The translations under genes were made by a program, and so were the position numbers. Of a stretch of DNA of 64,000 nucleotides, positions 1 through 64,000 are shown piece by piece. A model generated the notes under the pieces. It was not told the origin of the DNA, did no database searches, and worked only from the letters and a program-made list of their open reading frames with translations. This stretch comes from Mucilaginibacter geliditolerans (GTDB lineage Bacteria > Bacteroidota > Bacteroidia > Sphingobacteriales > Sphingobacteriaceae). Position 1 is the stretch's first letter, and each line of letters opens with the position of its first letter. The stretch is from assembly GCF_014200495.1 (NCBI RefSeq), contig NZ_JACHBY010000003.1, positions 620,001 through 684,000 on the forward strand, read 5' to 3'.

Positions 1-69
1 AAAGGAGTGTTGGGAGAAGGAATTGATTTGGCTGAGACCCTAAAGAAATCACAAAGTGTGTTTAAATAG
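1..69 (+). CDS. C-terminal end of an unidentified protein (partial)
   Basis: Frame 1 is open from the window edge to a TAG at 67-69 and encodes 22 residues ending in LKKSQSVFK. The other two forward frames hit stops earlier. Nothing identifies the family, and the stretch is short enough to be open by chance, so this is only a possible gene end cut by the window border. Confidence 0.3.
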   Translation, partial: KGVLGEGIDLAETLKKSQSVFK

Positions 70-116
70 TTAAAGGGCAAGAAGGCAAGGTCCTTTTTTA
101 TAGGTGTGAACAGGCG

Positions 117-338
117 TTAGTGCAATAAAATAACCCACTGGTTATTTTCATTAAGCGCGTAGGTGAGCCCGTCGCTCATTTCAAAAACCTCCCGCCCATG
201 CTTTTCGCTATGATAGCTTTTTACTTCCCGTACCGGGCCGCCGTTTTCACGACGAAGGTAAAGTAACAAGGCACTTAAATTGGGCGTGACATCCTGTAAG
301 TGCTGGTATTCTCCTTCCCTAACAAATGCTGAACTCAT
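117..338 (-). CDS. hypothetical protein, 73 aa
   Basis: Small soluble protein starting MSSAFVREGEYQHL. I chose the ATG at 338 over the upstream in-frame ATG at 380, because the extra 14 residues are hydrophobic and fit poorly with the charged body. The protein contains a conserved-looking region, EVKSYHSEKHGREVFEMSDGL, which suggests a small beta-rich fold. I do not recognise the family and assign no function. It is divergent from the histidine kinase gene at 476, so the two probably share the 340-475 interval as a promoter region. Confidence 0.55.
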   Translation of the reverse strand: MSSAFVREGEYQHLQDVTPNLSALLLYLRRENGGPVREVKSYHSEKHGREVFEMSDGLTYALNENNQWVILLH

Positions 339-475
339 GTTATTTATTAAATCAATGGACAGTAAAACCAATAGGGCCAAAAAATGTTATGTTTGGATAA
401 ATAAAAAATCAAAGATGGTCACCAGCAGAATAAAATATGAAAGCAGTTTGGTAAACCAATTAACCCTTACCGCTG

Positions 476-2413
476 ATGATGCCGCGAAATGATCTAAGCG
501 AAAATAAGGCTATCCAGTTTTTAAACGGTGGTGGGGAAATGGGTGAATTGACCCGGTGCTTTGATTGGGCGGGTCATACTTTAGGACCTCCCGAAACCTG
601 GCCTCAGAGCCTGAAAACCACCCTTAGTATTATCTTGAATTCCCGTTTCCCGATGTTCCTGTTCTGGGGGCCGGATTCCATCTGTTTTTATAATGATGCT
701 TATCGGCCGAGTTTGGGCAATAACGGTAAGCACCCGGCCATCGGGCAACCCGGCGCGGTGATCTGGCCGGAAATATGGACGACTATCAGCCCGCTGATCG
801 AGCAGGTTATGAACGGTGGTGAAGCCAGTTGGAACGAGGACCTTTTGCTGCCGATATACCGCAATGGGAATGTAGAAGATGTGTATTGGACGTTTAGTTA
901 TAGCCCGGTTAGGGATGAATCGGGCCAGCCAGCGGGGGTGTTTGTGACTTGTTCGGAAACTACAGAGAAGGTAAAGGTGATTGCGAAATTACGGCTGTCT
1001 GACCAGCGTTTTCAAAACCTGGTCAGGGAAGCAACAGTAGGTATTATTGTGCTGATCGGTCCCGAAATGAACGTCGGCATTGTGAATGAGGGTTATGCCC
1101 GGCTGATTGGCCGCACTGTAGAGGAACTTATTGATCGCCCTTTATTTAAGATCATACCGGAAACGGAGGCTGTTTTCCGGCCTATTATTGATCAGGTCAG
1201 GCTAAGTGGTGAACCATTATATTTATATGGGAAGCCCTATTCTGTAACATATGCCGACGGAACAATTAATGGTTTTCTAAACCTTGTCTACCAGCCGTAT
1301 AAGGAAGCGGATGGTGAGATCACTGGCGTGATGGTGCTTTGCCAGGAGGTGACGGAACTGGTTAATGCTAAATTAAATACAGAGGAAGCCGAAGAAAGGA
1401 CGCGGTTGGCCGTCGAAACTGCCGCTTTAGGGACCTTTGACCTCAACCTGCAAACGGATAACCTGATCACGTCGCCACGGCTGGATGAGATCATGGGTAT
1501 TGATCCTTCCGCGGACCATACTGCTTATATATCCGCGATCCATCCGGATGATCATCCGATCCGGCAAAGGGCGCTGGAGGCAGCTTTTCATACCGGGAAA
1601 TTGCATTACAGCGTGCGAATTGTTAAAGAGGACGATATTCGCTGGATTCAAACTGAAGGCAAGGTATATTACGATACCGAGGGAAAACCGCTGCGCTTAT
1701 TAGGTAGTATGCTGGATATCACGGATAAAAAGCTGGATGACCTGCGGAAGAATGATTTTATCGCAATGGTCAGCCATGAATTAAAAACGCCGCTTACTTC
1801 TTTACAGGCTTATATCCAGGTGTTAAACGGAAAGGCGCAAAAAAGCGAGGATAGCTTTGACAAGAATCTGTTGGGAAAAGCGGATTTGCAGGTCAGGAAA
1901 ATGGGTAACATGATTAATGGATTTTTAAACCTTTCCAGGTTGGAATCTGGTAAACTTCCGCTGGTCAAAACCCAATTCGACCTTGACGAACTTTTGTCTA
2001 AAATCATCGATAATATTAATATTACTATCAACAGCCATGAAATCACGTTTGAGCCCTGCCCGCCGGTAACGGTTTTTGCGGATGAGGAAAAAATAGGATC
2101 AGTGTTAACCAACTTATTGCATAATGCCATCAAGTATTCCCAAAAAGGTAAATTGGTGGAAGTGAAGTGTGAAAGGCTGGAAACCGGCGCCCAAGTCAGT
2201 GTGAAAGACGAAGGTATGGGTATCAAACAAGCTGATCTTCCACACCTATTTGACCGTTATTACCGGGTGGAAAGCAAGCATACGGCGCATATATCTGGCT
2301 TCGGGATAGGACTATACCTAAGCGCCGAGATCATAAACCAGCATAATGGGAAAATATGGGTAGAGAGCGAACCGGACAAAGGCTCAACCTTCTACTTCAG
2401 CCTGCCTGCTTAA
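476..2413 (+). CDS. PAS-domain sensor histidine kinase, 645 aa
   Basis: Soluble sensor kinase without membrane segments. Three PAS-like regions lie at roughly residues 60-165, 185-295 and 315-415. A HisKA helix pair follows with phosphoacceptor His434 in the box VSHELKTP, then a HATPase_c domain. The N box reads LLHNAIKYS, and the G boxes are DEGMGI and GFGIGLYL. All kinase motifs look intact. The protein probably senses a cytoplasmic ligand or redox state through PAS and passes phosphate to a receiver. The single-domain receiver gene at 2537, 123 bp downstream on the same strand, is the natural candidate partner. The signal is unknown. Confidence 0.93.
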   Translation: MMPRNDLSENKAIQFLNGGGEMGELTRCFDWAGHTLGPPETWPQSLKTTLSIILNSRFPMFLFWGPDSICFYNDAYRPSLGNNGKHPAIGQPGAVIWPEIWTTISPLIEQVMNGGEASWNEDLLLPIYRNGNVEDVYWTFSYSPVRDESGQPAGVFVTCSETTEKVKVIAKLRLSDQRFQNLVREATVGIIVLIGPEMNVGIVNEGYARLIGRTVEELIDRPLFKIIPETEAVFRPIIDQVRLSGEPLYLYGKPYSVTYADGTINGFLNLVYQPYKEADGEITGVMVLCQEVTELVNAKLNTEEAEERTRLAVETAALGTFDLNLQTDNLITSPRLDEIMGIDPSADHTAYISAIHPDDHPIRQRALEAAFHTGKLHYSVRIVKEDDIRWIQTEGKVYYDTEGKPLRLLGSMLDITDKKLDDLRKNDFIAMVSHELKTPLTSLQAYIQVLNGKAQKSEDSFDKNLLGKADLQVRKMGNMINGFLNLSRLESGKLPLVKTQFDLDELLSKIIDNINITINSHEITFEPCPPVTVFADEEKIGSVLTNLLHNAIKYSQKGKLVEVKCERLETGAQVSVKDEGMGIKQADLPHLFDRYYRVESKHTAHISGFGIGLYLSAEIINQHNGKIWVESEPDKGSTFYFSLPA

Positions 2414-2456
2414 ATAGCCATGACCTTTGTCCACCAACGAGTTCGATTAAAATATC

Positions 2457-2464
2457 TATATTTG
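2457..2464 (+). promoter_or_regulatory. Bacteroidetes -7 box before the receiver gene
   Basis: TATATTTG is a perfect match to TAnnTTTG. No good -33 TTG lies at the expected 19-21 bp. It would give the receiver gene at 2537 its own transcript with a leader of about 70 nt, in addition to read-through from the kinase. Confidence 0.45.
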
Positions 2465-2536
2465 AACGGACACCAAAGACCGCGACAGGCTTAGCACGTT
2501 TCTTACCCTTTTTGGATTTCATTAGTATTAAATCCA

Positions 2537-2905
2537 ATGGAAACAATAATCGTTCAGGAAACGGACAGTGATGTACTGGATATCCTCACTTATGTATTAC
2601 ACAACGGCGGATATACCGTTTATCCCATGCTGAGTTGCGATGAAGATTTTCTCGACATCATCGAACAAACCAAACCGCATGTTGTCATGTTGGATTTCAA
2701 GTTAAAGGGGCAAGAAAGTATGCGAGTGCTACGAGAGATCAAGGAGAGGTATCCACACCTACCTGTGATCGCGGCCAGTTGCAACTCAAATATTAATGAG
2801 GAATATGACAAGGCCGGCTTTGATGATTACATCCCGAAACCTTTTGATCTGGAAGTTTTGTACGAGACTTTAAGAAAGCACATCCCGAAATCAAAATTAG
2901 ATTAA
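2537..2905 (+). CDS. single-domain response regulator (REC), 122 aa
   Basis: A stand-alone receiver domain with no output domain. The phosphoacceptor is Asp53 (VVMLDFKL), the conserved Lys lies in IPKPFD, and the switch Ser is in AASCN. The usual acidic pocket near the N-terminus is altered: QETDSD stands where most receivers have VDDD, leaving Glu8 and Asp10. Such proteins act through protein contacts or phosphorelay. It follows the PAS histidine kinase gene on the same strand and probably pairs with it, although a separate promoter box lies between them. Confidence 0.9.
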   Translation: METIIVQETDSDVLDILTYVLHNGGYTVYPMLSCDEDFLDIIEQTKPHVVMLDFKLKGQESMRVLREIKERYPHLPVIAASCNSNINEEYDKAGFDDYIPKPFDLEVLYETLRKHIPKSKLD

Positions 2906-3012
2906 GCTTAATTTGGTTTATCAAACATCATCACAGCAAAATATGGTTTGAAGTGGGCCTTGAAGGGCGTACTCTTTTAATTTTCACTGACAATATTACT
3001 TAATATAAAAGC

Positions 3013-3522
3013 CTAATTATACTGTAAATACTCTTCGGCTACATAATAAAACAAACTGGAATTGTCTTTTACCATATCCAGGCATTGTCGCACGAGTTGT
3101 GCATATGGCTGATATGCCAGCTTGAGCGCCATTAGGTTGAGCATGTTACTGGCACCCACCTGGAGGTTTTCTACTACGGACATATAGAACAAGATTGACA
3201 TATCGCTGTCGAAATGATTTTCGCGGTCGAAGGTAACCTGTTTATGCGCTTCGTCCATGACTACGTTCATCCCTAAACAATGGTTATTCAGCCAGGATTC
3301 CTCCATCATATTAAAAATTGTTTTGAGTGCGATCATTTGCTGATTAGTTTCTTCAAGATCTTCTTGAAGTGCCAGTTTCAGATTCTTAAAGGTCGCCTGT
3401 TTTACCAGGAGCGGGATACTCGTTGTTAAACTTACTTTGGCATTATATAAGATACTTAACTGTCCGATAAATGCCGTACGGAGCGCATTGATATCAAGAG
3501 CTTTGTTAGGAGTAAGGTTCAT
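3013..3522 (-). CDS. DUF892 / YciE-YciF-like ferritin-fold protein, 169 aa
   Basis: All-helical protein matching the DUF892 pattern: YNAKVSLTTSIPLLVKQA followed by LKLALQEDLEET, the first two helices of the four-helix ferritin-like bundle. DUF892 proteins are stress-associated, and some bind metal through carboxylate and His residues. Here the Glu ligands of helix 2 (EDLEET) are visible, but the expected ExxH pairs are not clear, so metal binding is uncertain. The gene stands alone on the minus strand, 75 bp upstream of the exonuclease gene's 3' end, inside a region rich in stress genes. Confidence 0.7.
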   Translation of the reverse strand: MNLTPNKALDINALRTAFIGQLSILYNAKVSLTTSIPLLVKQATFKNLKLALQEDLEETNQQMIALKTIFNMMEESWLNNHCLGMNVVMDEAHKQVTFDRENHFDSDMSILFYMSVVENLQVGASNMLNLMALKLAYQPYAQLVRQCLDMVKDNSSLFYYVAEEYLQYN

Positions 3523-3597
3523 GTTGATCGACTAAGGAAGGTAAGTGACGGGTGATTTTGTTCTAAGTTAGTCATTGTTTTTGCAATAGACATTTTA

Positions 3598-4377
3598 TTA
3601 TTCACTGTCGGTCAATTCGATCCATACCGGAGCATGGTCGCTGCTATGGTCCCAGCCTCTTACAGCTTTATCTACGGTGGCATTGACCAAACGATCTTTG
3701 AGTTTCTCGTTTAATAGAAAATGATCCAGCCGTAAACCCGCGTTGCGGCCGTAGGCATTGCGCAGGTAATCCCAAAAAGTGTAAATGGGTTTGTTTGGGT
3801 AAAGATGGCGGATCGCATCTGTCCAGCCCGAATCTACCAGCGCTTTAAACGTCGCTTTACTTTCCGGACGAAACAAGGCATTTTTCAGATATTTCTGTGG
3901 TTTATAAGTATCGAGGTCGGTCGGCATCACGTTATAATCCCCCACCATCGCTACCGGTAAATTAAACGAAAGTAGTTTATCGGCATGGGCTTGCAGGCGT
4001 TGCATCCATCGTAATTTATAATCAAACTTTGGGCCGGGCCAGGGGTTGCCGTTGGGCAGGTACAAGCAGCCGATCACTACTCCATTAATAAAGGCCTCGA
4101 TATAGCGACTGTGGGTATCTTCCGGTTCAACAGCCAATCCCCGGCGGGTTTCCTTAATTTCGCCGTAACGTGAGAGGATAGCAACACCATTCCAACTTTT
4201 TTGTCCCTCCCAGATGGCATAGTAGCCGATGTCCAGCAGGGCTTGTTCCGGAAATTTATGATTTTCACACTTGAGTTCCTGTAAGCAAACCACATCAGGT
4301 TCTGTTTCGGCCAGCCAGCGAAGCAGGTTGGTTAACCTGCCATTGATCCCGTTGATATTATAGGTGGCGATCTTCAT
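3598..4377 (-). CDS. xth: exodeoxyribonuclease III (AP endonuclease), 259 aa
   Basis: Exonuclease III/ExoA family enzyme that nicks DNA 5' of abasic sites and removes 3'-blocking groups. Visible motifs include Asn7 in YNINGIN, the metal-binding Glu34 in CLQELKC, the GDYNV motif near residue 150 and the C-terminal SDHAPV box with the catalytic His. The length is normal. It is the last gene of a minus-strand run (small gene, Ku, Fpg/Nei-like, xth) with gaps of 7 and 17 bp, so it probably works with the neighbouring glycosylase and perhaps cleans ends for Ku. Confidence 0.95.
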   Translation of the reverse strand: MKIATYNINGINGRLTNLLRWLAETEPDVVCLQELKCENHKFPEQALLDIGYYAIWEGQKSWNGVAILSRYGEIKETRRGLAVEPEDTHSRYIEAFINGVVIGCLYLPNGNPWPGPKFDYKLRWMQRLQAHADKLLSFNLPVAMVGDYNVMPTDLDTYKPQKYLKNALFRPESKATFKALVDSGWTDAIRHLYPNKPIYTFWDYLRNAYGRNAGLRLDHFLLNEKLKDRLVNATVDKAVRGWDHSSDHAPVWIELTDSE

Positions 4378-4394
4378 CTATACTTGGCAATTAC

Positions 4395-5168
4395 CTAAAT
4401 AAAAAGTTCTTGGGCGTCAGTGTAATAGGTGGTTCGTCCGCCGATCTTTTCAGTTTTAATAATTTCTCCCTTTGCTGTGGTTTTTAATTTGGGGCTATGG
4501 ATATTCATAAAATCTTTTAATTCGCCGGTGAGTTCATCGCCATTGGATTCGGCGATATCATTAATTGCTTTTTCCAGTACGGTTCGGATACTATCATAAA
4601 TTTTGGTGACGTATTTTGAAGGTATTGACTTCGAAATAGAAAAAGGCGACACCCCGGCATGGTAAAGAATTTCGTCAGAATAGGAATTGCCGATACCCCT
4701 TATAACCTTTTGGTCCATCAACAAGGTTTTGATCAAGGTTCGTTTTTTTGAGAGCAGTTCTGTAAACTCACTTTTGTCGATATCAAGTGCGTCCTGCGCA
4801 ACCGCAGGATTTGGCTGAAGCGTGGGGGTAGCTTGTTTTTGCAGATCGATAAGTGCGAAGCCGCTACCGTTTGTGAAATGAAAAGCCAGGATCTGGAACC
4901 TGGGTGTTTCGCCATTATTCAGGTCGACCAGTTCGCCTCGTAACATGAGGTGAAGGCCAAGGATCTGGTCACCGGAAAAGTGTAACTGTAAGGTCTTTCC
5001 TTCACGGTTTACGTTATTAAGTTTTTGACCTTCCAATGCGGATTTTAGATTAGCAACCGTGACATTAAGTTTTTTAGCTACAGTTACTTCAACTTTGTCC
5101 AGCTCCTCACCTTTAAATTTACGGGAAAGAATCTGCGCAAAAACGGTTAAGTCGGGTAGTTCAGCCAT
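4395..5168 (-). CDS. Fpg/Nei-family DNA glycosylase, atypical N-terminus, 257 aa
   Basis: Fpg/Nei fold base-excision enzyme. The N-terminus reads MAELPD, where Fpg and Nei normally have MPELPE or MPEGPE, so the N-terminal catalytic proline is replaced by alanine; I checked this codon as GCT on the minus strand. Glu3 and the Lys of REGKTLQL are kept. The helix-two-turn-helix signature is present (VIRGIGNSYSDEIL). The C-terminal finger lacks all four zinc cysteines but keeps the GGRTTYYT hairpin with its Arg, so it is a zincless finger. After Met removal the Ala amine might still act as nucleophile, as Val2 does in vertebrate NEIL3. Substrate is unknown. It lies 7 bp downstream of ku. Confidence 0.85.
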   Translation of the reverse strand: MAELPDLTVFAQILSRKFKGEELDKVEVTVAKKLNVTVANLKSALEGQKLNNVNREGKTLQLHFSGDQILGLHLMLRGELVDLNNGETPRFQILAFHFTNGSGFALIDLQKQATPTLQPNPAVAQDALDIDKSEFTELLSKKRTLIKTLLMDQKVIRGIGNSYSDEILYHAGVSPFSISKSIPSKYVTKIYDSIRTVLEKAINDIAESNGDELTGELKDFMNIHSPKLKTTAKGEIIKTEKIGGRTTYYTDAQELFI

Positions 5169-5175
5169 ATTAAGA

Positions 5176-5946
5176 TCATGCTCCCTTTTTTGCGGTTAAA
5201 CTACTCATCAATTGGTCGTACAGATCGTCGCCTTTGGCTTTAGCAGGTTTTAGTTTCTTGATCGTCGGGCGCTTCCCTTTTGCTTTTTGCTCTATAATTT
5301 TCAGCAGTTCGTTATGGTATTCGTCCTTATACTTGGCGAGGTCCATCGGCTCGGTATATTGATCGATCAGCGCCAATCCCATTTTCAGTTCTTTATCGCT
5401 TACTTCCACCTTCTCATCTAGTTCCAGGTCTTCCTGCTCCCTGATCTGCTGGGCGAAACGTATTCGTGTTACTACCAATGCATTATCAACTGGATGTACC
5501 ACGCAAAGGCTTTCAGTACTTCTTAATACGAAGCGGGCTAAACCTGCTTTGCCTGATTTTTTCAGCGCGGAAAGCAGCAAGGCATAAGCCTTATTTTTTT
5601 TGGTCGCGGGTGCGGTATAATAGGAAGTTTCATAATACATCGGATTGACAGCGGCAATGTCCACGAAATTTTCGATCTCGATAACTTTCGTTTTCTCCGG
5701 CGCTGCCGCCTCGAAGTCGGCTTCTTCGACTACCACATAATCGTCATCGTATTTATAAGCTTTGACGATCTTGTCGTAAGGCACTTCCTTTTTCGTGTTT
5801 TCATTGACCCGCTGAAACTTGATATGTGCGTGGTCACGGCTGTCCAGCATATCCAGATCAAGCCGGGTTTCCTGTACAGCGGAGTACAGTTTTACAGGGA
5901 TGCTTACCAATCCGAAACCGATGGAGCCCGTCCAAATACTTCTCAT
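5176..5946 (-). CDS. ku: Ku DNA end-binding protein, 256 aa
   Basis: Bacterial Ku homodimer subunit that encircles double-strand breaks in non-homologous end joining. The N-terminus MRSIWTGSIGFGLVSIPVKLY is the classic bacterial Ku start, followed by the beta-barrel ring region and a Lys-rich C-terminal tail (KAKGKRPTIKKLKPAKAKG) that in other Ku proteins binds DNA or recruits LigD. The length is typical. Its usual partner ligase LigD is not in the window. The upstream small gene overlaps its start by 4 bp, and the Fpg/Nei-like gene follows after 7 bp, so co-transcription is likely. Confidence 0.97.
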   Translation of the reverse strand: MRSIWTGSIGFGLVSIPVKLYSAVQETRLDLDMLDSRDHAHIKFQRVNENTKKEVPYDKIVKAYKYDDDYVVVEEADFEAAAPEKTKVIEIENFVDIAAVNPMYYETSYYTAPATKKNKAYALLLSALKKSGKAGLARFVLRSTESLCVVHPVDNALVVTRIRFAQQIREQEDLELDEKVEVSDKELKMGLALIDQYTEPMDLAKYKDEYHNELLKIIEQKAKGKRPTIKKLKPAKAKGDDLYDQLMSSLTAKKGA

Positions 5947-6221
5947 AGCTTTAATTTTCTAATGTTATCATTGATACCCATCGGGTGGTGCGCCTCGATC
6001 TTGTCAGCCAGGAGGTGCAGCAATTCTTCATCCAGCCCGCCAGGATTCTGGCAGATATGTAAAAAATCATGTTCGTCCGGGGTGAAACTGGCCACATACG
6101 CGCCATTTTCAAACACCCGGTATTTACATTTATCTTCATCATGATGCACGTATTCACCCACTTCGAAATGGTGTACATCTTTATCCTTACTGATGGTGAT
6201 CGGGTAATTTTCCATAAACAA
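5943..6221 (-). CDS. hypothetical protein, first gene of the ku operon, 92 aa
   Basis: Acidic, His-rich small protein of unknown function. The stop overlaps the ku start by 4 bp, so translation is probably coupled. The start may be the ATG at 6221 or the one at 6215, giving MENYPITISKD. It has no transmembrane segment or cysteine pair. The pattern of a central G-x-x-VA strand followed by a helix ending in IEAHHP resembles the divergent neighbour at 6257-6484 (GVVIAEL and HIESYFD), suggesting distant paralogy. The link to Ku is positional only. Confidence 0.75.
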   Translation of the reverse strand: MFMENYPITISKDKDVHHFEVGEYVHHDEDKCKYRVFENGAYVASFTPDEHDFLHICQNPGGLDEELLHLLADKIEAHHPMGINDNIRKLKL

Positions 6222-6256
6222 TACAACTATTTCAATGGCCTTTTGTTTAAGCTTTT

Positions 6257-6484
6257 ATGGAACAGGAATATGAATTGCATAGCTTTCCCTACAGCGAGAC
6301 CGTTGATGGGGTGGAACACAATTACCGTATCACCCAAAATGTGGACAGATATGGCGTAGAAAAGGACGGCGTGGTCATCGCAGAACTCAGTCATGACTCC
6401 GGCTGGAAACAACAATCCGGGGAAAAATTAAGCAAAGAACTCACCGACAGTATCTGCAATCATATCGAATCCTACTTCGATTAA
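6257..6484 (+). CDS. hypothetical protein, 75 aa, possible paralogue of the gene at 5943
   Basis: Small soluble protein beginning MEQEYELHSFPYSE. It has a beta-rich first half and a C-terminal amphipathic helix (LSKELTDSICNHIESYFD). It is divergently transcribed from the ku operon across a 35-bp gap, so the two promoters must overlap. The C-terminal helix and preceding strand resemble those of the 92-aa protein on the other side. No function can be assigned. Confidence 0.7.
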   Translation: MEQEYELHSFPYSETVDGVEHNYRITQNVDRYGVEKDGVVIAELSHDSGWKQQSGEKLSKELTDSICNHIESYFD

Positions 6485-6540
6485 ATGAGGCACGGCATTT
6501 GCATTGGCCTGACCATGAAGGTAATATAAACAGGTCAGCC

Positions 6541-6780
6541 ATGAGAAATTCAGATGATTTCAATAAATTAAATTATACCGCGAAAACAGAAGCGGTATTG
6601 CAGGGAACATTTTTGGCCGACCGCCTCGACGATCATAATTATATTAAACTTTATAATGTGGGTAGTTTTTATGTTGAAGTGTTTTTTGATGACCGCAGCC
6701 ATTTGATCACCCATTTCCGTGCCTTTGAAAGTACAATTTTTGTTCTGCCTTACCTGAACGATCTGAAAATAGCAGTCTGA
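6541..6780 (+). CDS. hypothetical protein, 79 aa
   Basis: Starts MRNSDDFNKLNYTAKTEAVL. I prefer the ATG at 6541 to the in-frame ATG at 6499, since the upstream residues overlap the 3' region of the preceding gene and lack a protein-like pattern. The body alternates hydrophobic and charged residues (LYNVGSFYVEVFFDD), suggesting a small beta sheet. Family not recognised. It lies on the same strand as the genes at 6257 and 6881 in a cluster of small unknown proteins. Confidence 0.6.
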   Translation: MRNSDDFNKLNYTAKTEAVLQGTFLADRLDDHNYIKLYNVGSFYVEVFFDDRSHLITHFRAFESTIFVLPYLNDLKIAV

Positions 6781-6880
6781 ATTAGCTATATTCTACCTTC
6801 ATTTTTATACCCCATTTTTTATAATTCCTTTTTGGTAAAACCCCCGTTTTGTTATTTTTACGGCACTAATCTATTAAATA

Positions 6881-7084
6881 TTGAAATATCAGCGAGGGCA
6901 GTCAGTGATCTTATTAGCAATGGACGGGAAGCCGGGCAAAGGGAAGGCAATAGTGGAAGCGGTTGATGAGCCGAACACCTGTTATACTGTGCGATTTTAT
7001 TTAAATGATACTGCACAGGCGGAAATTATCAGCCAGATACCGGAAGGGCGCTTATTGACCTTACGGGATGTGGATATAAGGTGA
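6881..7084 (+). CDS. hypothetical protein, 67 aa, TTG start
   Basis: Small beta-rich protein (YQRGQSVILL, CYTVRFYL). No ATG lies between the upstream stop at 6875 and the body. The best start is TTG at 6881, and an in-frame ATG at 6920 would cut off the first strand. The fold resembles a small barrel, but no family is recognised. It ends 3 bp before the stop of the convergent DUF4287 gene, so the two transcripts overlap. Confidence 0.55.
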   Translation: MKYQRGQSVILLAMDGKPGKGKAIVEAVDEPNTCYTVRFYLNDTAQAEIISQIPEGRLLTLRDVDIR

Positions 7085-7086
7085 TA

Positions 7087-7317
7087 TTATTCATCTTTAT
7101 CCACCTTGAAACTATGGTAGAGTGCCAGGCCATGACCCTGCCCCAACCCAAAATCTGCTTTCAGCCATTTGATAACCTCCATCGCTTTGACACCAGGTTT
7201 AAGGTCGTTGTTTTCGACAAATCCTTTTTCGGCTGCCAGTTTTTTAAAATCTTCCGGTGTTTTACCGGTCTTTTTTTGAATGGTCTTGTAATATGCTGTG
7301 AGGTTGATCGCGTTCAT
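7087..7317 (-). CDS. DUF4287 domain protein, 76 aa
   Basis: Matches the DUF4287 pattern: an N-terminal helix YYKTIQKKTGKTPEDFKKLAAEKG, then KPGVKAMEVIKWLKADFGLGQGHGLAL. This small helical domain of unknown function is often found near stress or SRPBCC genes. A perfect -7 box (TAAATTTG on the minus strand, 7322-7329) ends only 4 nt before the ATG, so the mRNA may be leaderless. Convergent with the gene at 6881 and divergent from the one at 7375. Confidence 0.85.
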   Translation of the reverse strand: MNAINLTAYYKTIQKKTGKTPEDFKKLAAEKGFVENNDLKPGVKAMEVIKWLKADFGLGQGHGLALYHSFKVDKDE

Positions 7318-7321
7318 GACA

Positions 7322-7329
7322 CAAATTTA
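7322..7329 (-). promoter_or_regulatory. -7 box directly before the DUF4287 ATG
   Basis: On the minus strand the sequence is TAAATTTG, a perfect TAnnTTTG. The ATG at 7317 follows after 4 nt, which would put transcription start at or next to the initiation codon. No clear -33 element is visible. Confidence 0.5.
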
Positions 7330-7363
7330 AACAACCATGGTGATAAAATGTTATAGAATAAAA

Positions 7364-7370
7364 AAGGAGG
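7364..7370 (+). promoter_or_regulatory. unusually strong Shine-Dalgarno site
   Basis: AAGGAGG lies 4 nt before the ATG at 7375. A full anti-SD match is uncommon in Bacteroidetes, where most genes use A-rich leaders, and no other gene in this window shows one as good. It fixes the start of the following gene. Confidence 0.7.
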
Positions 7371-7374
7371 AATT

Positions 7375-7566
7375 ATGCCCTGGCACAATGGAAATTACCC
7401 GCCATCTTATAAGAACCAACCCAAATACCTGCGCGACAAAGCGGTCGAGATCGCTAACGAAGTACTAGCCTCGACTGGCAATGAAGGCGAAGCAATTGCT
7501 ACCGGCCTGAAGCATGCCCGTGCCCATTTCGCCAAGCTAAAAAAGGAAAAAGATAAACAGGAATAG
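7375..7566 (+). CDS. YdaT-like small stress protein, 63 aa
   Basis: Begins MPWHNGNYPPSYKNQP and continues LRDKAVEIANEVLASTGNEGEAIATGLKHARAHFAK, the pattern of the N-terminal half of Bacillus YdaT-type proteins. The C-terminal domain of YdaT is absent. The canonical Shine-Dalgarno just upstream suggests efficient translation. The function of the family is not established; it sits among other stress-linked genes. Confidence 0.75.
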   Translation: MPWHNGNYPPSYKNQPKYLRDKAVEIANEVLASTGNEGEAIATGLKHARAHFAKLKKEKDKQE

Positions 7567-7725
7567 CTCAGATTATCAAGTCGAAGGATAAATTGAGCCT
7601 CGGCCCTTGATCTTGGAATATTTGTCGTGATGTGCTGAGATTATTTGTAATAAGTAATCAGTTCTGTGAGGCTCCACCTTTGGTTTAACACTTCTTTATG
7701 CAGAATGACCTAAAACACGACAAAA

Positions 7726-9201
7726 TCACAATTCTTTTATTGGCAATGTAAACCAAAAAGAACTTCCTTTTCCAAGTTCGCTGTTAACACCAAAGCGGCC
7801 ACCATGCTTTTTCACAATTTCTGCGCAGATATACAGACCTAAACCCAAACCTGCATATTGGCTGCCTCCTGAATCTATCCTGTAAAACCTGTCAAAAAGA
7901 TGCGGAATTTTTTCTGCTGGTATGCCCGGGCCATTGTCGGTAACAGAAACCATTATTTCTTCATTATGTACCTTAAAGCTAATGGTCAGGAGACCGCTGT
8001 TAGGGGCGTACTTAACGGCATTATTTATATAGTTAATTAATACTTGTTCAATACGGCCTGCATCGGCAAGTACCTGTAATTCCTGATCTCCCTTAACATC
8101 AATCTCAAAGACGTCTTCTGTACGGACATACTGGCAGCAATTATCTATCAATTGATACAGGTTGAACCATTCCTTATTTATTCGCAGTTGACCGGCAGTA
8201 AGTTGCCCCACATTCAACAGTTCACCTACTAATGAATTAATTTTTTTAGCATTTTTATTAGCACGATCAATGAATTCGCTGAGCATCGGCGTTGCAGGTT
8301 TGGACTTTATTCGATCCAACACCTGAAGTATTCCCATCAAGGTAGTCAGGGGCGTTTTCAGTTCATGACTGGCTACACTTATAAATTCATCTTTTTTCGT
8401 AAGCGCTAACTTGTGGTCGTTGATGTCTGTGCAGGAGCCAAACCACTTTAGGATCTCGCGGTCATCGGTATAATGGGGTACAGATTTCACCAAATGCCAA
8501 CGATATTCACCATTGTGGTTTTTCAGGCGCAAATCATACGAGAATGGCTCACCACATTTTAATTTTTCCGCCCAGGCGGTTTTAAAACCTGCGCGGTCAT
8601 CGTCATGTATACGTTCTAAAAACTGTTCTTGTGTAAATTTCCTTCCTGCGACCTGAAAGTAATTGGCGAAGCGGGCATTGATATAATCTATTTCTCCATC
8701 GGGTGTAGTAGTCCAGATAAGGTCAGGCGTCAGGTCGGCAAGGAATTGCATATTACGTTTATCTTTCTCCGCCTGATTTCGGGCAACTAATAATTCCTTT
8801 TCATAATGCTTACGATCGGTGTTATCAGTTAATATTGCATTTACTGCAATGACATGGCCCTGGTCGTTTTTTATAGCCACTGCGCCGAATAATACATGAA
8901 AAAAAGCGCCATGTTTCGTTTTTAGTTCATAACTCAGTTCTTTAACACTCCCGCTCACGTTAAGCATCGGCCGGAAAAACATTTCATAATGGATCTGCCC
9001 GCCTTTGGATAAGAAATCACCAAATTTTTTTTCATAAAGCACCTCTTCTTCAGTATGATCCAGCCAATTTAATAATGTCTGATTAATCCTGATGATTGTA
9101 CCGTCGGGAGTAAAGGTAAGGTAGCCGCAGGGTGCTTGGTGATATAAGACTTCCGGGTCAATTACATGGGTCAAAAGTTCCTTTGCGATTTCCCTGTTCA
9201 T
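7726..9201 (-). CDS. PAS-domain sensor histidine kinase, 491 aa
   Basis: Soluble kinase with two PAS domains (about residues 13-130 and 150-265), a HisKA domain with phosphoacceptor His279 in ASHELKTP, and a complete HATPase_c domain (YINNAVKYA, DNGPGIP, GLGLGLYI). The gene starts 10 bp downstream of the RsbQ-like hydrolase and is probably co-transcribed with it and the receiver at 10063. In Bacillus subtilis RsbQ works with the PAS-bearing phosphatase RsbP. Here the PAS partner is a kinase, and I infer that the hydrolase supplies or modifies the ligand read by its PAS domain. Confidence 0.92.
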   Translation of the reverse strand: MNREIAKELLTHVIDPEVLYHQAPCGYLTFTPDGTIIRINQTLLNWLDHTEEEVLYEKKFGDFLSKGGQIHYEMFFRPMLNVSGSVKELSYELKTKHGAFFHVLFGAVAIKNDQGHVIAVNAILTDNTDRKHYEKELLVARNQAEKDKRNMQFLADLTPDLIWTTTPDGEIDYINARFANYFQVAGRKFTQEQFLERIHDDDRAGFKTAWAEKLKCGEPFSYDLRLKNHNGEYRWHLVKSVPHYTDDREILKWFGSCTDINDHKLALTKKDEFISVASHELKTPLTTLMGILQVLDRIKSKPATPMLSEFIDRANKNAKKINSLVGELLNVGQLTAGQLRINKEWFNLYQLIDNCCQYVRTEDVFEIDVKGDQELQVLADAGRIEQVLINYINNAVKYAPNSGLLTISFKVHNEEIMVSVTDNGPGIPAEKIPHLFDRFYRIDSGGSQYAGLGLGLYICAEIVKKHGGRFGVNSELGKGSSFWFTLPIKEL

Positions 9202-9211
9202 TTGCTATGAG

Positions 9212-10003
9212 CTATAGGAATGCCTTGATCGCTTTAATTGTTTCACCCGGTTCGCTGATATGAGGGCAATGTCCTGTAGCCTTCAAGATCACAAGTTCGT
9301 TATTTGGCGTATGGGCATTAACATATTCACCGACCGCGAGAGGCGCAATAACGTCCTCTTCGCATTGTAAGGTAAGGCTTTCAATCGTGAGTTTCGCCAG
9401 ATCGGCCCGATTGTCTGAAAAGAAGGTTACCCTGGCGAATTCGCGGGCAACTTCAGGGTCGGTGGCGCAAAAACTATTTGTAAGAAACGAGCCCAGTTCT
9501 GGCCGGTCTGCGTTACCCATAATTACTGGTGCCATTGTGCTCGACCAGCCCAGGTAGTTGCTATCCATAAATTCAAACAGGCTTTCCAGGTCTGTGCGCT
9601 CAAAGCCGCCAGTATAGCCCTCATCATTTAAATAGCGTGGAGAGGGCCCGATGAATACTAATTTTTTAAAATATCTTGGTTCGCGAACGGCTGCCAACGC
9701 ACCGATCATTGCGCTTACCGAATGACCCACAAAAATTACATCACGAAGAGATAGGGCTTCACAAACGTCAAGAATATCCTGAGCATAACCTTCCAGCTTG
9801 CCATATTTGGCTGAACTGTATTGGCTCAAATCAGATTTGCCTGATCCCACATAATCAAAAAGCACAACGCGATAATCTTCCGTAAAGGCATCGACTATAA
9901 ATTGCCAAGACCGCTGATCGCAGCCAAATCCATGGGCGAACAACATGACCTGTTCACCGTTGCCGATCACGTTAACGTTATTTCGTTTCAATATAGATTC
10001 CAT
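9212..10003 (-). CDS. RsbQ-like alpha/beta hydrolase, 263 aa
   Basis: Alpha/beta-hydrolase of the RsbQ/KAI2/D14 group. Oxyanion region HGFGCDQRSW, nucleophile elbow GHSVSAMIG (Ser95 from the chosen start, close to Ser96 of Bacillus RsbQ), an acid in CEEDVIAP and the catalytic His in ATGHCPHISEP. I chose the ATG at 10003 (MESILKRNNVNVIG) instead of the one at 10024, because family members start at this point. Members act on small, mostly unidentified molecules in stress signalling. It lies between a receiver gene and a PAS kinase gene with tight spacing. Confidence 0.9.
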   Translation of the reverse strand: MESILKRNNVNVIGNGEQVMLFAHGFGCDQRSWQFIVDAFTEDYRVVLFDYVGSGKSDLSQYSSAKYGKLEGYAQDILDVCEALSLRDVIFVGHSVSAMIGALAAVREPRYFKKLVFIGPSPRYLNDEGYTGGFERTDLESLFEFMDSNYLGWSSTMAPVIMGNADRPELGSFLTNSFCATDPEVAREFARVTFFSDNRADLAKLTIESLTLQCEEDVIAPLAVGEYVNAHTPNNELVILKATGHCPHISEPGETIKAIKAFL

Positions 10004-10062
10004 AGGGTGCAATTGAACCGCCAAGATACGAATTTGTTTATTAGATTATTATTAGCGGTTTT

Positions 10063-10434
10063 TCAGGCTGCATAGCGTCTTACATGCGCTAACAACTCTA
10101 TTATATCGAATGGTTTCGCCAAAAAGTCATCAGCATTGCACTCCTTTTCGCGGATACCTTGCCAACCATGATTCGCTGAGATCATAATTATTGGAATTTC
10201 TTGCGTGGCCAATGTCCCTTTAAGTTCCCGGCAAATATCCCGTCCGTCGCTATCACCCAATTGGACATCAAGTAATAAAATATCCGGCCGAATTTGGGCT
10301 ACTGTTTCTACCACGGCCAGCCCATTGTCTAACCCAGATACCTGATAGCCTTCAGATTCCAGAACGTACAGAATAATCTCCCGAATGTCCTGATCGTCGT
10401 CCACTACCAGTATTTTTTTTCTTCCAGCTATCAT
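10063..10434 (-). CDS. single-domain response regulator (REC), 123 aa
   Basis: Canonical receiver: acidic triplet Asp12-Asp13-Asp14 (VVDDDQD), phosphoacceptor Asp56 (LLLDVQL), switch residue in IIMISANHG and Lys in LAKPFD. It has no output domain. It is the first gene of a minus-strand set with the RsbQ-like hydrolase (59-bp gap) and the PAS kinase, so the three probably form one signalling unit in which this protein receives the phosphate. Confidence 0.92.
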   Translation of the reverse strand: MIAGRKKILVVDDDQDIREIILYVLESEGYQVSGLDNGLAVVETVAQIRPDILLLDVQLGDSDGRDICRELKGTLATQEIPIIMISANHGWQGIREKECNADDFLAKPFDIIELLAHVRRYAA

Positions 10435-10623
10435 ATCTAGGGAATATCATTAATAAATACAATAATTAGGCCACTACGGTTATCTGGGAAATTGATTGTT
10501 GCATCCAGTGCCCTTCAATGTTATGTGCAATGCCTTGATTATCCTGAAATGCAGATAACGAAAGATGACCCGAGGCCTGAAATTAAACTCCGAAAAGTGA
10601 CATAAGATGTAGCTGATTTGCAG

Positions 10624-10917
10624 TTAAACATCTCTTCCCGTTTTAATGCGTTTACTTTTTACTTCGCCCCGGAGTACTCTATTGATATCTTCAAAATTAT
10701 AAAAAAGAATGCCGCCAATCTTGGTAAACGGAATCGTTCCATTATCTCTTAATGTTTGAAGCGTATTATCAGAAATTTTCAACAGGTTTTTAACCTGGTA
10801 AGTTTTTAGCCACTTTCTGGGCTCTTCACCTGTTTGACCTAATAATCCTTTTATTTGATTTAACAGGTTATTTCCAAATTCCTGTAGATCTTCTTTGGTT
10901 ATGATTTCTGCTGGCAT
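10624..10917 (-). CDS. HTH_17 / excisionase-like DNA-binding protein, 97 aa
   Basis: An N-terminal helix (LQEFGNNLLNQIKGLLG) is followed by a MerR-like winged helix of the type found in Bacteroidetes element proteins: KTYQVKNLLKISDNTLQTLRDNG then IPFTKIGGILFYNFEDI. Proteins of this kind act as recombination directionality factors or helper regulators in integrative elements. A tyrosine integrase gene lies 1.4 kb upstream on the same strand, supporting that role. A set of inverted repeats sits upstream of its start. Confidence 0.8.
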   Translation of the reverse strand: MPAEIITKEDLQEFGNNLLNQIKGLLGQTGEEPRKWLKTYQVKNLLKISDNTLQTLRDNGTIPFTKIGGILFYNFEDINRVLRGEVKSKRIKTGRDV

Positions 10918-11012
10918 AGCTCTATTAATTGTAGTTTATTTCAGTTATAATGCGATATTGATTTTCTGTGAAACCAGTAATCTGATACAAATTTGGCTTA
11001 AATGGGATTAGA

Positions 11013-11041
11013 TTTTATCCGAGTTTATCCGAGTCGGATGC
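11013..11041. repeat. short tandem direct repeat upstream of the HTH gene
   Basis: The 10-mer TTTATCCGAG occurs twice in tandem, followed by a partial third copy. It lies about 100 bp before the HTH gene start, where a regulator site would be expected. Confidence 0.4.
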
Positions 11042-11096
11042 AAACTTTTTTTGTAAACCTTCTTATTAGTCTGTAAGGTAACTTGAGTCTGAAATC

Positions 11097-11172
11097 AATT
11101 GTGCCCGCACTGCGTTCACAATTCAAAGTATCAAGAAAATTCATATTGTGAACGCACCGCATTCACAATATG
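11097..11172. repeat. cluster of inverted TGCGTTCACAAT motifs
   Basis: TGCGTTCACAAT occurs at 11111-11122, its exact complement at 11145-11156, and a variant beginning GCATTCACAAT at about 11159-11169. They form two hairpins: arms AATTGTG / CACAATT (11097-11103, 11117-11123) and CATATTGTGAA / TTCACAATATG (11142-11152, 11162-11172). The 397-bp gap 10918-11314 contains this cluster, the direct repeat above and a terminator, but no gene. Confidence 0.6.
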
Positions 11173-11274
11173 ATAATGGTATCACCTTGACGTAGCGCAA
11201 AGGATCGATATTCAAATAGCTGTATAAAATCCTGACATACAGATCTGTTGTCATATCCAATATACATTGGCGGA

Positions 11275-11308
11275 AAAGAATTACACACACATTGTGCGTA
11301 ATTCTTTT
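11275..11308 (-). terminator. hairpin terminator after the YhcG-like gene
   Basis: A 15-bp stem with one G-T mismatch: left arm AAAAGAATTACACAC, right arm GTGCGTAATTCTTTT. It lies 7 bp past the stop of the minus-strand nuclease gene. A/T-rich stem ends supply the U-tract in either direction. Confidence 0.65.
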
Positions 11309-11314
11309 ATTCAT

Positions 11315-12313
11315 TCACTTATCTTTTTGCTTAAGGATCTCATTATGAATCTCCTGGGATAATTGCTCCGCAGTAGGTAGGTAAAGCTGATATTTGCTTG
11401 CAAAAATATTGATCTTTTCCGGCAAGGTAAATTTAACTACGGTATCGTTTTTCTCCAGGCAAAGCAAGATTCCAACCGTAGGACTTTCATGAGCTAATTT
11501 TTCAATACGATCAAAATAATTAACGTACATCTGCAATTGGCCGAGATCTCCGTGTGTTATTTTGTGGGTCTTTAATTCAATGATCACAAAGCATTGCAGC
11601 AACCGGTTGTAGAATACAAGGTCGACAAAAAAGTCGTCACCATCCAGGTGAATACGTTTTTGCCTGGCAACAAAAGAAAAGCCGTTACCCAACTCCAACA
11701 TGAACTCCTGGAGGTGTGTTATCAGCGCAGATTCAAGGTCTTTCTCAAAGTAGGCACTCTCTGGTTTTAAGCCTAAAAATTCCAGTACCATCGGATCTTT
11801 AATGATAGCCCTCGGTTGATCCGGTTGTTGTTCGTTTCTTGCGACTGACAGAACCTTTTCTTTATCTGTACTCAGTAAGAGCCTTTCATAAAGTTGACTT
11901 CCGATCTGTCGCTCCACTTGCCGAAAGGACCAATTATTTTTGATTGTTTCGATTTTATAAAATTCTCGTTTTTCTTCTTCAGGTATTGTTAGTAGTAAAG
12001 AATAATGAGACCAACTCAATTGTGCAGACAGTGTCTGCACAATTGGAAAGCCTCTATAAAACTGACGAAAAAGGTTAAGATTCCGCGCAGAAAAACCTCG
12101 ACCAAATTGTGGTTGAAGTTGCTCTGATAAATACTTGATTAGTTGAGTGCCATACTCAGCGCGATCCGCTCCTTGTTGTTCCTCTTCGAATATTCGTTTC
12201 CCGATATGCCAGTACATAATTACACGTTCACGGTCAACTGCCCGAACAGCATTTTCTCTCGCTTTATTTATAATCGATTGGATATCATTTATAATTGATT
12301 TATTCAAATTCAT
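11315..12313 (-). CDS. YhcG / DUF1016-type PD-(D/E)XK nuclease, 332 aa
   Basis: The N-terminal DUF1016 helical domain includes RERVIMYWHIGKRI and FGRGFSARNLNLFRQFY. A C-terminal PD-(D/E)XK fold has GDDFFVDLVFYNRLL (catalytic Asp) and FVIIELK (ExK), followed by HGDLGQLQMYV. Motifs look intact, so it is probably an active DNA nuclease. Family members occur next to restriction-modification genes and on mobile elements, and the role is unsettled. Its start overlaps the integrase stop by 4 bp, so the two are translationally coupled and probably function or move together. Confidence 0.88.
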   Translation of the reverse strand: MNLNKSIINDIQSIINKARENAVRAVDRERVIMYWHIGKRIFEEEQQGADRAEYGTQLIKYLSEQLQPQFGRGFSARNLNLFRQFYRGFPIVQTLSAQLSWSHYSLLLTIPEEEKREFYKIETIKNNWSFRQVERQIGSQLYERLLLSTDKEKVLSVARNEQQPDQPRAIIKDPMVLEFLGLKPESAYFEKDLESALITHLQEFMLELGNGFSFVARQKRIHLDGDDFFVDLVFYNRLLQCFVIIELKTHKITHGDLGQLQMYVNYFDRIEKLAHESPTVGILLCLEKNDTVVKFTLPEKINIFASKYQLYLPTAEQLSQEIHNEILKQKDK

Positions 12314-13569
12314 ACTAATTCCTCCTCTGCTAATTCTTCTGTTACCTTTTGTTCCCTTAACCTTGTCTTTAAGGCGTGCATATCCCGATTAACCTTCTTG
12401 TCCTTCATCTTAGCATAGATCTGGGTAGTTGTCAATTTTGTATGGCCGAGCATTTTACTTACTGTTTCCAATGGGACATCGTTCTCCAGGGTAACGGTCG
12501 TGGCAAAGGTGTGACGGGCAATGTGCGTGGTTAAAATTTTGGTAATGGAAGCGAGGTCACCGATCTCTTTCAAATAGGCATTCATCTTCTGGTTACTTTT
12601 AACAGGGAACAGTTTATTCAGTACGATTCTGCAATCATGGTCATTATATTTCTCAATAAGATCCATGGCCTGGGGGATTAGCGGAACATTGGCGGTCACA
12701 TACGTTTTTGTCCGCTGAGTTTTTATCCAGGCAACCTGGTCTTTTCCGATATGGATATGCTGCGGCGTGAGCTTTTCAATATCGACAAAAGCATAACCCG
12801 TATAACAGCAGAATAAAAAGGTATCCCGAACTTCTTCAAGGCGCTTAATAGTAAATGGATGATTGGCGAGTTGATGGATCTCTTCCCATTCCAGTTCTTC
12901 ACGATGAACTTTTTTATAAGTACACTTGAACAAATTAAATGGATTCGTCCTGATCCACCCATGGTTGAACGCCATGTTAACGATCTTCTTAAGATTTTTC
13001 ATGTACCGCATAGCTGTATTGTGTTCAATGCCGTCTTCAGTCTTCAGATACATTTCAAATCCTGTGACGAACGCATAGTCAATTGACTCCAGGTATATGT
13101 CTGGCTTTTTAAATCTGTGCTGTATATAATCTGATGTTTTCGACCGGACCGTATTGTACTTGGTCAGTGTGGCTTTTACAAAGTCTTTCCCTACCAGTTC
13201 TTCGACGTTTTTATTGTGCTCATCAAATACTTCCAGCAACATCCGCTGAGGAGCATCTTCGCCAGCGTATCGCTGCTTGATTTTTTCAACGGTGATAAAA
13301 TCATCGGATTGCTTGAGATCATGGAAGGCCGTGTGGATGTCATTGGTAACCGTAATGATTTCCTTGTTGATTAGCTTTACTTCCTGCCCGGACCCTTTGA
13401 CTAATCCCGCTTCCGGGTCCCATTTGCCGGGCTCGACTTTGCGACCCATTGAAATTTCCGCTCTTTTCCCCAGGTAAGTGATCCTTGCATAGAGGGGAAC
13501 ATTGCCTTTTGCATCTGTTTTTCTTTTGTCAGCCCAGATGAGAACTGAGAACCTTTGTGTACTTTTCAT
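12310..13569 (-). CDS. tyrosine recombinase / integrase, 419 aa
   Basis: Bacteroidetes-type site-specific integrase. An N-terminal arm-binding domain (about residues 5-100) is followed by a core-binding SAM-like domain (about 110-210) and a catalytic domain. The catalytic Arg is in RDTFLFCCYTGYAFVDI, the HxxR box is HIARHTFATT, the second His is in LGHTKLTTTQIYAK and Tyr is in that same segment. It is full length. The gene reads away from tRNA-Asp(GTC), about 500 bp off, which is the usual arrangement of an island integrated at a tRNA 3' end. Confidence 0.95.
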   Translation of the reverse strand: MKSTQRFSVLIWADKRKTDAKGNVPLYARITYLGKRAEISMGRKVEPGKWDPEAGLVKGSGQEVKLINKEIITVTNDIHTAFHDLKQSDDFITVEKIKQRYAGEDAPQRMLLEVFDEHNKNVEELVGKDFVKATLTKYNTVRSKTSDYIQHRFKKPDIYLESIDYAFVTGFEMYLKTEDGIEHNTAMRYMKNLKKIVNMAFNHGWIRTNPFNLFKCTYKKVHREELEWEEIHQLANHPFTIKRLEEVRDTFLFCCYTGYAFVDIEKLTPQHIHIGKDQVAWIKTQRTKTYVTANVPLIPQAMDLIEKYNDHDCRIVLNKLFPVKSNQKMNAYLKEIGDLASITKILTTHIARHTFATTVTLENDVPLETVSKMLGHTKLTTTQIYAKMKDKKVNRDMHALKTRLREQKVTEELAEEELV

Positions 13570-14069
13570 ACTACATTTGATTTTAAATTGTTTAACAGCA
13601 TTAATTTTGAACTGAAATGAGCCTTTTTGAGGTCATTTTATTGTATTAATTGCTTTAAAATCAACTGTTTACCTTGTTATTCGGTGACCTAAATCTAAAC
13701 TTCTAAAAAGGTCACCGATTAAGGCACTTTTCATCGAAAAATAGATCGCGTCCCAAAAGGACCAGAACCCTCGACCCCATATCAATGAGGTCATTTGAGG
13801 CGCTTTGATATCAACCGAAGTCCAGGTGTTCCAAGCGTCAGAAATTTGCGTAGTTTTGAGGTGTTTTAAACCCTGATTTTACTATTCTAATCAATTGAAT
13901 ACCATTTAGTTAACGTTAATTTGAGACTAAATTAGTGATTAGAAAGAGGTCGCCGAATAGGCCACCTGGGTGAGTCATAAATCCTGAGTAGTTATGCGGT
14001 TTTTTGAAAAAAAAAAACGCTTAAACCATTTTGATTTAAGCGTTTTAAAGAGCGTTGAAACTCTTTTAG
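13570..14069. other. integrase-tRNA interval with repeated motifs (possible att region)
   Basis: No gene is seen in these 500 bp. It holds an inverted repeat, TCGGTGACCT (13681-13690) and AGGTCACCGA (13709-13718), with a third related copy AGGTCGCCGAAT at 13948-13959. A second motif, TGAGGTCATTT, occurs at 13628-13638 and 13786-13796, with a variant TGAGGTGTTTT at 13857-13867. Such clusters are typical of integrase arm sites, but this is inference. A poly-A run and a hairpin built on GCTTAAA / TTTAAGC lie at about 14007-14048, near the tRNA 3' end. Confidence 0.5.
13759..13780 (-). pseudogene. degenerate copy of part of tRNA-Asp (possible attachment remnant)
   Basis: These 22 bases match 14081-14102 of the tRNA-Asp gene at 19 positions in the same orientation, including 15 of 16 over GAACCC-x-CGACCCCAT. 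In the tRNA this covers the 5' side of the T arm, the variable loop and part of the anticodon stem. It lies 290 bp inside the tRNA 3' boundary, beside the integrase. It could be an att-site remnant or the scar of an earlier insertion. Confidence 0.5.
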
Positions 14070-14143
14070 CGGAATGGACGGGACTCGAACCCGCGACCCC
14101 ATGCGTGACAGGCATGTATTCTAACCAGCTGAACTACCACTCC
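14070..14143 (-). tRNA. tRNA-Asp (anticodon GTC)
   Basis: A full cloverleaf on the minus strand. The acceptor stem GGAGTGG pairs with CCATTCC with one G-T pair. The D arm contains AGCTGGTTAGA, the anticodon loop reads CTGTCAC with GTC, and the T arm is GCGGG-TTCGAGT-CCCGT. The discriminator is G73, as expected for Asp. CCA is not encoded. The 3' end faces the integrase and the accessory region on the left, making it the likely insertion site of that region. Confidence 0.95.
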
Positions 14144-14155
14144 GTTTTGGGTTTG

Positions 14156-14185
14156 CAAATATAAGCAGATTTTATATTTACGCAA
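14156..14185 (-). promoter_or_regulatory. consensus promoter of tRNA-Asp
   Basis: On the minus strand a TTG (complement of 14183-14185) is followed after exactly 19 bp by TATATTTG (complement of 14156-14163). This is a perfect Bacteroidetes sigma-ABfr type promoter, ending 12 bp before the tRNA 5' end. Confidence 0.8.
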
Positions 14186-14283
14186 GGACTAATTGAAAAA
14201 AAATAAAAATGCCATTTTATTGCTGCAAAACTGCGTTTTTTATACAAATAGACTTTATTTTAGCGCTCCTATTTAAATACCAT

Positions 14284-15480
14284 ATGCTTAGCAACTTAAC
14301 ACAAACTTTCCGCTGGTTTGGGCCTCAGGACCCTGTTACTTTACAATCTGTACGGCAAACCGGTGCCACCGGCATTGTATCCGCATTACACCATATACCT
14401 GTTGGCGAGGAGTGGAGTTTGGACGAAATTAACACACGTAAAGCCATTATTAACGCCGCCGGACTGGATTGGGACGTGGTAGAAAGCGTAAATATTCACG
14501 AAAGTATTAAAACCGCGGGCAGCGACCGTGATAAATATATCGAGCTGTATATTAAAAGTCTGAAAAATCTGGCTAAGGCTGATGTAAAGACGGTATGCTA
14601 CAATTTTATGCCTGTACTTGACTGGACACGTACCGACCTGGATTATCGCCTGCCGAATAATTCCTCCGCCTTACGATATGATGCACGTGCATTAGCTGCT
14701 TTCGATCTGTATATTTTAGAACGTGCAAGTGCATCTGCAACTTATACGCCTGATCAGCAACAAAAGGCAAAGGCATTTTTGGATGCTTTAAGCGCAGATG
14801 AGAAGCAACAGCTCATCAATAACCTGTTAGCCGGCCTGCCCGGAACTAATAAAACACTAACTATTCCCGAATTTAATGAGTATTTGCAACGTTATGATGA
14901 AACAGATGCTAAAGCCTTAAAAGATAACCTGGCTTATTTTCTGCAGGGCATTATACCGGCAGCTGAGGAAGCAGGTATAAAAATGTGCATCCACCCGGAT
15001 GACCCGCCATTTCCTATATTGGGTTTGCCGAGGGTTGTTTCTACAGAGGCCGATCTGCTGGATGTTGTTAATTATTGTCCGTCGCCAAGTAATGGCCTCA
15101 CTTTTTGCACAGGCTCATTGGGTGCAAGGCCGGATAACGATCTGCCGGGGATAGTTGAGCGCCTGGGTACAAACTTTCACTTTTTGCATTTACGCAATGT
15201 AAGGCGCGAAGCTGACGGAAGCTTTTATGAGGACGAACACTTAAATGGCAGCACAGATATGTACACGGTGATGAAAAATATCATCCTCGAACAAAAGAAA
15301 CGTGCTGACAGTGGCCGTGAAGATATTGCCATACCTATGCGACCTGATCATGGGCATAAATTGCTTGATGACTTCAGGTACAACACTTATCATGGTTACT
15401 CAGCTATCGGGAGATTAAAAGGACTTGCAGAGCTCAGAGGGCTTGAAATGGGCATTAAACGCAGTTTATTTGACGCCTAG
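14284..15480 (+). CDS. uxuA: mannonate dehydratase, 398 aa
   Basis: Converts D-mannonate to 2-keto-3-deoxygluconate in hexuronate breakdown. The start at the ATG 14284 (MLSNLTQTFRWFGPQDPV) agrees with the family; the ORF extends upstream to 14209 but the extra hydrophobic residues are not conserved family sequence. Motifs include GIVSALHHIP, MCIHPDDPPFPILGLPRVV (metal ligands), GSLGARPDNDLPGIVERLG, HFLHLRNV and MRPDHGHKLLDD. The length is close to that of E. coli UxuA. No other uronate genes are beside it, so it is a monocistronic catabolic gene here. Confidence 0.96.
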   Translation: MLSNLTQTFRWFGPQDPVTLQSVRQTGATGIVSALHHIPVGEEWSLDEINTRKAIINAAGLDWDVVESVNIHESIKTAGSDRDKYIELYIKSLKNLAKADVKTVCYNFMPVLDWTRTDLDYRLPNNSSALRYDARALAAFDLYILERASASATYTPDQQQKAKAFLDALSADEKQQLINNLLAGLPGTNKTLTIPEFNEYLQRYDETDAKALKDNLAYFLQGIIPAAEEAGIKMCIHPDDPPFPILGLPRVVSTEADLLDVVNYCPSPSNGLTFCTGSLGARPDNDLPGIVERLGTNFHFLHLRNVRREADGSFYEDEHLNGSTDMYTVMKNIILEQKKRADSGREDIAIPMRPDHGHKLLDDFRYNTYHGYSAIGRLKGLAELRGLEMGIKRSLFDA

Positions 15481-15638
15481 TTCCTCCGGCTAATTTATTA
15501 AGCTCATAACGGAGTAAATTAATGCCTGGATTGCTCGTTGGTAATTGATCCTTTAGATTTTTGTAACAAATAAGTTATTGTAAAATATCAGGTAATAAAT
15601 GCCGTTAACAGTTCAAACAAAAACAACAAAATAATAAT

Positions 15639-15770
15639 ATGAAAGCTATAAAAGTATTAGCGATTATGATGTTAGCGATATTTAGCTACACAGCGGTAAG
15701 CGCGCAAACCCATCATCATCACAAACGCCACAGCAAACACCACTGGCACAGAAAACAGCCAAGTAGATAA
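15639..15770 (+). CDS. small secreted His-rich peptide, 43 aa
   Basis: ATG at 15639, stop at 15768. A 22-residue signal peptide (hydrophobic core VLAIMMLAIFSYTAVSA, probable cleavage after SA) precedes a 21-residue mature part starting QTHHHHKRHSKHHWH. Eight of the first fifteen mature residues are His. It may bind metal ions in the periplasm, but this is inference. It is followed within 10 bp by a strong terminator, which supports a real short transcript. Confidence 0.7.
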   Translation: MKAIKVLAIMMLAIFSYTAVSAQTHHHHKRHSKHHWHRKQPSR

Positions 15771-15779
15771 TGCAAAAAA

Positions 15780-15807
15780 AAGACCGGTGAGTTAAATTAC
15801 CGGTCTT
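15780..15807. terminator. bidirectional terminator between convergent genes
   Basis: Perfect 9-bp stem AAGACCGGT / ACCGGTCTT around a 10-nt loop, preceded by an A-run and followed by T-rich sequence. It serves the His-rich peptide gene on plus and the BlaR1-like gene on minus. Confidence 0.8.
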
Positions 15808-15825
15808 CTTTGTTTTAGTACTACT

Positions 15826-17574
15826 TTATCGCAGGACATTTTCAGATGTTATTGAAACGTCTCCAGTTTTCTTATTTGCTTTAATGCAGATAGCATATTT
15901 TGTGCCTGTCATTTTAGTTATATCATAATTTGCGGATGCAAAGGCATTAGTTTTTTTAGACTTTATAGATATTTTTATCGCCATCATAGTTCCGGAATCA
16001 GTGAGTGATCTCCCTCCAACTTTCCCTTTAATATCTAATAGGAATCCGTTGTCACTAAATTGTTTATAAGCGGCTTCATAATCCATCGGATTATATTTGT
16101 TATTGGGAACGATGACAAATATAATTTCATTATCGTCAGGAGGAATCACCGAGCCTTGAATCATTGTTGGTTGTGCGCTTGTAAATACATTAGGTTTCAT
16201 TTTTATTACTACCGCGCCGTATTTGGCTTCAACACCGTATTGCGTTACCGCATCGTTGCTCCTTAGTACATTTATCGAATCTATTTTTGCAGCCTCAAGC
16301 CCTTTAACTTTATAATCTCCCTTTGCAAATACTTTATTATTCCCACTAATAATTACATATATAGCTTTATGAAGGTTCAGCTCTCCTTTCGATTTTAACT
16401 GAATATAGTTTCCCCGTAAAGTGTCGTTTTGATTAATTAACCTTGCTGCTCCATATAATGTTATAGCGTTATTTTTATGATTGACTATGGTTGAGTCATT
16501 AGCGCTCACTGTAAAATCATTTTTGTGATGACTAAATAAAGGAGTATCTATTGCTTGGGAAATACGTGTAGTATCGTCTGATTTTACAATTGTTTTCTGA
16601 TGCGTGACAGGAACAATAATTTGGGGTTTAATATTGCTCACTAATACTTTAGGTAAAACTTTTTTCACAAATGATGAGATAGTTTTGCTATTTAATTCAG
16701 CCTTTGAAGCTGTAAATACCAACGCCAATAGAATAACTAAAGGGCATAATATTATGTAGCGGGTAACCTGCGCTTTTGAAGATCGTTTTTTGTTCATCAT
16801 CAGTATTCGTTTTTTAATGGTTAAAAAATTGAAATTATTTACAATGGCACTGCTTTGTTTTAGGTTACTTACCCTTATTAAGCTATACTGGTAGGCTTTT
16901 TCATCTATACCGCTTTGTAATATTTTGCGGTCGGTAATAAATTCCAGGTTTTCTTTTACCGCCCTTTTCATGAGCCATACGCCCGGGTTAAACCAGTAGA
17001 ATACGGTGCTTAACTCAGCCAAAAGCACATCCAGCGTATGCCATTGCTCTACATGTACCTGTTCGTGTTTAATGATCGACTGCAGCTCGTCAGACTGATG
17101 ATTTTCCGGGTTAAGATAAATGGCTTGCCAGAACGAAAATGGGTTTGTGTTATCCTTTACCGATCTATATGGCTGCCCATTGTAATTAGCCAAATTGGAG
17201 TCTTTATGTACTTTATACAGCGAAATGAATTGGACAGCTAAACGAGCAGTCATGAATACAACACCTATCCAAAATAGTGTGAGGGGTATTTGCCAATAAT
17301 CAAATGTTGTGATGATTTTAGTTTGTGTAATAATAGGGGCCACTGTTTGCCAATCAGGTACTATTATTATTAACTGCCTGCTCAATGCTTCGTGTTTGGC
17401 AAATAAGCCGGGTAGATCAATAAATGGATAAATTGATGAAAACAGGATGCCAAAGGCCAGGAAGAAACGGTTTAAATAATAAAATGTTAACCGTCTTAAC
17501 AAGAAGCGATAGGTTAGGTAAAATAGGCAGAGCGCTACATTTACTTTTAATAAATAAACTATTAAAGCCGGCAT
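15826..17574 (-). CDS. BlaR1/M56-family membrane metallopeptidase sensor, 582 aa
   Basis: The N-terminal M56 domain has transmembrane helices near residues 3-20, 36-52 and 95-115 and the zinc motif HEQVH (His170). A further helix (TRYIILCPLVILLALVFTAS) leads to a periplasmic C-terminal half. That half ends with a TonB-dependent-receptor plug-like stretch: IDSINVLRSNDAVTQYGV then KYGAVVIKM. By analogy with BlaR1 it would cleave its partner repressor on sensing an envelope signal, but it lacks an obvious penicillin-binding domain, so the signal is probably not a beta-lactam. It starts 2 bp after the BlaI-like gene. Confidence 0.9.
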   Translation of the reverse strand: MPALIVYLLKVNVALCLFYLTYRFLLRRLTFYYLNRFFLAFGILFSSIYPFIDLPGLFAKHEALSRQLIIIVPDWQTVAPIITQTKIITTFDYWQIPLTLFWIGVVFMTARLAVQFISLYKVHKDSNLANYNGQPYRSVKDNTNPFSFWQAIYLNPENHQSDELQSIIKHEQVHVEQWHTLDVLLAELSTVFYWFNPGVWLMKRAVKENLEFITDRKILQSGIDEKAYQYSLIRVSNLKQSSAIVNNFNFLTIKKRILMMNKKRSSKAQVTRYIILCPLVILLALVFTASKAELNSKTISSFVKKVLPKVLVSNIKPQIIVPVTHQKTIVKSDDTTRISQAIDTPLFSHHKNDFTVSANDSTIVNHKNNAITLYGAARLINQNDTLRGNYIQLKSKGELNLHKAIYVIISGNNKVFAKGDYKVKGLEAAKIDSINVLRSNDAVTQYGVEAKYGAVVIKMKPNVFTSAQPTMIQGSVIPPDDNEIIFVIVPNNKYNPMDYEAAYKQFSDNGFLLDIKGKVGGRSLTDSGTMMAIKISIKSKKTNAFASANYDITKMTGTKYAICIKANKKTGDVSITSENVLR

Positions 17575-17576
17575 GG

Positions 17577-17942
17577 TTATTTTGATTTACGGTTTTCAAT
17601 AAGGTTAATGATCTCCTTTAATTCATCTGCGCTGATGTGCTCCTCTTTGGCAAAAAATTCAACCAGATCTTTATAAGAATTTTTAAAATAATCACTCACA
17701 AAGCCATTCATAAATTTCTTTTTATACTCCTCGGCCTTTATAAGCGGAGAGTAACGGTAAGAGTTGGCCAGCTTTTCACTTTTTAAAAAACCCTTCTTTT
17801 CCAGGTTCTTTATGGTGGATGCGAGTGTGGTATAAGGTGGTTTAGGTTCCTGCAGTTCATCTAAAAACTCTTTTATGAACCCCTGGTTAAGTTTCCACAC
17901 TACCAGCATTACTTCTTCTTCCTGTTGCGATAATTTTTCCAT
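17577..17942 (-). CDS. BlaI/MecI/CopY-family repressor, 121 aa
   Basis: Winged-helix repressor: MEKLSQQEEEVMLVVWKLNQG and PPYTTLASTIKNLEKKGFLKSEK form the DNA-binding domain, and the C-terminal helices (EFFAKEEHISADELKEIINLIENR) form the dimerisation part. It is 2 bp upstream of the M56 peptidase gene. The pair is expected to be self-regulated: the repressor sits on its own promoter until the peptidase cleaves it. A palindromic operator overlaps the promoter at 17961-17990. Confidence 0.95.
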   Translation of the reverse strand: MEKLSQQEEEVMLVVWKLNQGFIKEFLDELQEPKPPYTTLASTIKNLEKKGFLKSEKLANSYRYSPLIKAEEYKKKFMNGFVSDYFKNSYKDLVEFFAKEEHISADELKEIINLIENRKSK

Positions 17943-17960
17943 CTTGTTACTAACTTATCG

Positions 17961-17990
17961 TAAATCTACGAAATATTCGTAATTGACAAA
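17961..17990 (-). promoter_or_regulatory. promoter with palindromic operator for the BlaI-BlaR1 pair
   Basis: On the minus strand TTTG (17990-17987), an 18-bp spacer and TAGATTTA (17968-17961) form a near-consensus promoter. A perfect palindrome with 6-bp arms, TACGAA-ATA-TTCGTA (17967-17981), fills the spacer next to the -7 box. A related half-site (TTATCGTAAA) lies just downstream. This fits autorepression. Confidence 0.7.
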
Positions 17991-18086
17991 ATTATTTAAC
18001 AAATTTTAACCGCTATCCTAAAAAATATTACTGGTAATCTTAATTTTACTATTTCAAAAAGATAAACGCACACTAAACCATTAGTT

Positions 18087-18932
18087 ATGAACATAGCAGT
18101 TAATCAATCCACTCAAGCCCATGCAGAAGCCTTTAGAGCGCTTCACCTGCGTACGGGTATATTTGTTGTCCCAAATCCCTGGGATGCAGGCTCTGCTAAA
18201 GTATTTGAAAGCCTGGGTTTTAAAGCACTGGCAACTACCAGCGGGGGTGTTGCCTTTTCATTTGGCAGAGCTGATGGGGTAAGTGGTGTAAGCCGTGATG
18301 AGGCCCTGCAAAATGCAAAAGATATTATAAACGCGACTAATTTACCGGTATCAGCCGATCTGGAGAACGGCTATGGCGATAGTCCCGAAGCTTGTGCCGA
18401 AACTATTTTACTGGCAGGTAAAACCGGCCTTGCCGGAGGGTCTATTGAGGATGCTACAGGTAACCCACTGAATCCGATATATACGTTTGAGCATGCTGTT
18501 GAACGTGTAAAGGCTGCAATAAAGGCTGCGCATAGCCTCCCTTATCCGTTTACGTTAACAGCCAGGGCTGAGAACCTGCTCCACGGCAAGATGGATTTAA
18601 AGGACACTATACGCCGTTTAGAGGCATTTGCCGATGCCGGCGCAGATGTGTTGTTTGCCCCCGGTTTAAAAACACTTGAAGATATGGAAACAGTAGTAAA
18701 GGCCGTGGCCCCGCGCCCTGTTAATGTAATAATGGGGTTTCCGGGCAGTAACATCACACTTGATATGCTTGAAGATATTGGCGTTAAAAGAGTTAGTGTT
18801 GGTTCGGCATTGCTGCGTGCTGCCTATGGCGCTTTTTTCCGCGGTGCGGAAGAGATCATGCAAAAAGGCACATTTACGTTTGCAAACGATGCCAAGCCTT
18901 ATGCGGAGATAAATGAATTATTTAAACGGTAG
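18087..18932 (+). CDS. isocitrate lyase / PEP mutase family protein, 281 aa
   Basis: TIM-barrel enzyme of the ICL/PEPM superfamily. Visible motifs are VVPNPWDAGSAKVFESLGF, SADLENGYGD (metal-binding Asp/Glu), GGSIEDATG and FTLTARAENLLHG. Members cleave or form C-C or C-P bonds on oxaloacetate-like substrates. The usual KKCGH-type cysteine loop of isocitrate and methylisocitrate lyase is not seen, so true ICL activity is unlikely. Monocistronic, divergent from the BlaI-like gene. The exact reaction cannot be assigned from sequence. Confidence 0.88.
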   Translation: MNIAVNQSTQAHAEAFRALHLRTGIFVVPNPWDAGSAKVFESLGFKALATTSGGVAFSFGRADGVSGVSRDEALQNAKDIINATNLPVSADLENGYGDSPEACAETILLAGKTGLAGGSIEDATGNPLNPIYTFEHAVERVKAAIKAAHSLPYPFTLTARAENLLHGKMDLKDTIRRLEAFADAGADVLFAPGLKTLEDMETVVKAVAPRPVNVIMGFPGSNITLDMLEDIGVKRVSVGSALLRAAYGAFFRGAEEIMQKGTFTFANDAKPYAEINELFKR

Positions 18933-18981
18933 AAAGTTACAAACTTTCTTTATCTGTAGGCTTAAGTCACAGACTTAAGCC
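18931..18981. repeat. two tandem 3-nt-loop hairpins
   Basis: Perfect arms AGAAAGTT / AACTTTCT (18931-18938, 18942-18949) and GGCTTAAGTC / GACTTAAGCC (18959-18968, 18972-18981), both with loop ACA. They follow the stop of the ICL/PEPM gene. A matching pair sits on the other side of the terminator at 18996-19038. Confidence 0.8.
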
Positions 18982-18995
18982 AGTATCAATATTTG

Positions 18996-19038
18996 AAAAG
19001 CAAAAAGGGTGATCCAATGGATCACCCTTTTTGCTTTT
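18996..19038. terminator. long bidirectional terminator
   Basis: A perfect 20-bp stem with loop AAT: the left arm is 18996-19015 and the right arm 19019-19038. The core GGGTGATCC / GGATCACCC is flanked by A-runs and T-runs. It separates convergent transcripts of the ICL/PEPM gene and infB. Confidence 0.9.
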
Positions 19039-19049
19039 ATTCCTATACT

Positions 19050-19100
19050 GGTTTCAGTTTATAACTGAAACCCCGGATATAGTCAGTTTGTAACTGACTA
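19050..19100. repeat. two tandem 3-nt-loop hairpins, infB side
   Basis: Perfect arms GGTTTCAGTT / AACTGAAACC (19050-19059, 19063-19072, loop TAT) and TAGTCAGTT / AACTGACTA (19080-19088, 19092-19100, loop TGT). The last ends at the base before the infB stop codon. The four hairpins around the terminator differ in arm sequence but share the same architecture. Confidence 0.8.
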
Positions 19101-22100
19101 TTATAACTTCCTTTTTACTTCAACATTTTCGTAAGCTTCAACAATGTCGCCTACTTCAATATTATTAAAGTTCTGGATATTTAAACCGCACTCGTAGTTA
19201 GCGTTAACTTCCTTAACATCGTCTTTAAAGCGTTTTAATGAAGCCAGTTCGCCGGTGTAAATTACCACACCCTCGCGGATGATACGTATTTTACTATTAC
19301 GGGTGATCTTACCATCAAGTACCATACAACCTGCAATTGTACCAACCTTGCTGATTTTGAATGTTTCACGTATCTCAACGTTAGCCACGATCTTCTCTTC
19401 AAATGTTGGCGCAAGCATACCTTCCATCGCTGCCTTAATTTCATTTATGGCGTCATAAATGATAGAGTAAAGCCTGATATCGATCTGCTCAGCCTCGGCC
19501 AGCTTACGGGCACTTCCTGACGGACGAACCTGGAAACCAATGATGATCGCATCAGATGCAGAAGCCAGCAATACATCAGATTCTGATATCTGACCAACTG
19601 CCTTCGATATGATGTTAACCTGTATCTGCTCGGTTGAAAGTTTCAGTAATGAATCAGACAATGCTTCGATTGATCCATCCACGTCACCCTTAACAATAAT
19701 ATTAAGTTCCTTAAAGTTACCAACTGCCAAACGACGGCCGATCTCATCAAGTGTGATGTGTTTTTGTGTACGTAAGCCTTGTTCACGCTGTAATTGTAAA
19801 CGTTTGTTCGCAATTTCACGTGCTTCAACTTCGCTTTCTAATACGTTGAACTTATCACCCGCGGTAGGTGCGCCCTGCATGCCCAGCACCTGTACCGGTG
19901 TTGATGGCCCTGCAGATTCAACCCTTTGTCCGCGTTCATTAGTTAACGCTTTAACACGTCCGCTGTAACAGCCTGCTAATATCGGGTCGCCCACTTTTAA
20001 GCGGCCTGCCTGTACCAATATGGTGGTAACAATACCACGGCCTTTATCAAGTGCAGCTTCAATAACAGTACCAACGGCACGTTTATTAGGGTTAGCTTTA
20101 AGTTCTAACAGCTCAGCCTCAAGCAATACTTTTTCCAATAACAGTTCAACATTCAGGCCTGTTTTGGCTGATATTTCCTGCGACTGGTATTTACCGCCCC
20201 ACTCTTCAACCAAAATATTCATGGCTGATAGTTGCTCTCGTATTTTATCCGCGTTAGCGCCCGGCCTGTCAATTTTATTGAAAGCGAAGATGATTGGTGC
20301 GCCTGCAGCCTGCGCATGGTTTATGGCCTCGCGGGTTTGTGGCATCACGCTATCGTCAGCGGCAATTACTATAATTACAATATCTGTTACCTGAGCACCC
20401 CTTGCACGCATGGCGGTAAACGCCTCGTGGCCCGGTGTATCCAGGAATGTGATCTTTCCTTTATCGCCTGGTAAAGTAACCTCATAGGCACCAATGTGCT
20501 GGGTTATACCACCTGCTTCGCCGCCTATTACGTTTGTTTTACGTATAAAATCAAGCAATGATGTTTTACCGTGGTCAACGTGGCCCATTATGGTTACGAT
20601 TGGCGCACGCGGAACAAGATCGGCAGGATTATCAGGCGTGTCAAGACTGCCTTCTTCATCCTGTGGTTTCACAAACTCAATCTGGTAACCAAACTCATCA
20701 GCCACAATAGCCAGCGTTTCCGCGTCAAGCCTTTGGTTAATGGAAACGAACATACCCAAACTCATACAAGTTGAGATGATCTGTGTTACCGGCACATCCA
20801 TCATCGCTGCCAGCTCATTAGCTGTAACAAATTCGGTAGCCTTTAATACTTTTGATTGTGATTCCTGTTCTAATGCCAGTTCTTCGGCTGTTGCAGCTAC
20901 ATCATCGCGTTTTTGGCGGCGGAATTTTGCACGTTGTGCAAATTTACCCGACTTACCAGCACCGCTTAAACGTGCTAAAGTTGCCTTAATCTGGTCTTGT
21001 ATATCTTTTTCCGATGGCTCTTCCTTAGGAGTTGAACTATGCGGAGGATTGTTTCTGTTATTCCTGAAATCAGGGCGATTACTACCACCATGTCCCTGGC
21101 CACCGCCAGCTTGCGGGTTATTACCCCTGTTCCTGAAATCAGGACGATTAGGGTTTATAGGATGTGCAGGTGCCTGGCCGGCTGGCGGATTCTGGCCTTG
21201 ACCCTGGCCCTGGTGGTTTCCACCACCCTGACCTTGCTGGTTATTATTACCACCGCCCTGGTTGTCTTTACGCTTTCTTTTGCGTTTATGGTCTGCCTGG
21301 CTGTTTGATGATGATGCTACCGGGTTACGTTTTGGCGGTGTTACCGGTAATTGTATCTTACCAATAACATTCGGGCCTGTTAAACGCTCGGCTTTTGCGC
21401 GTATTACTTCATCGTCCTGTACTTCTTCAACTACAGGCGCAGGTGCTTCAGCAGCAGCTTGCGGTGTTTCAACAACGGGAGTTACCGGTGCGGCAGGTGC
21501 CTGTACTACAACAGGTGCAGGAACAGGTTCTGGTGTCGGTGTTTCAACTTTTGGCGTTTCCGGAACTACTTCCTTCTTCACTTCAGCTACAGGCTCTGGC
21601 TGTTTTACTTCTTGTTTTGTCTCAGGAGCCGGTGCCGGGATTGGTGCAGGAGCAGGAGCTGGTGCCGGGGCAACAACTTCCTTTTTAACCTCAACGGGTT
21701 CTTTCTTATCACCAAACTGTGGTTTTGCGAAAGGATTGCCAAGGTCAATCTTGCCAACTATTTTCACACCCGGTAAAGTTTCGGCACTGGTTTCCTCAAC
21801 CTTTTTAGGTTCAGGTTCCGGTGCTTTTGGCTTTTCGGTAGGGTGCGGCGCATAGTTGCCTGCATTTTTGATCAGTATTTCCTCGTTCTCAAAATCCCTT
21901 GACCTACGGAACTCAGCAGGTTTTTCAGCCTGTCCGGGTTCGTCCTTCCTGATTTTGCCGATACTGATCTGTTTGGCTTCTTCTTTAATACTTTTGTCAA
22001 AAGCAAACTCCTTTAACAAAGCATTGTACATGTCGTTATCCAGCTTGGCCATCGGCTGTTTCTCTACCTTATAGCCTTTGGTAGCTAAAAAATCGACAAT

Positions 22101-22166
22101 GGTACCCATACCAATGTTCAGCTCTTTTACTGCTTTAAATAACTTTATAGATTTGTCTTCTGACAT
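19101..22166 (-). CDS. infB: translation initiation factor IF-2, 1021 aa
   Basis: Brings fMet-tRNA to the 30S subunit and promotes subunit joining. An N-terminal helical domain is followed by a very long low-complexity linker: Ala/Pro/Glu-rich to about residue 270, then Gly/Asn/Gln-rich to about 385. A conserved IF2_N domain precedes the GTPase domain, with GHVDHGKTS near residue 525, DTPGHEAF and NKIDRPGA. Domains II, III and C2 complete the C-terminus. The protein is longer than E. coli IF-2 because of the linker. Last gene of rimP-nusA-infB. The GC-rich linker gives long antisense open frames that are not genes. Confidence 0.98.
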
Positions 22167-22225
22167 TTATTAATTTTTCTCTTCTTTATTTGTGCAAAAA
22201 TACGATTTTAATTTTGCTTTTATCT

Positions 22226-23461
22226 TTATTCAAACTCAGCTTGCAGTATTGATAACACTTCTTTAACTGTTTCTTCTTCTAAATCGGTACGTTTAACCAA
22301 TTCGCCAACAGTTAATGCCAGTACTGATTTTGCTGTATCCAAACCAATGCGTTTAAATTCGTCAAGGATCCAGCTATCAATTTCGTCTGAGAATTCTTCG
22401 ATATCCACATCTTCATCCTGCTCATCAGCCTCGCGGTAAACATCTATTTCATAACCTGTAAGTTTACCTGCCAGTTTAATGTTATGGCCGCCACGGCCGA
22501 TTGCTAATGATACCTGATCGGGTTTTAAGTAAACCGCCGCTGTTTTTTTCTCATCATCTAACTTAATAGAAGTGATTTTAGCAGGCGATAAAGCACGCTG
22601 AATATACAACTGTAAGTTATTGGTGTAGTTGATAACGTCGATATTTTCGTTTTTCAACTCACGTACTATACCGTGTATGCGTGATCCTTTCATACCTACG
22701 CAGGCACCAACCGGGTCAATACGATCGTCATATGATTCAACCGCTACCTTAGCACGTTCACCTGGTTCACGAACAATTTTCTTGATGGTGATTAAACCAT
22801 CAAAAATTTCGGGAACTTCCAGTTCAAATAAGCGCTGTAAAAACTCAGGCGCTGTACGTGAAATGATGATCTTAGGGTTACTGTTCAGCATATCTACCTT
22901 ACTTACAACAGCTTTTACGCTATCGCCTTTTTTAAAGTAGTCGGCAGGTATCTGCTCTGATTTTGGTAATAAAAGCTCGTTGCCTTCATCATCCAATACC
23001 AAAGTTTCTTTTTTCCAAACCTGGTAAACTTCGCCGGTTACAATTTCACCAACGCGGTCTTTATATTTTTTGAAAATTTCGTCCTTTTCAAGTTCTAAAA
23101 TCTTAGAAACAAGTGTTTGGCGTGCAGCAAGTATAGCGCGGCGACCGAAACTCTCAAGCGTTATCTGCTCAATGTACTCGTCACCTACTTCCAGGTCTGC
23201 ATCCAGTTTCTTTGCTTCAGCCAATTCAATTTCCAGGTCATCATCTTCAGAGAAGCCATCTTCCATAACCACACGTGTGCGCCAAATTTCAAGGTCACCG
23301 TTATCTGTGTTTACAATCACATCGCAATTCTCATCGTTACCGTATTTTTTACGGATCATGCTCCTGAAAACGTCCTCAAGAACGCTCATCATGGTTGGCC
23401 TGTCGATGTTTTTGAAATCTTTAAATTCCTGAAAAGAATCAATTAAATTAATATTGCTCAT
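22226..23461 (-). CDS. nusA: transcription termination/antitermination factor NusA, 411 aa
   Basis: RNA polymerase-binding elongation factor. An N-terminal domain is followed by an S1 domain (about residues 130-200), then KH1 and KH2 with GACVGMKGSRIHGIVRELKNE and LAIGRGGHNIKLAGKLTG. A short acidic C-terminal extension ends in a single HhH-like segment. It lacks the two C-terminal acidic repeats of E. coli NusA, as usual outside proteobacteria. It lies between rimP and infB; NusA may also act on the terminator-like hairpin in the operon leader. Confidence 0.98.
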   Translation of the reverse strand: MSNINLIDSFQEFKDFKNIDRPTMMSVLEDVFRSMIRKKYGNDENCDVIVNTDNGDLEIWRTRVVMEDGFSEDDDLEIELAEAKKLDADLEVGDEYIEQITLESFGRRAILAARQTLVSKILELEKDEIFKKYKDRVGEIVTGEVYQVWKKETLVLDDEGNELLLPKSEQIPADYFKKGDSVKAVVSKVDMLNSNPKIIISRTAPEFLQRLFELEVPEIFDGLITIKKIVREPGERAKVAVESYDDRIDPVGACVGMKGSRIHGIVRELKNENIDVINYTNNLQLYIQRALSPAKITSIKLDDEKKTAAVYLKPDQVSLAIGRGGHNIKLAGKLTGYEIDVYREADEQDEDVDIEEFSDEIDSWILDEFKRIGLDTAKSVLALTVGELVKRTDLEEETVKEVLSILQAEFE

Positions 23462-23541
23462 TTTTCATTAAATTGTTTGTTCTTACAAGGTAATGAAGCT
23501 ATCATGAGCTTGTTGTTTTATGTGGCAGCTCATGATGGTTC

Positions 23542-24006
23542 CTACTTGAATGATATTAAAACTTTTGTTTCTGTTATTTGATTAATAGGGATAACGCTTT
23601 CAATTACTTCAGCTTTTTTCCCCTTTTCCTTTATTTTTTCTTCAATCAGTATCGCGTCCTCCGTTATGGAGCTTAGCTTACCTTCTCTTTTGGTGCCATC
23701 GGCCATTTTAATAGCCAGATCGCGGTTTATATTTTTTGCGTATTGGCGTAATAATGTAAGCGGCGTATCAATCCCGGGTGATGAAACCTCTAAATTATAA
23801 GCGGTTTCAATAACACTTTCTTCTTCCAGATGAAAGCCTACATGCCTGCTTATGGCCACACAATCGCTAATCCCAATACCTTTATCGCCATCAACCAAAA
23901 TGATCAGTTTTCCGTTGGAGTGCATTTTTACATCCACTAAAAACAGATCGGGCCTGTCGGCAATCTTTTCTTCAACCAGTTCTTTTACTCTTTTTTCAAT
24001 ATTCAT
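23542..24006 (-). CDS. rimP: ribosome maturation factor RimP, 154 aa
   Basis: Needed for 30S subunit maturation. Motifs: FLVDVKMHSNGKLIILVDGDKGIGISDCVAISRH, LEVSSPGIDTPL and the C-terminal SH3-like part with REGKLSSITEDAI. First gene of the conserved rimP-nusA-infB operon. Its ATG at 24006 lies about 65 nt downstream of the predicted transcription start, with a GC-rich hairpin in between. Confidence 0.96.
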   Translation of the reverse strand: MNIEKRVKELVEEKIADRPDLFLVDVKMHSNGKLIILVDGDKGIGISDCVAISRHVGFHLEEESVIETAYNLEVSSPGIDTPLTLLRQYAKNINRDLAIKMADGTKREGKLSSITEDAILIEEKIKEKGKKAEVIESVIPINQITETKVLISFK

Positions 24007-24041
24007 TACCTGTGTTTGATAATTTGATTGATAAACTAAAA

Positions 24042-24062
24042 GAGGGGGCTAAGCGCCCCCTC
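24042..24062 (-). terminator. terminator-like hairpin in the rimP leader
   Basis: A GC-rich 8-bp stem (GAGGGGGC / GCCCCCTC, 5-nt loop), followed on the minus strand by TTTTAG and more T-rich sequence. It can end the upstream lipoprotein transcript. It also lies between the promoter at 24079-24108 and rimP, so it could act as an attenuator for rimP-nusA-infB. Confidence 0.75.
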
Positions 24063-24078
24063 GATTTTAATTTGGATG

Positions 24079-24108
24079 CAAATATACTAAATTTTATTAG
24101 AGTTGCAA
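24079..24108 (-). promoter_or_regulatory. consensus promoter of rimP-nusA-infB
   Basis: Minus strand: TTG (24108-24106), exactly 19 bp, then TATATTTG (24086-24079). Both boxes and the spacing match the Bacteroidetes consensus. Expected start of transcription is near 24073, about 10 nt before the leader hairpin. Confidence 0.8.
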
Positions 24109-24113
24109 AGCGG

Positions 24114-24533
24114 TTATTGCTTAAAAATCAAATCTGTATATGTGGGTTTACCTAATTTTTTGTGCTGCTTAATATCCTCCCATATGCTGCTGCCTTGTGC
24201 ATAGTGATAATAGCGTGCAAAATAGGTTTGGTGATTCAGGAATGGCGTATCAGGCGTAAATACAACTGTGCTATCAGTAACCAGGTATTTGCCGGGCTGC
24301 GGCTTCTGAAAATCTATCATATCGGTATCAGCGGGCATGCGGTAAACGGGGATCAAGCTTTGCCAACTGGCGGTTGAGGTATCCTGGTTGATTTCCTGTA
24401 CGGTGGTGTAGTCCAGTCCGGTAAATTTGAGCGAGCGGTTATTATTGATGAGGCTGATGCGTACAACGGGCAGTTTAGGTTTTGAGGTACAACCCAAACA
24501 GATCAGCAATAATAACAGCGCGGCTTTTTTCAT
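24114..24533 (-). CDS. hypothetical lipoprotein, 139 aa
   Basis: Signal peptide MKKAALLLLLICLGC with lipobox LICLGC (lipidated Cys15), so it is probably anchored in a membrane on the periplasmic side. The mature part is beta-rich with no recognised domain. It includes VVFTPDTPFLNHQTYFARYYHYAQGSSIWED-like aromatic-rich sequence near the C-terminus. It ends 6 bp before the -33 element of the rimP promoter. Function unknown. Confidence 0.7.
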   Translation of the reverse strand: MKKAALLLLLICLGCTSKPKLPVVRISLINNNRSLKFTGLDYTTVQEINQDTSTASWQSLIPVYRMPADTDMIDFQKPQPGKYLVTDSTVVFTPDTPFLNHQTYFARYYHYAQGSSIWEDIKQHKKLGKPTYTDLIFKQ

Positions 24534-24701
24534 TTTTTTGGGACAGGATACTATAACAAAGTTGCTATGATTTGTGATAATAAAAAATTAAAACTTGTAA
24601 TAGGCTATTTTAAGGTTAAATCTATTTTAGTGAATAGTTTAATGGACATAGCTATAGGTCGTTGCTGAAAATTGTTGATGAGGATAGGGAAATAAAAATA
24701 A

Positions 24702-25590
24702 GTCATGCTGAACTTGTTTCAGCATCTCACATGCTCAGTGTACATCTTTCAAGTATAAGCCAAGCAAGTTGCTCGTCCTATGAGATCCCGAAACAAGTTC
24801 GGGATGACGGGTGGGAGTTCAAAAAATACAGGTCATGCTGAACTTGTTTCAGCATCCCACATGCTTAGTGTACGTCAAGCAGGTTTAAACTAAGCAAGTT
24901 GCTCGTCCTATGAGATCCCGAAACAAGTTCGGGATGACGGGTGGGAGTTCAAAAAATACACGTCATGCTGAACTTGTTTCAGTACCCCACATGCTTAGTG
25001 TACGTCAAGCAGGTTTAAACTAAGCAACCTGCTCGTCCTACGGGATCCCGAAACAAGTTCGGGATGACGGATGAGAGTTCAAAAAATACAGGTCATGCTG
25101 AACTTGTTTCAGCATCCCACATGCTAAGTTTACGCCAAGCAGGTTTAAACCAAGTAACTTGCTCATCCTGTGAGATCCCGAAACAAGTTCGGGATGACGG
25201 ATGAGAGTTCAAAAAATACAGGTCATGCTGAACTTGTTTCAGCATCCCACATGCTCAGTGTACGTCAAGCAGGTTTAAACTAAGCAACCTGCTCGTCCTA
25301 TGAGATCCCGAAACAAGTTCGGGATGACGGATGAGAGTTCAAAAAATACAGGTCATGCTGAACTTGTTTCAGCATCTCACATGCTCAGTGTACATCTTTC
25401 AAGTATAAGCCAAGCAAGTTGCTCGTCCTATGAGATCCCGAAACAAGTTCGGGATGACGGATGAGAGTTCAAAAAATACAGGTCATGCTGAACTTGTTTC
25501 AGCATCTCACATGCTTAGTGTACGTCAAGCAGGTTTAAACTAAGCAACCTGCTCGTCCTACGGGATCCCGAAACAAGTTCGGGATGACGG
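24702..25590. repeat. array of seven 109-bp structured repeats at exact 130-bp period
   Basis: Units start at 24702, 24832, 24962, 25092, 25222, 25352 and 25482; each is 109 bp and they are separated by 21-bp spacers that are almost identical (GAGTTCAAAAAATACA core). Each unit opens with hairpin TGCTGAA-CTTGT-TTCAGCA and closes with ATCCCGAA-ACAAG-TTCGGGAT. The first 26 bases and the complement of the last 26 agree at 22 positions, so each unit has terminal inverted repeats. The centre varies between units. Units 1 and 6 are identical. The array ends 15 bp from the stop of the GIY-YIG gene. The preceding gap (24534-24701) shows nothing notable. Confidence 0.95.
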
Positions 25591-25605
25591 GCAGTTAGTG
25601 AGATT

Positions 25606-25902
25606 TTATGTTTTTAATTGATCTTTTAAATCTTTCATTTCAGGATTCATTGATTGAATTAACTTGATTTTCCAATCCTTATGCCAATTTTTCAATTGCT
25701 TTTCCCGGTCAATAGCATCAGTAATTCTTTCGAAGTATTCATAAAATACCAAATCATAAAGCTTATACTTTTTTACAAACGCTGACCCTTCGCCATTAAC
25801 ATGTTGCCATACTCTTGATTCAAGGTCGCTGGTTACACCGATATAAAATGTTGTTCTGTATTGGTTCGACATAATGTATATATGGCCTTGTTTGAATAGC
25901 AT
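25606..25902 (-). CDS. single-domain GIY-YIG endonuclease, 98 aa
   Basis: Complete GIY-YIG nuclease domain and nothing else. The first motif is YIMSN (Tyr9), the second TFYIGVTSDLESR (Tyr20-Ile-Gly, catalytic Arg30), and the metal-binding Glu67 is in DAIDREKQLKNW. The protein resembles UPF0213/YhbQ-type proteins, whose cellular role is poorly known. The active-site set is intact. The gene is enclosed by 109-bp repeats: seven begin 15 bp past its stop and two more lie upstream, the first 28 bp from its ATG. This suggests the repeats are its substrates or partners; that is inference. A shorter start at 25872 would lose motif 1. Confidence 0.92.
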   Translation of the reverse strand: MLFKQGHIYIMSNQYRTTFYIGVTSDLESRVWQHVNGEGSAFVKKYKLYDLVFYEYFERITDAIDREKQLKNWHKDWKIKLIQSMNPEMKDLKDQLKT

Positions 25903-25930
25903 ATTTTTTTCTAATAGTTAAAAATCTTCC

Positions 25931-26039
25931 GTCATGCTGAACTTGTTTCAGCATCCCACATGCTTGGTGTACATCTTTCAGGTGTAAACCAAGCAATCCG
26001 CTCATCCTGTGGGATCCCGAAACAAGTTCGGGATGACGG
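25931..26039. repeat. 109-bp repeat, unit 8 (right of the GIY-YIG gene)
   Basis: Same ends and length as the array units, but with its own centre. Its central arms TGCTTGGT / ACCAAGCA differ from TGCTTAGT / ACTAAGCA of units 2, 3 and 7 by a paired change that keeps the stem. Confidence 0.93.
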
Positions 26040-26053
26040 TTTGAAAAAGTCAA

Positions 26054-26162
26054 GTCATGCTGAACTTGTTTCAGCATCCCACATGCTAAGTTTACGCCAA
26101 GCAGGTTTAAACCAAGTAACTTGCTCATCCTGTGAGATCCCGAAACAAGTTCGGGATGACGG
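26054..26162. repeat. 109-bp repeat, unit 9, identical to unit 4
   Basis: Identical over all 109 bases to array unit 4 (25092-25200), although the GIY-YIG gene and four other units lie between them. It ends 22 bp before the stop of the S9 peptidase gene. The spacer to unit 8 is 14 bp, unlike the 21-bp spacers of the array. Confidence 0.93.
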
Positions 26163-26184
26163 GCGGTGATATATGGGCTATAAA

Positions 26185-28563
26185 CTACTTTTTCAACGTT
26201 TCATTAAATAACTTATAGATCCGCTTATACTCATCGGCCCAGCTGCTCGGTTGTTCAAAGGCGTGGTCCTCAACCGGGTATGGGGCGAGCCACCAATTGT
26301 CTTTATGCAGCTCGATGAGTTTTTGGGTAAGGCGTACAATATCCTGGAAGTTCACATTTTGATCAACCATACCATGCAGCATCAGCAGATTGCCTTTTAG
26401 GCCGTTTGCAAAATAGATAGGTGAGCTTAAACGATAGGCCTTTTCATCATTATAAGGCTCATTTAAAATATCGGCAGTGTATTCATGGTTATAATGCGCC
26501 CAGTCGGTAACAGAGCGTATGGCTGCGCCGGAGGTAAATACATCAGGTGCGGTAAACATGGCCATCAGCGTCATAAAGCCACCATATGAGCCGCCGTAAA
26601 TACCTATGTGTTTGGGGTTAACGCCATAATTATCAACCAAAAACTTAGCGCCATCAACCTGGTCGCTCAAATCCTTGCCACCCATATGGCGGTAGATGCC
26701 TGTACGCCAGTCGCGGCCATAGCCAGCGCTGCCGGTATAGTCGATATCAAGCACGGTATAGCCATTATCGGTAAGCATGTTGTTGAACATAAACTCGCGG
26801 AAATAATAACTCCAGGAATAGGTTACGTTTTGCAGGTAACCGGCGCCATGCACAAATATTACCGCGGGCTTAGCCGGATCCGGATTTTTGGGTACATATA
26901 AGCGGGCGTAAACATCGCTGCCATAACGGTTTTTAAAGGTTACGATAGGTGCATCGCGCCAGGCATAGGAGTTAAACTCCTTACTGGTTGAATTGGTGAT
27001 CTGTACCGGCTTTGCTCCCGGCTTATTGGCTTGCAGGTATAATTCCCATGGCTTGTTGGTATAGGAATAACGTATAGCCAGCCATTTTTCATCAGGAGAA
27101 AGATCAACATTATTATAGCCTTTCATAGAGGTTAACCTTATTGGCTTACCGCCGCTTACCGGGAGTTTATAAAATTGCAGATCGCCGGGGTGGTTGATGT
27201 TAGCGTTGAAATAGAATGTTTTATTATCGTTTGATAACTGCAGGTTTTGCACTTCCCATTTGCCGCTGGTGAGTTGTTTTTTATCGCCGCTGGTGATATC
27301 GGCCATATAAATATGTGAGTAGCCGCTGGCTTCGCTCTGGTAATAAAAGTGGGAATTGTCAATCCAGTCGATATTACCGGTTGAGTACCATTCATCCTCA
27401 ATACCGGGCGCGCCGCCACCCACCCAGGCATCATTATGCTGGCGATCGAGCAACGTTAAAGCGCCGCTATGCGGGTCGAGCTGCATTATCCAGCGGTCCT
27501 TATTATCAATCGCGGCTACAACGGCTAATGCGTATTTGCCATCCTGGCTCCATATCGGGCCGTTAACTATTACGTCCCTGTCTTTATTTAATTTGGTGCG
27601 TTCTGCCAGTTCAGCGGGGTAATCTTTTACATAATCAGGCAGGTCTTTTATACCGGGGATATTTTTGGTGATGATCTTATAAACAGAATCACGCTGCGTA
27701 TCATAAACAAACGACTCAGCCGTAGCCTGCGGACCACCAACTTTGGTACGGTTAGGAATATCTTCCGTATACCCGCTTGCCGTAACATAATCAGGTACTA
27801 TACCGTTCTTTTCTTCCGCCGATTTAATAAGGCGATAAGTAATATATCGCCCATCCGGACTAACCTCCACATTGTCCACATCCTTGTCGCCGGTAACCAG
27901 CTCCTTCATTTTTTTGCTCTGCAATGCCTTGCGATCGGCCGCAGCGGCTTTATTGTCCTTATCTTTTACTTTGATGATATCGAACAATTCCAGTTGCTGC
28001 TGTTTGAGCCATTTGGCCTGTTCGGTATCATCACTGCCATCATCATCCTTTTTGGCAGGTGTTTTTACAAAATTGGTAAGCTGTATTAATTCGCTGCCAT
28101 TGAGTTTAAGGGCAAACACGTTGTTGCCGCGCATAAATAATACCTTGCTTTCATCACCGCTGAAGGTTGGGTTGTTCTCCCTGTCGCCGGTGCTGGTAAG
28201 CTGGGTTATTTTGCCCGATTTGATATCTTCCAGAAAAATATCGCCATTTTTAACGTATACTTTTTTGGTGTGGCTTTTATTCCATTTACCGTATTGGGGC
28301 ACAATGGCGCGCTTTTCATCGAGCGTTACTTTTTCGGGGTCGGTGTTGCTGGTGGTGATATAGTAAAGCGCATCCCTATCCTCATTTTGCGGGTTCCAGT
28401 TAAAATAGATCTTTTTGCTGTCGTCATCCCAATGGATACCGGATGGCGCGGTGCCGATCCATTTTGGGTCGCGCATTATTTTTTCAACAGTAAGGATATC
28501 CAGCTTTTGTGCAAAGGAGTTTGTGCAGGCCGCCAGTAAAAGGAGCGTAAAAGTTTTTTTCAT
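26185..28563 (-). CDS. S9-family prolyl oligopeptidase (DPP IV-like), 792 aa
   Basis: Secreted serine peptidase: signal peptide MKKTFTLLLLAACTNSFAQ, an N-terminal beta-propeller (about residues 40-530) and a C-terminal alpha/beta-hydrolase domain. The nucleophile is Ser659 in GIYGGSYGGFM, the Asp lies in LHGMVDQNVNF and the His in YPVEDHAF. It is expected to release dipeptides after Pro or Ala from peptides in the periplasm. A -7 box TATATTTG (minus strand, 28668-28675) lies about 105 bp upstream. Divergent from the acetyltransferase gene. Confidence 0.94.
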   Translation of the reverse strand: MKKTFTLLLLAACTNSFAQKLDILTVEKIMRDPKWIGTAPSGIHWDDDSKKIYFNWNPQNEDRDALYYITTSNTDPEKVTLDEKRAIVPQYGKWNKSHTKKVYVKNGDIFLEDIKSGKITQLTSTGDRENNPTFSGDESKVLFMRGNNVFALKLNGSELIQLTNFVKTPAKKDDDGSDDTEQAKWLKQQQLELFDIIKVKDKDNKAAAADRKALQSKKMKELVTGDKDVDNVEVSPDGRYITYRLIKSAEEKNGIVPDYVTASGYTEDIPNRTKVGGPQATAESFVYDTQRDSVYKIITKNIPGIKDLPDYVKDYPAELAERTKLNKDRDVIVNGPIWSQDGKYALAVVAAIDNKDRWIMQLDPHSGALTLLDRQHNDAWVGGGAPGIEDEWYSTGNIDWIDNSHFYYQSEASGYSHIYMADITSGDKKQLTSGKWEVQNLQLSNDNKTFYFNANINHPGDLQFYKLPVSGGKPIRLTSMKGYNNVDLSPDEKWLAIRYSYTNKPWELYLQANKPGAKPVQITNSTSKEFNSYAWRDAPIVTFKNRYGSDVYARLYVPKNPDPAKPAVIFVHGAGYLQNVTYSWSYYFREFMFNNMLTDNGYTVLDIDYTGSAGYGRDWRTGIYRHMGGKDLSDQVDGAKFLVDNYGVNPKHIGIYGGSYGGFMTLMAMFTAPDVFTSGAAIRSVTDWAHYNHEYTADILNEPYNDEKAYRLSSPIYFANGLKGNLLMLHGMVDQNVNFQDIVRLTQKLIELHKDNWWLAPYPVEDHAFEQPSSWADEYKRIYKLFNETLKK

Positions 28564-28667
28564 TGATGGGTCAGTTAAGTGTGGTTGATTGGGTTGATCA
28601 GGTGAATGGTTGATTAAGTTTCTTTTAACTTTTAAACCACTGATCTGATCAATCTGCTCGTCCTTTC

Positions 28668-28675
28668 CAAATATA
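28668..28675 (-). promoter_or_regulatory. -7 box upstream of the S9 peptidase gene
   Basis: The minus strand reads TATATTTG, a perfect TAnnTTTG. A -33 TTG at the right distance was not found. Confidence 0.4.
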
Positions 28676-28720
28676 AGAGTTTCGCCTATATTAGTATTCA
28701 GGAATTGGATTGTTACAAAT

Positions 28721-29236
28721 ATGGAATTAAAAGGAACGGGCTTTATATTGCGCGGTTGGCGTTTGGATGATGCCGAATCGTTGCAGAAGCATGCGGATAA
28801 CCCAAATGTTTATTCTTTTTTATTGGATAGGTTCCCGCATCCATACACAATGGAAGCTGCTAACAACTGGATCAACTTCCTGCAGCACCAGGACCCGGTG
28901 ATAAACTTTGCAATTGCTGTTGATGACAAGGTAGTTGGGGGTATCGGCCTTGAAATACGTGATGACATTTATAGCAAGGCCCCGTTAATAGGTTACTGGC
29001 TAAGTGAAACCCTATGGGGCAGGGGCATTATGCCCCAAGCCGTAAAGTTATTGGTAGATTATGCCTTTGCCAGTTTAGATATAGTGCGAATACAGGCAGG
29101 CATATTGAGCAACAATCCGAAATCGATGCGGGTATTGGAAAAATGCGGTTTTGTTAAAGAAGGTGTGTTGCGGAAAGGTATTATTAAGAATGGCGTTATT
29201 TTGGATGAGTGGATCTATGGGTTGGTGAGGGAGTAG
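28721..29236 (+). CDS. GNAT acetyltransferase, RimJ/RimL type, 171 aa
   Basis: N-acetyltransferase with the GNAT core: start FILRGWRLDDAESLQKHADN, acetyl-CoA loop LSETLWGRGIMPQAVKLLVDYAF and C-terminal NPKSMRVLEKCGFVKEGVLRKGI. The pattern is that of RimJ/RimL-like enzymes acting on protein N-termini or small amines; the substrate is unknown. Monocistronic, located just upstream of the higBA locus. Confidence 0.92.
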   Translation: MELKGTGFILRGWRLDDAESLQKHADNPNVYSFLLDRFPHPYTMEAANNWINFLQHQDPVINFAIAVDDKVVGGIGLEIRDDIYSKAPLIGYWLSETLWGRGIMPQAVKLLVDYAFASLDIVRIQAGILSNNPKSMRVLEKCGFVKEGVLRKGIIKNGVILDEWIYGLVRE

Positions 29237-29270
29237 CTTTATAAAGATAGAATTTGTTATTTAGAAAATC

Positions 29271-29326
29271 TAAAATATTTTTTATAAATCTAAAATATTT
29301 TTTATAAATCTAAAATCTTATATTTG
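29271..29326 (+). promoter_or_regulatory. higBA promoter region with 20-bp tandem repeats
   Basis: Two exact 20-bp AT-only repeats (29271-29290, 29291-29310; each TAAAATA, a T-run, then ATAAATC) plus a partial third copy run into TATATTTG at 29319-29326, a perfect -7 box. The HigB ATG lies 5 nt after it. The repeats occupy the place of a HigA operator. Confidence 0.55.
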
Positions 29327-29331
29327 TATAA

Positions 29332-29628
29332 ATGGTTGTTATCAGCTACGGAACGCTCCGTATTTATTTTGAACATCATGCTGATGCTGAAGATGCATTG
29401 AATAACTGGTATAGGTTAGCATTAATGGCAGATTGGGCAAGTTATCATGAAATGAAGAAAATGTTTAATTCGGTTGATGCAGTAGGTAACGACAGGTATG
29501 TTTTTAATATCAGGGGGAATAGTTACAGACTGATAGCGATGATATTTTTTGATATCAGAACAGTTTATATCCGTTTTGTTGGCACGCATGCTGAGTATGA
29601 TAAATTAAAAGATTGTTCGCTGGTGTAA
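29332..29628 (+). CDS. higB: HigB-family toxin (mRNA interferase), 98 aa
   Basis: Matches the HigB_toxin family along its whole length: MVVISYGTLRIYFEHHADAEDALNNWY, ADWASYHEMKKMF, and the conserved VGNDRYVFNIRGNSYRLI then VYIRFVGTHAEYDKL. Family members cleave mRNA on translating ribosomes. The toxin gene comes first, followed after 13 bp by its HigA antitoxin, the usual HigBA order. The ATG follows the -7 box so closely that the transcript may be leaderless. Confidence 0.93.
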   Translation: MVVISYGTLRIYFEHHADAEDALNNWYRLALMADWASYHEMKKMFNSVDAVGNDRYVFNIRGNSYRLIAMIFFDIRTVYIRFVGTHAEYDKLKDCSLV

Positions 29629-29641
29629 CGCGAGCTTAATT

Positions 29642-30016
29642 ATGGAAAAAGTGAAAAAGATAAATAACGAGAATGACTACACCGCTGTAATGGCTAAGAT
29701 TGATAGCCTTATGGCTAAAGGCAGCGCAAATGTTTCTAAAATAGAACTGGGAGAGATACGCGAACTAGCCTTAGCGGCACAAGATTATGAACAGCAAAAA
29801 TATGTTGTTGCAACTCCATCAACACTTAACGGAATGATTGAGATGCGTATGTATGAAATGCGCCTAAAGCAAACCGATCTTGCTAAAAAGCTTAAGATTA
29901 GCGATGCCAAGCTTTCATTAATTATGAATGGCAAGCAAAAGCCGGATGTTGATTTTTTAAAAGCGGTACATACAGAATTACATGTTGATGCTGAATTTAT
30001 ATTGCAGCACGTGTAA
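29642..30016 (+). CDS. higA: HigA-family antitoxin, XRE type, 124 aa
   Basis: An N-terminal helical region binding the toxin (NDYTAVMAKIDSLMAKG) is followed by an XRE helix-turn-helix (MRLKQTDLAKKLKISDAKLSLIMNGKQKP). The antitoxin should neutralise HigB and, with it, repress the operon promoter. It ends before a nested palindrome at 30040-30144 that probably terminates the transcript. Confidence 0.93.
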   Translation: MEKVKKINNENDYTAVMAKIDSLMAKGSANVSKIELGEIRELALAAQDYEQQKYVVATPSTLNGMIEMRMYEMRLKQTDLAKKLKISDAKLSLIMNGKQKPDVDFLKAVHTELHVDAEFILQHV

Positions 30017-30039
30017 TTATATTTCTCTAATTCCTCCAT

Positions 30040-30144
30040 TAGCGCAAGTCTTGTGTGGTGGATGGTGAAGTAGCTGACTTGTGCTTTACGAATGCCTAAG
30101 CACAAGTCAGCCATTGCTTAGCCCAAATCACAAGACTTGCGCTA
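30040..30144. repeat. nested palindrome between higA and the FAD oxidoreductase gene
   Basis: Outer arms TAGCGCAAGTCTTGTG / CACAAGACTTGCGCTA (30040-30055, 30129-30144) enclose inner arms GCTGACTTGTGCTT / AAGCACAAGTCAGC (30073-30086, 30098-30111). Both are perfect. It separates convergent transcripts. A further stem TGTGCCACG / CGTGGCACA (30171-30179, 30194-30202) sits next to the oxidoreductase stop. Confidence 0.8.
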
Positions 30145-30209
30145 AAAGCTGTGTGCCAGATTGTGCCGGTTGTGCCACGTGTTTCATCTGTATCGTGGCA
30201 CACATAGTT

Positions 30210-31544
30210 CTAATTCACCAACCTTCCATTTAAATCAACAGTTCTCGCAAAAGGGTTCAAAAACTTATTGGCCAATATGGCAAACTCGCGCCGGGTGATG
30301 GGGCGGTTCATATCAAATTTGGAGGTGAAATGATATTGCATGTTCCAATCGCGGCTCATGCTTTTCCTTACATTGTCGGGATCAGTTAAGGTTAATTCGC
30401 TGATGAATGAGAGCAGGTTGCCAATGGTAAATTGCTTATCGAGCTTATTGGCATTAAACCAAAGGAATGCCCGGGTGTAAGTTTCTAATAAGATTGGTTT
30501 TACTTCGGCTGTAGTAACTATGGAATCGGGGACGAAAAAGAACTGCGTTTGAGCGTTACCCTCTTTTTGCACGCCCTTTAATAACCCTGTGGCGCAAACC
30601 TGCTGTATGGCCCGACAATACGGGTCGGTGCTAATATCTGTAAGGGGCAAGAGATAGCCTTTAAAGTCGAGTAATTCGCCTTGTATTAATCTTACATTTA
30701 AATTGGCAGTGGTCGTTTTAAAGAATGCGCAATAGGCAGCTATCACGCCTGCACTCTGCCCCAGTGTTAGCTGGTGAGGCAAGTTTTGAATGTTATTTTT
30801 AACAGGCAATAGTTTTTCAGTAATCAATAAGTTATCAACTCCTTTGGCAACTAATGCCTTTACAGGGATGCAGAAAGCAGGGTAAGGTGGGAAATTATCA
30901 TCAGGATCAGTATTGGCCTTTTGTCCTGGGGATATATCGCCCATAGCAATGGATGTGCGATAATAATTGGGTCCGGTTTTATTTTTACTATTATCAAAGT
31001 CGACATACGTTACCTTTGCTTTTGCGGCTACATCACCTGTTTCTGTAGCATCTATAACAACCTTTGCTTTTATGGTTTCGGTTTTGGCGTTTTGTTTAAT
31101 AGTAACTTCCCAGCGGTCGCCATCCTTTACTATATTGGTAAATGTTGCGTTTAATTGGATGTTTAAACTCTTTACCGTATCGGCTATCTTAGAAAGGATA
31201 GTCGCACCTGTTGCCGGTTCTAATTGTAATGGCGCATTGTGGGTTGTATCATAACCGGGTGTTTTCTTATAATATTCTATCACTCTTTTGCGAAACTCTC
31301 CCCATATACCCGATGGTAAATTACGGTCGGCTAACACATCAGCCATTTTATTTTCGGTCAGATTACTGCATAACTGTGAGTTTTGCTCAATCAATACCGT
31401 TTTTACCTTGCTCCTGGCACTTTGTATAGCCGCTGCAACGCCGCTTGGGCTGCCGCCTATTACCAGTACATCGGTTTTAATGCTTTGCGCGTAGCTGATG
31501 CCGCAATTAAAAACCAGTAATAAAACGGCTATTTTTTTTATCAT
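30210..31544 (-). CDS. exported FAD-dependent oxidoreductase, 444 aa
   Basis: Signal peptide MIKKIAVLLLVFNCGISYAQ, then a Rossmann dinucleotide site TDVLVIGGSPSGVAAAIQSAR and a second FAD signature VVIDATETGDVAAKA, matching the FAD_oxidored family (PF12831) often found with Bacteroidetes sugar-utilisation loci. The C-terminal part is helical and lacks a catalytic domain I recognise. The substrate is unknown. The protein is predicted periplasmic and would carry FAD across the membrane, perhaps by Tat, though no twin Arg is seen. Confidence 0.85.
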   Translation of the reverse strand: MIKKIAVLLLVFNCGISYAQSIKTDVLVIGGSPSGVAAAIQSARSKVKTVLIEQNSQLCSNLTENKMADVLADRNLPSGIWGEFRKRVIEYYKKTPGYDTTHNAPLQLEPATGATILSKIADTVKSLNIQLNATFTNIVKDGDRWEVTIKQNAKTETIKAKVVIDATETGDVAAKAKVTYVDFDNSKNKTGPNYYRTSIAMGDISPGQKANTDPDDNFPPYPAFCIPVKALVAKGVDNLLITEKLLPVKNNIQNLPHQLTLGQSAGVIAAYCAFFKTTTANLNVRLIQGELLDFKGYLLPLTDISTDPYCRAIQQVCATGLLKGVQKEGNAQTQFFFVPDSIVTTAEVKPILLETYTRAFLWFNANKLDKQFTIGNLLSFISELTLTDPDNVRKSMSRDWNMQYHFTSKFDMNRPITRREFAILANKFLNPFARTVDLNGRLVN

Positions 31545-31627
31545 TTATGTATGGATACAAACGCTAAAATACTTTAATGCTTGCTGAACATTAAAATAAT
31601 CCCTAATTTAATTTTTTTTATGATCAT

Positions 31628-32158
31628 ATGACAGACGAACAAATGAAATACCCGGTCGGGAAATTCAGTCCGCCGGCATCTTATACTACCGATGACTTTA
31701 GGCGTTGGATAAACGATATTAAAGTGCTGCCCGGCCTGCTGCGCCAGGCTGTTATCAGCTTAAATGAAAAACAACTGGATACGCCATACCGCACCGGCGG
31801 CTGGACGCTGCGCCAGGTTATACATCATGTTGCCGATAGCCATATGAACGCGCTTATGCGTCTTAAGCTTGCACTAACGGAAGATAAGCCAACTATAAAA
31901 CCTTATGAAGAAGCTCATTGGGCATTGCTGGCAGATTACCGCCTGCCTGTTGAGTCATCGCTGCGGCTGCTAGAAGGTATTCATAGCCACTGGGCTGCCA
32001 TATTAGAGAGCTTTACCGAGGATGAATGGAACCGTAGTTTCATCCACCCGGAATCCGGTGAAACTATTCCGCTTAAGAAATTTCTGGGCACTTACTCATG
32101 GCATGGTAAGCATCATTTGGCGCATATTACTGAAACGGTTAAAAAGTTTGACCGCTGA
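31628..32158 (+). CDS. DinB/YfiT-family putative bacillithiol transferase, 176 aa
   Basis: Four-helix DinB-fold protein. The start YPVGKFSPPASYTTDD and the body GGWTLRQVIHHVADSHMNALMRLKLAL, KPYEEAHWALLADY and SWHGKHHLAHIT match the YfiT/BstA group. Metal-binding His residues are His66 region (IHHVADSH) and the C-terminal HGKHH. The Bacillus and Staphylococcus relatives transfer bacillithiol to electrophiles; the activity here is inferred from family only. Divergent from the FAD oxidoreductase gene. Confidence 0.88.
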   Translation: MTDEQMKYPVGKFSPPASYTTDDFRRWINDIKVLPGLLRQAVISLNEKQLDTPYRTGGWTLRQVIHHVADSHMNALMRLKLALTEDKPTIKPYEEAHWALLADYRLPVESSLRLLEGIHSHWAAILESFTEDEWNRSFIHPESGETIPLKKFLGTYSWHGKHHLAHITETVKKFDR

Positions 32159-32213
32159 TTTTGACCTTGATTTTTAGGATTAAATGGTGGCCATGATTTG
32201 AGTATTTAATAAA

Positions 32214-32352
32214 CGCGTCATTGCGAGGAATGAAGACAACCGACCGGAGGGAGCTCATTAATACCATTTAAAACAAACACAACATTAATAATCCCAAACT
32301 ATACAGAGCGGACCCGCTAATCGGGGATTGCTTCGTTCCTCGCAATGACGCG
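32214..32352. repeat. dispersed palindromic element, GTCATTGCGAG family, copy 1
   Basis: Ends CGCGTCATTGCGAGGAAT and ATTCCTCGCAATGACGCG-like inverted repeats extend about 22 bp and enclose a unique AT-rich centre. Other copies are at 39251, 42901 and 53299. It sits between convergent genes. The rest of the 278-bp gap holds a terminator and nothing else. Confidence 0.85.
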
Positions 32353-32389
32353 TGAAGAAGAATTTAGTGCAATTGCTAGCAGGTAAACA

Positions 32390-32424
32390 AAAAGGCCACT
32401 ACTATTAAATAGTAAGGGCCTTTT
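32390..32424. terminator. bidirectional terminator after the OmpA-like gene
   Basis: Stem AAAAGGCC / GGCCTTTT extended by TACTATT / AATAGTA with a 2-nt mismatch between, followed by T-rich sequence. It lies 12 bp past the stop of the minus-strand OmpA-like gene. Confidence 0.8.
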
Positions 32425-32436
32425 GTTTGTGCTTTA

Positions 32437-33120
32437 CTATTGCCCGTCGGCTTGTTTTGCCTGGCTCTTTAGCTGATCATTGGCAACGATAATTATCTCT
32501 ACACGGCGGTTTTGCGCGCGGCCATCAGCTGTGCTGTTGCTCGCTATAGGTTCAGTTTCGCCTTTGCCTACAGTTGTTAAGCGTGATCCGTTTACACCAT
32601 CGGCAACTATAATCGCTTTTACTGCCTGGGCCCTGCGGATGGAAAGATCCATATTGTGTTCGGCGGTACCGGTGCTGTCGGTATGCCCTATAACTGAAAT
32701 ATTTGTTTCGGGGTTATTTTGCATTGATGTGGCCAGGTTTTGCAGGTTGGTTAATGCAGTAGATTTTACATCTGCCTTATCAATATCAAACAATATACCT
32801 GAATCAAATTTTACCAGGATGCCTTCGCCCTGGCGTGTTACGGTAGCGCCCGGTACTGTTTGCTTGATCTCGGCAGCCTGTTTATCCATTTTTTTACCGA
32901 TGAATGCACCAGCAGTACCACCCACAGCTCCACCTATAATAGCGCCCAGTGCGGTATTGCCCGCAGCGTGACCAATTAAAGCGCCTACAGTGCCACCGGC
33001 ACCTACACCTATGGCTGCGCCTTTTTGTGTTTTGGTGAATGAGTCGCAGCCTGTACCTAAAATACCGAGCATTGCAATGGCTATGCTTAATACAGTTATT
33101 CTGTTTCTTAATACTTTCAT
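32437..33120 (-). CDS. OmpA-family lipoprotein with glycine-zipper, 227 aa
   Basis: Signal peptide with lipobox LGILGTGC, a glycine-zipper segment (GAAIGVGAGGTVGALIGHAAG to GAVGGTAGAFIG, about residues 35-75) and a C-terminal OmpA peptidoglycan-binding domain. That domain includes ISVIGHTDSTGTAEHN, LSIRRAQAVK and GRAQNRRVEIII. I chose the ATG at 33120 (MKVLRNRITVL) because the longer start at 33177 adds 19 residues ahead of a clean signal peptide. It anchors the outer membrane to the cell wall. Gly-zipper OmpA lipoproteins of this kind are common in Bacteroidetes. Confidence 0.92.
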   Translation of the reverse strand: MKVLRNRITVLSIAIAMLGILGTGCDSFTKTQKGAAIGVGAGGTVGALIGHAAGNTALGAIIGGAVGGTAGAFIGKKMDKQAAEIKQTVPGATVTRQGEGILVKFDSGILFDIDKADVKSTALTNLQNLATSMQNNPETNISVIGHTDSTGTAEHNMDLSIRRAQAVKAIIVADGVNGSRLTTVGKGETEPIASNSTADGRAQNRRVEIIIVANDQLKSQAKQADGQ

Positions 33121-33386
33121 CTTATTAAATATGGATTTTATTTGTTGCAAATATTTTACAAAGTAAATGCCAAACAAACTTATTCAAATATTACCGATAT
33201 TATTAAGCCTTATTATATAATATTTATTACTTTAAAAACATTTTTTTAATATCTGTGAAAATGCGGTCAATAATATGACAACTATTTAAAAAGCACAAAA
33301 AAACACTGATTTGTTTTTAGTACAAAAACCAAAAAATAATACACAGTACAAATGAAAAACGATTGATTATGCCGGAGGCGTATCAA

Positions 33387-35261
33387 TTACAAGCCAAATT
33401 GTATGATAAATTCGGTGCCTTCGCCTACTTTACTTTTTATTTCAATGGTGCCGCCGAGTGCTTCAACCTGAGTTTTTACCATAAACAGTCCCATGCCCTT
33501 ACCTTCTGTGGAGATGTCAAAGCGTTTATACAAACCAAATACCTGGTTGCCGTTCTTTTTAAGATCAATCCCCTTGCCATTATCTTTAAAACGTAATTCA
33601 ATCTTATCAGCTAATTTATGGCTGGTGATGCTGATAACCAGCGGTGTTTCAGGGCGGCAATATTTTATGCTGTTTGATACCAGGTTATAAAAAATGCTAT
33701 AAGCATAACTGCGGATGGTGAAGATCGATTCGATCTCATCAAATGAACAGTTAAATTGTACGCCCTCGTTCTGATTAGCTGTATAAACAGTTGTTTTAAC
33801 ACTTTTTACAAGCTTCTCAAAATATACGGTTTCTTTTTTCTCGTTAATTGCCCTTGCCTGTAAAATATGATTCAGGTCCTTTATTACAACATCAATATTC
33901 TTTACGGATATAGAAACCCTGTTTGTAATTTCCTGCCTTACATCGGCTTCAAGATCATCCTCCACCAATATATCCGTAAGGCCAATAATATTGGCTACCG
34001 GTGCACGCAAATTATGCGATACTATATAGGTGAATTGTTTAAGATCATTATTATGTTGTATAATGTCGGCAATTATTCTTTCACGTTCAAGGGTGGCGTT
34101 TTTTGCCTCTGTAATATCTTTATTGGCTAAAATAAACCCCCAGTTTTTTCCTTCAGTGTTTTTTACACTCACCCAGCGCATTTCATACCATTTTGCATTT
34201 CCATTTTTTTCCGGGAGATTCAATTCATAGCTAATGGCCTCTCCTTTGGCAACTTTATCAATGTATTGTTGTATAGCAGACCACCGCCCCGGGCGGAAAT
34301 ATTTTTTTATGTGCTTATTAACTTCAAGCGGGAGATCGTTGTTTTGTTCGGAATATTTTTGAGCCAGCGTATTAAAGGAAACGATCTTTAATTTGGTATC
34401 AATTAAAATATATGCTGTATCGGTATTATCAAAAATGGTGCGCAGGTTTGCTTCCGATTTTTTAAGGGCCTCTTCATCAGCTTTACGGTCGGTTATGTCG
34501 GTTACCATTGCAAGTGCCCCTTTATAATTACCTGCTTCATCAAAAATTGGGTTGGCGGCTATGTTTGTCCATACGCTATTCCCATCTTTTGTAACGTACC
34601 TGATGTCGAGGTTTTCCTTTGCCCCGGCTCGCCTTCTTTCCATACAGGCAATAGCATAGGCTTTGCCTTCTTCATCCATAAAATCATAAAGACCTTTGCC
34701 CAACATTTCCTGTTGGCTGTAGCCAAGAATTTCGCCCATCTTTTTATTAACGAAATTTGTTTTTTCGTTTTCATCAATGGTCCATATACCCTCTTGCGCG
34801 GTTTCAACAATGCGCCGGTACAGCGCTTCGCTTTTTCTGTGATTTTCCTCTTCTTCCTTACGCGCGGTTACATCTCTTATAACACCATTAAAACTTATTA
34901 AATTTCCTGCTTCGTCTAATATGGGTGATAGCTTCTGTTCAACCCATATTATTGTATTATCCCTGCGGATTATGCGATATTGGCTATTTACAATTTCGCC
35001 TTTTTGCAGCAGATCATTTTGATTAGCAACAATACCCGCATCCTCCGGATGTACTAATTGTAACCATAGCTGCAGATCGTCTAAAAAATCGTCGGCCTTA
35101 TAGCCAAATAGTTTTTCACAGGAGTCGGATATCCGTATAAGCCTTGGATAGATAAAATCAATAGAGAAAAAAACTTCGTCGATAGCGTTAAAGAACGCCA
35201 TTAGCTCGGGATAAGGGTCTTCCTGTTTTTGTATACTGGTACTCTGAATACTAACTGACAT
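33387..35261 (-). CDS. PAS-domain sensor histidine kinase, 624 aa
   Basis: Soluble kinase with three PAS/PAC modules (about residues 20-135, 145-255 and 268-385). A DHp domain follows with phosphoacceptor His416 in VSHNLRAPVAN, the Bacteroidetes-type box. The HATPase_c domain is complete (LVSNSIKYC, DNGKGIDL, GKGMGLFM). No receiver gene is adjacent, so it is an orphan kinase here. It has no transmembrane segment. The 206-bp gap downstream (33181-33386) is AT-rich without recognisable features. Confidence 0.94.
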   Translation of the reverse strand: MSVSIQSTSIQKQEDPYPELMAFFNAIDEVFFSIDFIYPRLIRISDSCEKLFGYKADDFLDDLQLWLQLVHPEDAGIVANQNDLLQKGEIVNSQYRIIRRDNTIIWVEQKLSPILDEAGNLISFNGVIRDVTARKEEEENHRKSEALYRRIVETAQEGIWTIDENEKTNFVNKKMGEILGYSQQEMLGKGLYDFMDEEGKAYAIACMERRRAGAKENLDIRYVTKDGNSVWTNIAANPIFDEAGNYKGALAMVTDITDRKADEEALKKSEANLRTIFDNTDTAYILIDTKLKIVSFNTLAQKYSEQNNDLPLEVNKHIKKYFRPGRWSAIQQYIDKVAKGEAISYELNLPEKNGNAKWYEMRWVSVKNTEGKNWGFILANKDITEAKNATLERERIIADIIQHNNDLKQFTYIVSHNLRAPVANIIGLTDILVEDDLEADVRQEITNRVSISVKNIDVVIKDLNHILQARAINEKKETVYFEKLVKSVKTTVYTANQNEGVQFNCSFDEIESIFTIRSYAYSIFYNLVSNSIKYCRPETPLVISITSHKLADKIELRFKDNGKGIDLKKNGNQVFGLYKRFDISTEGKGMGLFMVKTQVEALGGTIEIKSKVGEGTEFIIQFGL

Positions 35262-35535
35262 ATTACGCAGTTTTTCTTTAATGTTATTTTTTTAGCATGT
35301 TATTATAAAAGTTTCATAGGTTATATGGGGTATATACGTAGTTGTAAGAATTAGGTTTTTTCTAAAAAAAATGGGTTTTAAGATTTAATAATTCAACTGT
35401 GATAATGCTTATATATTAATATTTTATTAATACATAATTTAAAGATAAACAGTTATTTAAGAATATTAGTCATTCCATGTAAAATTAACTATTGTTTTAC
35501 TTTCAATAAATTAATATGAAATTTTTTCCTATTAA

Positions 35536-35583
35536 AAAAGCTGCATATACAGGTTAAATTATTAACCTGTATATGCAGCTTTT
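35536..35583. terminator. 22-bp perfect-stem terminator
   Basis: Arms at 35536-35557 and 35562-35583, with core GCTGCATATACAGG, loop ATTA, A/T-runs at both ends. It lies 28 bp past the stop of the Gly-rich protein gene. The rest of the 349-bp gap 35262-35610 is AT-rich with no other visible feature. Confidence 0.88.
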
Positions 35584-35610
35584 ATTTATTCTTTTTATTA
35601 AGCCGGGAGA

Positions 35611-36420
35611 TTAGTTCTCCTGGTCGTTATCGCTATCATTATTATCAGGCACACTTGCTATGCGGTAGCCGGTGTTGCCATTACCATCAACATATGGCTG
35701 GTAATAAATACCATTGGGAGATACATAATATTTTTTGCCGTTTAATGATACCTTACGACAGTTATCAGGCAACTCATTTACGATATCACCAACTTGCGGT
35801 GCAGCAGTTTGATCGGGACTAACATTGCTGTCATTGGTATTTAAAACACCATCCCTACCGGCAACTACAAATACTTTTTTACCCTGGTCGTTTACCACTG
35901 TTTTAAAGTATACACCGTTGAGTTCATAAAATTGCTGGCCATCAATCATTATTGATTTTGCACCATCAGGCAGGCTTGGTACCGCAGCTCCTATCGGAGG
36001 TGTAGTAACCTGGTATCCGCCGCCATCATACGGGCTGTAGAATACACCACCATAATAATAGTACAGATCAGAACCCCAATAAAAAGGGTAGTAGCCAAAA
36101 GGCAATACGCCTAAATAAAAGCCCAGGTGCGGGTAGCCATAATAACCATAGCCAGACCTGTAATAGCCGCCACGATTGTAGCCGTAACCACCACCATAAG
36201 CACGGTGGGCAACTACAGCTGCATTATTACCACGAACGCCACTATAAGCATGAACGCCGCTGCTGCCCCCACCACTATAGGAATGAATACCGCCACCGCC
36301 GCCGCCACCATGAAAGCCGCCGCCACCGCCGCCGTGCTGAGCACTGGCAGTTGAAATAACTGCTACGGAAAGTAATCCGGTTAAAAATAATCCGGATGCA
36401 TATTTATATAACCTTTTCAT
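35611..36420 (-). CDS. secreted Gly/Tyr-rich protein, DUF6515-like, 269 aa
   Basis: Signal peptide ending TASAQ, then a Gly/His/Tyr-rich stretch (about residues 28-140, GGGGGG runs and YYGYPHLGFYLG). Two repeated C-terminal segments follow: LPDGAKSIMIDGQQFYELNGVYFK and LPDNCRKVSLNGKKYYVSPNGIYYQP, a beta-hairpin motif seen in DUF6515-type proteins. It ends in an acidic tail (DNNDSDNDQEN). Probably a surface or periplasmic structural protein; the function is unknown. Confidence 0.8.
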   Translation of the reverse strand: MKRLYKYASGLFLTGLLSVAVISTASAQHGGGGGGFHGGGGGGGIHSYSGGGSSGVHAYSGVRGNNAAVVAHRAYGGGYGYNRGGYYRSGYGYYGYPHLGFYLGVLPFGYYPFYWGSDLYYYYGGVFYSPYDGGGYQVTTPPIGAAVPSLPDGAKSIMIDGQQFYELNGVYFKTVVNDQGKKVFVVAGRDGVLNTNDSNVSPDQTAAPQVGDIVNELPDNCRKVSLNGKKYYVSPNGIYYQPYVDGNGNTGYRIASVPDNNDSDNDQEN

Positions 36421-36652
36421 AATATGATATAAAACAGTGTTTTTATTTGTAAAGTATAAACCGCTTTAATTATATGTTAGACGAATAACATTTGTAAAGG
36501 TTTAACCGGAATTTTTAAATTTCCTGTAATTATTTACAAAGTTTGCGCGGCATATAAATTAATTGGTATTTATAGCTAATTGCCTAACAAATGTGCAGTT
36601 TTAAAAGCATAAAAATCAACTTTTTAACTATTTTAACATTTAAGTTACAAAG

Positions 36653-36677
36653 AAAAACCCGGCTGTTGGGCCAGGTT
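36653..36677 (-). terminator. terminator of the Do protease gene
   Basis: Minus-strand stem AACCTGGC / GCCGGGTT with one G-U pair and a 6-nt loop, followed by TTTTT. It lies 35 bp beyond the protease stop. Upstream, 36421-36652 is AT-rich with nothing recognisable. Confidence 0.75.
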
Positions 36678-36711
36678 CTTCAATTATTAATCAATTAGGG
36701 TTAAATAATGT

Positions 36712-38253
36712 TTATTGTACCTGGAAGGTATTGCTAAAGCTGGTACCATCAGGGTATACACCCGAGATCACCAGCAAACCATTCCTGGTATTGGTAATCG
36801 CATTGTCCATATCGGCAATACTGCCAATCGGGCGTTTGTTGATGCTGGTAATTACTGAGCCAACAGGTATCTCGGTATCGTCAAATAAACGGCCGGGACG
36901 AACCTGGGTGACTATTACACCTGAGTTTACATGGAACTTAGCTTTTTGGCTGTTATTCAAAGGCATAAAGCTCGCGCCCAGTTTATTGAATAACTCCGCT
37001 GCTGATTTTGACGGAGCAGCCGCTGTGCGGGCAGCAGGGGGAGCATCGGCCTTAAGTGTTACAGTAAATTCTTTCTCAGCACCATCACGCAATACAGTTA
37101 AGTGAACCTTATCACCGGGCTGTAATTCACCCACACGTTCCTGCAGGTCTGATGATTCATAGATCGGGCTGCCATCAACTTTTGTAATAACATCACCTGC
37201 TTTTATACCTGCCGCTTCGGCACCGCCGCCATGTACCAGGTCTTTTACATACAGGCCGGTCGTGTTATCAATATGTAAAGTCTGTGCAACATCCGGATCA
37301 AGCTGGGTAAAGCTTACACCTACAAAACCACGTTTAACCGCGCCATATTTTTCAATATCATTCAATACCTTTTTAGCCAAATTAATAGGGATAGCAAAGC
37401 CATAACCTTCGTATGAGCCGGTGTGTGATGCAATAGCCGCGTTAATGCCGATCAGCTCGCCTTTGGTATTTACTAAGGCGCCACCACTGTTGCCGGGGTT
37501 AATAGCCGCATCGGTTTGTATAAATGATTCAATGGCTTTATTAGCAGCCCTTGGTTGGCCCTGATTTCCGCTGCGGCCAAATGGGCTCTCATCCTGGTTA
37601 TCCTCATTACCGATGATACCTATGTTTCTGCCCTTAGCACTAACAATACCCGCCGTAACAGTTGATGTTAAGTTAAAAGGGTTGCCGACCGCTAAAACCC
37701 ACTCGCCAACCTTTGCATCATCAGAGTTGCCAAATTTTACAATAGGCAGGTTGCTGGCATCAATTTTTATAAGTGCCAGGTCGGTATTAGGGTCGGTGCC
37801 GATAACTTTTGCCTGGAAAGTACGGTGATCATTAGTATTTACGGTGATCTTATCGGCCTTTTCAACCACGTGGTTGTTGGTAACAATGTAACCATCAGGA
37901 GAGATAATTACGCCCGAACCTGATGCCATTTGTACACCCTGAGGCTGCGAACGCTGACCGAACATATTACCAAACAATTGCTGTAACTGATCCTGATCGC
38001 TGTTGCTTGATGTATTAGAATAAGTAACACGGATATAAACCACTGCCGGGGTTACCGCCGCCGCTGCTTGTGTAAAATCAACCTCGCCGGCCGATGATGT
38101 GATAGGAGCTGATGGGTTACTTGCAAAATAAACTTTCTGTTTTTCCTGGAAAGTCATGTTATCGGTGTATTTGTTCTCAAATACTTTATAAGTACCCAAG
38201 GCTATGCCACCGCCGATAAAGGCTGCTAACAATGTTAAACCAAACTTTTTCAT
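36712..38253 (-). CDS. degP: Do-family periplasmic serine protease (HtrA/DegP), 513 aa
   Basis: Envelope quality-control protease. An N-terminal anchor or signal helix (LTLLAAFIGGGIALGTY) is followed by a trypsin-like domain with triad His128 (NNHVVE), Asp158 (DLALIKID) and Ser256 (NPGNSGGAL), and two PDZ domains (about 330-410 and 430-510). The stretch between Asp158 and Ser256 carries an insertion rich in Asn, Gln and Gly near residues 215-235. Divergent from dapF. A -7 box TATATTTG (minus strand, 38303-38296) lies 43 bp upstream. Confidence 0.96.
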   Translation of the reverse strand: MKKFGLTLLAAFIGGGIALGTYKVFENKYTDNMTFQEKQKVYFASNPSAPITSSAGEVDFTQAAAAVTPAVVYIRVTYSNTSSNSDQDQLQQLFGNMFGQRSQPQGVQMASGSGVIISPDGYIVTNNHVVEKADKITVNTNDHRTFQAKVIGTDPNTDLALIKIDASNLPIVKFGNSDDAKVGEWVLAVGNPFNLTSTVTAGIVSAKGRNIGIIGNEDNQDESPFGRSGNQGQPRAANKAIESFIQTDAAINPGNSGGALVNTKGELIGINAAIASHTGSYEGYGFAIPINLAKKVLNDIEKYGAVKRGFVGVSFTQLDPDVAQTLHIDNTTGLYVKDLVHGGGAEAAGIKAGDVITKVDGSPIYESSDLQERVGELQPGDKVHLTVLRDGAEKEFTVTLKADAPPAARTAAAPSKSAAELFNKLGASFMPLNNSQKAKFHVNSGVIVTQVRPGRLFDDTEIPVGSVITSINKRPIGSIADMDNAITNTRNGLLVISGVYPDGTSFSNTFQVQ

Positions 38254-38295
38254 ATATTACTCACTTTTCTTTTTAAATATATATTTTAAGTAATT

Positions 38296-38327
38296 CAAAT
38301 ATAATACCATATAGACTGCAGAAGCAA
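38296..38327 (-). promoter_or_regulatory. promoter of the Do protease gene
   Basis: Minus strand: TATATTTG at 38303-38296 with a TTG at 38327-38325, spacer 22 bp, slightly longer than the 19-21 bp consensus. Confidence 0.5.
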
Positions 38328-38442
38328 TGGTATGTTATTGGGAAATTTGTTAAAATTTGTTAAAATAAATTTACTTTATCCTAACCGATGTTTTAGACGG
38401 TTACTTTAATATTGTAAGAAATTCTAACAACAGAAAAACTAA

Positions 38443-39234
38443 GTGAAATTACAGTTTTATAAATACCAGGGTGCAGGAAATGATTTTATTATGGTTGATA
38501 ACCGCGAAAACGTTGTTAATCATCATAATCCTAAGCTGATACAGCATTTATGCGACCGCCGTTTCGGTATCGGCGGCGATGGTGCCATGTTCCTGCAAAA
38601 TGTTGATGGGTACGATTTTGAGATGGTTTATTATAATGCCGATGGTAAACCGAGCAGCATGTGCGGCAATGGTGGCCGCTGTATTGTAGCCTTTGCAAAA
38701 TTCCTGGGGATTATAGATAACGAAACAGAATTTTTGGCGGTTGATGGCCCGCATTATGCCAAAATTTCAGCAGAAGGTAATTGGGTAAGCCTGCAAATGA
38801 CCGATGTTAACAGCATTACCAGCGATGATGATGCCTATGTATTAAACACAGGCTCGCCGCATTATGTAACTTTAGCCGAAGGCCTTAAAGATAAAAACGT
38901 TTATAAAGATGGCTACGCCATTCGCAATAATGATACGTACCGTGCCGAAGGCATCAACATAAATTTTGTTGAACCAACCGACAACGGCTATTTTGTCCGC
39001 ACCTTTGAGCGTGGCGTTGAGGATGAGACCTTTGCCTGCGGCACAGGTGTTACCGCTGTTGCGTTAGCCATGGCAAAGCATAATAATATCACCGGACAGA
39101 TTACTACACCCATAAAAGTTTTAGGCGGCGATCTCACCATCCGCTTTAATTATGATGGCAACACATTCACCGATATTTTTTTAGAGGGTCCGGCTGAAAG
39201 AGTGTTTGCAGGGGATGTTGTGTTAAACGACTAA
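38443..39234 (+). CDS. dapF: diaminopimelate epimerase, 263 aa
   Basis: Interconverts LL- and meso-diaminopimelate for peptidoglycan and lysine synthesis. The start is GTG at 38443, giving MKLQFYKYQGAGNDFIMVDNR, the family N-terminus. The two catalytic cysteines are in SMCGNGGRC and FACGTGVTA. Length and motifs are normal. Followed by a 720-bp repeat-rich gap. Confidence 0.97.
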   Translation: MKLQFYKYQGAGNDFIMVDNRENVVNHHNPKLIQHLCDRRFGIGGDGAMFLQNVDGYDFEMVYYNADGKPSSMCGNGGRCIVAFAKFLGIIDNETEFLAVDGPHYAKISAEGNWVSLQMTDVNSITSDDDAYVLNTGSPHYVTLAEGLKDKNVYKDGYAIRNNDTYRAEGININFVEPTDNGYFVRTFERGVEDETFACGTGVTAVALAMAKHNNITGQITTPIKVLGGDLTIRFNYDGNTFTDIFLEGPAERVFAGDVVLND

Positions 39235-39250
39235 CTTTCTGTTTCCCACA

Positions 39251-39832
39251 CGTCATTGCGAGGAACGAAGCAATCCCCGACTATACAGAGCCGCTTGTCC
39301 ACTTGTTGACTTATCATGTGAAGCCGCTCATGGGCGCGGAGGCTACTACTTTTGTCTTGATACAAAAGGTAGCAAAACATCAAGACAAAAAGATCCTTCC
39401 GCCCACAGGCAAAACACCCGGGCCCGCGCTTTTTGTCGGGCCTTTGCACGCTTTTGATCGTGGTTCAATTAAAGTTTCTTAATCCTGACAGATTATGTAG
39501 CTTCCCCCGTCAGTAGAACAGCTTCGGGCGAAATCAGGCAAAACGATGGTGGCCTTGTGTGTGGCAGGGCATAGCAGATTTTTACAGAAGCGTAAAGGCC
39601 AGGTGAGTAGCGACAGCAGGGTAAAAATATAGCAGCCCAGGTTTTGCCTGATTTGCAGGGTAAGGCCAAGTGCGGCAAAGAAGCATTTCGACTGACTTGA
39701 TTTTTTGCTACCTTTTGTATCAAGACAAAAGTAGTAGCCCCCGCGGCAATGAGCGGCTGCGAGCGATAATCACTCCTTGCATATTCGCCCTGTATAGCCT
39801 AGAGATTGCTTCGTCCCTCGCAATGACGCGCA
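39251..39832. repeat. composite nested palindromic element
   Basis: Outer ends belong to the GTCATTGCGAG family (39251-39282 and, inverted, 39803-39830). Inside, a second inverted repeat has arms 39322-39384 and 39696-39758 with a 37-bp identical core (GGCTACTACTTTTGTCTTGA at its start). The middle (39385-39695) has no gene; it contains GC-rich sequence with CCCGGGCCCGCGC. It fills most of the 720-bp gap between dapF and the Snf2 gene. The remaining 39831-39956 is AT-rich. Confidence 0.8.
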
Positions 39833-39956
39833 AATTGTATAACCCCGGCTCATTGTTTACAATTATTTAACACTAAACATTTTTAATTACTGCAAATTCT
39901 CATTACGTTTGAATTTTTTGTTGATGTAGCTTCTATAAATTTTTTACCAAAATAGG

Positions 39957-42851
39957 ATGCTACGAGTCGACAGTTCAAAACCTTGCCAGATAATTTATGC
40001 TATTGCTAAGCATGAATACCTGTCGTTTGTTATTGAGCCACACATTGTTCAGCTTAATCCTAATGGCGAATTTTCGCTCACCCACCAACGTTTATTCTCC
40101 AACACAGCCAAGGAATTTGCTCATTGTATTGATGAAACAGACCTTAAGCTCGTTAAAATACTGGAAGAAATAGAGCAGGGCAACCTGATCAAAAAATTCT
40201 ATAAAAAGCCTATACGCCCATTTGAGTTTTTTACCAAGATATTTAACGAGCAGCTATTTGACGCCATAAGGCCCAAAATGGAAAAACGCATGGCCGAAGC
40301 TTTGGGCATGCTGGGCAACAAAGAGATCTATCTCATGAGCAAGGAGGGTTACCCCGCCGAGCGTAAATTGCATATAGCCGAAGAGCCTGCATCGGTACTA
40401 TTCCATTTCAGGCGTGATGAGGTGGAGATCAGGTATTTCCCGACCATAAAATACCAGGGCATGCGCATTGAGTTCATGTTCAAGGGCGCGGAGATCATTT
40501 GTAACCACCCGGCCTGGATGCTGCTGGAGGATACGCTGTATTATTTTGATAAGGAGATAGAGGGCAAAAAGTTATTACCTTTTCTTAATAAACGTTATAT
40601 AGCCATACCACGGTCGTCAGAGAAATCATATTTCGAGAAATTTGTTGTACCGCTGATAGAGAAACACAGCGTATATGCCGAGGGCTTTGTTATCAATACC
40701 GAAAAATATGAGGCTACGCCAATTTTGAAGCCTATATATATTGAGGGTGGCACATCACAGTTACAACTTAACTTTAAATACTCAGGTTATATTTTTCCTT
40801 ATGGCGATGGAAGGCACGTTTCGGTACGTATGGATCTGACTGGCGATGTGCCTGTTTTCCACCGAATAAAGCGCTCTTTGGGCTGGGAGAAGAATAAGCT
40901 ATACGAATTGGAAAAACTCGGGTTAAAAACGGTATCTACATTATTCCAAAATCTTGAGGTTGCAGTAAGTGATGAGGATGCTGATCACTCATTCTCGGTT
41001 TTTGAATGGTTGAACTTTCACCATGATGCGCTTGCGGAGCTTGGTTTTGTAATTGAACAGCCGGAGGGTCAGAAACGCTATGTATTCGGCTCAACCCGGA
41101 TTGATCTGGAAGTTAAAGAGAATAACGACTGGTTTGATATCTATGCCGTGGTATATTTTGGTCCGTACCGGATACCATTCATCCAGCTAAAAAATCATAT
41201 CCTTAATCATAAAAAGGAATTTACGCTGCCATCGGGCGAGATTGCGGTGATCCCTGAAAAATGGTTCTCGCAATATGGTAACCTGTTGCACTTTAGCGAG
41301 GGCGGCGATGATATTAAACTGCGCAGGCACCACATTGGCCTGGTAAATGACCTTGCCGAAAGCGAACTGGCCGATGTAACCATGACCCGCAAGCTACAAA
41401 AGCTAACCGATTTCGAAGCACTGGAAGAAATTGCCCTGCCGCAAAATTTTAAAGGTAATTTAAGGCCATACCAAAAGGCAGGCTATAACTGGTTTCACTT
41501 TTTAAAGAATTATCACTTTGGCGGTTGCCTGGCCGATGATATGGGACTTGGTAAAACCATACAAACGCTGGCATTGCTGCAAAAGCATAAGGAAGATACC
41601 GAGGCTGGCGATAGTAAGAGTACTTCGCTAATTATTATGCCAACCTCGCTCATTTATAACTGGTTGAACGAGGCTAAAAAGTTCACCCCTAAGTTAAGGC
41701 TGATGGTGCATACGGGTACTATGCGCTATAAATCGCCAGAGGTGTTTAGTAATTACGATGTGATCATTACCACTTATGGCATCAGTCGGATAGATACAGA
41801 CCTGCTTACCTCTTTCTTTTTTGATTACGTGATCTTGGATGAGAGCCAGAATATTAAGAACCCGTCGTCGAAATCATACCAGTGCGTAAGGCAGCTTAAA
41901 TCGAGGTTTAAACTGATATTGAGCGGCACCCCGGTTGAAAACTCGGTTAATGATTTGTGGACGCAGATGTCTTTCATCAACCCGGGTTTATTGGGAACAC
42001 AACAGTATTTTCAGAATGAGTTTGTAACGCCTATTGAAAAGAAAAAGGACGAGGATAAGGCCCGCAAGTTACAGGCATTAATAAAACCTTTTGTACTGCG
42101 CCGTACCAAGGAGCAGGTAGCAACCGAATTGCCTCCAAAAACCGAAACCTTGTTCTATTGCAAAATGAGCGAGGAGCAATCGTCGGTTTATGAAAAAGTA
42201 AAATCAGAATACCGTAACGAGCTGTTGAAAAGCCTGGAAGATGGCACCTACGCCAAAACCCAGATACAGGTTTTGCAGGGCCTGATAAAATTAAGGCAGA
42301 TCGCGAACCACCCATCCATGATTGATAGCGAGTATGAGGGCGACTCGGGTAAATTTGAAAACGTGGTGCATACGCTGGCCAACGTGCTTGATGGCGGGCA
42401 TAAGGTGCTTATATTTTCGCAGTTTGTAAAACAGCTGGCTATTTACAGGGAGCACTTTGATAAGGAGAAGATCCCGTATGCTTACCTGGATGGCAGTACG
42501 CAGAATCGTGGCGATATTGTAAAACATTTTCAGGAAGATGAGAAAACAAGGGTGTTCTTAATATCTATAAAAGCCGGTGGTGTAGGCCTGAACCTTACCG
42601 AAGCCGATTATGTGTTCATCCTCGACCCATGGTGGAACCCTGCTGTTGAACAACAGGCTATCGACCGTACGCACCGTATCGGCCAAACTAAAAATGTGTT
42701 CATCTATAAATTTATCACCAAAGATTCTGTTGAAGAAAAGATACTGGCCTTACAGCAACGTAAGCTAAGCCTGTCGCGCGCATTGATCACTACCGAAGAA
42801 AGCTTCATAAAATCGCTTACCGCTGATGACATTAAGGAGATTTTGAGGTAG
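39957..42851 (+). CDS. Snf2/Rad54-family helicase, 964 aa
   Basis: SWI2/SNF2 ATPase that translocates on double-stranded DNA. About 490 N-terminal residues without a recognised domain are followed by the helicase core: NLRPYQKAGYNWFHFL, Walker A DDMGLGKTIQ, DESQNIKNPSSKS (DEAH-equivalent box), SGTPVENSVNDLW, and in lobe 2 VFLISIKAGGVGLNLTEAD and QAIDRTHRIGQ. All motifs look intact. Bacterial members act in transcription or repair. No zinc-finger SWIM motif is seen at the N-terminus. Monocistronic between repeat elements. Confidence 0.95.
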   Translation: MLRVDSSKPCQIIYAIAKHEYLSFVIEPHIVQLNPNGEFSLTHQRLFSNTAKEFAHCIDETDLKLVKILEEIEQGNLIKKFYKKPIRPFEFFTKIFNEQLFDAIRPKMEKRMAEALGMLGNKEIYLMSKEGYPAERKLHIAEEPASVLFHFRRDEVEIRYFPTIKYQGMRIEFMFKGAEIICNHPAWMLLEDTLYYFDKEIEGKKLLPFLNKRYIAIPRSSEKSYFEKFVVPLIEKHSVYAEGFVINTEKYEATPILKPIYIEGGTSQLQLNFKYSGYIFPYGDGRHVSVRMDLTGDVPVFHRIKRSLGWEKNKLYELEKLGLKTVSTLFQNLEVAVSDEDADHSFSVFEWLNFHHDALAELGFVIEQPEGQKRYVFGSTRIDLEVKENNDWFDIYAVVYFGPYRIPFIQLKNHILNHKKEFTLPSGEIAVIPEKWFSQYGNLLHFSEGGDDIKLRRHHIGLVNDLAESELADVTMTRKLQKLTDFEALEEIALPQNFKGNLRPYQKAGYNWFHFLKNYHFGGCLADDMGLGKTIQTLALLQKHKEDTEAGDSKSTSLIIMPTSLIYNWLNEAKKFTPKLRLMVHTGTMRYKSPEVFSNYDVIITTYGISRIDTDLLTSFFFDYVILDESQNIKNPSSKSYQCVRQLKSRFKLILSGTPVENSVNDLWTQMSFINPGLLGTQQYFQNEFVTPIEKKKDEDKARKLQALIKPFVLRRTKEQVATELPPKTETLFYCKMSEEQSSVYEKVKSEYRNELLKSLEDGTYAKTQIQVLQGLIKLRQIANHPSMIDSEYEGDSGKFENVVHTLANVLDGGHKVLIFSQFVKQLAIYREHFDKEKIPYAYLDGSTQNRGDIVKHFQEDEKTRVFLISIKAGGVGLNLTEADYVFILDPWWNPAVEQQAIDRTHRIGQTKNVFIYKFITKDSVEEKILALQQRKLSLSRALITTEESFIKSLTADDIKEILR

Positions 42852-42900
42852 GATTTCGGATGTGCAGATGTGCGAGTATGCAAATGTGCAAATAAAAAAG

Positions 42901-43002
42901 CGTCATTGCGAGGAGTGAAACGACGCGGCAATCCCCGACTGTACAGAGGGGTTTGCTCGGTCGCCCTGTACAGTCGGGGATTGCTTCGTTCCTCGCAATG
43001 AC
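42901..43002. repeat. dispersed palindromic element, GTCATTGCGAG family, copy 3
   Basis: Near-perfect palindrome of about 102 bp: starts CGTCATTGCGAGGAG, ends CCTCGCAATGACG, with an inner arm pair AATCCCCGACTGTACAG / CTGTACAGTCGGGGATT. The left arm carries an insertion relative to the right. Lies between the Snf2 and ABC permease genes. Confidence 0.88.
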
Positions 43003-43096
43003 GAGATGTGATATTATCCCACAAATAAACACTAACTTCACTGTAACAAACAGCTATCTTACACAGTCATAGCAGCAAGTTTTTTAAATTGATTAC

Positions 43097-44338
43097 ATGC
43101 CGGTAAAAACCACCTATAAAGAAAATATCGCCATAGCATTAAACTCTATAAAGGGTAACAGACTGCGCACGGCGCTTACGGCTTTAATTATTGCTATTGG
43201 TATTATGGCGCTGGTTGGCATTTTAACGGCAATAGAGGGCATCAAACAGCAAACTACAGAGGCATTTGCAGGCCTGGGCGCCAATTCATTCACTATCGAG
43301 AACCAGGGTTCTGATCTTGGTTTTGGTAATGGCGGACACCGGAAAATTTTTCCACCTATAACTTATGAGCAGGCTACCCGTTTTAAGGAGACTTTTAAAC
43401 TGCCTGCGCTGGTTTCAGTTAACCTCGACCTGTCGGGCACAGCGGTAGTAAAGTACGGTAACAAAAAAAGCAATCCAAATATTTCATATACAGGCACCAA
43501 TGAAAACTATTTGATGACCAGTGGCTATAAGCTGGCATCGGGCCGTAACTTCTCCAGCGCGGAGCTGGACCAGGCCCAAAGTGTGGTTATTGTGGGTGAT
43601 GAGATAAAAAAGCGCTTCTTTAAAACAGTCGACCCGGTTAACCAATCTATTTTTATAGGTAATAACCGTTTCAGGATAATTGGTGTATTTGCCACAAAAG
43701 GTTCATCAAATATAGGCCCCGGCGATAGGAATTGTGTTATACCTGTGCTGCGTGCAAAACAGATAGATACAGTTTCAAACCCGTCATTTACCATATCAAT
43801 TATGGCAAACAGTCCTACTGCGGTAAATGCCACTATTGATGAGGCTACCTCATTATTCAGGAATGTACGTGACCTTCGGGTATCAAATGATAATAATTTT
43901 AACATCAACCGCAGTGATTCTATCGAGAAACAATTATCAGGGCAAATACAAGGCATGACCATAGGCGGTATGGCTATCGCTTTTATAACCCTTATTGGTG
44001 CATCTATCGGCTTGATGAACATTATGCTGGTTTCGGTAACTGAACGTACCCGCGAAATAGGCGTAAGAAAAGCTATTGGCGCCACCCCTGCCATTATACG
44101 CAAGCAGTTTTTAATTGAAGCTATTGTAATATGCCTTATAGGAGGTATTTTGGGTGTCTTTTTTGGGATATTGATAGGGAACCTTATTGGGCTGTTAACC
44201 AAAGGCAGCTTTGTTATTCCCTGGTTGTGGATAGTTGTGGCATTGATAGTCTGTACTGTAATTGGCCTTTTATCGGGCTTCTATCCCGCCAAAAAAGCTT
44301 CAAAACTCGATCCTGTTGAGGCGTTGAGATACGAATAG
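43097..44338 (+). CDS. MacB-like ABC transporter permease, 413 aa
   Basis: Inner-membrane permease of the MacB/FtsX type. One N-terminal transmembrane helix (LTALIIAIGIMALVGIL), a large periplasmic domain (about residues 45-285) and three C-terminal helices ending in GFYPAKKASKLDPVEALRYE, the family signature. Such proteins work with an ATPase to drive export or lipoprotein release, but no ATPase or membrane-fusion gene adjoins it here. It is therefore an orphan half of a transporter in this window. Confidence 0.93.
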   Translation: MPVKTTYKENIAIALNSIKGNRLRTALTALIIAIGIMALVGILTAIEGIKQQTTEAFAGLGANSFTIENQGSDLGFGNGGHRKIFPPITYEQATRFKETFKLPALVSVNLDLSGTAVVKYGNKKSNPNISYTGTNENYLMTSGYKLASGRNFSSAELDQAQSVVIVGDEIKKRFFKTVDPVNQSIFIGNNRFRIIGVFATKGSSNIGPGDRNCVIPVLRAKQIDTVSNPSFTISIMANSPTAVNATIDEATSLFRNVRDLRVSNDNNFNINRSDSIEKQLSGQIQGMTIGGMAIAFITLIGASIGLMNIMLVSVTERTREIGVRKAIGATPAIIRKQFLIEAIVICLIGGILGVFFGILIGNLIGLLTKGSFVIPWLWIVVALIVCTVIGLLSGFYPAKKASKLDPVEALRYE

Positions 44339-44418
44339 CTAGATTCAAGAGTCAGGATGTAAGAATCAAGACAGGAGGATGCAGAGCCAGAACCAGAGTG
44401 GGATACAAAATCAGAAGC

Positions 44419-44482
44419 CAAGAGTTAAGAGTCAGGAATCAAGACTTTTAAAAAGGTCTTGATTCCTGACTCTTAACTCTTG
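44419..44482. terminator. 27-bp perfect inverted repeat, bidirectional terminator
   Basis: Arms 44419-44445 and 44456-44482 (each contains GAGTTAAGAGTCAGGAATC or its complement), with A/T-rich loop and T/A-runs. It lies between the convergent permease and phosphatase genes. The preceding 44340-44400 contains imperfect direct copies of the same AAGAGTCAGGA motif. Confidence 0.85.
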
Positions 44483-44487
44483 ATTCT

Positions 44488-45231
44488 CTATTTCAGCATT
44501 ATATTCTTCAGCGGATAATCGAAAAGCAGTTTCTCAATATAAGTGGTGCGCAGTGCATCGGTAAACGCGGCAGCGTGCCTTGGGTGGTGCATATCGCTCG
44601 ATATGAAATCTATCAATTCATTGTCAATCAGCATTTCAGCAGCAGCTTTAACATCCTTACCATAATAGCCGGTTAATGCTATGGTGTTCAGCTGGAAGTT
44701 GCAGCCCCAGTCGTGCAGCATTTTGTACTGTTCAAGGTTCATGTATGAATACCTTTCGGGGTGTGCCAAAATGGGTTTATAGCCAAGATCTCTCATCTTT
44801 TGTATTACAGGAATGTAATTAGGCGGCAGGCTGATGAATGAGAACTCAAAAAGCACATAGTTATCGCCCATCGTCATTAAGTTGCCGTTATTTATACTGG
44901 CTTCAAACGACTCATCAAAATAATGTTCAGCAGCTGTTTCAATATCAATAACGATATTTTCCTTTTTTAGCTCAGCTTTAAGTGTTTCAAGTGCATCGCC
45001 AATAGTTTTAGGCGTATTCTTATAGAAATCGGCCATTATGTGCGGCGTAGCAATAATTTTGCTGATACCCAGCTCCATCATTTTTTTGATCAGTACGATC
45101 GATTCTTCAGGAGTTTGCGCGCCATCATCAATTCCCGGCAAAACATGCGAATGCATATCAACCATGATCGATTCATAATTGAACGTTATATGCTTCTTTA
45201 ACTTCTTTTTCTTCTTAAATAAACCGAACAT
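44488..45231 (-). CDS. CpsB/YwqE-type tyrosine phosphatase (PHP domain), 247 aa
   Basis: Manganese-dependent protein tyrosine phosphatase of the PHP superfamily. Metal-binding motifs are DMHSHVLPGIDDGA, ATPHIM, AAEHYFDE, LAHPERY and SSDMHHP. Family members dephosphorylate the tyrosine kinase that controls capsule or exopolysaccharide export. Its place 31 bp after galE, in a run with UDP-glucuronate and UDP-xylose enzymes, supports a role in polysaccharide synthesis. Confidence 0.93.
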   Translation of the reverse strand: MFGLFKKKKKLKKHITFNYESIMVDMHSHVLPGIDDGAQTPEESIVLIKKMMELGISKIIATPHIMADFYKNTPKTIGDALETLKAELKKENIVIDIETAAEHYFDESFEASINNGNLMTMGDNYVLFEFSFISLPPNYIPVIQKMRDLGYKPILAHPERYSYMNLEQYKMLHDWGCNFQLNTIALTGYYGKDVKAAAEMLIDNELIDFISSDMHHPRHAAAFTDALRTTYIEKLLFDYPLKNIMLK

Positions 45232-45262
45232 TATTATCCTTTAATCTGCTCTGTAACAAATA

Positions 45263-46288
45263 TTAGCCTAAAGGGTTTTCGGCTAAATATTTCTCCCATT
45301 CCCAGGCTGATGCCATCATGTCGTCAATATTAAGTTCTGTTTTCCAGTGCAGCTTATTTGTCGATTTGGTTACATCTCCCCACACTTTCTCTACATCACC
45401 CTCACGTCTTGGGCCTATTTCGTATTTTAATTTAACACCGGTAACGCGTTCAAAAGTGTTAATGATTTGTAATACTGTACTACCATCGCCTGTTCCGATA
45501 TTGAAAACATCATAACCGGTAAACGCTGGTTTTTCCATTAATTTAAGTGCGGCAACATGAGCCTTAGCCAAATCAACCACGTGGATATAATCACGCACGC
45601 AACTACCATCAGGGGTATCGTAGTCATTGCCAAATACGGTTAATTTTTCGCGTTTGCCAATAGCTGTTTGGGTGATGAAAGGTACTAAATTTTGTGGCAC
45701 TCCAATGGGCAACTCACCAATTAATGCTGAATCATGCGCGCCTACAGGGTTAAAATACCTTAATGATACCACTTTGTAGTCGCTACCGGCCGCAATCATA
45801 TCTTTCAGCATTTCTTCAGCTATCTGCTTGGTATTGCCATATGGGGATTGCGCCGCTTTTACAGGTGCATCTTCGGTTACCGGCAACACATCAGGCTGGC
45901 CATATACCGTACAGCTTGATGAAAACACAAAATTTATTGGTTTGCCGGCATAAGCATCCAGCAGGTTAAGCATAGAGTAAAAGTTGTTGCGGTAATATTT
46001 TAATGGCAAGTGCACTGATTCACCTACTGCTTTAAAAGCGGCAAAGTGGATAATGCCCTCAACATCGGGCTCAGTTTCAGCCAGCTTTTTTACTGCATGC
46101 TCATCGCAAAGATCAATTTTATGAAAAATAGGCTTAAAGCCGATGATCTTTGTAAGCTGATCTAATATTTTGGGAGAGGAATTTGATAAATTATCAATAA
46201 TTACCGGTTCATATCCTGCGTTTACAAGTTCAACAACTGTGTGCGAACCAATAAAGCCTAAACCACCGGTCACTAATATTTTAGCCAT
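45263..46288 (-). CDS. galE: UDP-glucose 4-epimerase, 341 aa
   Basis: Extended SDR epimerase interconverting UDP-glucose and UDP-galactose. NAD motif GGLGFIGSHTVVELVNAGY, catalytic Ser-x-Tyr-x3-Lys with SSSCTVYG and SPYGNTKQ, and the substrate-binding CVRDYIHVVDLA. Full length. It starts 3 bp after the UDP-xylose synthase gene within the nucleotide-sugar operon. Confidence 0.96.
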   Translation of the reverse strand: MAKILVTGGLGFIGSHTVVELVNAGYEPVIIDNLSNSSPKILDQLTKIIGFKPIFHKIDLCDEHAVKKLAETEPDVEGIIHFAAFKAVGESVHLPLKYYRNNFYSMLNLLDAYAGKPINFVFSSSCTVYGQPDVLPVTEDAPVKAAQSPYGNTKQIAEEMLKDMIAAGSDYKVVSLRYFNPVGAHDSALIGELPIGVPQNLVPFITQTAIGKREKLTVFGNDYDTPDGSCVRDYIHVVDLAKAHVAALKLMEKPAFTGYDVFNIGTGDGSTVLQIINTFERVTGVKLKYEIGPRREGDVEKVWGDVTKSTNKLHWKTELNIDDMMASAWEWEKYLAENPLG

Positions 46289-46291
46289 AGC

Positions 46292-47275
46292 TTATTTGTT
46301 ATAATAGGTGAAATCTTTATGTAAAATTTCCTTTTCAGGAAGAGATTTGAAATATTCATAAGTGATCTTAAGGCCTTCGCTGCGGGATACTTTGGGTTCC
46401 CAGCCCAGCAGGGCTTTGGCCTTGGTAATATCCGGGCGCCTTTGTTTAGGATCATCTGTAGGTAATGGCAAACTGATCAGTTTTTGGTCGGTACCTGTTA
46501 GCTTAATGATCTCCTCGCCAAACTGCCTTATCGTAATCTCATCCGGGTTGCCGATGTTTACGGGTTGTGCATAATCGCTGTGCAGCAATCTGTAGATGCC
46601 TTCAACCAAATCATCTACGTAGCAAAACGAGCGTGTTTGTGATCCGTCGCCAAAAATAGTCAATGGTTCACCTCTTAGTGCCTGGCCAATAAAAGCGGGT
46701 AATACGCGGCCATCATTCAGCCGCATACGAGGGCCATAGGTGTTAAATATTCGTACTATCCGGGTTTCTAAACCATGGAAAGTGTGGTAGGCCATTGTAA
46801 TAGCTTCCTGAAAACGTTTAGCTTCATCATATACACCACGTGGCCCTACCGGGTTTACGTTACCCCAGTATTCTTCGGGCTGTGGGTTCACACTAGGGTC
46901 GCCGTATACCTCTGAGGTAGAGGCGATCAGCATCCTTGCTTTTTTGGCACGTGCCAAACCAAGCAGGTTGTGTGTACCCAATGAACCTACCTTTAGGGTT
47001 TGGATCGGGATCTTCAGATAATCTATCGGACTTGCGGGTGATGCAAAGTGCAGAATATAGTCGAGCTCACCCGGTACATATACAAATTTGGAAACATCGT
47101 GGTTATAAAATTCGAAGTTCTCCAGTTTAAATAGATGTTCTATATTCCGCAGGTCACCGGTGATCAGGTTATCCATGCCGATTACCTTGTAATCTTCCTT
47201 AATAAACCTGTCGCACAGATGCGAACCCAGGAAACCGGCAGCACCGGTTATCAATACTGTTTTTCTTGTTGCCAT
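46292..47275 (-). CDS. UDP-glucuronic acid decarboxylase (UDP-xylose synthase), 327 aa
   Basis: Extended SDR enzyme converting UDP-glucuronate to UDP-xylose. Motifs: [60 protein letters not shown] (catalytic Tyr/Lys) and [10 protein letters not shown]. The substrate is made by the upstream UDP-glucose dehydrogenase, and the ATG here overlaps that gene's stop. The product would be a xylose donor for exopolysaccharide or glycan. Confidence 0.93.
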
Positions 47276-48585
47276 TATCCGATTACTTTTCTGCCTATAC
47301 TATTATAATAGAAACCATATTCTTTCATTCTTTCCAGATCATACAGGTTACGGCCGTCAAAAATAACAGGTGCTTTCAATTTTTCTTTCATAAAATCAAA
47401 ATCAGGTGTGCGGAATACCGGCCATTCGGTCACTACCAATAATGCATCTGCACCGTTAAGCGCATCGTAGCGGTTTTCTGCATAAGTGATCTTATCGCCT
47501 AACAGTTTCTTTACGTTTGGCATACCTTCGGGATCGAAAGCTACAACAGTAGCGCCATCTTTCAATAGTTCCTCAATAATATATAAAGCCGGTGCTTCGC
47601 GAATGTCGTCGGTATCGGGTTTAAAGGCCAGTCCCCACATTGCAAACTTCTTACCTTTTAAACCTTCTTTGTAATAGCCACGCATTTTCTCAACCAAAAC
47701 CTTTTTCTGGATCTGGTTTACATCCATCACTGCGTTCAGTATCTTAAAGTTGTATTTATTCTCAGCTGCTGATTTCTCCAGCGCCTGCACATCCTTAGGG
47801 AAGCAGCTGCCCCCATAACCAATACCTGAGAACAGAAAGCGTTTACCGATACGGTCGTCAGAACCAATACCTCTTCTTACCATGTCCACATCAGCGCCTA
47901 CCAGTTCGCACAGGTTGGCCACTTCGTTCATAAACGAGATTTTGGTGGCAAGGAAAGAGTTTGCAGCATATTTTGTAAGCTCCGCGGAGCGTTCGTCCAT
48001 AAAAATAATAGGGTTACCCTGGCGCACGTATGGGCCGTACAGTTCGCCCATTAACTTGCGAGCGCGTTCATCCATCGTACCTACTACTACGCGGTCGGGT
48101 TTCATAAAGTCGTCTACCGCTACACCTTCGCGTAAAAACTCGGGATTTGACACCACCGCGAATTCTACTGTAGTGTTGGCTTTTAATACCGCGGTTACTT
48201 TATCGGCTGTGCCCACCGGCACCGTTGACTTGGTAACGATAACCTTATAATCGGTTATCAACCCGGCAATATCTTTAGCAGCGCCCAAAACATAACTCAA
48301 ATCTGCTGAGCCATCACCACCCGGAGGCGTTGGCAGCGCCAGGAAGATGATTTTCGCTTCTGCTATAGCCTCAGCCAGGTTAGTAGTGAACAGTAGCCTG
48401 CTTTCATTAATATTCCTGTTAAAAAGCACTTCTAATCCCGGCTCGTATATTGGTAACTGGCCTGCCTGCATCATTTTTACTTTCTGTTCATTGATGTCAA
48501 CACAGATCACCTGGTTGCCGGTCTCGGCTAAACATGTTCCTGTTACCAGGCCCACGTACCCGGTCCCCACTACAGCTATTTTCAT
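47275..48585 (-). CDS. ugd: UDP-glucose 6-dehydrogenase, 436 aa
   Basis: Oxidises UDP-glucose to UDP-glucuronate. NAD motif [28 protein letters not shown], and catalytic Cys in [13 protein letters not shown]. The C-terminal domain has [16 protein letters not shown]. First gene of the operon ugd, UDP-xylose synthase, galE, tyrosine phosphatase on the minus strand. Divergent from waaA. Confidence 0.97.
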
Positions 48586-48647
48586 AAGTGTTTATTGTAA
48601 TTTATTGTTATTACTTTTATCCCGACGAAGATAATAATTCATAGTTA

Positions 48648-49865
48648 ATGCTGCTAATATATAATATCGCTTTACGTTTATACTATTGTGCTGTTTTCAC
48701 GGTTTCATTTTTTAACGGGAAAGCAAAGCTTTGGGTTTCCGGCAGAAGAAATATAAGCTATAAAAAATATGAGCAAAGCATTTGGTTCCATTTTGCTTCG
48801 CTTGGCGAGTTTGAGCAGGGCCGGCCTGTACTGGAGTATTACCGCGAAAAGTATCCCGATAAAAAGATAGTAATCACATTTTTTTCACCATCGGGCTACG
48901 AGATCAGGAAGAATACACCGCTTGCCGATGCCGTATATTACCTGCCCCTTGATACTGCCGCCAATGCGCGGAACTTTATTGATGCCATACAGCCTGCTAT
49001 AGCCATATTTACCAAGTATGAGTACTGGTATCATTTCTTTAACGAGTTGAATAAGCGCGAGATACCGCTTTATATTATCTCCGGTATTTTCAGGCCTGAG
49101 CAGGTTTTTTTTAAATGGTATGGTAGTCTGCACCGTAAAATATTAAGTTTTGTGACCTGGTTTTTTGTGCAGGATGAGCGCTCAACAGAGTTGCTGAAAA
49201 ATATCGGAATTGAAAATGTCTCTATCAGCGGCGATACCCGTTTTGATCGGGTTTGGGCCAATGCACAGCAGCCAAAAGAATTGCAGCCAGTAAACGATTT
49301 TAAAAACGGGCACAAGGTTTTTATAGCCGGCAGTACATGGCCCGATGATGAGATTTTGACAGCAGCTTTGGTAAATGATTATGCTGATTGGAAATTTATT
49401 TTTGCCCCTCACGAAATAAGTGAGGAAAAGATCACTAAACTTATCAGCCTATTGCCATTTAATTCAGCTATAAGATATTCGCAACTGGCAGCGGATCATC
49501 TGCCGCTTACCAACTACCAAACACTCATAATTGATAATATAGGCATGCTGTCGTCGCTATATCAGTATGGCGATCTGGCCTATATAGGTGGCGGCTTTGG
49601 TGTGGGGATACACAATACGCTCGAGGCAGCCGCTTTTGGTCTGCCGGTAATATTCGGGCCAAATTACAGCAGGTTTAAAGAGGCAAATGACCTGGTAACC
49701 CTGCAAGCCGGATACAGCATTAATGACGAGGCCGAATTAAAAAGCACCGTGGCTTATTTGCTGGAGAATGGGGAACGCTATAAAACTATATGCCAAAAAG
49801 CGGCAGCCTATGTACAGGAGCATACCGGTGCTACCGCAACAATTGTAGAGCATATAAAGCTGTAA
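48648..49865 (+). CDS. waaA: 3-deoxy-D-manno-octulosonic acid (Kdo) transferase, 405 aa
   Basis: Membrane-associated GT-B enzyme adding Kdo to lipid A. An N-terminal hydrophobic anchor (MLLIYNIALRLYYCAVFTVSF), then FHFASLGEFEQGRPVLE with the catalytic Glu, and the C-terminal GDLAYIGGGFGVGIHNTLEAAAFGLPVIFGPNY acceptor and donor motifs. The gene heads a run with an acyltransferase (6-bp gap), glycosyltransferase and CruF-like gene on the plus strand. Confidence 0.95.
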   Translation: MLLIYNIALRLYYCAVFTVSFFNGKAKLWVSGRRNISYKKYEQSIWFHFASLGEFEQGRPVLEYYREKYPDKKIVITFFSPSGYEIRKNTPLADAVYYLPLDTAANARNFIDAIQPAIAIFTKYEYWYHFFNELNKREIPLYIISGIFRPEQVFFKWYGSLHRKILSFVTWFFVQDERSTELLKNIGIENVSISGDTRFDRVWANAQQPKELQPVNDFKNGHKVFIAGSTWPDDEILTAALVNDYADWKFIFAPHEISEEKITKLISLLPFNSAIRYSQLAADHLPLTNYQTLIIDNIGMLSSLYQYGDLAYIGGGFGVGIHNTLEAAAFGLPVIFGPNYSRFKEANDLVTLQAGYSINDEAELKSTVAYLLENGERYKTICQKAAAYVQEHTGATATIVEHIKL

Positions 49866-49871
49866 GGGAAT

Positions 49872-50504
49872 ATGATCTACCCCAAAAAGAACCCTGTCAT
49901 ATTTTGGACGATGCACTATTATGTGAAATGGATAGTGGGCAGGCATTTTCATGAGTTGCTGTTTAACAAGGTTAAAACAGATAAAGACAGGTCAATACTT
50001 TTGATAGCTAATCATTATAGTTTTTGGGATAGCCTGATCTTATATTGTGTAAATATCCTTTTGTTTAAGAAAAAGATGTACATTATGATACTGGAAGAAA
50101 CTGCCAGGGGGAATGCTTTTTTTAAATACGCGGGTGCTTTTTCAATCAATAAAAAATCAAAAGACATGCTGCTATCGCTTGATTATGCGGCAAATCTGCT
50201 GAATGATCCGCAAAACATGGTAGTGATATTCCCGCAAGGCAAGCTGCATTCAAATTTTGTAAGCGGTATAAATTTTGAAAAAGGAGTATTGCAGATAATA
50301 AAGCAGGCGCAGGGCAGTTTTCAATTGGTATTTGCCGCTGCCTTTGTGCAGTACTTTAAACACAAAAAGCCAACAGCAACCGTTTATTTAAAAACAGCTG
50401 ATGAAAATTTTGCTGATAAAACTATAAATGAATTGCAAAGCGCCTATCAGCAGTATTACGATCGATCAAAACAGTTACAAACCGAAATAGATATAGAACA
50501 GTGA
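49872..50504 (+). CDS. PlsC-like acyltransferase, 210 aa
   Basis: Glycerolphosphate-acyltransferase fold: NHYSFWD is the HX4D catalytic box and FPQGKLHSN corresponds to the glycine-rich phosphate-binding block III. The protein is membrane-associated. It overlaps the next gene by 4 bp, and that gene's product is a glycosyltransferase followed by a CruF-like enzyme, so I infer it acylates a carotenoid glycoside rather than a phospholipid. A lysophospholipid role remains possible. Confidence 0.85.
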   Translation: MIYPKKNPVIFWTMHYYVKWIVGRHFHELLFNKVKTDKDRSILLIANHYSFWDSLILYCVNILLFKKKMYIMILEETARGNAFFKYAGAFSINKKSKDMLLSLDYAANLLNDPQNMVVIFPQGKLHSNFVSGINFEKGVLQIIKQAQGSFQLVFAAAFVQYFKHKKPTATVYLKTADENFADKTINELQSAYQQYYDRSKQLQTEIDIEQ

Positions 50505-51589
50505 TCATAGCCATATTCATAACTCTTTTTTTTATGGTACTGCGCTTTACGGTGTCGTTGTTTAACTTTCTGTCAAACCCTAAACTGCCCCATATAAAAA
50601 AGCCTTATGGCCAGCTCGTGTCTATATTAATACCGGTGCGTAACGAGGAGGGGAATATTTTAACCCTGCTCCAATCCATACAAAAACAAGATTACGGTAA
50701 TTATGAAGTGATCATACTGGATGATGATTCAACAGATGATACCTACCGGGTTTGCTCGGAATTTGCGGCTGAACACCCGCGCTTTAAAGTGATAAAAGGT
50801 AAAAAATTACCGCACGACTGGCTGGGAAAAAACTATGCCTGCTACCAATTGGCCAAACAAGCCAATGGTGATTACTTTTTGTTTTTAGATGCCGATGAAC
50901 AGGTATATAATGGATTGGTCAATAGTGCTGTGCACCGCATGCACCTGTATAATCTCGGCTTATTAAGCCTGTTTACCAACCAGCAAATGGTTACGTTAGG
51001 CGAGAAGATAGTAGTGCCGCTTATGCACTTTATACTTTTAAACCTGTTGCCATTGCGCCTGGTTTATCTTACTAAAAACAGTTCAGTTGCAGCGGCAAGC
51101 GGGCAGTTTATGTTGTTTGATTCAGCGCTTTACCGGCGGCACGAATGGCATAAGCAGGCTAAGGACAAGGTGGTTGAGGATGTAGAGATCATGAAAATTG
51201 TAAAAGCCGCAGGTTATAATGGCGAAGCTTTGCTGGCCAATGGCATGATTAGCTGCCGCATGTATAAAGGTTATACTGACGCGGTTAATGGCTTAAGTAA
51301 AAATTTTTTGGCGGCATTTAATTACAGCACTATGTGGCTGCTCATTTACCTGGTGGTAATTATTGGCGGCCCTATGATCATATTAATGACATTGAACTTT
51401 CAGCTGATATTATTTATGGTGGGTTTAATTATTCTTACCCGTATCATGATCTCCTTATCGGCGAGCCAAAACGCGTGGCTCAATGTGTTGCTGCATCCTG
51501 TACAAATGGTTAACTTAATGCTGATAGCATTTGTGGCTATCCAAAAATATCTCACTAAAACCACGGTATGGAAGGGCCGCCAAATTTGA
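50501..51589 (+). CDS. family 2 glycosyltransferase, 362 aa
   Basis: Membrane GT-A enzyme: an N-terminal helix (IIAIFITLFFMVLRFTVSLF), SILIPVRNEEGNI, the DDDSTD and LDADEQ motifs for nucleotide-sugar and metal binding, VVEDVEI catalytic-site region, and two to three C-terminal helices. The arrangement resembles CruG/CrtQ-type carotenoid glycosyltransferases. It overlaps the PlsC-like gene by 4 bp and the CruF-like gene by 22 bp, so all three are made together. Confidence 0.88.
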   Translation: MIIAIFITLFFMVLRFTVSLFNFLSNPKLPHIKKPYGQLVSILIPVRNEEGNILTLLQSIQKQDYGNYEVIILDDDSTDDTYRVCSEFAAEHPRFKVIKGKKLPHDWLGKNYACYQLAKQANGDYFLFLDADEQVYNGLVNSAVHRMHLYNLGLLSLFTNQQMVTLGEKIVVPLMHFILLNLLPLRLVYLTKNSSVAAASGQFMLFDSALYRRHEWHKQAKDKVVEDVEIMKIVKAAGYNGEALLANGMISCRMYKGYTDAVNGLSKNFLAAFNYSTMWLLIYLVVIIGGPMIILMTLNFQLILFMVGLIILTRIMISLSASQNAWLNVLLHPVQMVNLMLIAFVAIQKYLTKTTVWKGRQI

Positions 51590-52245
51590 AACCAAAACCA
51601 TACGAATCATCGAAAAGCTCACAGCTTACGCTTATTATAATTATTGTACTTTTTCATACGGTGGGGGTTATCGGCTTGTCTATGCCATCCCTTCGCCCCA
51701 TTTTTTTACAGTTAGTCCCCTGGCATATATTGTTAATGCTGATAGTAATTGTTGCCAGTCACAGGCCGCTGGATTACCGCATATTATTATTTGCCCTGCT
51801 GATATTTATAATAGGTTACGCCGCAGAGTGGATAGGCATACACAAAAACTGGCTGTTCGGTAGTTACAACTACGGCACAACCCTGGGCCTTCAGTTTTAT
51901 GATATCCCGTTAATTATAGGCGTGAATTGGTTTCTGCTGATTTATTCTGCGGGTGTTTTGATGCAGCAATTGAGGATCAGGAGTGTTTTTAGTCGGATAA
52001 TAACCGGGGCAATTGTTTTGGTTTTGCTGGATCTGCTGATAGAACCCGTTGCCATAAAATTGGATTACTGGCATTGGGCTGATAACATCATCCCCCTAAG
52101 TAATTATGCAGGTTGGTTTTTGCTGAGTGCTTTAATGCTGTTTGTATTTGAAAAATTCAATTTTAAAAAGCAAAGCATAGTAGCGCCGGTGTTTTTGCTG
52201 ATACAGGTTGTGTTTTTTGCTGTTTTGAGATTGATAATTATATAA
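51568..52245 (+). CDS. CruF-like carotenoid biosynthesis membrane protein, 225 aa
   Basis: Polytopic membrane protein with about six helices of the carotenoid biosynthesis family (DUF422) that includes CruF, the gamma-carotene 1',2'-hydratase. Conserved-looking loops are GYAAEWIGIHKNWLFGSYNYG, LLDLLIEPVAIKLDYWHW and the acidic EW and EP sites within helices. It starts inside the glycosyltransferase gene. A CruF hydratase would provide the hydroxyl that a CruG-type enzyme glycosylates. Confidence 0.85.
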   Translation: MEGPPNLKPKPYESSKSSQLTLIIIIVLFHTVGVIGLSMPSLRPIFLQLVPWHILLMLIVIVASHRPLDYRILLFALLIFIIGYAAEWIGIHKNWLFGSYNYGTTLGLQFYDIPLIIGVNWFLLIYSAGVLMQQLRIRSVFSRIITGAIVLVLLDLLIEPVAIKLDYWHWADNIIPLSNYAGWFLLSALMLFVFEKFNFKKQSIVAPVFLLIQVVFFAVLRLIII

Positions 52246-52342
52246 TTCCCTCCCTTGGGAGGGGTGCGGCTGATTGTGCGGTGGCAGGGAGGGGTTTCGC
52301 CGCAGATTACCCCTACCTGCCCTTCCCCAGGGAAGGAATCGC
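52245..52342. repeat. dispersed CCCTCCC-GGGAGGGG element, copy 1
   Basis: Starts ATTCCCTCCCTTGGGAGGGG, contains GGCAGGGAGGGGTTT and closes with CCTTCCCCAGGGAAGGAATC. Related copies occur at 56834-56941 and 60361-60482. It begins right at the stop of the CruF-like gene. Confidence 0.85.
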
Positions 52343-52421
52343 CCCAGGCCTTCGCTTTTTTAAAGTACAAGACACAAAATATTGCGTCTCTATGTGGGTG
52401 TATTTGTTTAATTTTTTACCG

Positions 52422-52429
52422 TAAATTTG
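52422..52429 (+). promoter_or_regulatory. -7 box before ispH
   Basis: TAAATTTG, a perfect TAnnTTTG, ends 7 nt before the ispH ATG, so the leader would be only a few bases. No -33 TTG lies at the usual distance. Confidence 0.5.
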
Positions 52430-52436
52430 CAGCACA

Positions 52437-53288
52437 ATGGGAGAGTATAATCTACAGGTTACCATAGACCAGGATTCGGGCTTTTGCTTTGGAGTGGTTT
52501 ACGCTATTGATATGGCCGAAGAAATTCTGGCCGATGACGGCTACCTGTATTGCCTTGGCGATATAGTGCATAATGATGAAGAGGTGGAACGCTTAAAAGC
52601 CAAAGGTTTGCGCATTATTGAACATGAAGCACTTAAAGATCTCAAAAACGAAAAGGTACTCATCCGCGCGCATGGCGAGGCTCCTGATACTTACCGTACC
52701 GCTTTAGAAAATAATATTACCCTTATTGATGCCTCATGCCCTGTAGTATTAAAGCTCCAGAACCGCATCAAAAATTCATATGACTCCAACGAGAAGATCC
52801 TCATCTTCGGTAAACACGGTCATGCCGAGGTAATTGGTTTAGAAGGCCAAACCAATGGCGAGGCCCTGGTTTTTCAGGATATTGCCGAACTGGATAATGT
52901 GGAGCTACCCCATAACATCACCCTTTACAGTCAGACTACTAAAAGTATGGCGAAGTTCTACAGCGTAAAGGATGAACTGATCTCACGCGGATATGATCTG
53001 AAAGCAAATGATACGATCTGTCGCCAGGTATCCAACCGGGATAAGGACCTGCCAAAGTTTGTTGCGAAGTTTGATAAGATCGTATTTGTATCGGGCCGGA
53101 AATCATCCAACGGCAAGGTGCTGTATGAGGTATGCCTTAAAAATAATCCCAACACTTATTTTATATCATCAGCCAGCGAACTCGACAAAGCGTTGTTCGC
53201 TCCCGGTGATAAAGTAGGCATAGCCGGTGCAACATCAACCCCCATGTGGCTGATGCAGGAAGTAAAAGCGGAACTGGAAAGATTCTAA
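52437..53288 (+). CDS. ispH: 4-hydroxy-3-methylbut-2-enyl diphosphate reductase, 283 aa
   Basis: Last step of the MEP isoprenoid pathway, producing IPP and DMAPP. Iron-sulfur ligands are Cys17 (SGFCFGVV), the Cys of ASCPVV and the Cys of DTICRQVSNRD. HG motifs IRAHGEAP and FGKHGHAEV and the C-terminal GATSTPMWLMQEV match the family. Isoprenoid supply suits its neighbours, which look like carotenoid genes. Confidence 0.97.
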   Translation: MGEYNLQVTIDQDSGFCFGVVYAIDMAEEILADDGYLYCLGDIVHNDEEVERLKAKGLRIIEHEALKDLKNEKVLIRAHGEAPDTYRTALENNITLIDASCPVVLKLQNRIKNSYDSNEKILIFGKHGHAEVIGLEGQTNGEALVFQDIAELDNVELPHNITLYSQTTKSMAKFYSVKDELISRGYDLKANDTICRQVSNRDKDLPKFVAKFDKIVFVSGRKSSNGKVLYEVCLKNNPNTYFISSASELDKALFAPGDKVGIAGATSTPMWLMQEVKAELERF

Positions 53289-53298
53289 TATTTTCTCT

Positions 53299-53386
53299 AT
53301 GTCATTGCGAGGAGGAACGACGAAGCAACCTCGTCGCATTCAATATGCAAGCGACGAGGTTGCCGCGCTATCGCTCGCAATGACAT
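53299..53386. repeat. dispersed palindromic element, GTCATTGCGAG family, copy 4
   Basis: An 88-bp palindrome: ATGTCATTGCGAG at the left, CTCGCAATGACAT at the right, with inner arms AACCTCGTCGC / GCGACGAGGTT. Sits between ispH and the CrtW-like gene. Confidence 0.87.
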
Positions 53387-53394
53387 GATGGTAT

Positions 53395-53402
53395 TAAATT
53401 TG
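53395..53402 (+). promoter_or_regulatory. -7 box before the CrtW-like gene
   Basis: TAAATTTG matches TAnnTTTG and lies 17 nt before the ATG at 53420, just beyond the palindromic element. No clear -33. Confidence 0.45.
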
Positions 53403-53419
53403 TACATTACCATTATCAC

Positions 53420-54106
53420 ATGCAAAAGCGCCACTCAAATACTGGTTTATTAGTAGCCCTGCTGGTTATCGGTAGCTGGGTAACATCAATTATTTTGTTA
53501 ATGCGCTGGCAGGTAAATTTTGCAAACCCTTTGCTATACGTGTTCATTTTAGTGCAGATGCATTTGTATACGGGGTTGTTCATCACCGCGCATGATGCTA
53601 TGCATGGCACCGTTTCATCAAACAAAACATTAAATAATTTAGCGGGATATCTCTCCACATTGCTTTATGCTTCATTCTGGTATCCGAAGTTATATACCAA
53701 GCATCACCAGCATCATAACCACGTTCATACTACGGATGATCCCGATTATCACGAGGGCAATTTTATACAATGGTATGTTCGGTTTATCCGCAACTACTTA
53801 TCCATTTGGCAAATTGTGGTGATGGCTGTACTATTTAATATTTTAAAGATCTGGATCCCGCAGCCAAATCTGCTGTTGTTTTGGGTAGCACCATCATTAT
53901 TAAGCACAGTGCAATTATTTTATTTTGGCACTTACCTGCCGCATAAAGGCGAGCATAATAATAAACACCAGGCACGAAGTCAGTCCCGTAACCATTTGCT
54001 GGCATTTTTGTCCTGCTACTTTTTCGGTTATCATTATGAGCACCATGATTCGCCGGGAACGCCGTGGTGGAAATTATGGAAAGAACCCGCTGGCCCATCA
54101 AACTAA
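53420..54106 (+). CDS. crtW: CrtW-like beta-carotene ketolase / fatty acid hydroxylase superfamily, 228 aa
   Basis: Membrane di-iron enzyme with the three His boxes in CrtW order: FITAHDAMHGTV, KHHQHHNHVH and YHYEHHDSPGTPWW. FGTYLPHKGEHNN between boxes two and three is also typical of CrtW. Four hydrophobic segments are visible. The expected reaction is introduction of 4-keto groups into a beta-ring carotenoid. Other members of this superfamily desaturate fatty acids, but the GTYLPH and PWW motifs favour a ketolase. Confidence 0.85.
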   Translation: MQKRHSNTGLLVALLVIGSWVTSIILLMRWQVNFANPLLYVFILVQMHLYTGLFITAHDAMHGTVSSNKTLNNLAGYLSTLLYASFWYPKLYTKHHQHHNHVHTTDDPDYHEGNFIQWYVRFIRNYLSIWQIVVMAVLFNILKIWIPQPNLLLFWVAPSLLSTVQLFYFGTYLPHKGEHNNKHQARSQSRNHLLAFLSCYFFGYHYEHHDSPGTPWWKLWKEPAGPSN

Positions 54107-54110
54107 AGAA

Positions 54111-54132
54111 GCCCAAACATAGATGTCTGGGC
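54111..54132. terminator. terminator after the CrtW-like gene
   Basis: GCCCAAACAT / ATGTCTGGGC, a 10-bp stem with one mismatch and a 2-nt loop, immediately after the stop. Weak U-tract. Confidence 0.55.
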
Positions 54133-54171
54133 CTTAGCGGATAAAATTAATTAACTATTTACATCAGCTTC

Positions 54172-55494
54172 TTATTCTGGAAGGTTAACATTTGGGGTTT
54201 TACCAGGATTACAAGTAAAGCTTTCATAATCCGTAGCTGTTTGCGGTACAAAGCCACCTGTAAACATATTATACCCCGTTCCGTTAACGGCATTTCCATA
54301 ATCCGTTCTTGAAAAATGATCATCATGTGTTGTTGTAGTAAAGTAACTGCTGGTTAACTGTATCCATTTGCCATGGGGGGTTACAATATATTGATCCTTC
54401 ATGGTCATTCCACGGCGTTTATAACTATTTAGGCCACCGCCAAAATCCTCAACAAATGAATACAATCCATACATATTAGGGTGACTCACCGGCTTATAAT
54501 ATTTGGCAATTAAATTCCATTTATTATTCAGGAAAATGAAGCCCGTGTAAGTAACGCCACCAGTATCAGGTACAGAATGTACTAAGAATTTGTAAGATGT
54601 CTCTGTTGTCCATGGATAAACAGCAATGGCGTGCCTTCCGGTGCCCTCGTTTCCAAAAGTTTCTTCGGTAGTTACCAAATCTCCTTTTGAAATCAATTGT
54701 ACAGCATATGCTGCAGGTACCTGGTTTGGATCATTGCTGTCATAATCACTAAACACTGAGAACAATATCCTCCTTTCGGTAGGGCTATTAACCTGTATGC
54801 CAAAATAGCCTGAATTAAAGCCATTAGCCATAAAAAAACTGTTAACAATGTCACTTTCTTTATGAACTTTTATCTCATTATAAAACCAGGATGCAGTATC
54901 TCCGGATGGAATATTATAACCATCGTGTACCGCAGGGCAGGTTCTGTAGCCCGATTTATTATAGTAGGCGTTTACACTGGCTGCTCCCGATATGATTAAC
55001 GACTGTACATCAGGAAAATAACCTCCATTTTTGATTTTTCCTATAATTTCAAAATGCTTAATGCCTGTATTCTTAATGTTTACTGTTCCAACAGGTATTG
55101 CTGTATATAAAGAGTTTTGCGGAACTTGTACAGTAAGTGTTTGATCTTCTATTTTAATAATAAGGGCACAGTTTCCGGCAGGCGCTTTAGCCATTATTGA
55201 AACATCTAGGGTTCCGGTAATATTAAAAGTAGTATATACTCTTGCAGTATCTGTTTTGCGTGTCCAGTCGGATGTTCCTCCACTGCCAATACTGATATAG
55301 TCTTCATCTGGTATTCCATAGCCATTACTCAACGCAATAGTATCTGCAACTGTAGATGTTAGCAGGTTTTTATTGGTTGTTGTAAGAATGCGGGATTCAT
55401 TATCCGTAGTTTTAACATCCTTTTTGCAGGAATTTAAAAAAGGCATTACTGATCCAATAGCAATAGCCATAATAAAGTGTGCTTTTTTAATCAT
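54172..55494 (-). CDS. DUF3472/DUF5077 lipoprotein, 440 aa
   Basis: Signal peptide with lipobox FLNSC, so lipid-anchored and periplasmic or surface-exposed. An N-terminal carbohydrate-binding-like DUF5077 domain (about residues 55-175) is followed by DUF3472 (about 195-440) with GIQVNSPTERRILFSVF and YSFVEDFGGGLNSYKRRG. Bacteroidetes proteins of this build occur with polysaccharide-use genes, but no activity is established, and no sugar-uptake genes are adjacent. Confidence 0.8.
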   Translation of the reverse strand: MIKKAHFIMAIAIGSVMPFLNSCKKDVKTTDNESRILTTTNKNLLTSTVADTIALSNGYGIPDEDYISIGSGGTSDWTRKTDTARVYTTFNITGTLDVSIMAKAPAGNCALIIKIEDQTLTVQVPQNSLYTAIPVGTVNIKNTGIKHFEIIGKIKNGGYFPDVQSLIISGAASVNAYYNKSGYRTCPAVHDGYNIPSGDTASWFYNEIKVHKESDIVNSFFMANGFNSGYFGIQVNSPTERRILFSVFSDYDSNDPNQVPAAYAVQLISKGDLVTTEETFGNEGTGRHAIAVYPWTTETSYKFLVHSVPDTGGVTYTGFIFLNNKWNLIAKYYKPVSHPNMYGLYSFVEDFGGGLNSYKRRGMTMKDQYIVTPHGKWIQLTSSYFTTTTHDDHFSRTDYGNAVNGTGYNMFTGGFVPQTATDYESFTCNPGKTPNVNLPE

Positions 55495-55655
55495 AATATT
55501 TTCGTTTTGGTTAAAGTGTGATTAAATATAAATGATAGCATTTGTAATGTTTTTACTAAACACTGCACAATCGATTGCTTAAATACTTGTATTGCAAATT
55601 CTTGAATGATATTCCGGAGTGTTTTCTAATCATCTATTCGTAATAAAATGAAGCA

Positions 55656-55688
55656 TTTGAAAATTCAGGAGCAAAATATTTACTTTTG
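55656..55688 (+). promoter_or_regulatory. consensus promoter of hemH
   Basis: TTTG (55656-55659), a 21-bp spacer and TACTTTTG (55681-55688), all within the Bacteroidetes consensus. The hemH ATG at 55698 follows after 9 nt, so the leader is very short. Confidence 0.7.
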
Positions 55689-55697
55689 CCCTTCATT

Positions 55698-56714
55698 ATG
55701 AGCAAAAAGGGAGTTTTACTGGTCAATCTAGGTACGCCTGATAGTCCTTCAACCGCGGATGTGCGCAAATACCTCAGAGAATTTTTAATGGACCCCAGGG
55801 TAATTGATGTAAACCCTGTTTTACGTACAATATTGGTTAAAGGCCTTATAGCCCCTACCCGCGGACCGAAATCAGCCAAGCTTTATCAGCAGATCTGGGA
55901 TGAAAAAACCGGATCGCCACTTTTGCATTACAGCAAGCTACAGCAACAATTATTACAGGACCGCTTAGGCGACGAATATATGGTTGAACTCGCCATGCGT
56001 TATCAAAGTCCATCGATAGAATCAGCATTGACAAGGTTGAAAGATGCTTTAGTGCAGGATATACAGGTGATACCGATGTTCCCGCAATATGCATCGGCAA
56101 GTACAGGGTCAGTGTATGAAAAAATAATGGACATTGTAGCTAAATGGCCAACATCGCCAAATATAGCTTTCATTAACTCATTCCATGATAATGAGCTGAT
56201 GATCGAAACCTTTGCTAATAACGCGCAAAAACATGACCCTGAAAGTTATGATCATATCCTGTTCAGCTTTCATGGCTTGCCGCAAAGGCAATTGATAAAA
56301 GCGGATCATACACATAGTTATTGCCTGAAGGCTGATGGCTGCTGCGAAACGCTTAACGATACCAATAAATTCTGCTATTCGGCGCAATCACACCATACCG
56401 CGAAGCTCATCGCCCAAAAATTAAATATCCCGAAGGAAAAATATACCATTTGTTTTCAGTCGCGCCTGGGCAACGACCCCTGGGTACAGCCTTATACCAG
56501 CGAGATAGTAGCCAACTTAGCCAACGAGGGCAAAAAACGCCTGCTGGTATTTTGTCCGGCCTTTGTTGCCGACTGTTTGGAAACAGTATTTGAAGTAACC
56601 AAAGAATACGGCGACGAATTTAAAGCCTTAGGCGGTGAACATGTGCAATTAGTGGAAAGCCTTAACGATTCCCCAACGTGGATTGATGCGCTGGAGAAAA
56701 TGGTGAGGGAGTAA
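55698..56714 (+). CDS. hemH: ferrochelatase, 338 aa
   Basis: Inserts ferrous iron into protoporphyrin IX. I chose the ATG at 55698 (MSKKGVLLVNLGTPDSPS), because the upstream TTG at 55686 overlaps the promoter -7 box. Motifs: NLGTPDSPSTADVRKYLREFL, ILFSFHGLPQRQLIKAD (catalytic His) and the C-terminal LVFCPAFVADCLETVFEV with Glu. Cysteine-rich segment YCLKADGCCETL resembles an iron-sulfur-type insertion. Monocistronic, divergent from the DUF3472 gene. Confidence 0.96.
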   Translation: MSKKGVLLVNLGTPDSPSTADVRKYLREFLMDPRVIDVNPVLRTILVKGLIAPTRGPKSAKLYQQIWDEKTGSPLLHYSKLQQQLLQDRLGDEYMVELAMRYQSPSIESALTRLKDALVQDIQVIPMFPQYASASTGSVYEKIMDIVAKWPTSPNIAFINSFHDNELMIETFANNAQKHDPESYDHILFSFHGLPQRQLIKADHTHSYCLKADGCCETLNDTNKFCYSAQSHHTAKLIAQKLNIPKEKYTICFQSRLGNDPWVQPYTSEIVANLANEGKKRLLVFCPAFVADCLETVFEVTKEYGDEFKALGGEHVQLVESLNDSPTWIDALEKMVRE

Positions 56715-56833
56715 TCTAATCTTTAATCGTCCGCTTTTATAATAGATGCTTTGTTCAGCAGGACAAAACAGAAAATCATTCCATTGTTTGTGGAGACACC
56801 ATACGTGTTCGGAAGATGGCGTTTTTGTTTTTA

Positions 56834-56941
56834 ATTCCCTCCCCACGGGAGGGGTGCGATTGGATGAGAAGTGGCAGGGAGGGGTTATACACCAACCAAT
56901 CTGCTAAACCCCACCCTTCCCCGCCCCAAGGCGGGAATCGC
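56834..56941. repeat. dispersed CCCTCCC-GGGAGGGG element, copy 2
   Basis: ATTCCCTCCCCACGGGAGGG at the left, GGCAGGGAGGGGTT in the middle and GGCGGGAATCG at the right. The wider gap 56715-57106 also has an inverted repeat ATTGTTTGTGGA / TCCACAAACAAT (56782 and 56955) and a hairpin GTTTGTG / CACAAAC (56988-57005). No gene is seen there. Confidence 0.82.
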
Positions 56942-57106
56942 ACACGGCCAATGCTTCCACAAACAATACGTTAGCATACTGGCAGCTGTTTGTGGGGACA
57001 CAAACAACGGGATAAAACAAGCGACAAGATGCTTCGTTCAGCATGACAATTCATTTTTTTATAGCCCGTGCCAGCAATGACGTTTTACCACTTGCTTAGT
57101 ATGACC

Positions 57107-57610
57107 CTAGGAGTTTATCAATTCCTCCAGATATTCCGGGCTCAGGTGTAAACCATCGGCTATAAGGGCGGCTTGCAGGTAAAAATCCTCGCGCTCGGCC
57201 AGTTTATCAGTTATAAAGGCAATCAGTTCATCGCCATGTTTATCACGCAGCAGGGGGCGTTTGGCTTTGCCATTTTCCAGCCTGTCGGCCAGAGTTTTGG
57301 GCGATAGTTTTATGTAAACTGTTTTGCCATTCGCGTTCATCCAATCCATATGATCGAAAAAGCAGGGTAGCCCACCGCCTGTGGATACTACCGCGTTTTC
57401 AGGATATTTGGTTTGTTTTAACACCCTTGATTCCAGCTCACGGAATGATTCTTCACCAAAACTTGAAAAATATTCAGCTATGCTCATGCCGGCCTGTTCT
57501 TCAAGTACGTGGTCAAGGTCAATAAACTCATAACCCAGTTTAGCGGCAAGCTTGCGGCTCCAGGTGGTTTTACCACAGCCCATAAATCCTACAAAAAATA
57601 TCAGGCCCAT
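57107..57610 (-). CDS. aroK: shikimate kinase, 167 aa
   Basis: Phosphorylates shikimate at the 3-position in aromatic amino acid synthesis. Walker A GFMGCGKTT (residues 8-16), shikimate-binding EFIDLDHVLEEQAG, and VVSTGGGLPCF and the lid Arg in KAKRPLLRDKHGDE. The gene follows the BT_3928-like gene by 1 bp and is the last of a three-gene minus-strand run. Confidence 0.96.
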   Translation of the reverse strand: MGLIFFVGFMGCGKTTWSRKLAAKLGYEFIDLDHVLEEQAGMSIAEYFSSFGEESFRELESRVLKQTKYPENAVVSTGGGLPCFFDHMDWMNANGKTVYIKLSPKTLADRLENGKAKRPLLRDKHGDELIAFITDKLAEREDFYLQAALIADGLHLSPEYLEELINS

Positions 57611-57611
57611 C

Positions 57612-58796
57612 TTATAGTTTCTGCAAATATTGTTTTACCAGGTCATCATACTTTGGCAGCGAGTGATAATGCCATTTATTAATGATAACCCCATTCTTTA
57701 ATAATAACACACCCGGATTGGCGCGCACCATTTCCTTAAGCGGCACTTCATCAACATAAAATATTTCGCTTACCAGCTTATGCTCTTTAGCGAATGGCTC
57801 AGCAACGCCCGCAGGACTTGAAGTGAGCAATACAGTACGTATGTTATAGTTGTGGATAAGATCCAAAGCCATAGCGTTAATGCGGTTTATGGCATCGGCG
57901 TTGGTATCATTCAAATCCCAGGCCACTATCACCAGGCTGTAAAACGGATTACTCAGCAGTTCATTGGTATAATCGTTACGCTGTGCATCATTTATGGTGA
58001 GGTCCTGAATTTTGGGCGTATAACCTTTCTTTATCAGGCGTGATTCCGGCTGACCAACTATTTGCCAGTTATTATCCTTCCAAATATTGCTTTTGATGTA
58101 CTCCTTATCGGTCATTGTTTTGGTAGCGTGACTAGCCTTGTTTTGCAGGTGATAGGTTTGCTCAAACTCATCAGGGTGTGCTCCCGGCGGGGTTTTCATC
58201 TCGTCAGGAATACTGGCGCCTACTTTATAAGGCAGAAAATCAAGCACAGGCAAAAAGTTATAGGTATATAAGCCCACGCCAATTGACAATATTACAGCCA
58301 GTATTAAAAGGCCATCACTTGTTTTAGGTGAAAATATAGGGCGAATACCGGCACGATGCTTAAACAATAACAATATCAGCAGCAATAAAACCAGGTCCTT
58401 GCTGAACGACTGCCATGGGGTAAGCACAATGGCATCGCCAAAGCAACCACAGGTTTGTACCACTTTAAAATATGCCGAATAAAAGGTCAGGAACGCGAAG
58501 AAGATGATGATCAGTAACAAGCCCCAGGCCACCTGCTTGCCGCGTACGCCAATAAGCAGCGCAAAGCCCAGTATCATTTCCATAGCACATAAAAAAACGG
58601 CCATAGTAAGCGCAAGGCCATCTAAAAAGGTAATATGGAACACCTCAAAGTATTCCTGCAATTTGTAGGAAAAGCCCAGCGGGTCATTAGCCTTTATCAG
58701 CCCTGAAAAAATAAAAAGCAGGCCAACCAGGAGTCTGGGTATCCATACCCATGCGGGGGCTGTCGTATTTTTTTGTGTCGATCTTCTTTTTGCCAT
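57612..58796 (-). CDS. BT_3928-family membrane protein (DoxX-like plus thioredoxin-like), 394 aa
   Basis: The N-terminal half has a DoxX-like group of four helices (WIPRLLVGLLFIFSGLIKANDP, MAVFLCAMEMILGFALLIGV and others) with a CGCFGD motif; Bacteroidetes homologues carry the BT_3928 family name. The C-terminal half is a periplasmic thioredoxin-like domain (SLVIVAWDLNDTNADAINRI to ANPGVLLLKNGVIINKWHY), without a CxxC. It lies between DUF1599 and aroK, a conserved Bacteroidetes neighbourhood. Role unknown; possibly membrane redox. Confidence 0.85.
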   Translation of the reverse strand: MAKRRSTQKNTTAPAWVWIPRLLVGLLFIFSGLIKANDPLGFSYKLQEYFEVFHITFLDGLALTMAVFLCAMEMILGFALLIGVRGKQVAWGLLLIIIFFAFLTFYSAYFKVVQTCGCFGDAIVLTPWQSFSKDLVLLLLILLLFKHRAGIRPIFSPKTSDGLLILAVILSIGVGLYTYNFLPVLDFLPYKVGASIPDEMKTPPGAHPDEFEQTYHLQNKASHATKTMTDKEYIKSNIWKDNNWQIVGQPESRLIKKGYTPKIQDLTINDAQRNDYTNELLSNPFYSLVIVAWDLNDTNADAINRINAMALDLIHNYNIRTVLLTSSPAGVAEPFAKEHKLVSEIFYVDEVPLKEMVRANPGVLLLKNGVIINKWHYHSLPKYDDLVKQYLQKL

Positions 58797-58819
58797 ATCA
58801 ATCAGCCTTATAACGGCGA

Positions 58820-59356
58820 TTAGGGGTTCAGTTTTATTAACGCAAAAACAGCATAGTTCAGCATATCCTGGTAGTTAGCTTTTATACCTTCTGATGCCAG
58901 TGTGAGCCCTTTGTTGTCTTCAATTTGTTTTACGCGCAATATCTTCATTAAAATAAGATCGGTTAATGAGCTGATGCGCATATCGCGCCAGGCCTCGCCA
59001 TAGTCATGGTTTTTGGCCAGCATCAGGTCTTTAGTTTCCTTTACTTTTTCATCATACAATACGCTAACCTCATCGGCCGGCAGTTCAACCGGTGTTTCAG
59101 GGCCGCATTCCAGCTGCAGCATAGCCATAACGCAATAATTCACAATACCGATGTATTCGCTGGTAATATCCTCATCCACTTTCGATACCTTTTTTTCCTC
59201 CAGCGTGCGGATGCGCTGCGCCTTTATAAATATCTGGTCGGTGATTGATGCCGGGCGCAGTATGCGCCAGGCTGTGCCATAGTCGTGGGTCTTTTTTATA
59301 AATAGCCCTCTACAAGTGTTAATTACTGCGTCGTATTCGTTTGATGTATTACTCAC
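58820..59356 (-). CDS. DUF1599 protein, 178 aa
   Basis: Two repeats of the DUF1599 domain: LFIKKTHDYGTAWRILRPASITDQIFIKAQRIRTLEE and LMLAKNHDYGEAWRDMRISSLTDLILMKILRVKQIED. The repeated K-x-HDYG-x-AW motif suggests a nucleotide-binding fold related to nucleotide pyrophosphohydrolases. First gene of the run with the BT_3928-family gene and aroK, and divergent from folP. Function not established. Confidence 0.92.
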   Translation of the reverse strand: MSNTSNEYDAVINTCRGLFIKKTHDYGTAWRILRPASITDQIFIKAQRIRTLEEKKVSKVDEDITSEYIGIVNYCVMAMLQLECGPETPVELPADEVSVLYDEKVKETKDLMLAKNHDYGEAWRDMRISSLTDLILMKILRVKQIEDNKGLTLASEGIKANYQDMLNYAVFALIKLNP

Positions 59357-59455
59357 TATTGAATGTTATGGGTTGTATGTTGCCGGCTTTCCTTTTTCTA
59401 AAGATATAAAGTAAATTACACCCGTAAAATTTTTCAACCATCAACAAAAATTTCA

Positions 59456-60322
59456 GTGGCTAAAGATACATTTTTTCATAAAAAGGCAACCCTGAATGCG
59501 GGCGGTAAACTCATAGATTTAACTACGCCCAAAGTAATGGGCATAATTAACCTTACACCCGATTCTTTTTATGCCGATAGCCGCAAGCAGGATACCGGTT
59601 CGGCCCTGCAACAAGCAGAAAAAATGCTGACTGACGGCGCCACCTTTTTGGATATCGGCGCTTACTCCTCACGACCGGGAGCCGAGGATATTTCTATTCA
59701 GGAGGAACTGGACCGGCTGCTACCCGTGGTTGAAGCTATTGTTAAGGCATTTCCGGATGCTGTTTTATCGATTGATACCTTTCGCGCCGGGGTAGCAGAG
59801 GCGGCTATAAAGGCTGGGGCGCACATCATCAATGATATTGGCGGCGGCGGGCTGGATGCTGATATGTTTGCCACCATAGCTCGCCTGCAGGTGCCTTATA
59901 TTTTAATGCACATGAAGGGTACACCCCAAAACATGAACCAGCTGGCGCAATATGAAGATGTATTTAACGAGGTGTATGATTATTTTACCGATAAATACCA
60001 CCAGCTGAAACAGCTCGGCGTAAAAGACGTGATCCTCGACCCTGGCTTTGGCTTTGCTAAAAAAACAGAACATAGCTATACACTGATGAACCGTTTGCAG
60101 GATTTTAATGTACTGCAATTACCCCTACTGGTAGGCATATCGCGCAAAAATATGATCTACAAAACCCTGGGCATTACCGCCGCTGAAGCTTTGAACGGCA
60201 CCACCGCCTTAAATACCATAGCGCTTACCAAAGGCGCGAATATTTTGCGGGTGCATGATGTTAAGGAGGCTGTTGAGGCTGTTAGGATTTGGGAGATGTG
60301 CAGGCAGGATAGTTGTTGGTGA
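59456..60322 (+). CDS. folP: dihydropteroate synthase, 288 aa
   Basis: Condenses pterin pyrophosphate with p-aminobenzoate in folate synthesis. GTG start at 59456. Motifs: KVMGIINLTPDSFY, GAYSSRPGAEDIS, SIDTFRAGVAEAAIKAGAHIINDIGGG, LDPGFGFAKKTEHSYTLM and RVHDVKEAVEAVRI. The last codons (Ser-Cys-Trp) and the stop fall inside a small hairpin at 60312-60335, so the C-terminus has been shaped by that repeat. Confidence 0.96.
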   Translation: MAKDTFFHKKATLNAGGKLIDLTTPKVMGIINLTPDSFYADSRKQDTGSALQQAEKMLTDGATFLDIGAYSSRPGAEDISIQEELDRLLPVVEAIVKAFPDAVLSIDTFRAGVAEAAIKAGAHIINDIGGGGLDADMFATIARLQVPYILMHMKGTPQNMNQLAQYEDVFNEVYDYFTDKYHQLKQLGVKDVILDPGFGFAKKTEHSYTLMNRLQDFNVLQLPLLVGISRKNMIYKTLGITAAEALNGTTALNTIALTKGANILRVHDVKEAVEAVRIWEMCRQDSCW

Positions 60323-60335
60323 GGACACCAACAAC
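60312..60335. repeat. hairpin overlapping the folP stop codon
   Basis: Perfect arms GTTGTTGGTG / CACCAACAAC around AGGA. A related hairpin, GTTTGTG / CACAAAC around GGGA, is at 56988-57005. Both are followed by AACGG or AACGGG. No U-tract, so it is not a normal terminator. Confidence 0.7.
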
Positions 60336-60360
60336 GGAAGAAAATTGAATTTCCCTTTCT

Positions 60361-60482
60361 ATTCCCTCCCCACGGGAGGGGTGCATCAGGATACGTGCAA
60401 AGGCAGGGAGGGGTTTTCTACGCCAGATTAATTTGCAAACTCTATAAACCCCTACCTCCTCCTTCCCCAGGGAAGGAATCGC
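60361..60482. repeat. dispersed CCCTCCC-GGGAGGGG element, copy 3
   Basis: ATTCCCTCCCCACGGGAGGG at the left, GGCAGGGAGGGGTT in the middle, AACCCCTACCTCC and CCTTCCCCAGGGAAGGAATC at the right. Occupies most of the folP to 60643 gap. The remaining 60483-60642 shows no clear feature. Confidence 0.85.
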
Positions 60483-60642
60483 ACATTCCTCCGCTCTTTA
60501 AAATTGGAAGATACGCAGGCAACTATAACACGCTTAATCCTCAAAATAAATTAAAACCCATTAAACTTTTTATTATAACAATGCTCAAACTTTTATATGA
60601 CCTCGGAAAATCGACAGAATCATCAACCTAAAATCTATAAAA

Positions 60643-61257
60643 ATGATACGCAAACTTTTCATCCTGCTGGCAGTAATAGTTAGTGCCGCATATGCCTGCG
60701 GCGCACAGGGCAGGTACAAAATAAACCTTAACGCTTCAAACACTAAAGCAACCATTAGCTCGGTAGATATAGTGGTGAATAACACTAACATTTGTGTTAG
60801 CATGCACGGCAAAATAATTATCGCCCCTAACAATAACGTTAACGGACAAGGTGATATAGTCGCTACCTATTATGATCAATTTGATGGCCCGAATAATATT
60901 GGCAAGTTAAAATCAATAGGTGATATAGCTGTTACTTATTATGACCAATATGATGGTTTTGACAACATTGGGAAGCTGAAATCTATCGGCAAAATAGTAT
61001 TCACCTATTACGACAGGTTTGATGGTACCGATAATCCTGGCAAACTGAAAGCAATTGGCAACACCAAAATAACCTATTACGATAAATACGATGGTTTTGA
61101 TAACATTGGCAAATTGAAAACCGTAGGCAATACCACTATAACTTATTACGACAGGTTTGATACCTCCGAAGCTCCCGGCACAATAAAGCAGATCAGCGGA
61201 AATACACCCAACCTTAACATTCGTCGTTTGCAGGAGTTTAATGCTGATAATGATTAA
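60643..61257 (+). CDS. secreted repeat protein with five 23-residue repeats, 204 aa
   Basis: Signal peptide MIRKLFILLAVIVSAAYACG, then about 45 residues of unique sequence, then five tandem 23-residue repeats (residues 70-184) built on I-x-x-TYYD-x-[FY]DG-x-x-N-x-GKLK-x-I-G, then a short polar tail. The alternating pattern predicts a stacked beta structure. The acidic YYD and FDG positions could bind metal or sugar. No family known to me. Convergent with the PAS protein gene, 17 bp away. Confidence 0.8.
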   Translation: MIRKLFILLAVIVSAAYACGAQGRYKINLNASNTKATISSVDIVVNNTNICVSMHGKIIIAPNNNVNGQGDIVATYYDQFDGPNNIGKLKSIGDIAVTYYDQYDGFDNIGKLKSIGKIVFTYYDRFDGTDNPGKLKAIGNTKITYYDKYDGFDNIGKLKTVGNTTITYYDRFDTSEAPGTIKQISGNTPNLNIRRLQEFNADND

Positions 61258-61274
61258 TTGCCGGAACCTTGGTT

Positions 61275-63020
61275 CTAAGGCAGATTCGAGGTAAACGAGC
61301 TATCCACAATTAAACGGATAACGTCGTCAATTTCGCAGCCTACGGTTAGCAGATGCTCAATGATCTCTTTGTTTTCGGGATTATAAAAGTCTTCCTTATC
61401 AATAATATTGATAAGCCCCAGCATGGTTGCCACCGGCTTACGCAGATCATGCGAACTGATGGAGGCAATATTTTGCAGCCGCTTATTCTGGTCTGAGATC
61501 GCTTTGTTAATTTTTATACGTTCGGTTATATTACGTGCAAAGCAGCCAACCCCGGTAATTTTCCCCTCGGAGTCATATATCGGGTTAAAACTTACTTCAG
61601 AAAATATAATTTCGTTGGTTTCAGGATCAATAGTTTCATCAATGGCCACATACCTGGTACCGTTAAAAGCAGGTTTGTATAAATCATCCCACTTTTTAAA
61701 GATTTTTTCATCAAAGTCGCCTTTTTGGTAAATACTATCGCCTTTTACCGGTATGGTGCCGTTTGCTTTAAAATACGCATCCTTAAACGCCTGGTTCATG
61801 TACAGGTACATGTTATCCCGGTTTATCGACCATATCAGGTCTTCCGTATTATTGATCAGCGCTTCAAGGTTGTTTTTTGTCCAGATGATCTCTTTTTGGG
61901 CATTATTACGTTCCGTTACATCCTGCCCAACACCCTGTGCTCCGGTAACCTGCCCGTCTTCATCCGTAATGGCAATAAACTCCCACTCCGTATCGTGTAT
62001 ATCACCCTTTTTGCCCACCTTTTTAGGTGACAGTTTGATAACTTCGCCAGGGTGGGCTATACAATCCATAAAAGCGTTCCTGCATAGGTCTTCCTCTTCG
62101 GGTACAGATGTTTTAGTAAAGTGGGTGCCAATGATCTCACCTTCAATGTATCCAAATGTTATCAGAAATTGCTTATTTACAAACGTGTGATGCCCGTTAA
62201 TATCAATCCGCATCAGGAAATTGGTTTGCGAATCTATCAGCGAATTCAAAAACTGTTCGCGGAGTTTCACATCTTCTTTTGAACGTATTTTTTCGGTGAT
62301 GTTCACCGCCACCACTATACGGCAATCACGATTTTTATAACGGATGCCGTCGCCATTTATATCAGCAAAAATTACCCGGCCATCTCTGGCAACATGCTTC
62401 CAAACTCCTGATTGATTAAACCCGGAATCTGTTTGCGTTATCCCTTTCTCATCTAAAAAACTATTCAGCTTTTCACGTTCCAATCCGGGGCGAATGTCCT
62501 GTATGGTCATGGTCAGGAATTCCTCTTCCGTGTATCCATAGGTTTTTATAGCGGCATTGTTAACCTTTAATATACGAAGCGTACTCAATTCGTATATCCA
62601 CATTGGGTTGGGGTTATTATCAAACAGGATGCTGTAACCATCTATGGCATGCTCCTGGTTATACTTTTCTTCCTCTTCGCGTTGGGTATCCTTAACTACG
62701 CTGAGTAAGATCAGGTGGCCCGTTTGCTCATCAGTAAACAGGGTCCGTTTTTCCCTTACCCATTTTTTGCCCGATGGGGTTATAATACGATAGGATAGGT
62801 TAGCGGTACCGCCCTCTTTTAACCCATCAGTTGCTGTTTGTATCTGTTCTTTATCGCGCGGATCAATAATTTGCTGCCACAAGCCTGCAGTATGATTAAA
62901 ATCAGCAATAGTATACCCGGTAAGGGAATCTATACCCGTGCTAATAAATGTATATTTCGCATCATCCCTGTCATAGGCTAAAGCACAATCATTTAAAGCT
63001 GCAAGTATATGGTTGAGCAT
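61275..63020 (-). CDS. PAS-domain protein with HisKA but no ATPase domain, 581 aa
   Basis: Four PAS modules (about residues 5-120, 128-245, 255-370 and 385-500) lead into a DHp-type helix pair with phosphoacceptor-like His524 in SSHDLRKPVATM. The protein ends 57 residues later, and no HATPase_c domain follows. Only 17 bp separate the stop from the next gene, so there is no room for a frameshifted ATPase. It could be phosphorylated by another kinase or act as a dominant partner. Not membrane-bound. Confidence 0.9.
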   Translation of the reverse strand: MLNHILAALNDCALAYDRDDAKYTFISTGIDSLTGYTIADFNHTAGLWQQIIDPRDKEQIQTATDGLKEGGTANLSYRIITPSGKKWVREKRTLFTDEQTGHLILLSVVKDTQREEEEKYNQEHAIDGYSILFDNNPNPMWIYELSTLRILKVNNAAIKTYGYTEEEFLTMTIQDIRPGLEREKLNSFLDEKGITQTDSGFNQSGVWKHVARDGRVIFADINGDGIRYKNRDCRIVVAVNITEKIRSKEDVKLREQFLNSLIDSQTNFLMRIDINGHHTFVNKQFLITFGYIEGEIIGTHFTKTSVPEEEDLCRNAFMDCIAHPGEVIKLSPKKVGKKGDIHDTEWEFIAITDEDGQVTGAQGVGQDVTERNNAQKEIIWTKNNLEALINNTEDLIWSINRDNMYLYMNQAFKDAYFKANGTIPVKGDSIYQKGDFDEKIFKKWDDLYKPAFNGTRYVAIDETIDPETNEIIFSEVSFNPIYDSEGKITGVGCFARNITERIKINKAISDQNKRLQNIASISSHDLRKPVATMLGLINIIDKEDFYNPENKEIIEHLLTVGCEIDDVIRLIVDSSFTSNLP

Positions 63021-63074
63021 ATGGTAGTTAAAGCTTAGTTAAGCTATAAAGTTAGTTAATTATGTAATCAATAA

Positions 63075-63605
63075 TTACAATAATTTATCGGCAACCTGCT
63101 GCCAGTTATCAACACGCTCATAATCGTTTATAAGCAAATTATGCGGCGATGAATATAATAATTTGCGCCCTTCAAAATCAGCAAAATTACGGATGCGGTC
63201 GTCAATAAATATATCAACATTAACAATTTTCAGCCCGCAGAACATAATGTTTGTCCATGATATAAAGGGGAAGTGCTCATTCAGCCAATCCAGCTTATCT
63301 ATCAATGAATTCCTGAATTCCATAGCTGCCGACACAACAAACACATCATATTTTTCACAAAGCTCCTTTATCACACGCTGGCTATCGGGCATTACCGGTA
63401 TATCCCTGAAAAAGCCCGGCTCGTTAACATATTTACGGTTGGTGCCTATTAATTCTTGTGGCAGCATCAGGGCAAACTCCTTGCCGTGCATGTTTTCCAA
63501 TAAAATTTCAAGGCTGTGCTCGCGTTTGTACAGCGTGATAAATTTATCAATGGTATCGGCCATTACCTCGTCCATATCAATGGCTATGCGTTGTTTCTTG
63601 TTCAT
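63075..63605 (-). CDS. 5'-nucleotidase (NT5C/dNT-1 type, HAD family), 176 aa
   Basis: HAD-superfamily phosphatase of the 5',3'-deoxyribonucleotidase type. Motif I IAIDMDEVMADT, motif II in VFVVSAAMEF, motif III Lys in the CGLKIVNVDIFIDD region, and IDDRIRNF with the terminal acidic pair. Family members remove phosphate from (deoxy)nucleoside monophosphates. Length typical. Divergent from rpsP. Confidence 0.88.
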   Translation of the reverse strand: MNKKQRIAIDMDEVMADTIDKFITLYKREHSLEILLENMHGKEFALMLPQELIGTNRKYVNEPGFFRDIPVMPDSQRVIKELCEKYDVFVVSAAMEFRNSLIDKLDWLNEHFPFISWTNIMFCGLKIVNVDIFIDDRIRNFADFEGRKLLYSSPHNLLINDYERVDNWQQVADKLL

Positions 63606-63701
63606 GCTTTAATATTAGTATAAATTTTCAAAAAACACAGCGAATTTTATTCATCTATAATTATTTAGTTATAAGCATTTTAATATGTTATTATTTTGTT
63701 T

Positions 63702-63736
63702 ACCTTTGCATCCCCGCTGAAAGAAACTCCGGGGAT
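63702..63736 (+). promoter_or_regulatory. rpsP -7 box and leader hairpin
   Basis: TACCTTTG at 63702-63709 is a perfect -7 box. Immediately downstream the leader folds as ATCCCCG / CGGGGAT (63711-63717, 63730-63736). Start of transcription would fall near the first arm. It may protect or regulate the ribosomal protein mRNA. Confidence 0.55.
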
Positions 63737-63764
63737 AATGTTGAACACATAAAAATATTAAGAA

Positions 63765-64000
63765 ATGGCAACTAAGATCAGACTACAGAGACACGGTAAA
63801 AAAGGAAAACCTTTTTACTACATCGTAGTGGCAGACGCACGCGCACCTCGCGACGGTCGTTTTATTGAGCGTTTAGGTTCATACAACCCAAACACTAACC
63901 CAGCTACTATCGACATCAATTTCGACAAAACTTTAGATTGGGTTAACGATGGTGCACAACCAACCGATACCTGCCGTGCTATATTAGCTTACAAAGGCGT
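63765..64000 (+). CDS. rpsP: 30S ribosomal protein S16 (partial, runs off the window)
   Basis: ATG at 63765; the first 78 residues read [20 protein letters not shown] and continue [23 protein letters not shown], the classic S16 sequence. The gene continues past the right edge. In bacteria rpsP commonly leads an operon with rimM and trmD, which would lie outside this window. Confidence 0.97.

Follow-up and report, generated by a model that had tools for sequence, protein, structure and literature searches.

The locus considered here raises the question of what connects a small and intact endonuclease gene to the structured repeats that surround it on both sides, and what kind of genetic entity the two form together. 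It lies in the window, namely the whole stretch of 64,000 nucleotides that was analysed from Mucilaginibacter geliditolerans (contig NZ_JACHBY010000003.1, positions 620,001 to 684,000). The question also has a more general side. Among bacterial intergenic palindromes there are two large super-families, one of which carries a CGTC tag, and the portion available to us of the 2013 survey that describes it leaves open what mobilises these palindromes (Di Nocera et al., 2013; PMC3733652).

Nine repeat units and a GIY-YIG gene

Nine units on the forward strand, at 24702–26160, surround the gene, with seven on one side and two on the other. The seven occupy 24702–24808, 24832–24938, 24962–25068, 25092–25198, 25222–25328, 25352–25458, and 25482–25588, and start at exact 130-bp steps, the period corresponding to a 107-bp unit plus a spacer; the tandem array as a whole spans 24694–25590 on the forward strand, and was scored by TRF as 6.9 copies of a 130-bp period with a 91% match. 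The seventh unit is located next to the 3′ side of the gene, and the other two lie at 25931–26037, next to its 5′ side, and at 26054–26160, with start-to-start spacings beyond the array of 449 and then 123 bp. Thus, the gene of the window stands between complete units and inside none of them.

Both ends of each unit form a hairpin, with a stem of 8 bp and a loop of 5 nt (at 24702–24726 and 24784–24808 in the first unit). The left end reads GTC-ATGCTGAA-CTTGT-TTCAGCAT, and the right end is its CCC-stemmed counterpart, such that the stem carries GCT at the left and CCC at the right in all nine units, each of which is a heterodimer; the right ends contain ATGACGG in nine of nine cases, that is, CGTC on the opposite strand. 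The ends form imperfect inverted repeats, with arms of 36–40 nt that are 75–83% complementary, whether taken from the same unit or from different units. The complementarity of the loops CTTGT and ACAAG follows from this symmetry. The initial annotation, made from the sequence of the window, had described nine units of exactly 109 bp, and was right about the count and the equal length; the length itself is 107 bp from hairpin end to hairpin end in all nine, with 109 bp being obtained when the GG trailing each unit is included. Its other structural observations—the imperfect terminal inverted repeats, the two end hairpins per unit, the complementary loops, the seven units at an exact 130-bp period with two more across the gene, and an intact single-domain GIY-YIG gene—were all reproduced.

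Two internal-sequence haplotypes were observed among the array units (24702–25588), one in units 1 and 6 and another in the other five, a pattern that looks like exchange between units. In the relative G026, showing roughly 92% nucleotide identity to the genome of the window (G000), the array site holds a single unit, so that one and two units are placed around the GIY-YIG gene there versus seven and two here. The ORFs at 25820–26128 (reverse strand) and 25960–26169 (forward strand), encoding the peptides HPELVSGSH and KQVRDDG where they cross the palindromes, are probably spurious genes created by the repeats. Other repeats in the window include a perfect 20-bp tandem repeat of 2.5 copies at 29266–29316, just upstream of small ORFs at 29332 and 29642 that we take to resemble a toxin–antitoxin type pair, and two neighbouring arrays of 69-bp tandem repeats in coding-like sequence at 60849–61161.

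The gene itself (25606–25902, reverse strand) is an intact ORF of 98 residues that matches the Pfam GIY-YIG family (PF01541) with an E-value of 6.8e-15, above the cut-off. An alignment of 37 sequences shows Y8, Y19, G21, R29, H33, E66, and N85 among its invariant residues; of these, Y8, Y19, R29, E66, and N85 are presumably the catalytic-type residues of GIY-YIG nucleases. A fold search with an AlphaFold2 model of the protein (pLDDT 94.3) returned the UPF0213 protein BH0048 as the best match (E = 6.9e-4), with Slx1 and UvrC matching weakly (E = 0.02 or weaker), and the nearest solved sequences were those of the UPF0213 proteins EF2693 and BH0048 (E = 0.012). Slx1 is a branched-DNA nuclease, and the weak match of the predicted fold to it suggests structure-specific cutting by the GIY-YIG protein.

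Repeat families and GIY-YIG genes within the genus

The left-end pattern was found to have 47 exact matches in the 6.5-Mb genome of the window, nine at the locus and 38 elsewhere, versus none for a reversed control pattern, ruling out chance repeats. Thirty-one units read in stretches of G000 and G026 were 92 bp (n = 19), 107 bp (n = 9), 106 bp (n = 2), or 93 bp (n = 1) long. The base outside GTC varies at these units, being C on the left in 13 and G on the right in 13, and direct flank repeats of at least 3 nt were found at none of the 31, array units among them, by which target-site duplication is ruled out for this set. The stems covary, with all three variable pairs forming in 118 of 128 distinct ends by G-C/C-G and C-G/T-A swaps, and the loops of these 128 ends include 96 of CTTGT and 19 of TTTAT.

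The units of the window belong to what is here termed class A, and further classes were distinguished. A second palindrome class, GTCATTGCGAG, has 340 ends in G000 (control, 1), which exceeds the 126 class A ends found there with a degenerate pattern; among the matches listed, these GTCATTGCGAG ends are mostly in close inverted pairs. One pair of class B ends, 765 bp apart (L296 616–1381, G000:C1:910115–910880), encloses repeat-like sequence, and no recognisable gene was seen inside it when five stretches of the same genome were read.

Across 100 genomes of the genus, ends matching GTCATSCYGAAYTTRTTTCRGSA were present in 85, and a control pattern in none. A homologue of the enzyme was matched in all 100, and a member of its close subfamily (66–100% identity) in 27. 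The 27 genomes with the close enzyme contain a median of 29 GTCATSCYGAAYTTRTTTCRGSA ends and a minimum of 2, compared with a median of 5 in the 73 genomes without it, 15 of which have zero (p = 2.4e-6, with genomes treated as unrelated); many ends are nevertheless present in G061 (73) and G086 (52) despite there being no close enzyme.

The repeats and the gene are also physically associated. At least one unit end was found within about 110 bp of the gene (with up to six mismatches) for all 27 close homologues, and in 16 of the 27 the gene was placed by script inside an element with inward-facing ends. The ends of these gene-bearing elements read GTCATGCCGAACTTGTTTCGGCACCCCACA, followed by a weaker TGnTAnGT, and those of 20 gene-free units in the genome of the window read GTCATGCTGAACTTGTTTCAGCATCTCACA, followed by TGCCAAGT; the terminal consensus common to both kinds is strong over about 30 nt and weaker up to 38. 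Forty more distant genes of the genus (42–52% identity to that of the window) have GTCAT...ATGAC palindromes of other sequence classes at their borders. Overall, a class A, B, or C palindrome lies within 300 bp of the gene for 106 of 107 small GIY-YIG genes of the genus, whereas any class was found in 397 of 10,000 random blocks of the control (400-kb stretches of G000 and G026). These 107 genes are the best-scoring of the matches listed, taken downwards, leaving out weaker matches, the close copies G014:C50 and G011:209553, a broken copy in G080, and some others. An internal stop is present in 7 of the 107, and the median dN/dS is 0.085, from just 7 of 325 gene pairs, the other 318 being out of range. 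Under a strict paired-tag criterion (10 of 12 nt), 49 of 64 GIY-YIG genes were positive, namely 19 of 27 close and 30 of 37 distant ones (three of the 40 distant genes were left out, their flanks being too short), versus 3 of 812 control ORFs of 60–160 aa in the same stretches; random 290-bp intervals were positive in 157 of 40,000 cases. Some genes are missed by this criterion because ends with different stems fail it. The proximity of units to GIY-YIG genes, as opposed to unrelated DNA, which the initial annotation had proposed to compare, is thus borne out by both counts.

The association extends to the kind of palindrome. In a tree of 67 enzymes, each palindrome class corresponds to one clade (support 100/98, 99/94, and 98/91), and the number of class changes is 2, the minimum, versus a mean of 29.4 after shuffling, and none of 200 shuffles reached so low a number. 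Because reading of the first 67 flanks preceded the writing of the class patterns, 40 further genes served as a held-out set, for which the class predicted from the nearest enzyme was right in 39 of 40 cases, L291 among them by a tie; the class C pattern was tightened between the tree test and the held-out test, with labels unchanged. No class A, B, or C palindrome was found at the held-out gene L295. Enzymes of two classes coexist in several genomes, such as G033 (A and C) and G039 (A and B), and each is accompanied by the palindrome of its class; host background therefore does not explain the class match. The GIY-YIG gene and the repeats are linked, with the palindrome class following the enzyme clade in the genus; the link is general beyond the locus, and the gene often lies inside an element.

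Distribution and site differences beyond the genus

Among named genomes, the best 80 of 582 relatives of the enzyme were scanned, and, with 10 located too close to a contig end, 70 loci remained. GTC-tagged hairpins were found on both sides within 250 bp in 45 of these 70 loci versus 10 of 1,574 control intervals from the same loci, and on at least one side in 65 of 70 versus 292 of 1,574. The hairpin detector, when set to loops of 3–8 nt, misses 9-bp stems with 5-nt loops, and a limit of 10 nt was chosen after this had been seen; with loops of up to 10 nt, both sides were tagged in 52 of the 70 versus 21 of 1,574 control intervals. Seventeen of the 25 loci missed by the double-tag scan were read by eye, about ten having clear ends that the detector had overlooked and six being weak; loci without clear tags by eye were L161, L180, L184, L216, L228, and L238. 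The order of the tags in the 70 loci (from the best 80 of 582) was inward-facing in 27, opposite in 8, and other or missing in 35, and where both tags face inwards, the element measures about 373 bp. A Mantel test on 27 named loci gave a modest positive correlation (r = 0.349, a value reached in 11 of 5000 permutations). Doubly tagged loci come from Planctomycetota, Omnitrophota, and Moraniibacteriota records as well as Proteobacteria, although the taxon labels may err because many of the records are metagenome bins. Three Sphingomonadales loci (L200, L213, and L215) have the CTTGT hairpin end of the Bacteroidota class A units, and their enzymes were placed apart from the clade of the window on a quick tree with starred branches; this may reflect horizontal spread of the repeat, convergence, or one origin of the enzyme.

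Plasmid records matching the protein number 33, mostly from Alphaproteobacteria but also from Neisseria, Aeromonas, Photobacterium, Planktothrix, and Spirosoma. Tagged hairpins were detected on both sides in 9 of 14 plasmid loci read when loops of up to 10 nt were allowed, and in 5 of 14 with loops of 3–8 nt. Read by eye, two of these loci (L154 and L158) carry tags on either side, a variant resembling CCTC is present in L159, and the tags of L153 and L157 are unclear. The gene of L154, on a Planktothrix plasmid, is situated between an annotated MmeI-type restriction-modification gene and the DISARM gene drmA. A search of 50,697 phage records at an E-value of 1e-5 gave no match to the protein, and phage carriage is ruled out on that basis.

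Comparisons between relatives showed sites at which the element is present in one genome and missing from another. In the fnrL region of Sphingobium, a full element is found in L148, a solo palindrome of the two outer arms in L244 and L245, and a different sequence at the site of the element in L246. At the gltA–lpxB site of Sinorhizobium (L146), two tandem units are present versus a solo hairpin in strain K101, and the first of these units is an internally deleted copy in which the two ends and a 3′ portion of the gene are retained. Azospirillum lipoferum has an element between sufB and sufC, where three relatives show neither element nor hairpin. Between G000 and G026, two sites have a class A unit in one genome and a different GTCAT palindrome in the other, and a third site lacks the unit in G026, where the neighbouring sequence has diverged. 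Occupied and empty sites, as expected of a mobile element, were thus observed in Azospirillum, Sphingobium, Sinorhizobium, and the G000/G026 pair, all of them unpolarised. A solo hairpin at an empty site could be either a target or a scar, and the replacement of one class by another at a site would fit cutting of the resident palindrome. Within-genome gene pairs provided no clean case of transposition; L107 and L110 match over about 358 bp, comprising the gene and short flanks.

Interpretation and relation to known systems

Taken together, the locus is probably a copy of a small mobile element, with the GIY-YIG endonuclease gene as its sole gene and CGTC-tagged REP hairpins as its ends. The best reading of the nine units and of the dispersed 92- and 107-bp units is that they represent gene-free derivatives with the same ends, and it is quite probable that the GIY-YIG protein is the dedicated enzyme of CGTC-tagged repeats. 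At the level of sequence, the comparisons establish a common terminal sequence, presence/absence differences among relatives, and one internally deleted derivative; we infer that the element moves and that its nuclease nicks the units or mobilises them. Weighing against this reading are the many ends in some genomes that lack the close enzyme, the position of the window's gene between complete units, the loci with opposite tag order or unclear tags, the Sphingomonadales loci with the class A hairpin, the weakness of the fold match to Slx1, and the genes with an internal stop. The initial annotation had also suggested a small domesticated element. A mobile element that is live, or was until recently, is a better fit, because the close enzyme was found in 27 of the 100 genus genomes and empty sites occur in other genera. 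A purely local domesticated locus is ruled out by the same 27 genomes together with the relatives in named genomes.

With respect to the mechanism, the nuclease would recognise palindromes of its own class, as hairpin or cruciform, and cut them, and repair of the break would then place a copy of the element, or of its gene-free form, in the cut site, a cleavage-and-repair step that we regard as possible rather than probable. Solo hairpins would be the product of recombination between ends, and arrays, including that of seven units in the window, would arise when units are multiplied by unequal recombination. A wider and more speculative proposal, for which we would claim rather less, is that a bacterial class of mobile elements, so far unrecognised, occurs across many phyla; its elements would each have a lone GIY-YIG nuclease, which would cut resident CGTC hairpins and install its own element by repair, with palindrome families, each having its own nuclease, competing and replacing each other at the same sites.

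Other accounts of the gene and its palindromes have to be weighed against the mobile element. The gene could be a passenger adding little, carried by palindromic elements that are mobilised by RAYT or by host replication and repair; most units are gene-free, genomes that lack the close enzyme still retain units, and the genome of the window has seven Y1_Tnp matches. However, the palindrome class is predictable from the enzyme clade, dN/dS is low (few pairs being usable), and no tag lies within 0.8 kb of the match at any of the seven Y1 loci, which makes this account improbable; six of these RAYT-like loci have no tag within 1.5 kb, and the tags of the other, L252, lie more than 0.8 kb away. 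With units at the gene in none of the seven, RAYT as the local enzyme is ruled out. Spread of the gene alone, as a free-standing homing endonuclease entering alleles that lack it, with the palindromes as its preferred insertion or cleavage site, is suggested by GIY-YIG being a classical homing fold and by the solo hairpins of Sphingobium and Sinorhizobium relatives where the full element lies. Empty sites do exist, but in the genome of the window the gene copies are outnumbered by gene-free units that have matching ends (47 exact class A left ends versus two small GIY-YIG genes of the window's kind), and these units come in a few fixed lengths, 92 and 107 bp for the most part. Homing of the gene alone would not make such units, and we consider that account very unlikely.

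Just as little probability is assigned to a role in RNA or expression, in which the hairpins would be terminators or processing sites and the nuclease would act on them or be autoregulated through them. Covarying hairpins at gene borders would suit such a role, and the survey, in the portion available, regards many REPs as plausibly transcribed (PMC3733652), but the same ends are found on many gene-free units far from the enzyme, the protein belongs to the Pfam GIY-YIG nuclease family with conserved residues present, and the differences among relatives at their sites are insertion-like.

If the wider proposal of competing GIY-YIG elements is true, one mechanism would account for CGTC palindromes and, with them, the dRS3 repeats of Neisseria, which the available part of the survey places among them (PMC3733652). 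If the GIY-YIG protein is indeed the enzyme of these repeats, populations of short repeats in bacterial chromosomes would be maintained by a kind of enzyme other than the known transposases for such repeats, and a function would be provided for a large family of small GIY-YIG proteins. A class-matched enzyme reduces the mobilisation question to a testable pairing of a single 98-aa protein with a single hairpin.

The system may be compared with several known ones. Like an autonomous element and its MITEs, it has gene-bearing and gene-free copies with a common terminal inverted sequence, and one internal-deletion derivative; unlike them, it has separate hairpin ends with covarying stems, shows no target-site duplication at the 31 units, and lacks a transposase of any known family. 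Phage T4 Seg and Mob proteins are free-standing GIY-YIG homing endonucleases, resembling the present case in being encoded by a lone small gene in intergenic DNA, whereas the system of the window has hairpin ends and gene-free derivatives, and had no match in the phage records searched. The YhbQ/UPF0213 single-domain GIY-YIG proteins share the size and fold of the 98-aa protein, but the related E. coli gene yhbQ, which overlaps yhbS, has no tagged hairpin within 250 bp, unlike the enzyme gene of the window. In the REP/RAYT system, TnpA_REP is an HUH/Y1 tyrosine transposase and the tag is GTAG. There, as here, an enzyme gene is flanked by hairpin REPs and accompanied by many gene-free paired units, whereas the enzyme of the window is of the GIY-YIG type (PF01541) and the ends are GTCAT. 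The analogy with RAYT drawn in the initial annotation, of a similar arrangement with an unrelated enzyme, is therefore apt, and because the enzyme is unrelated, the system is not a member of REP/RAYT even if it would work alike.

No link between GIY-YIG enzymes and REP palindromes was found among the open-access papers listed, print elsewhere being possible; in the portions available to us, a RayT entry and a GIY-YIG gene appear, unlinked, in the same table of one paper (PMC9465073), and GIY-YIG is absent from another (PMC12306157). The repeats themselves find their counterpart in the CGTC REPs, which are described, in the available part of the survey, as having CGTC, TGTC, or CCTC at one end, a stem of 8–9 bp starting with AT, and a loop of 4–5 nt, and as forming head-to-head dimers, often heterodimers, in phyla including Bacteroidetes (PMC3733652). 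This tag, stem and loop, and heterodimer structure were all found in class A units; the GTC tag, AT-starting 8-bp stem, 5-nt loop, and head-to-head heterodimers are those of the window's units. The same part of the survey found transposase genes not to be associated with CGTC REPs, which were apparently without a dedicated transposase (PMC3733652). An association with GIY-YIG would correct this published negative, the lack of a transposase being no structural feature of the repeats: the CGTC REPs were published without one, whereas in the present data each palindrome class of the genus goes with GIY-YIG nucleases of its own.
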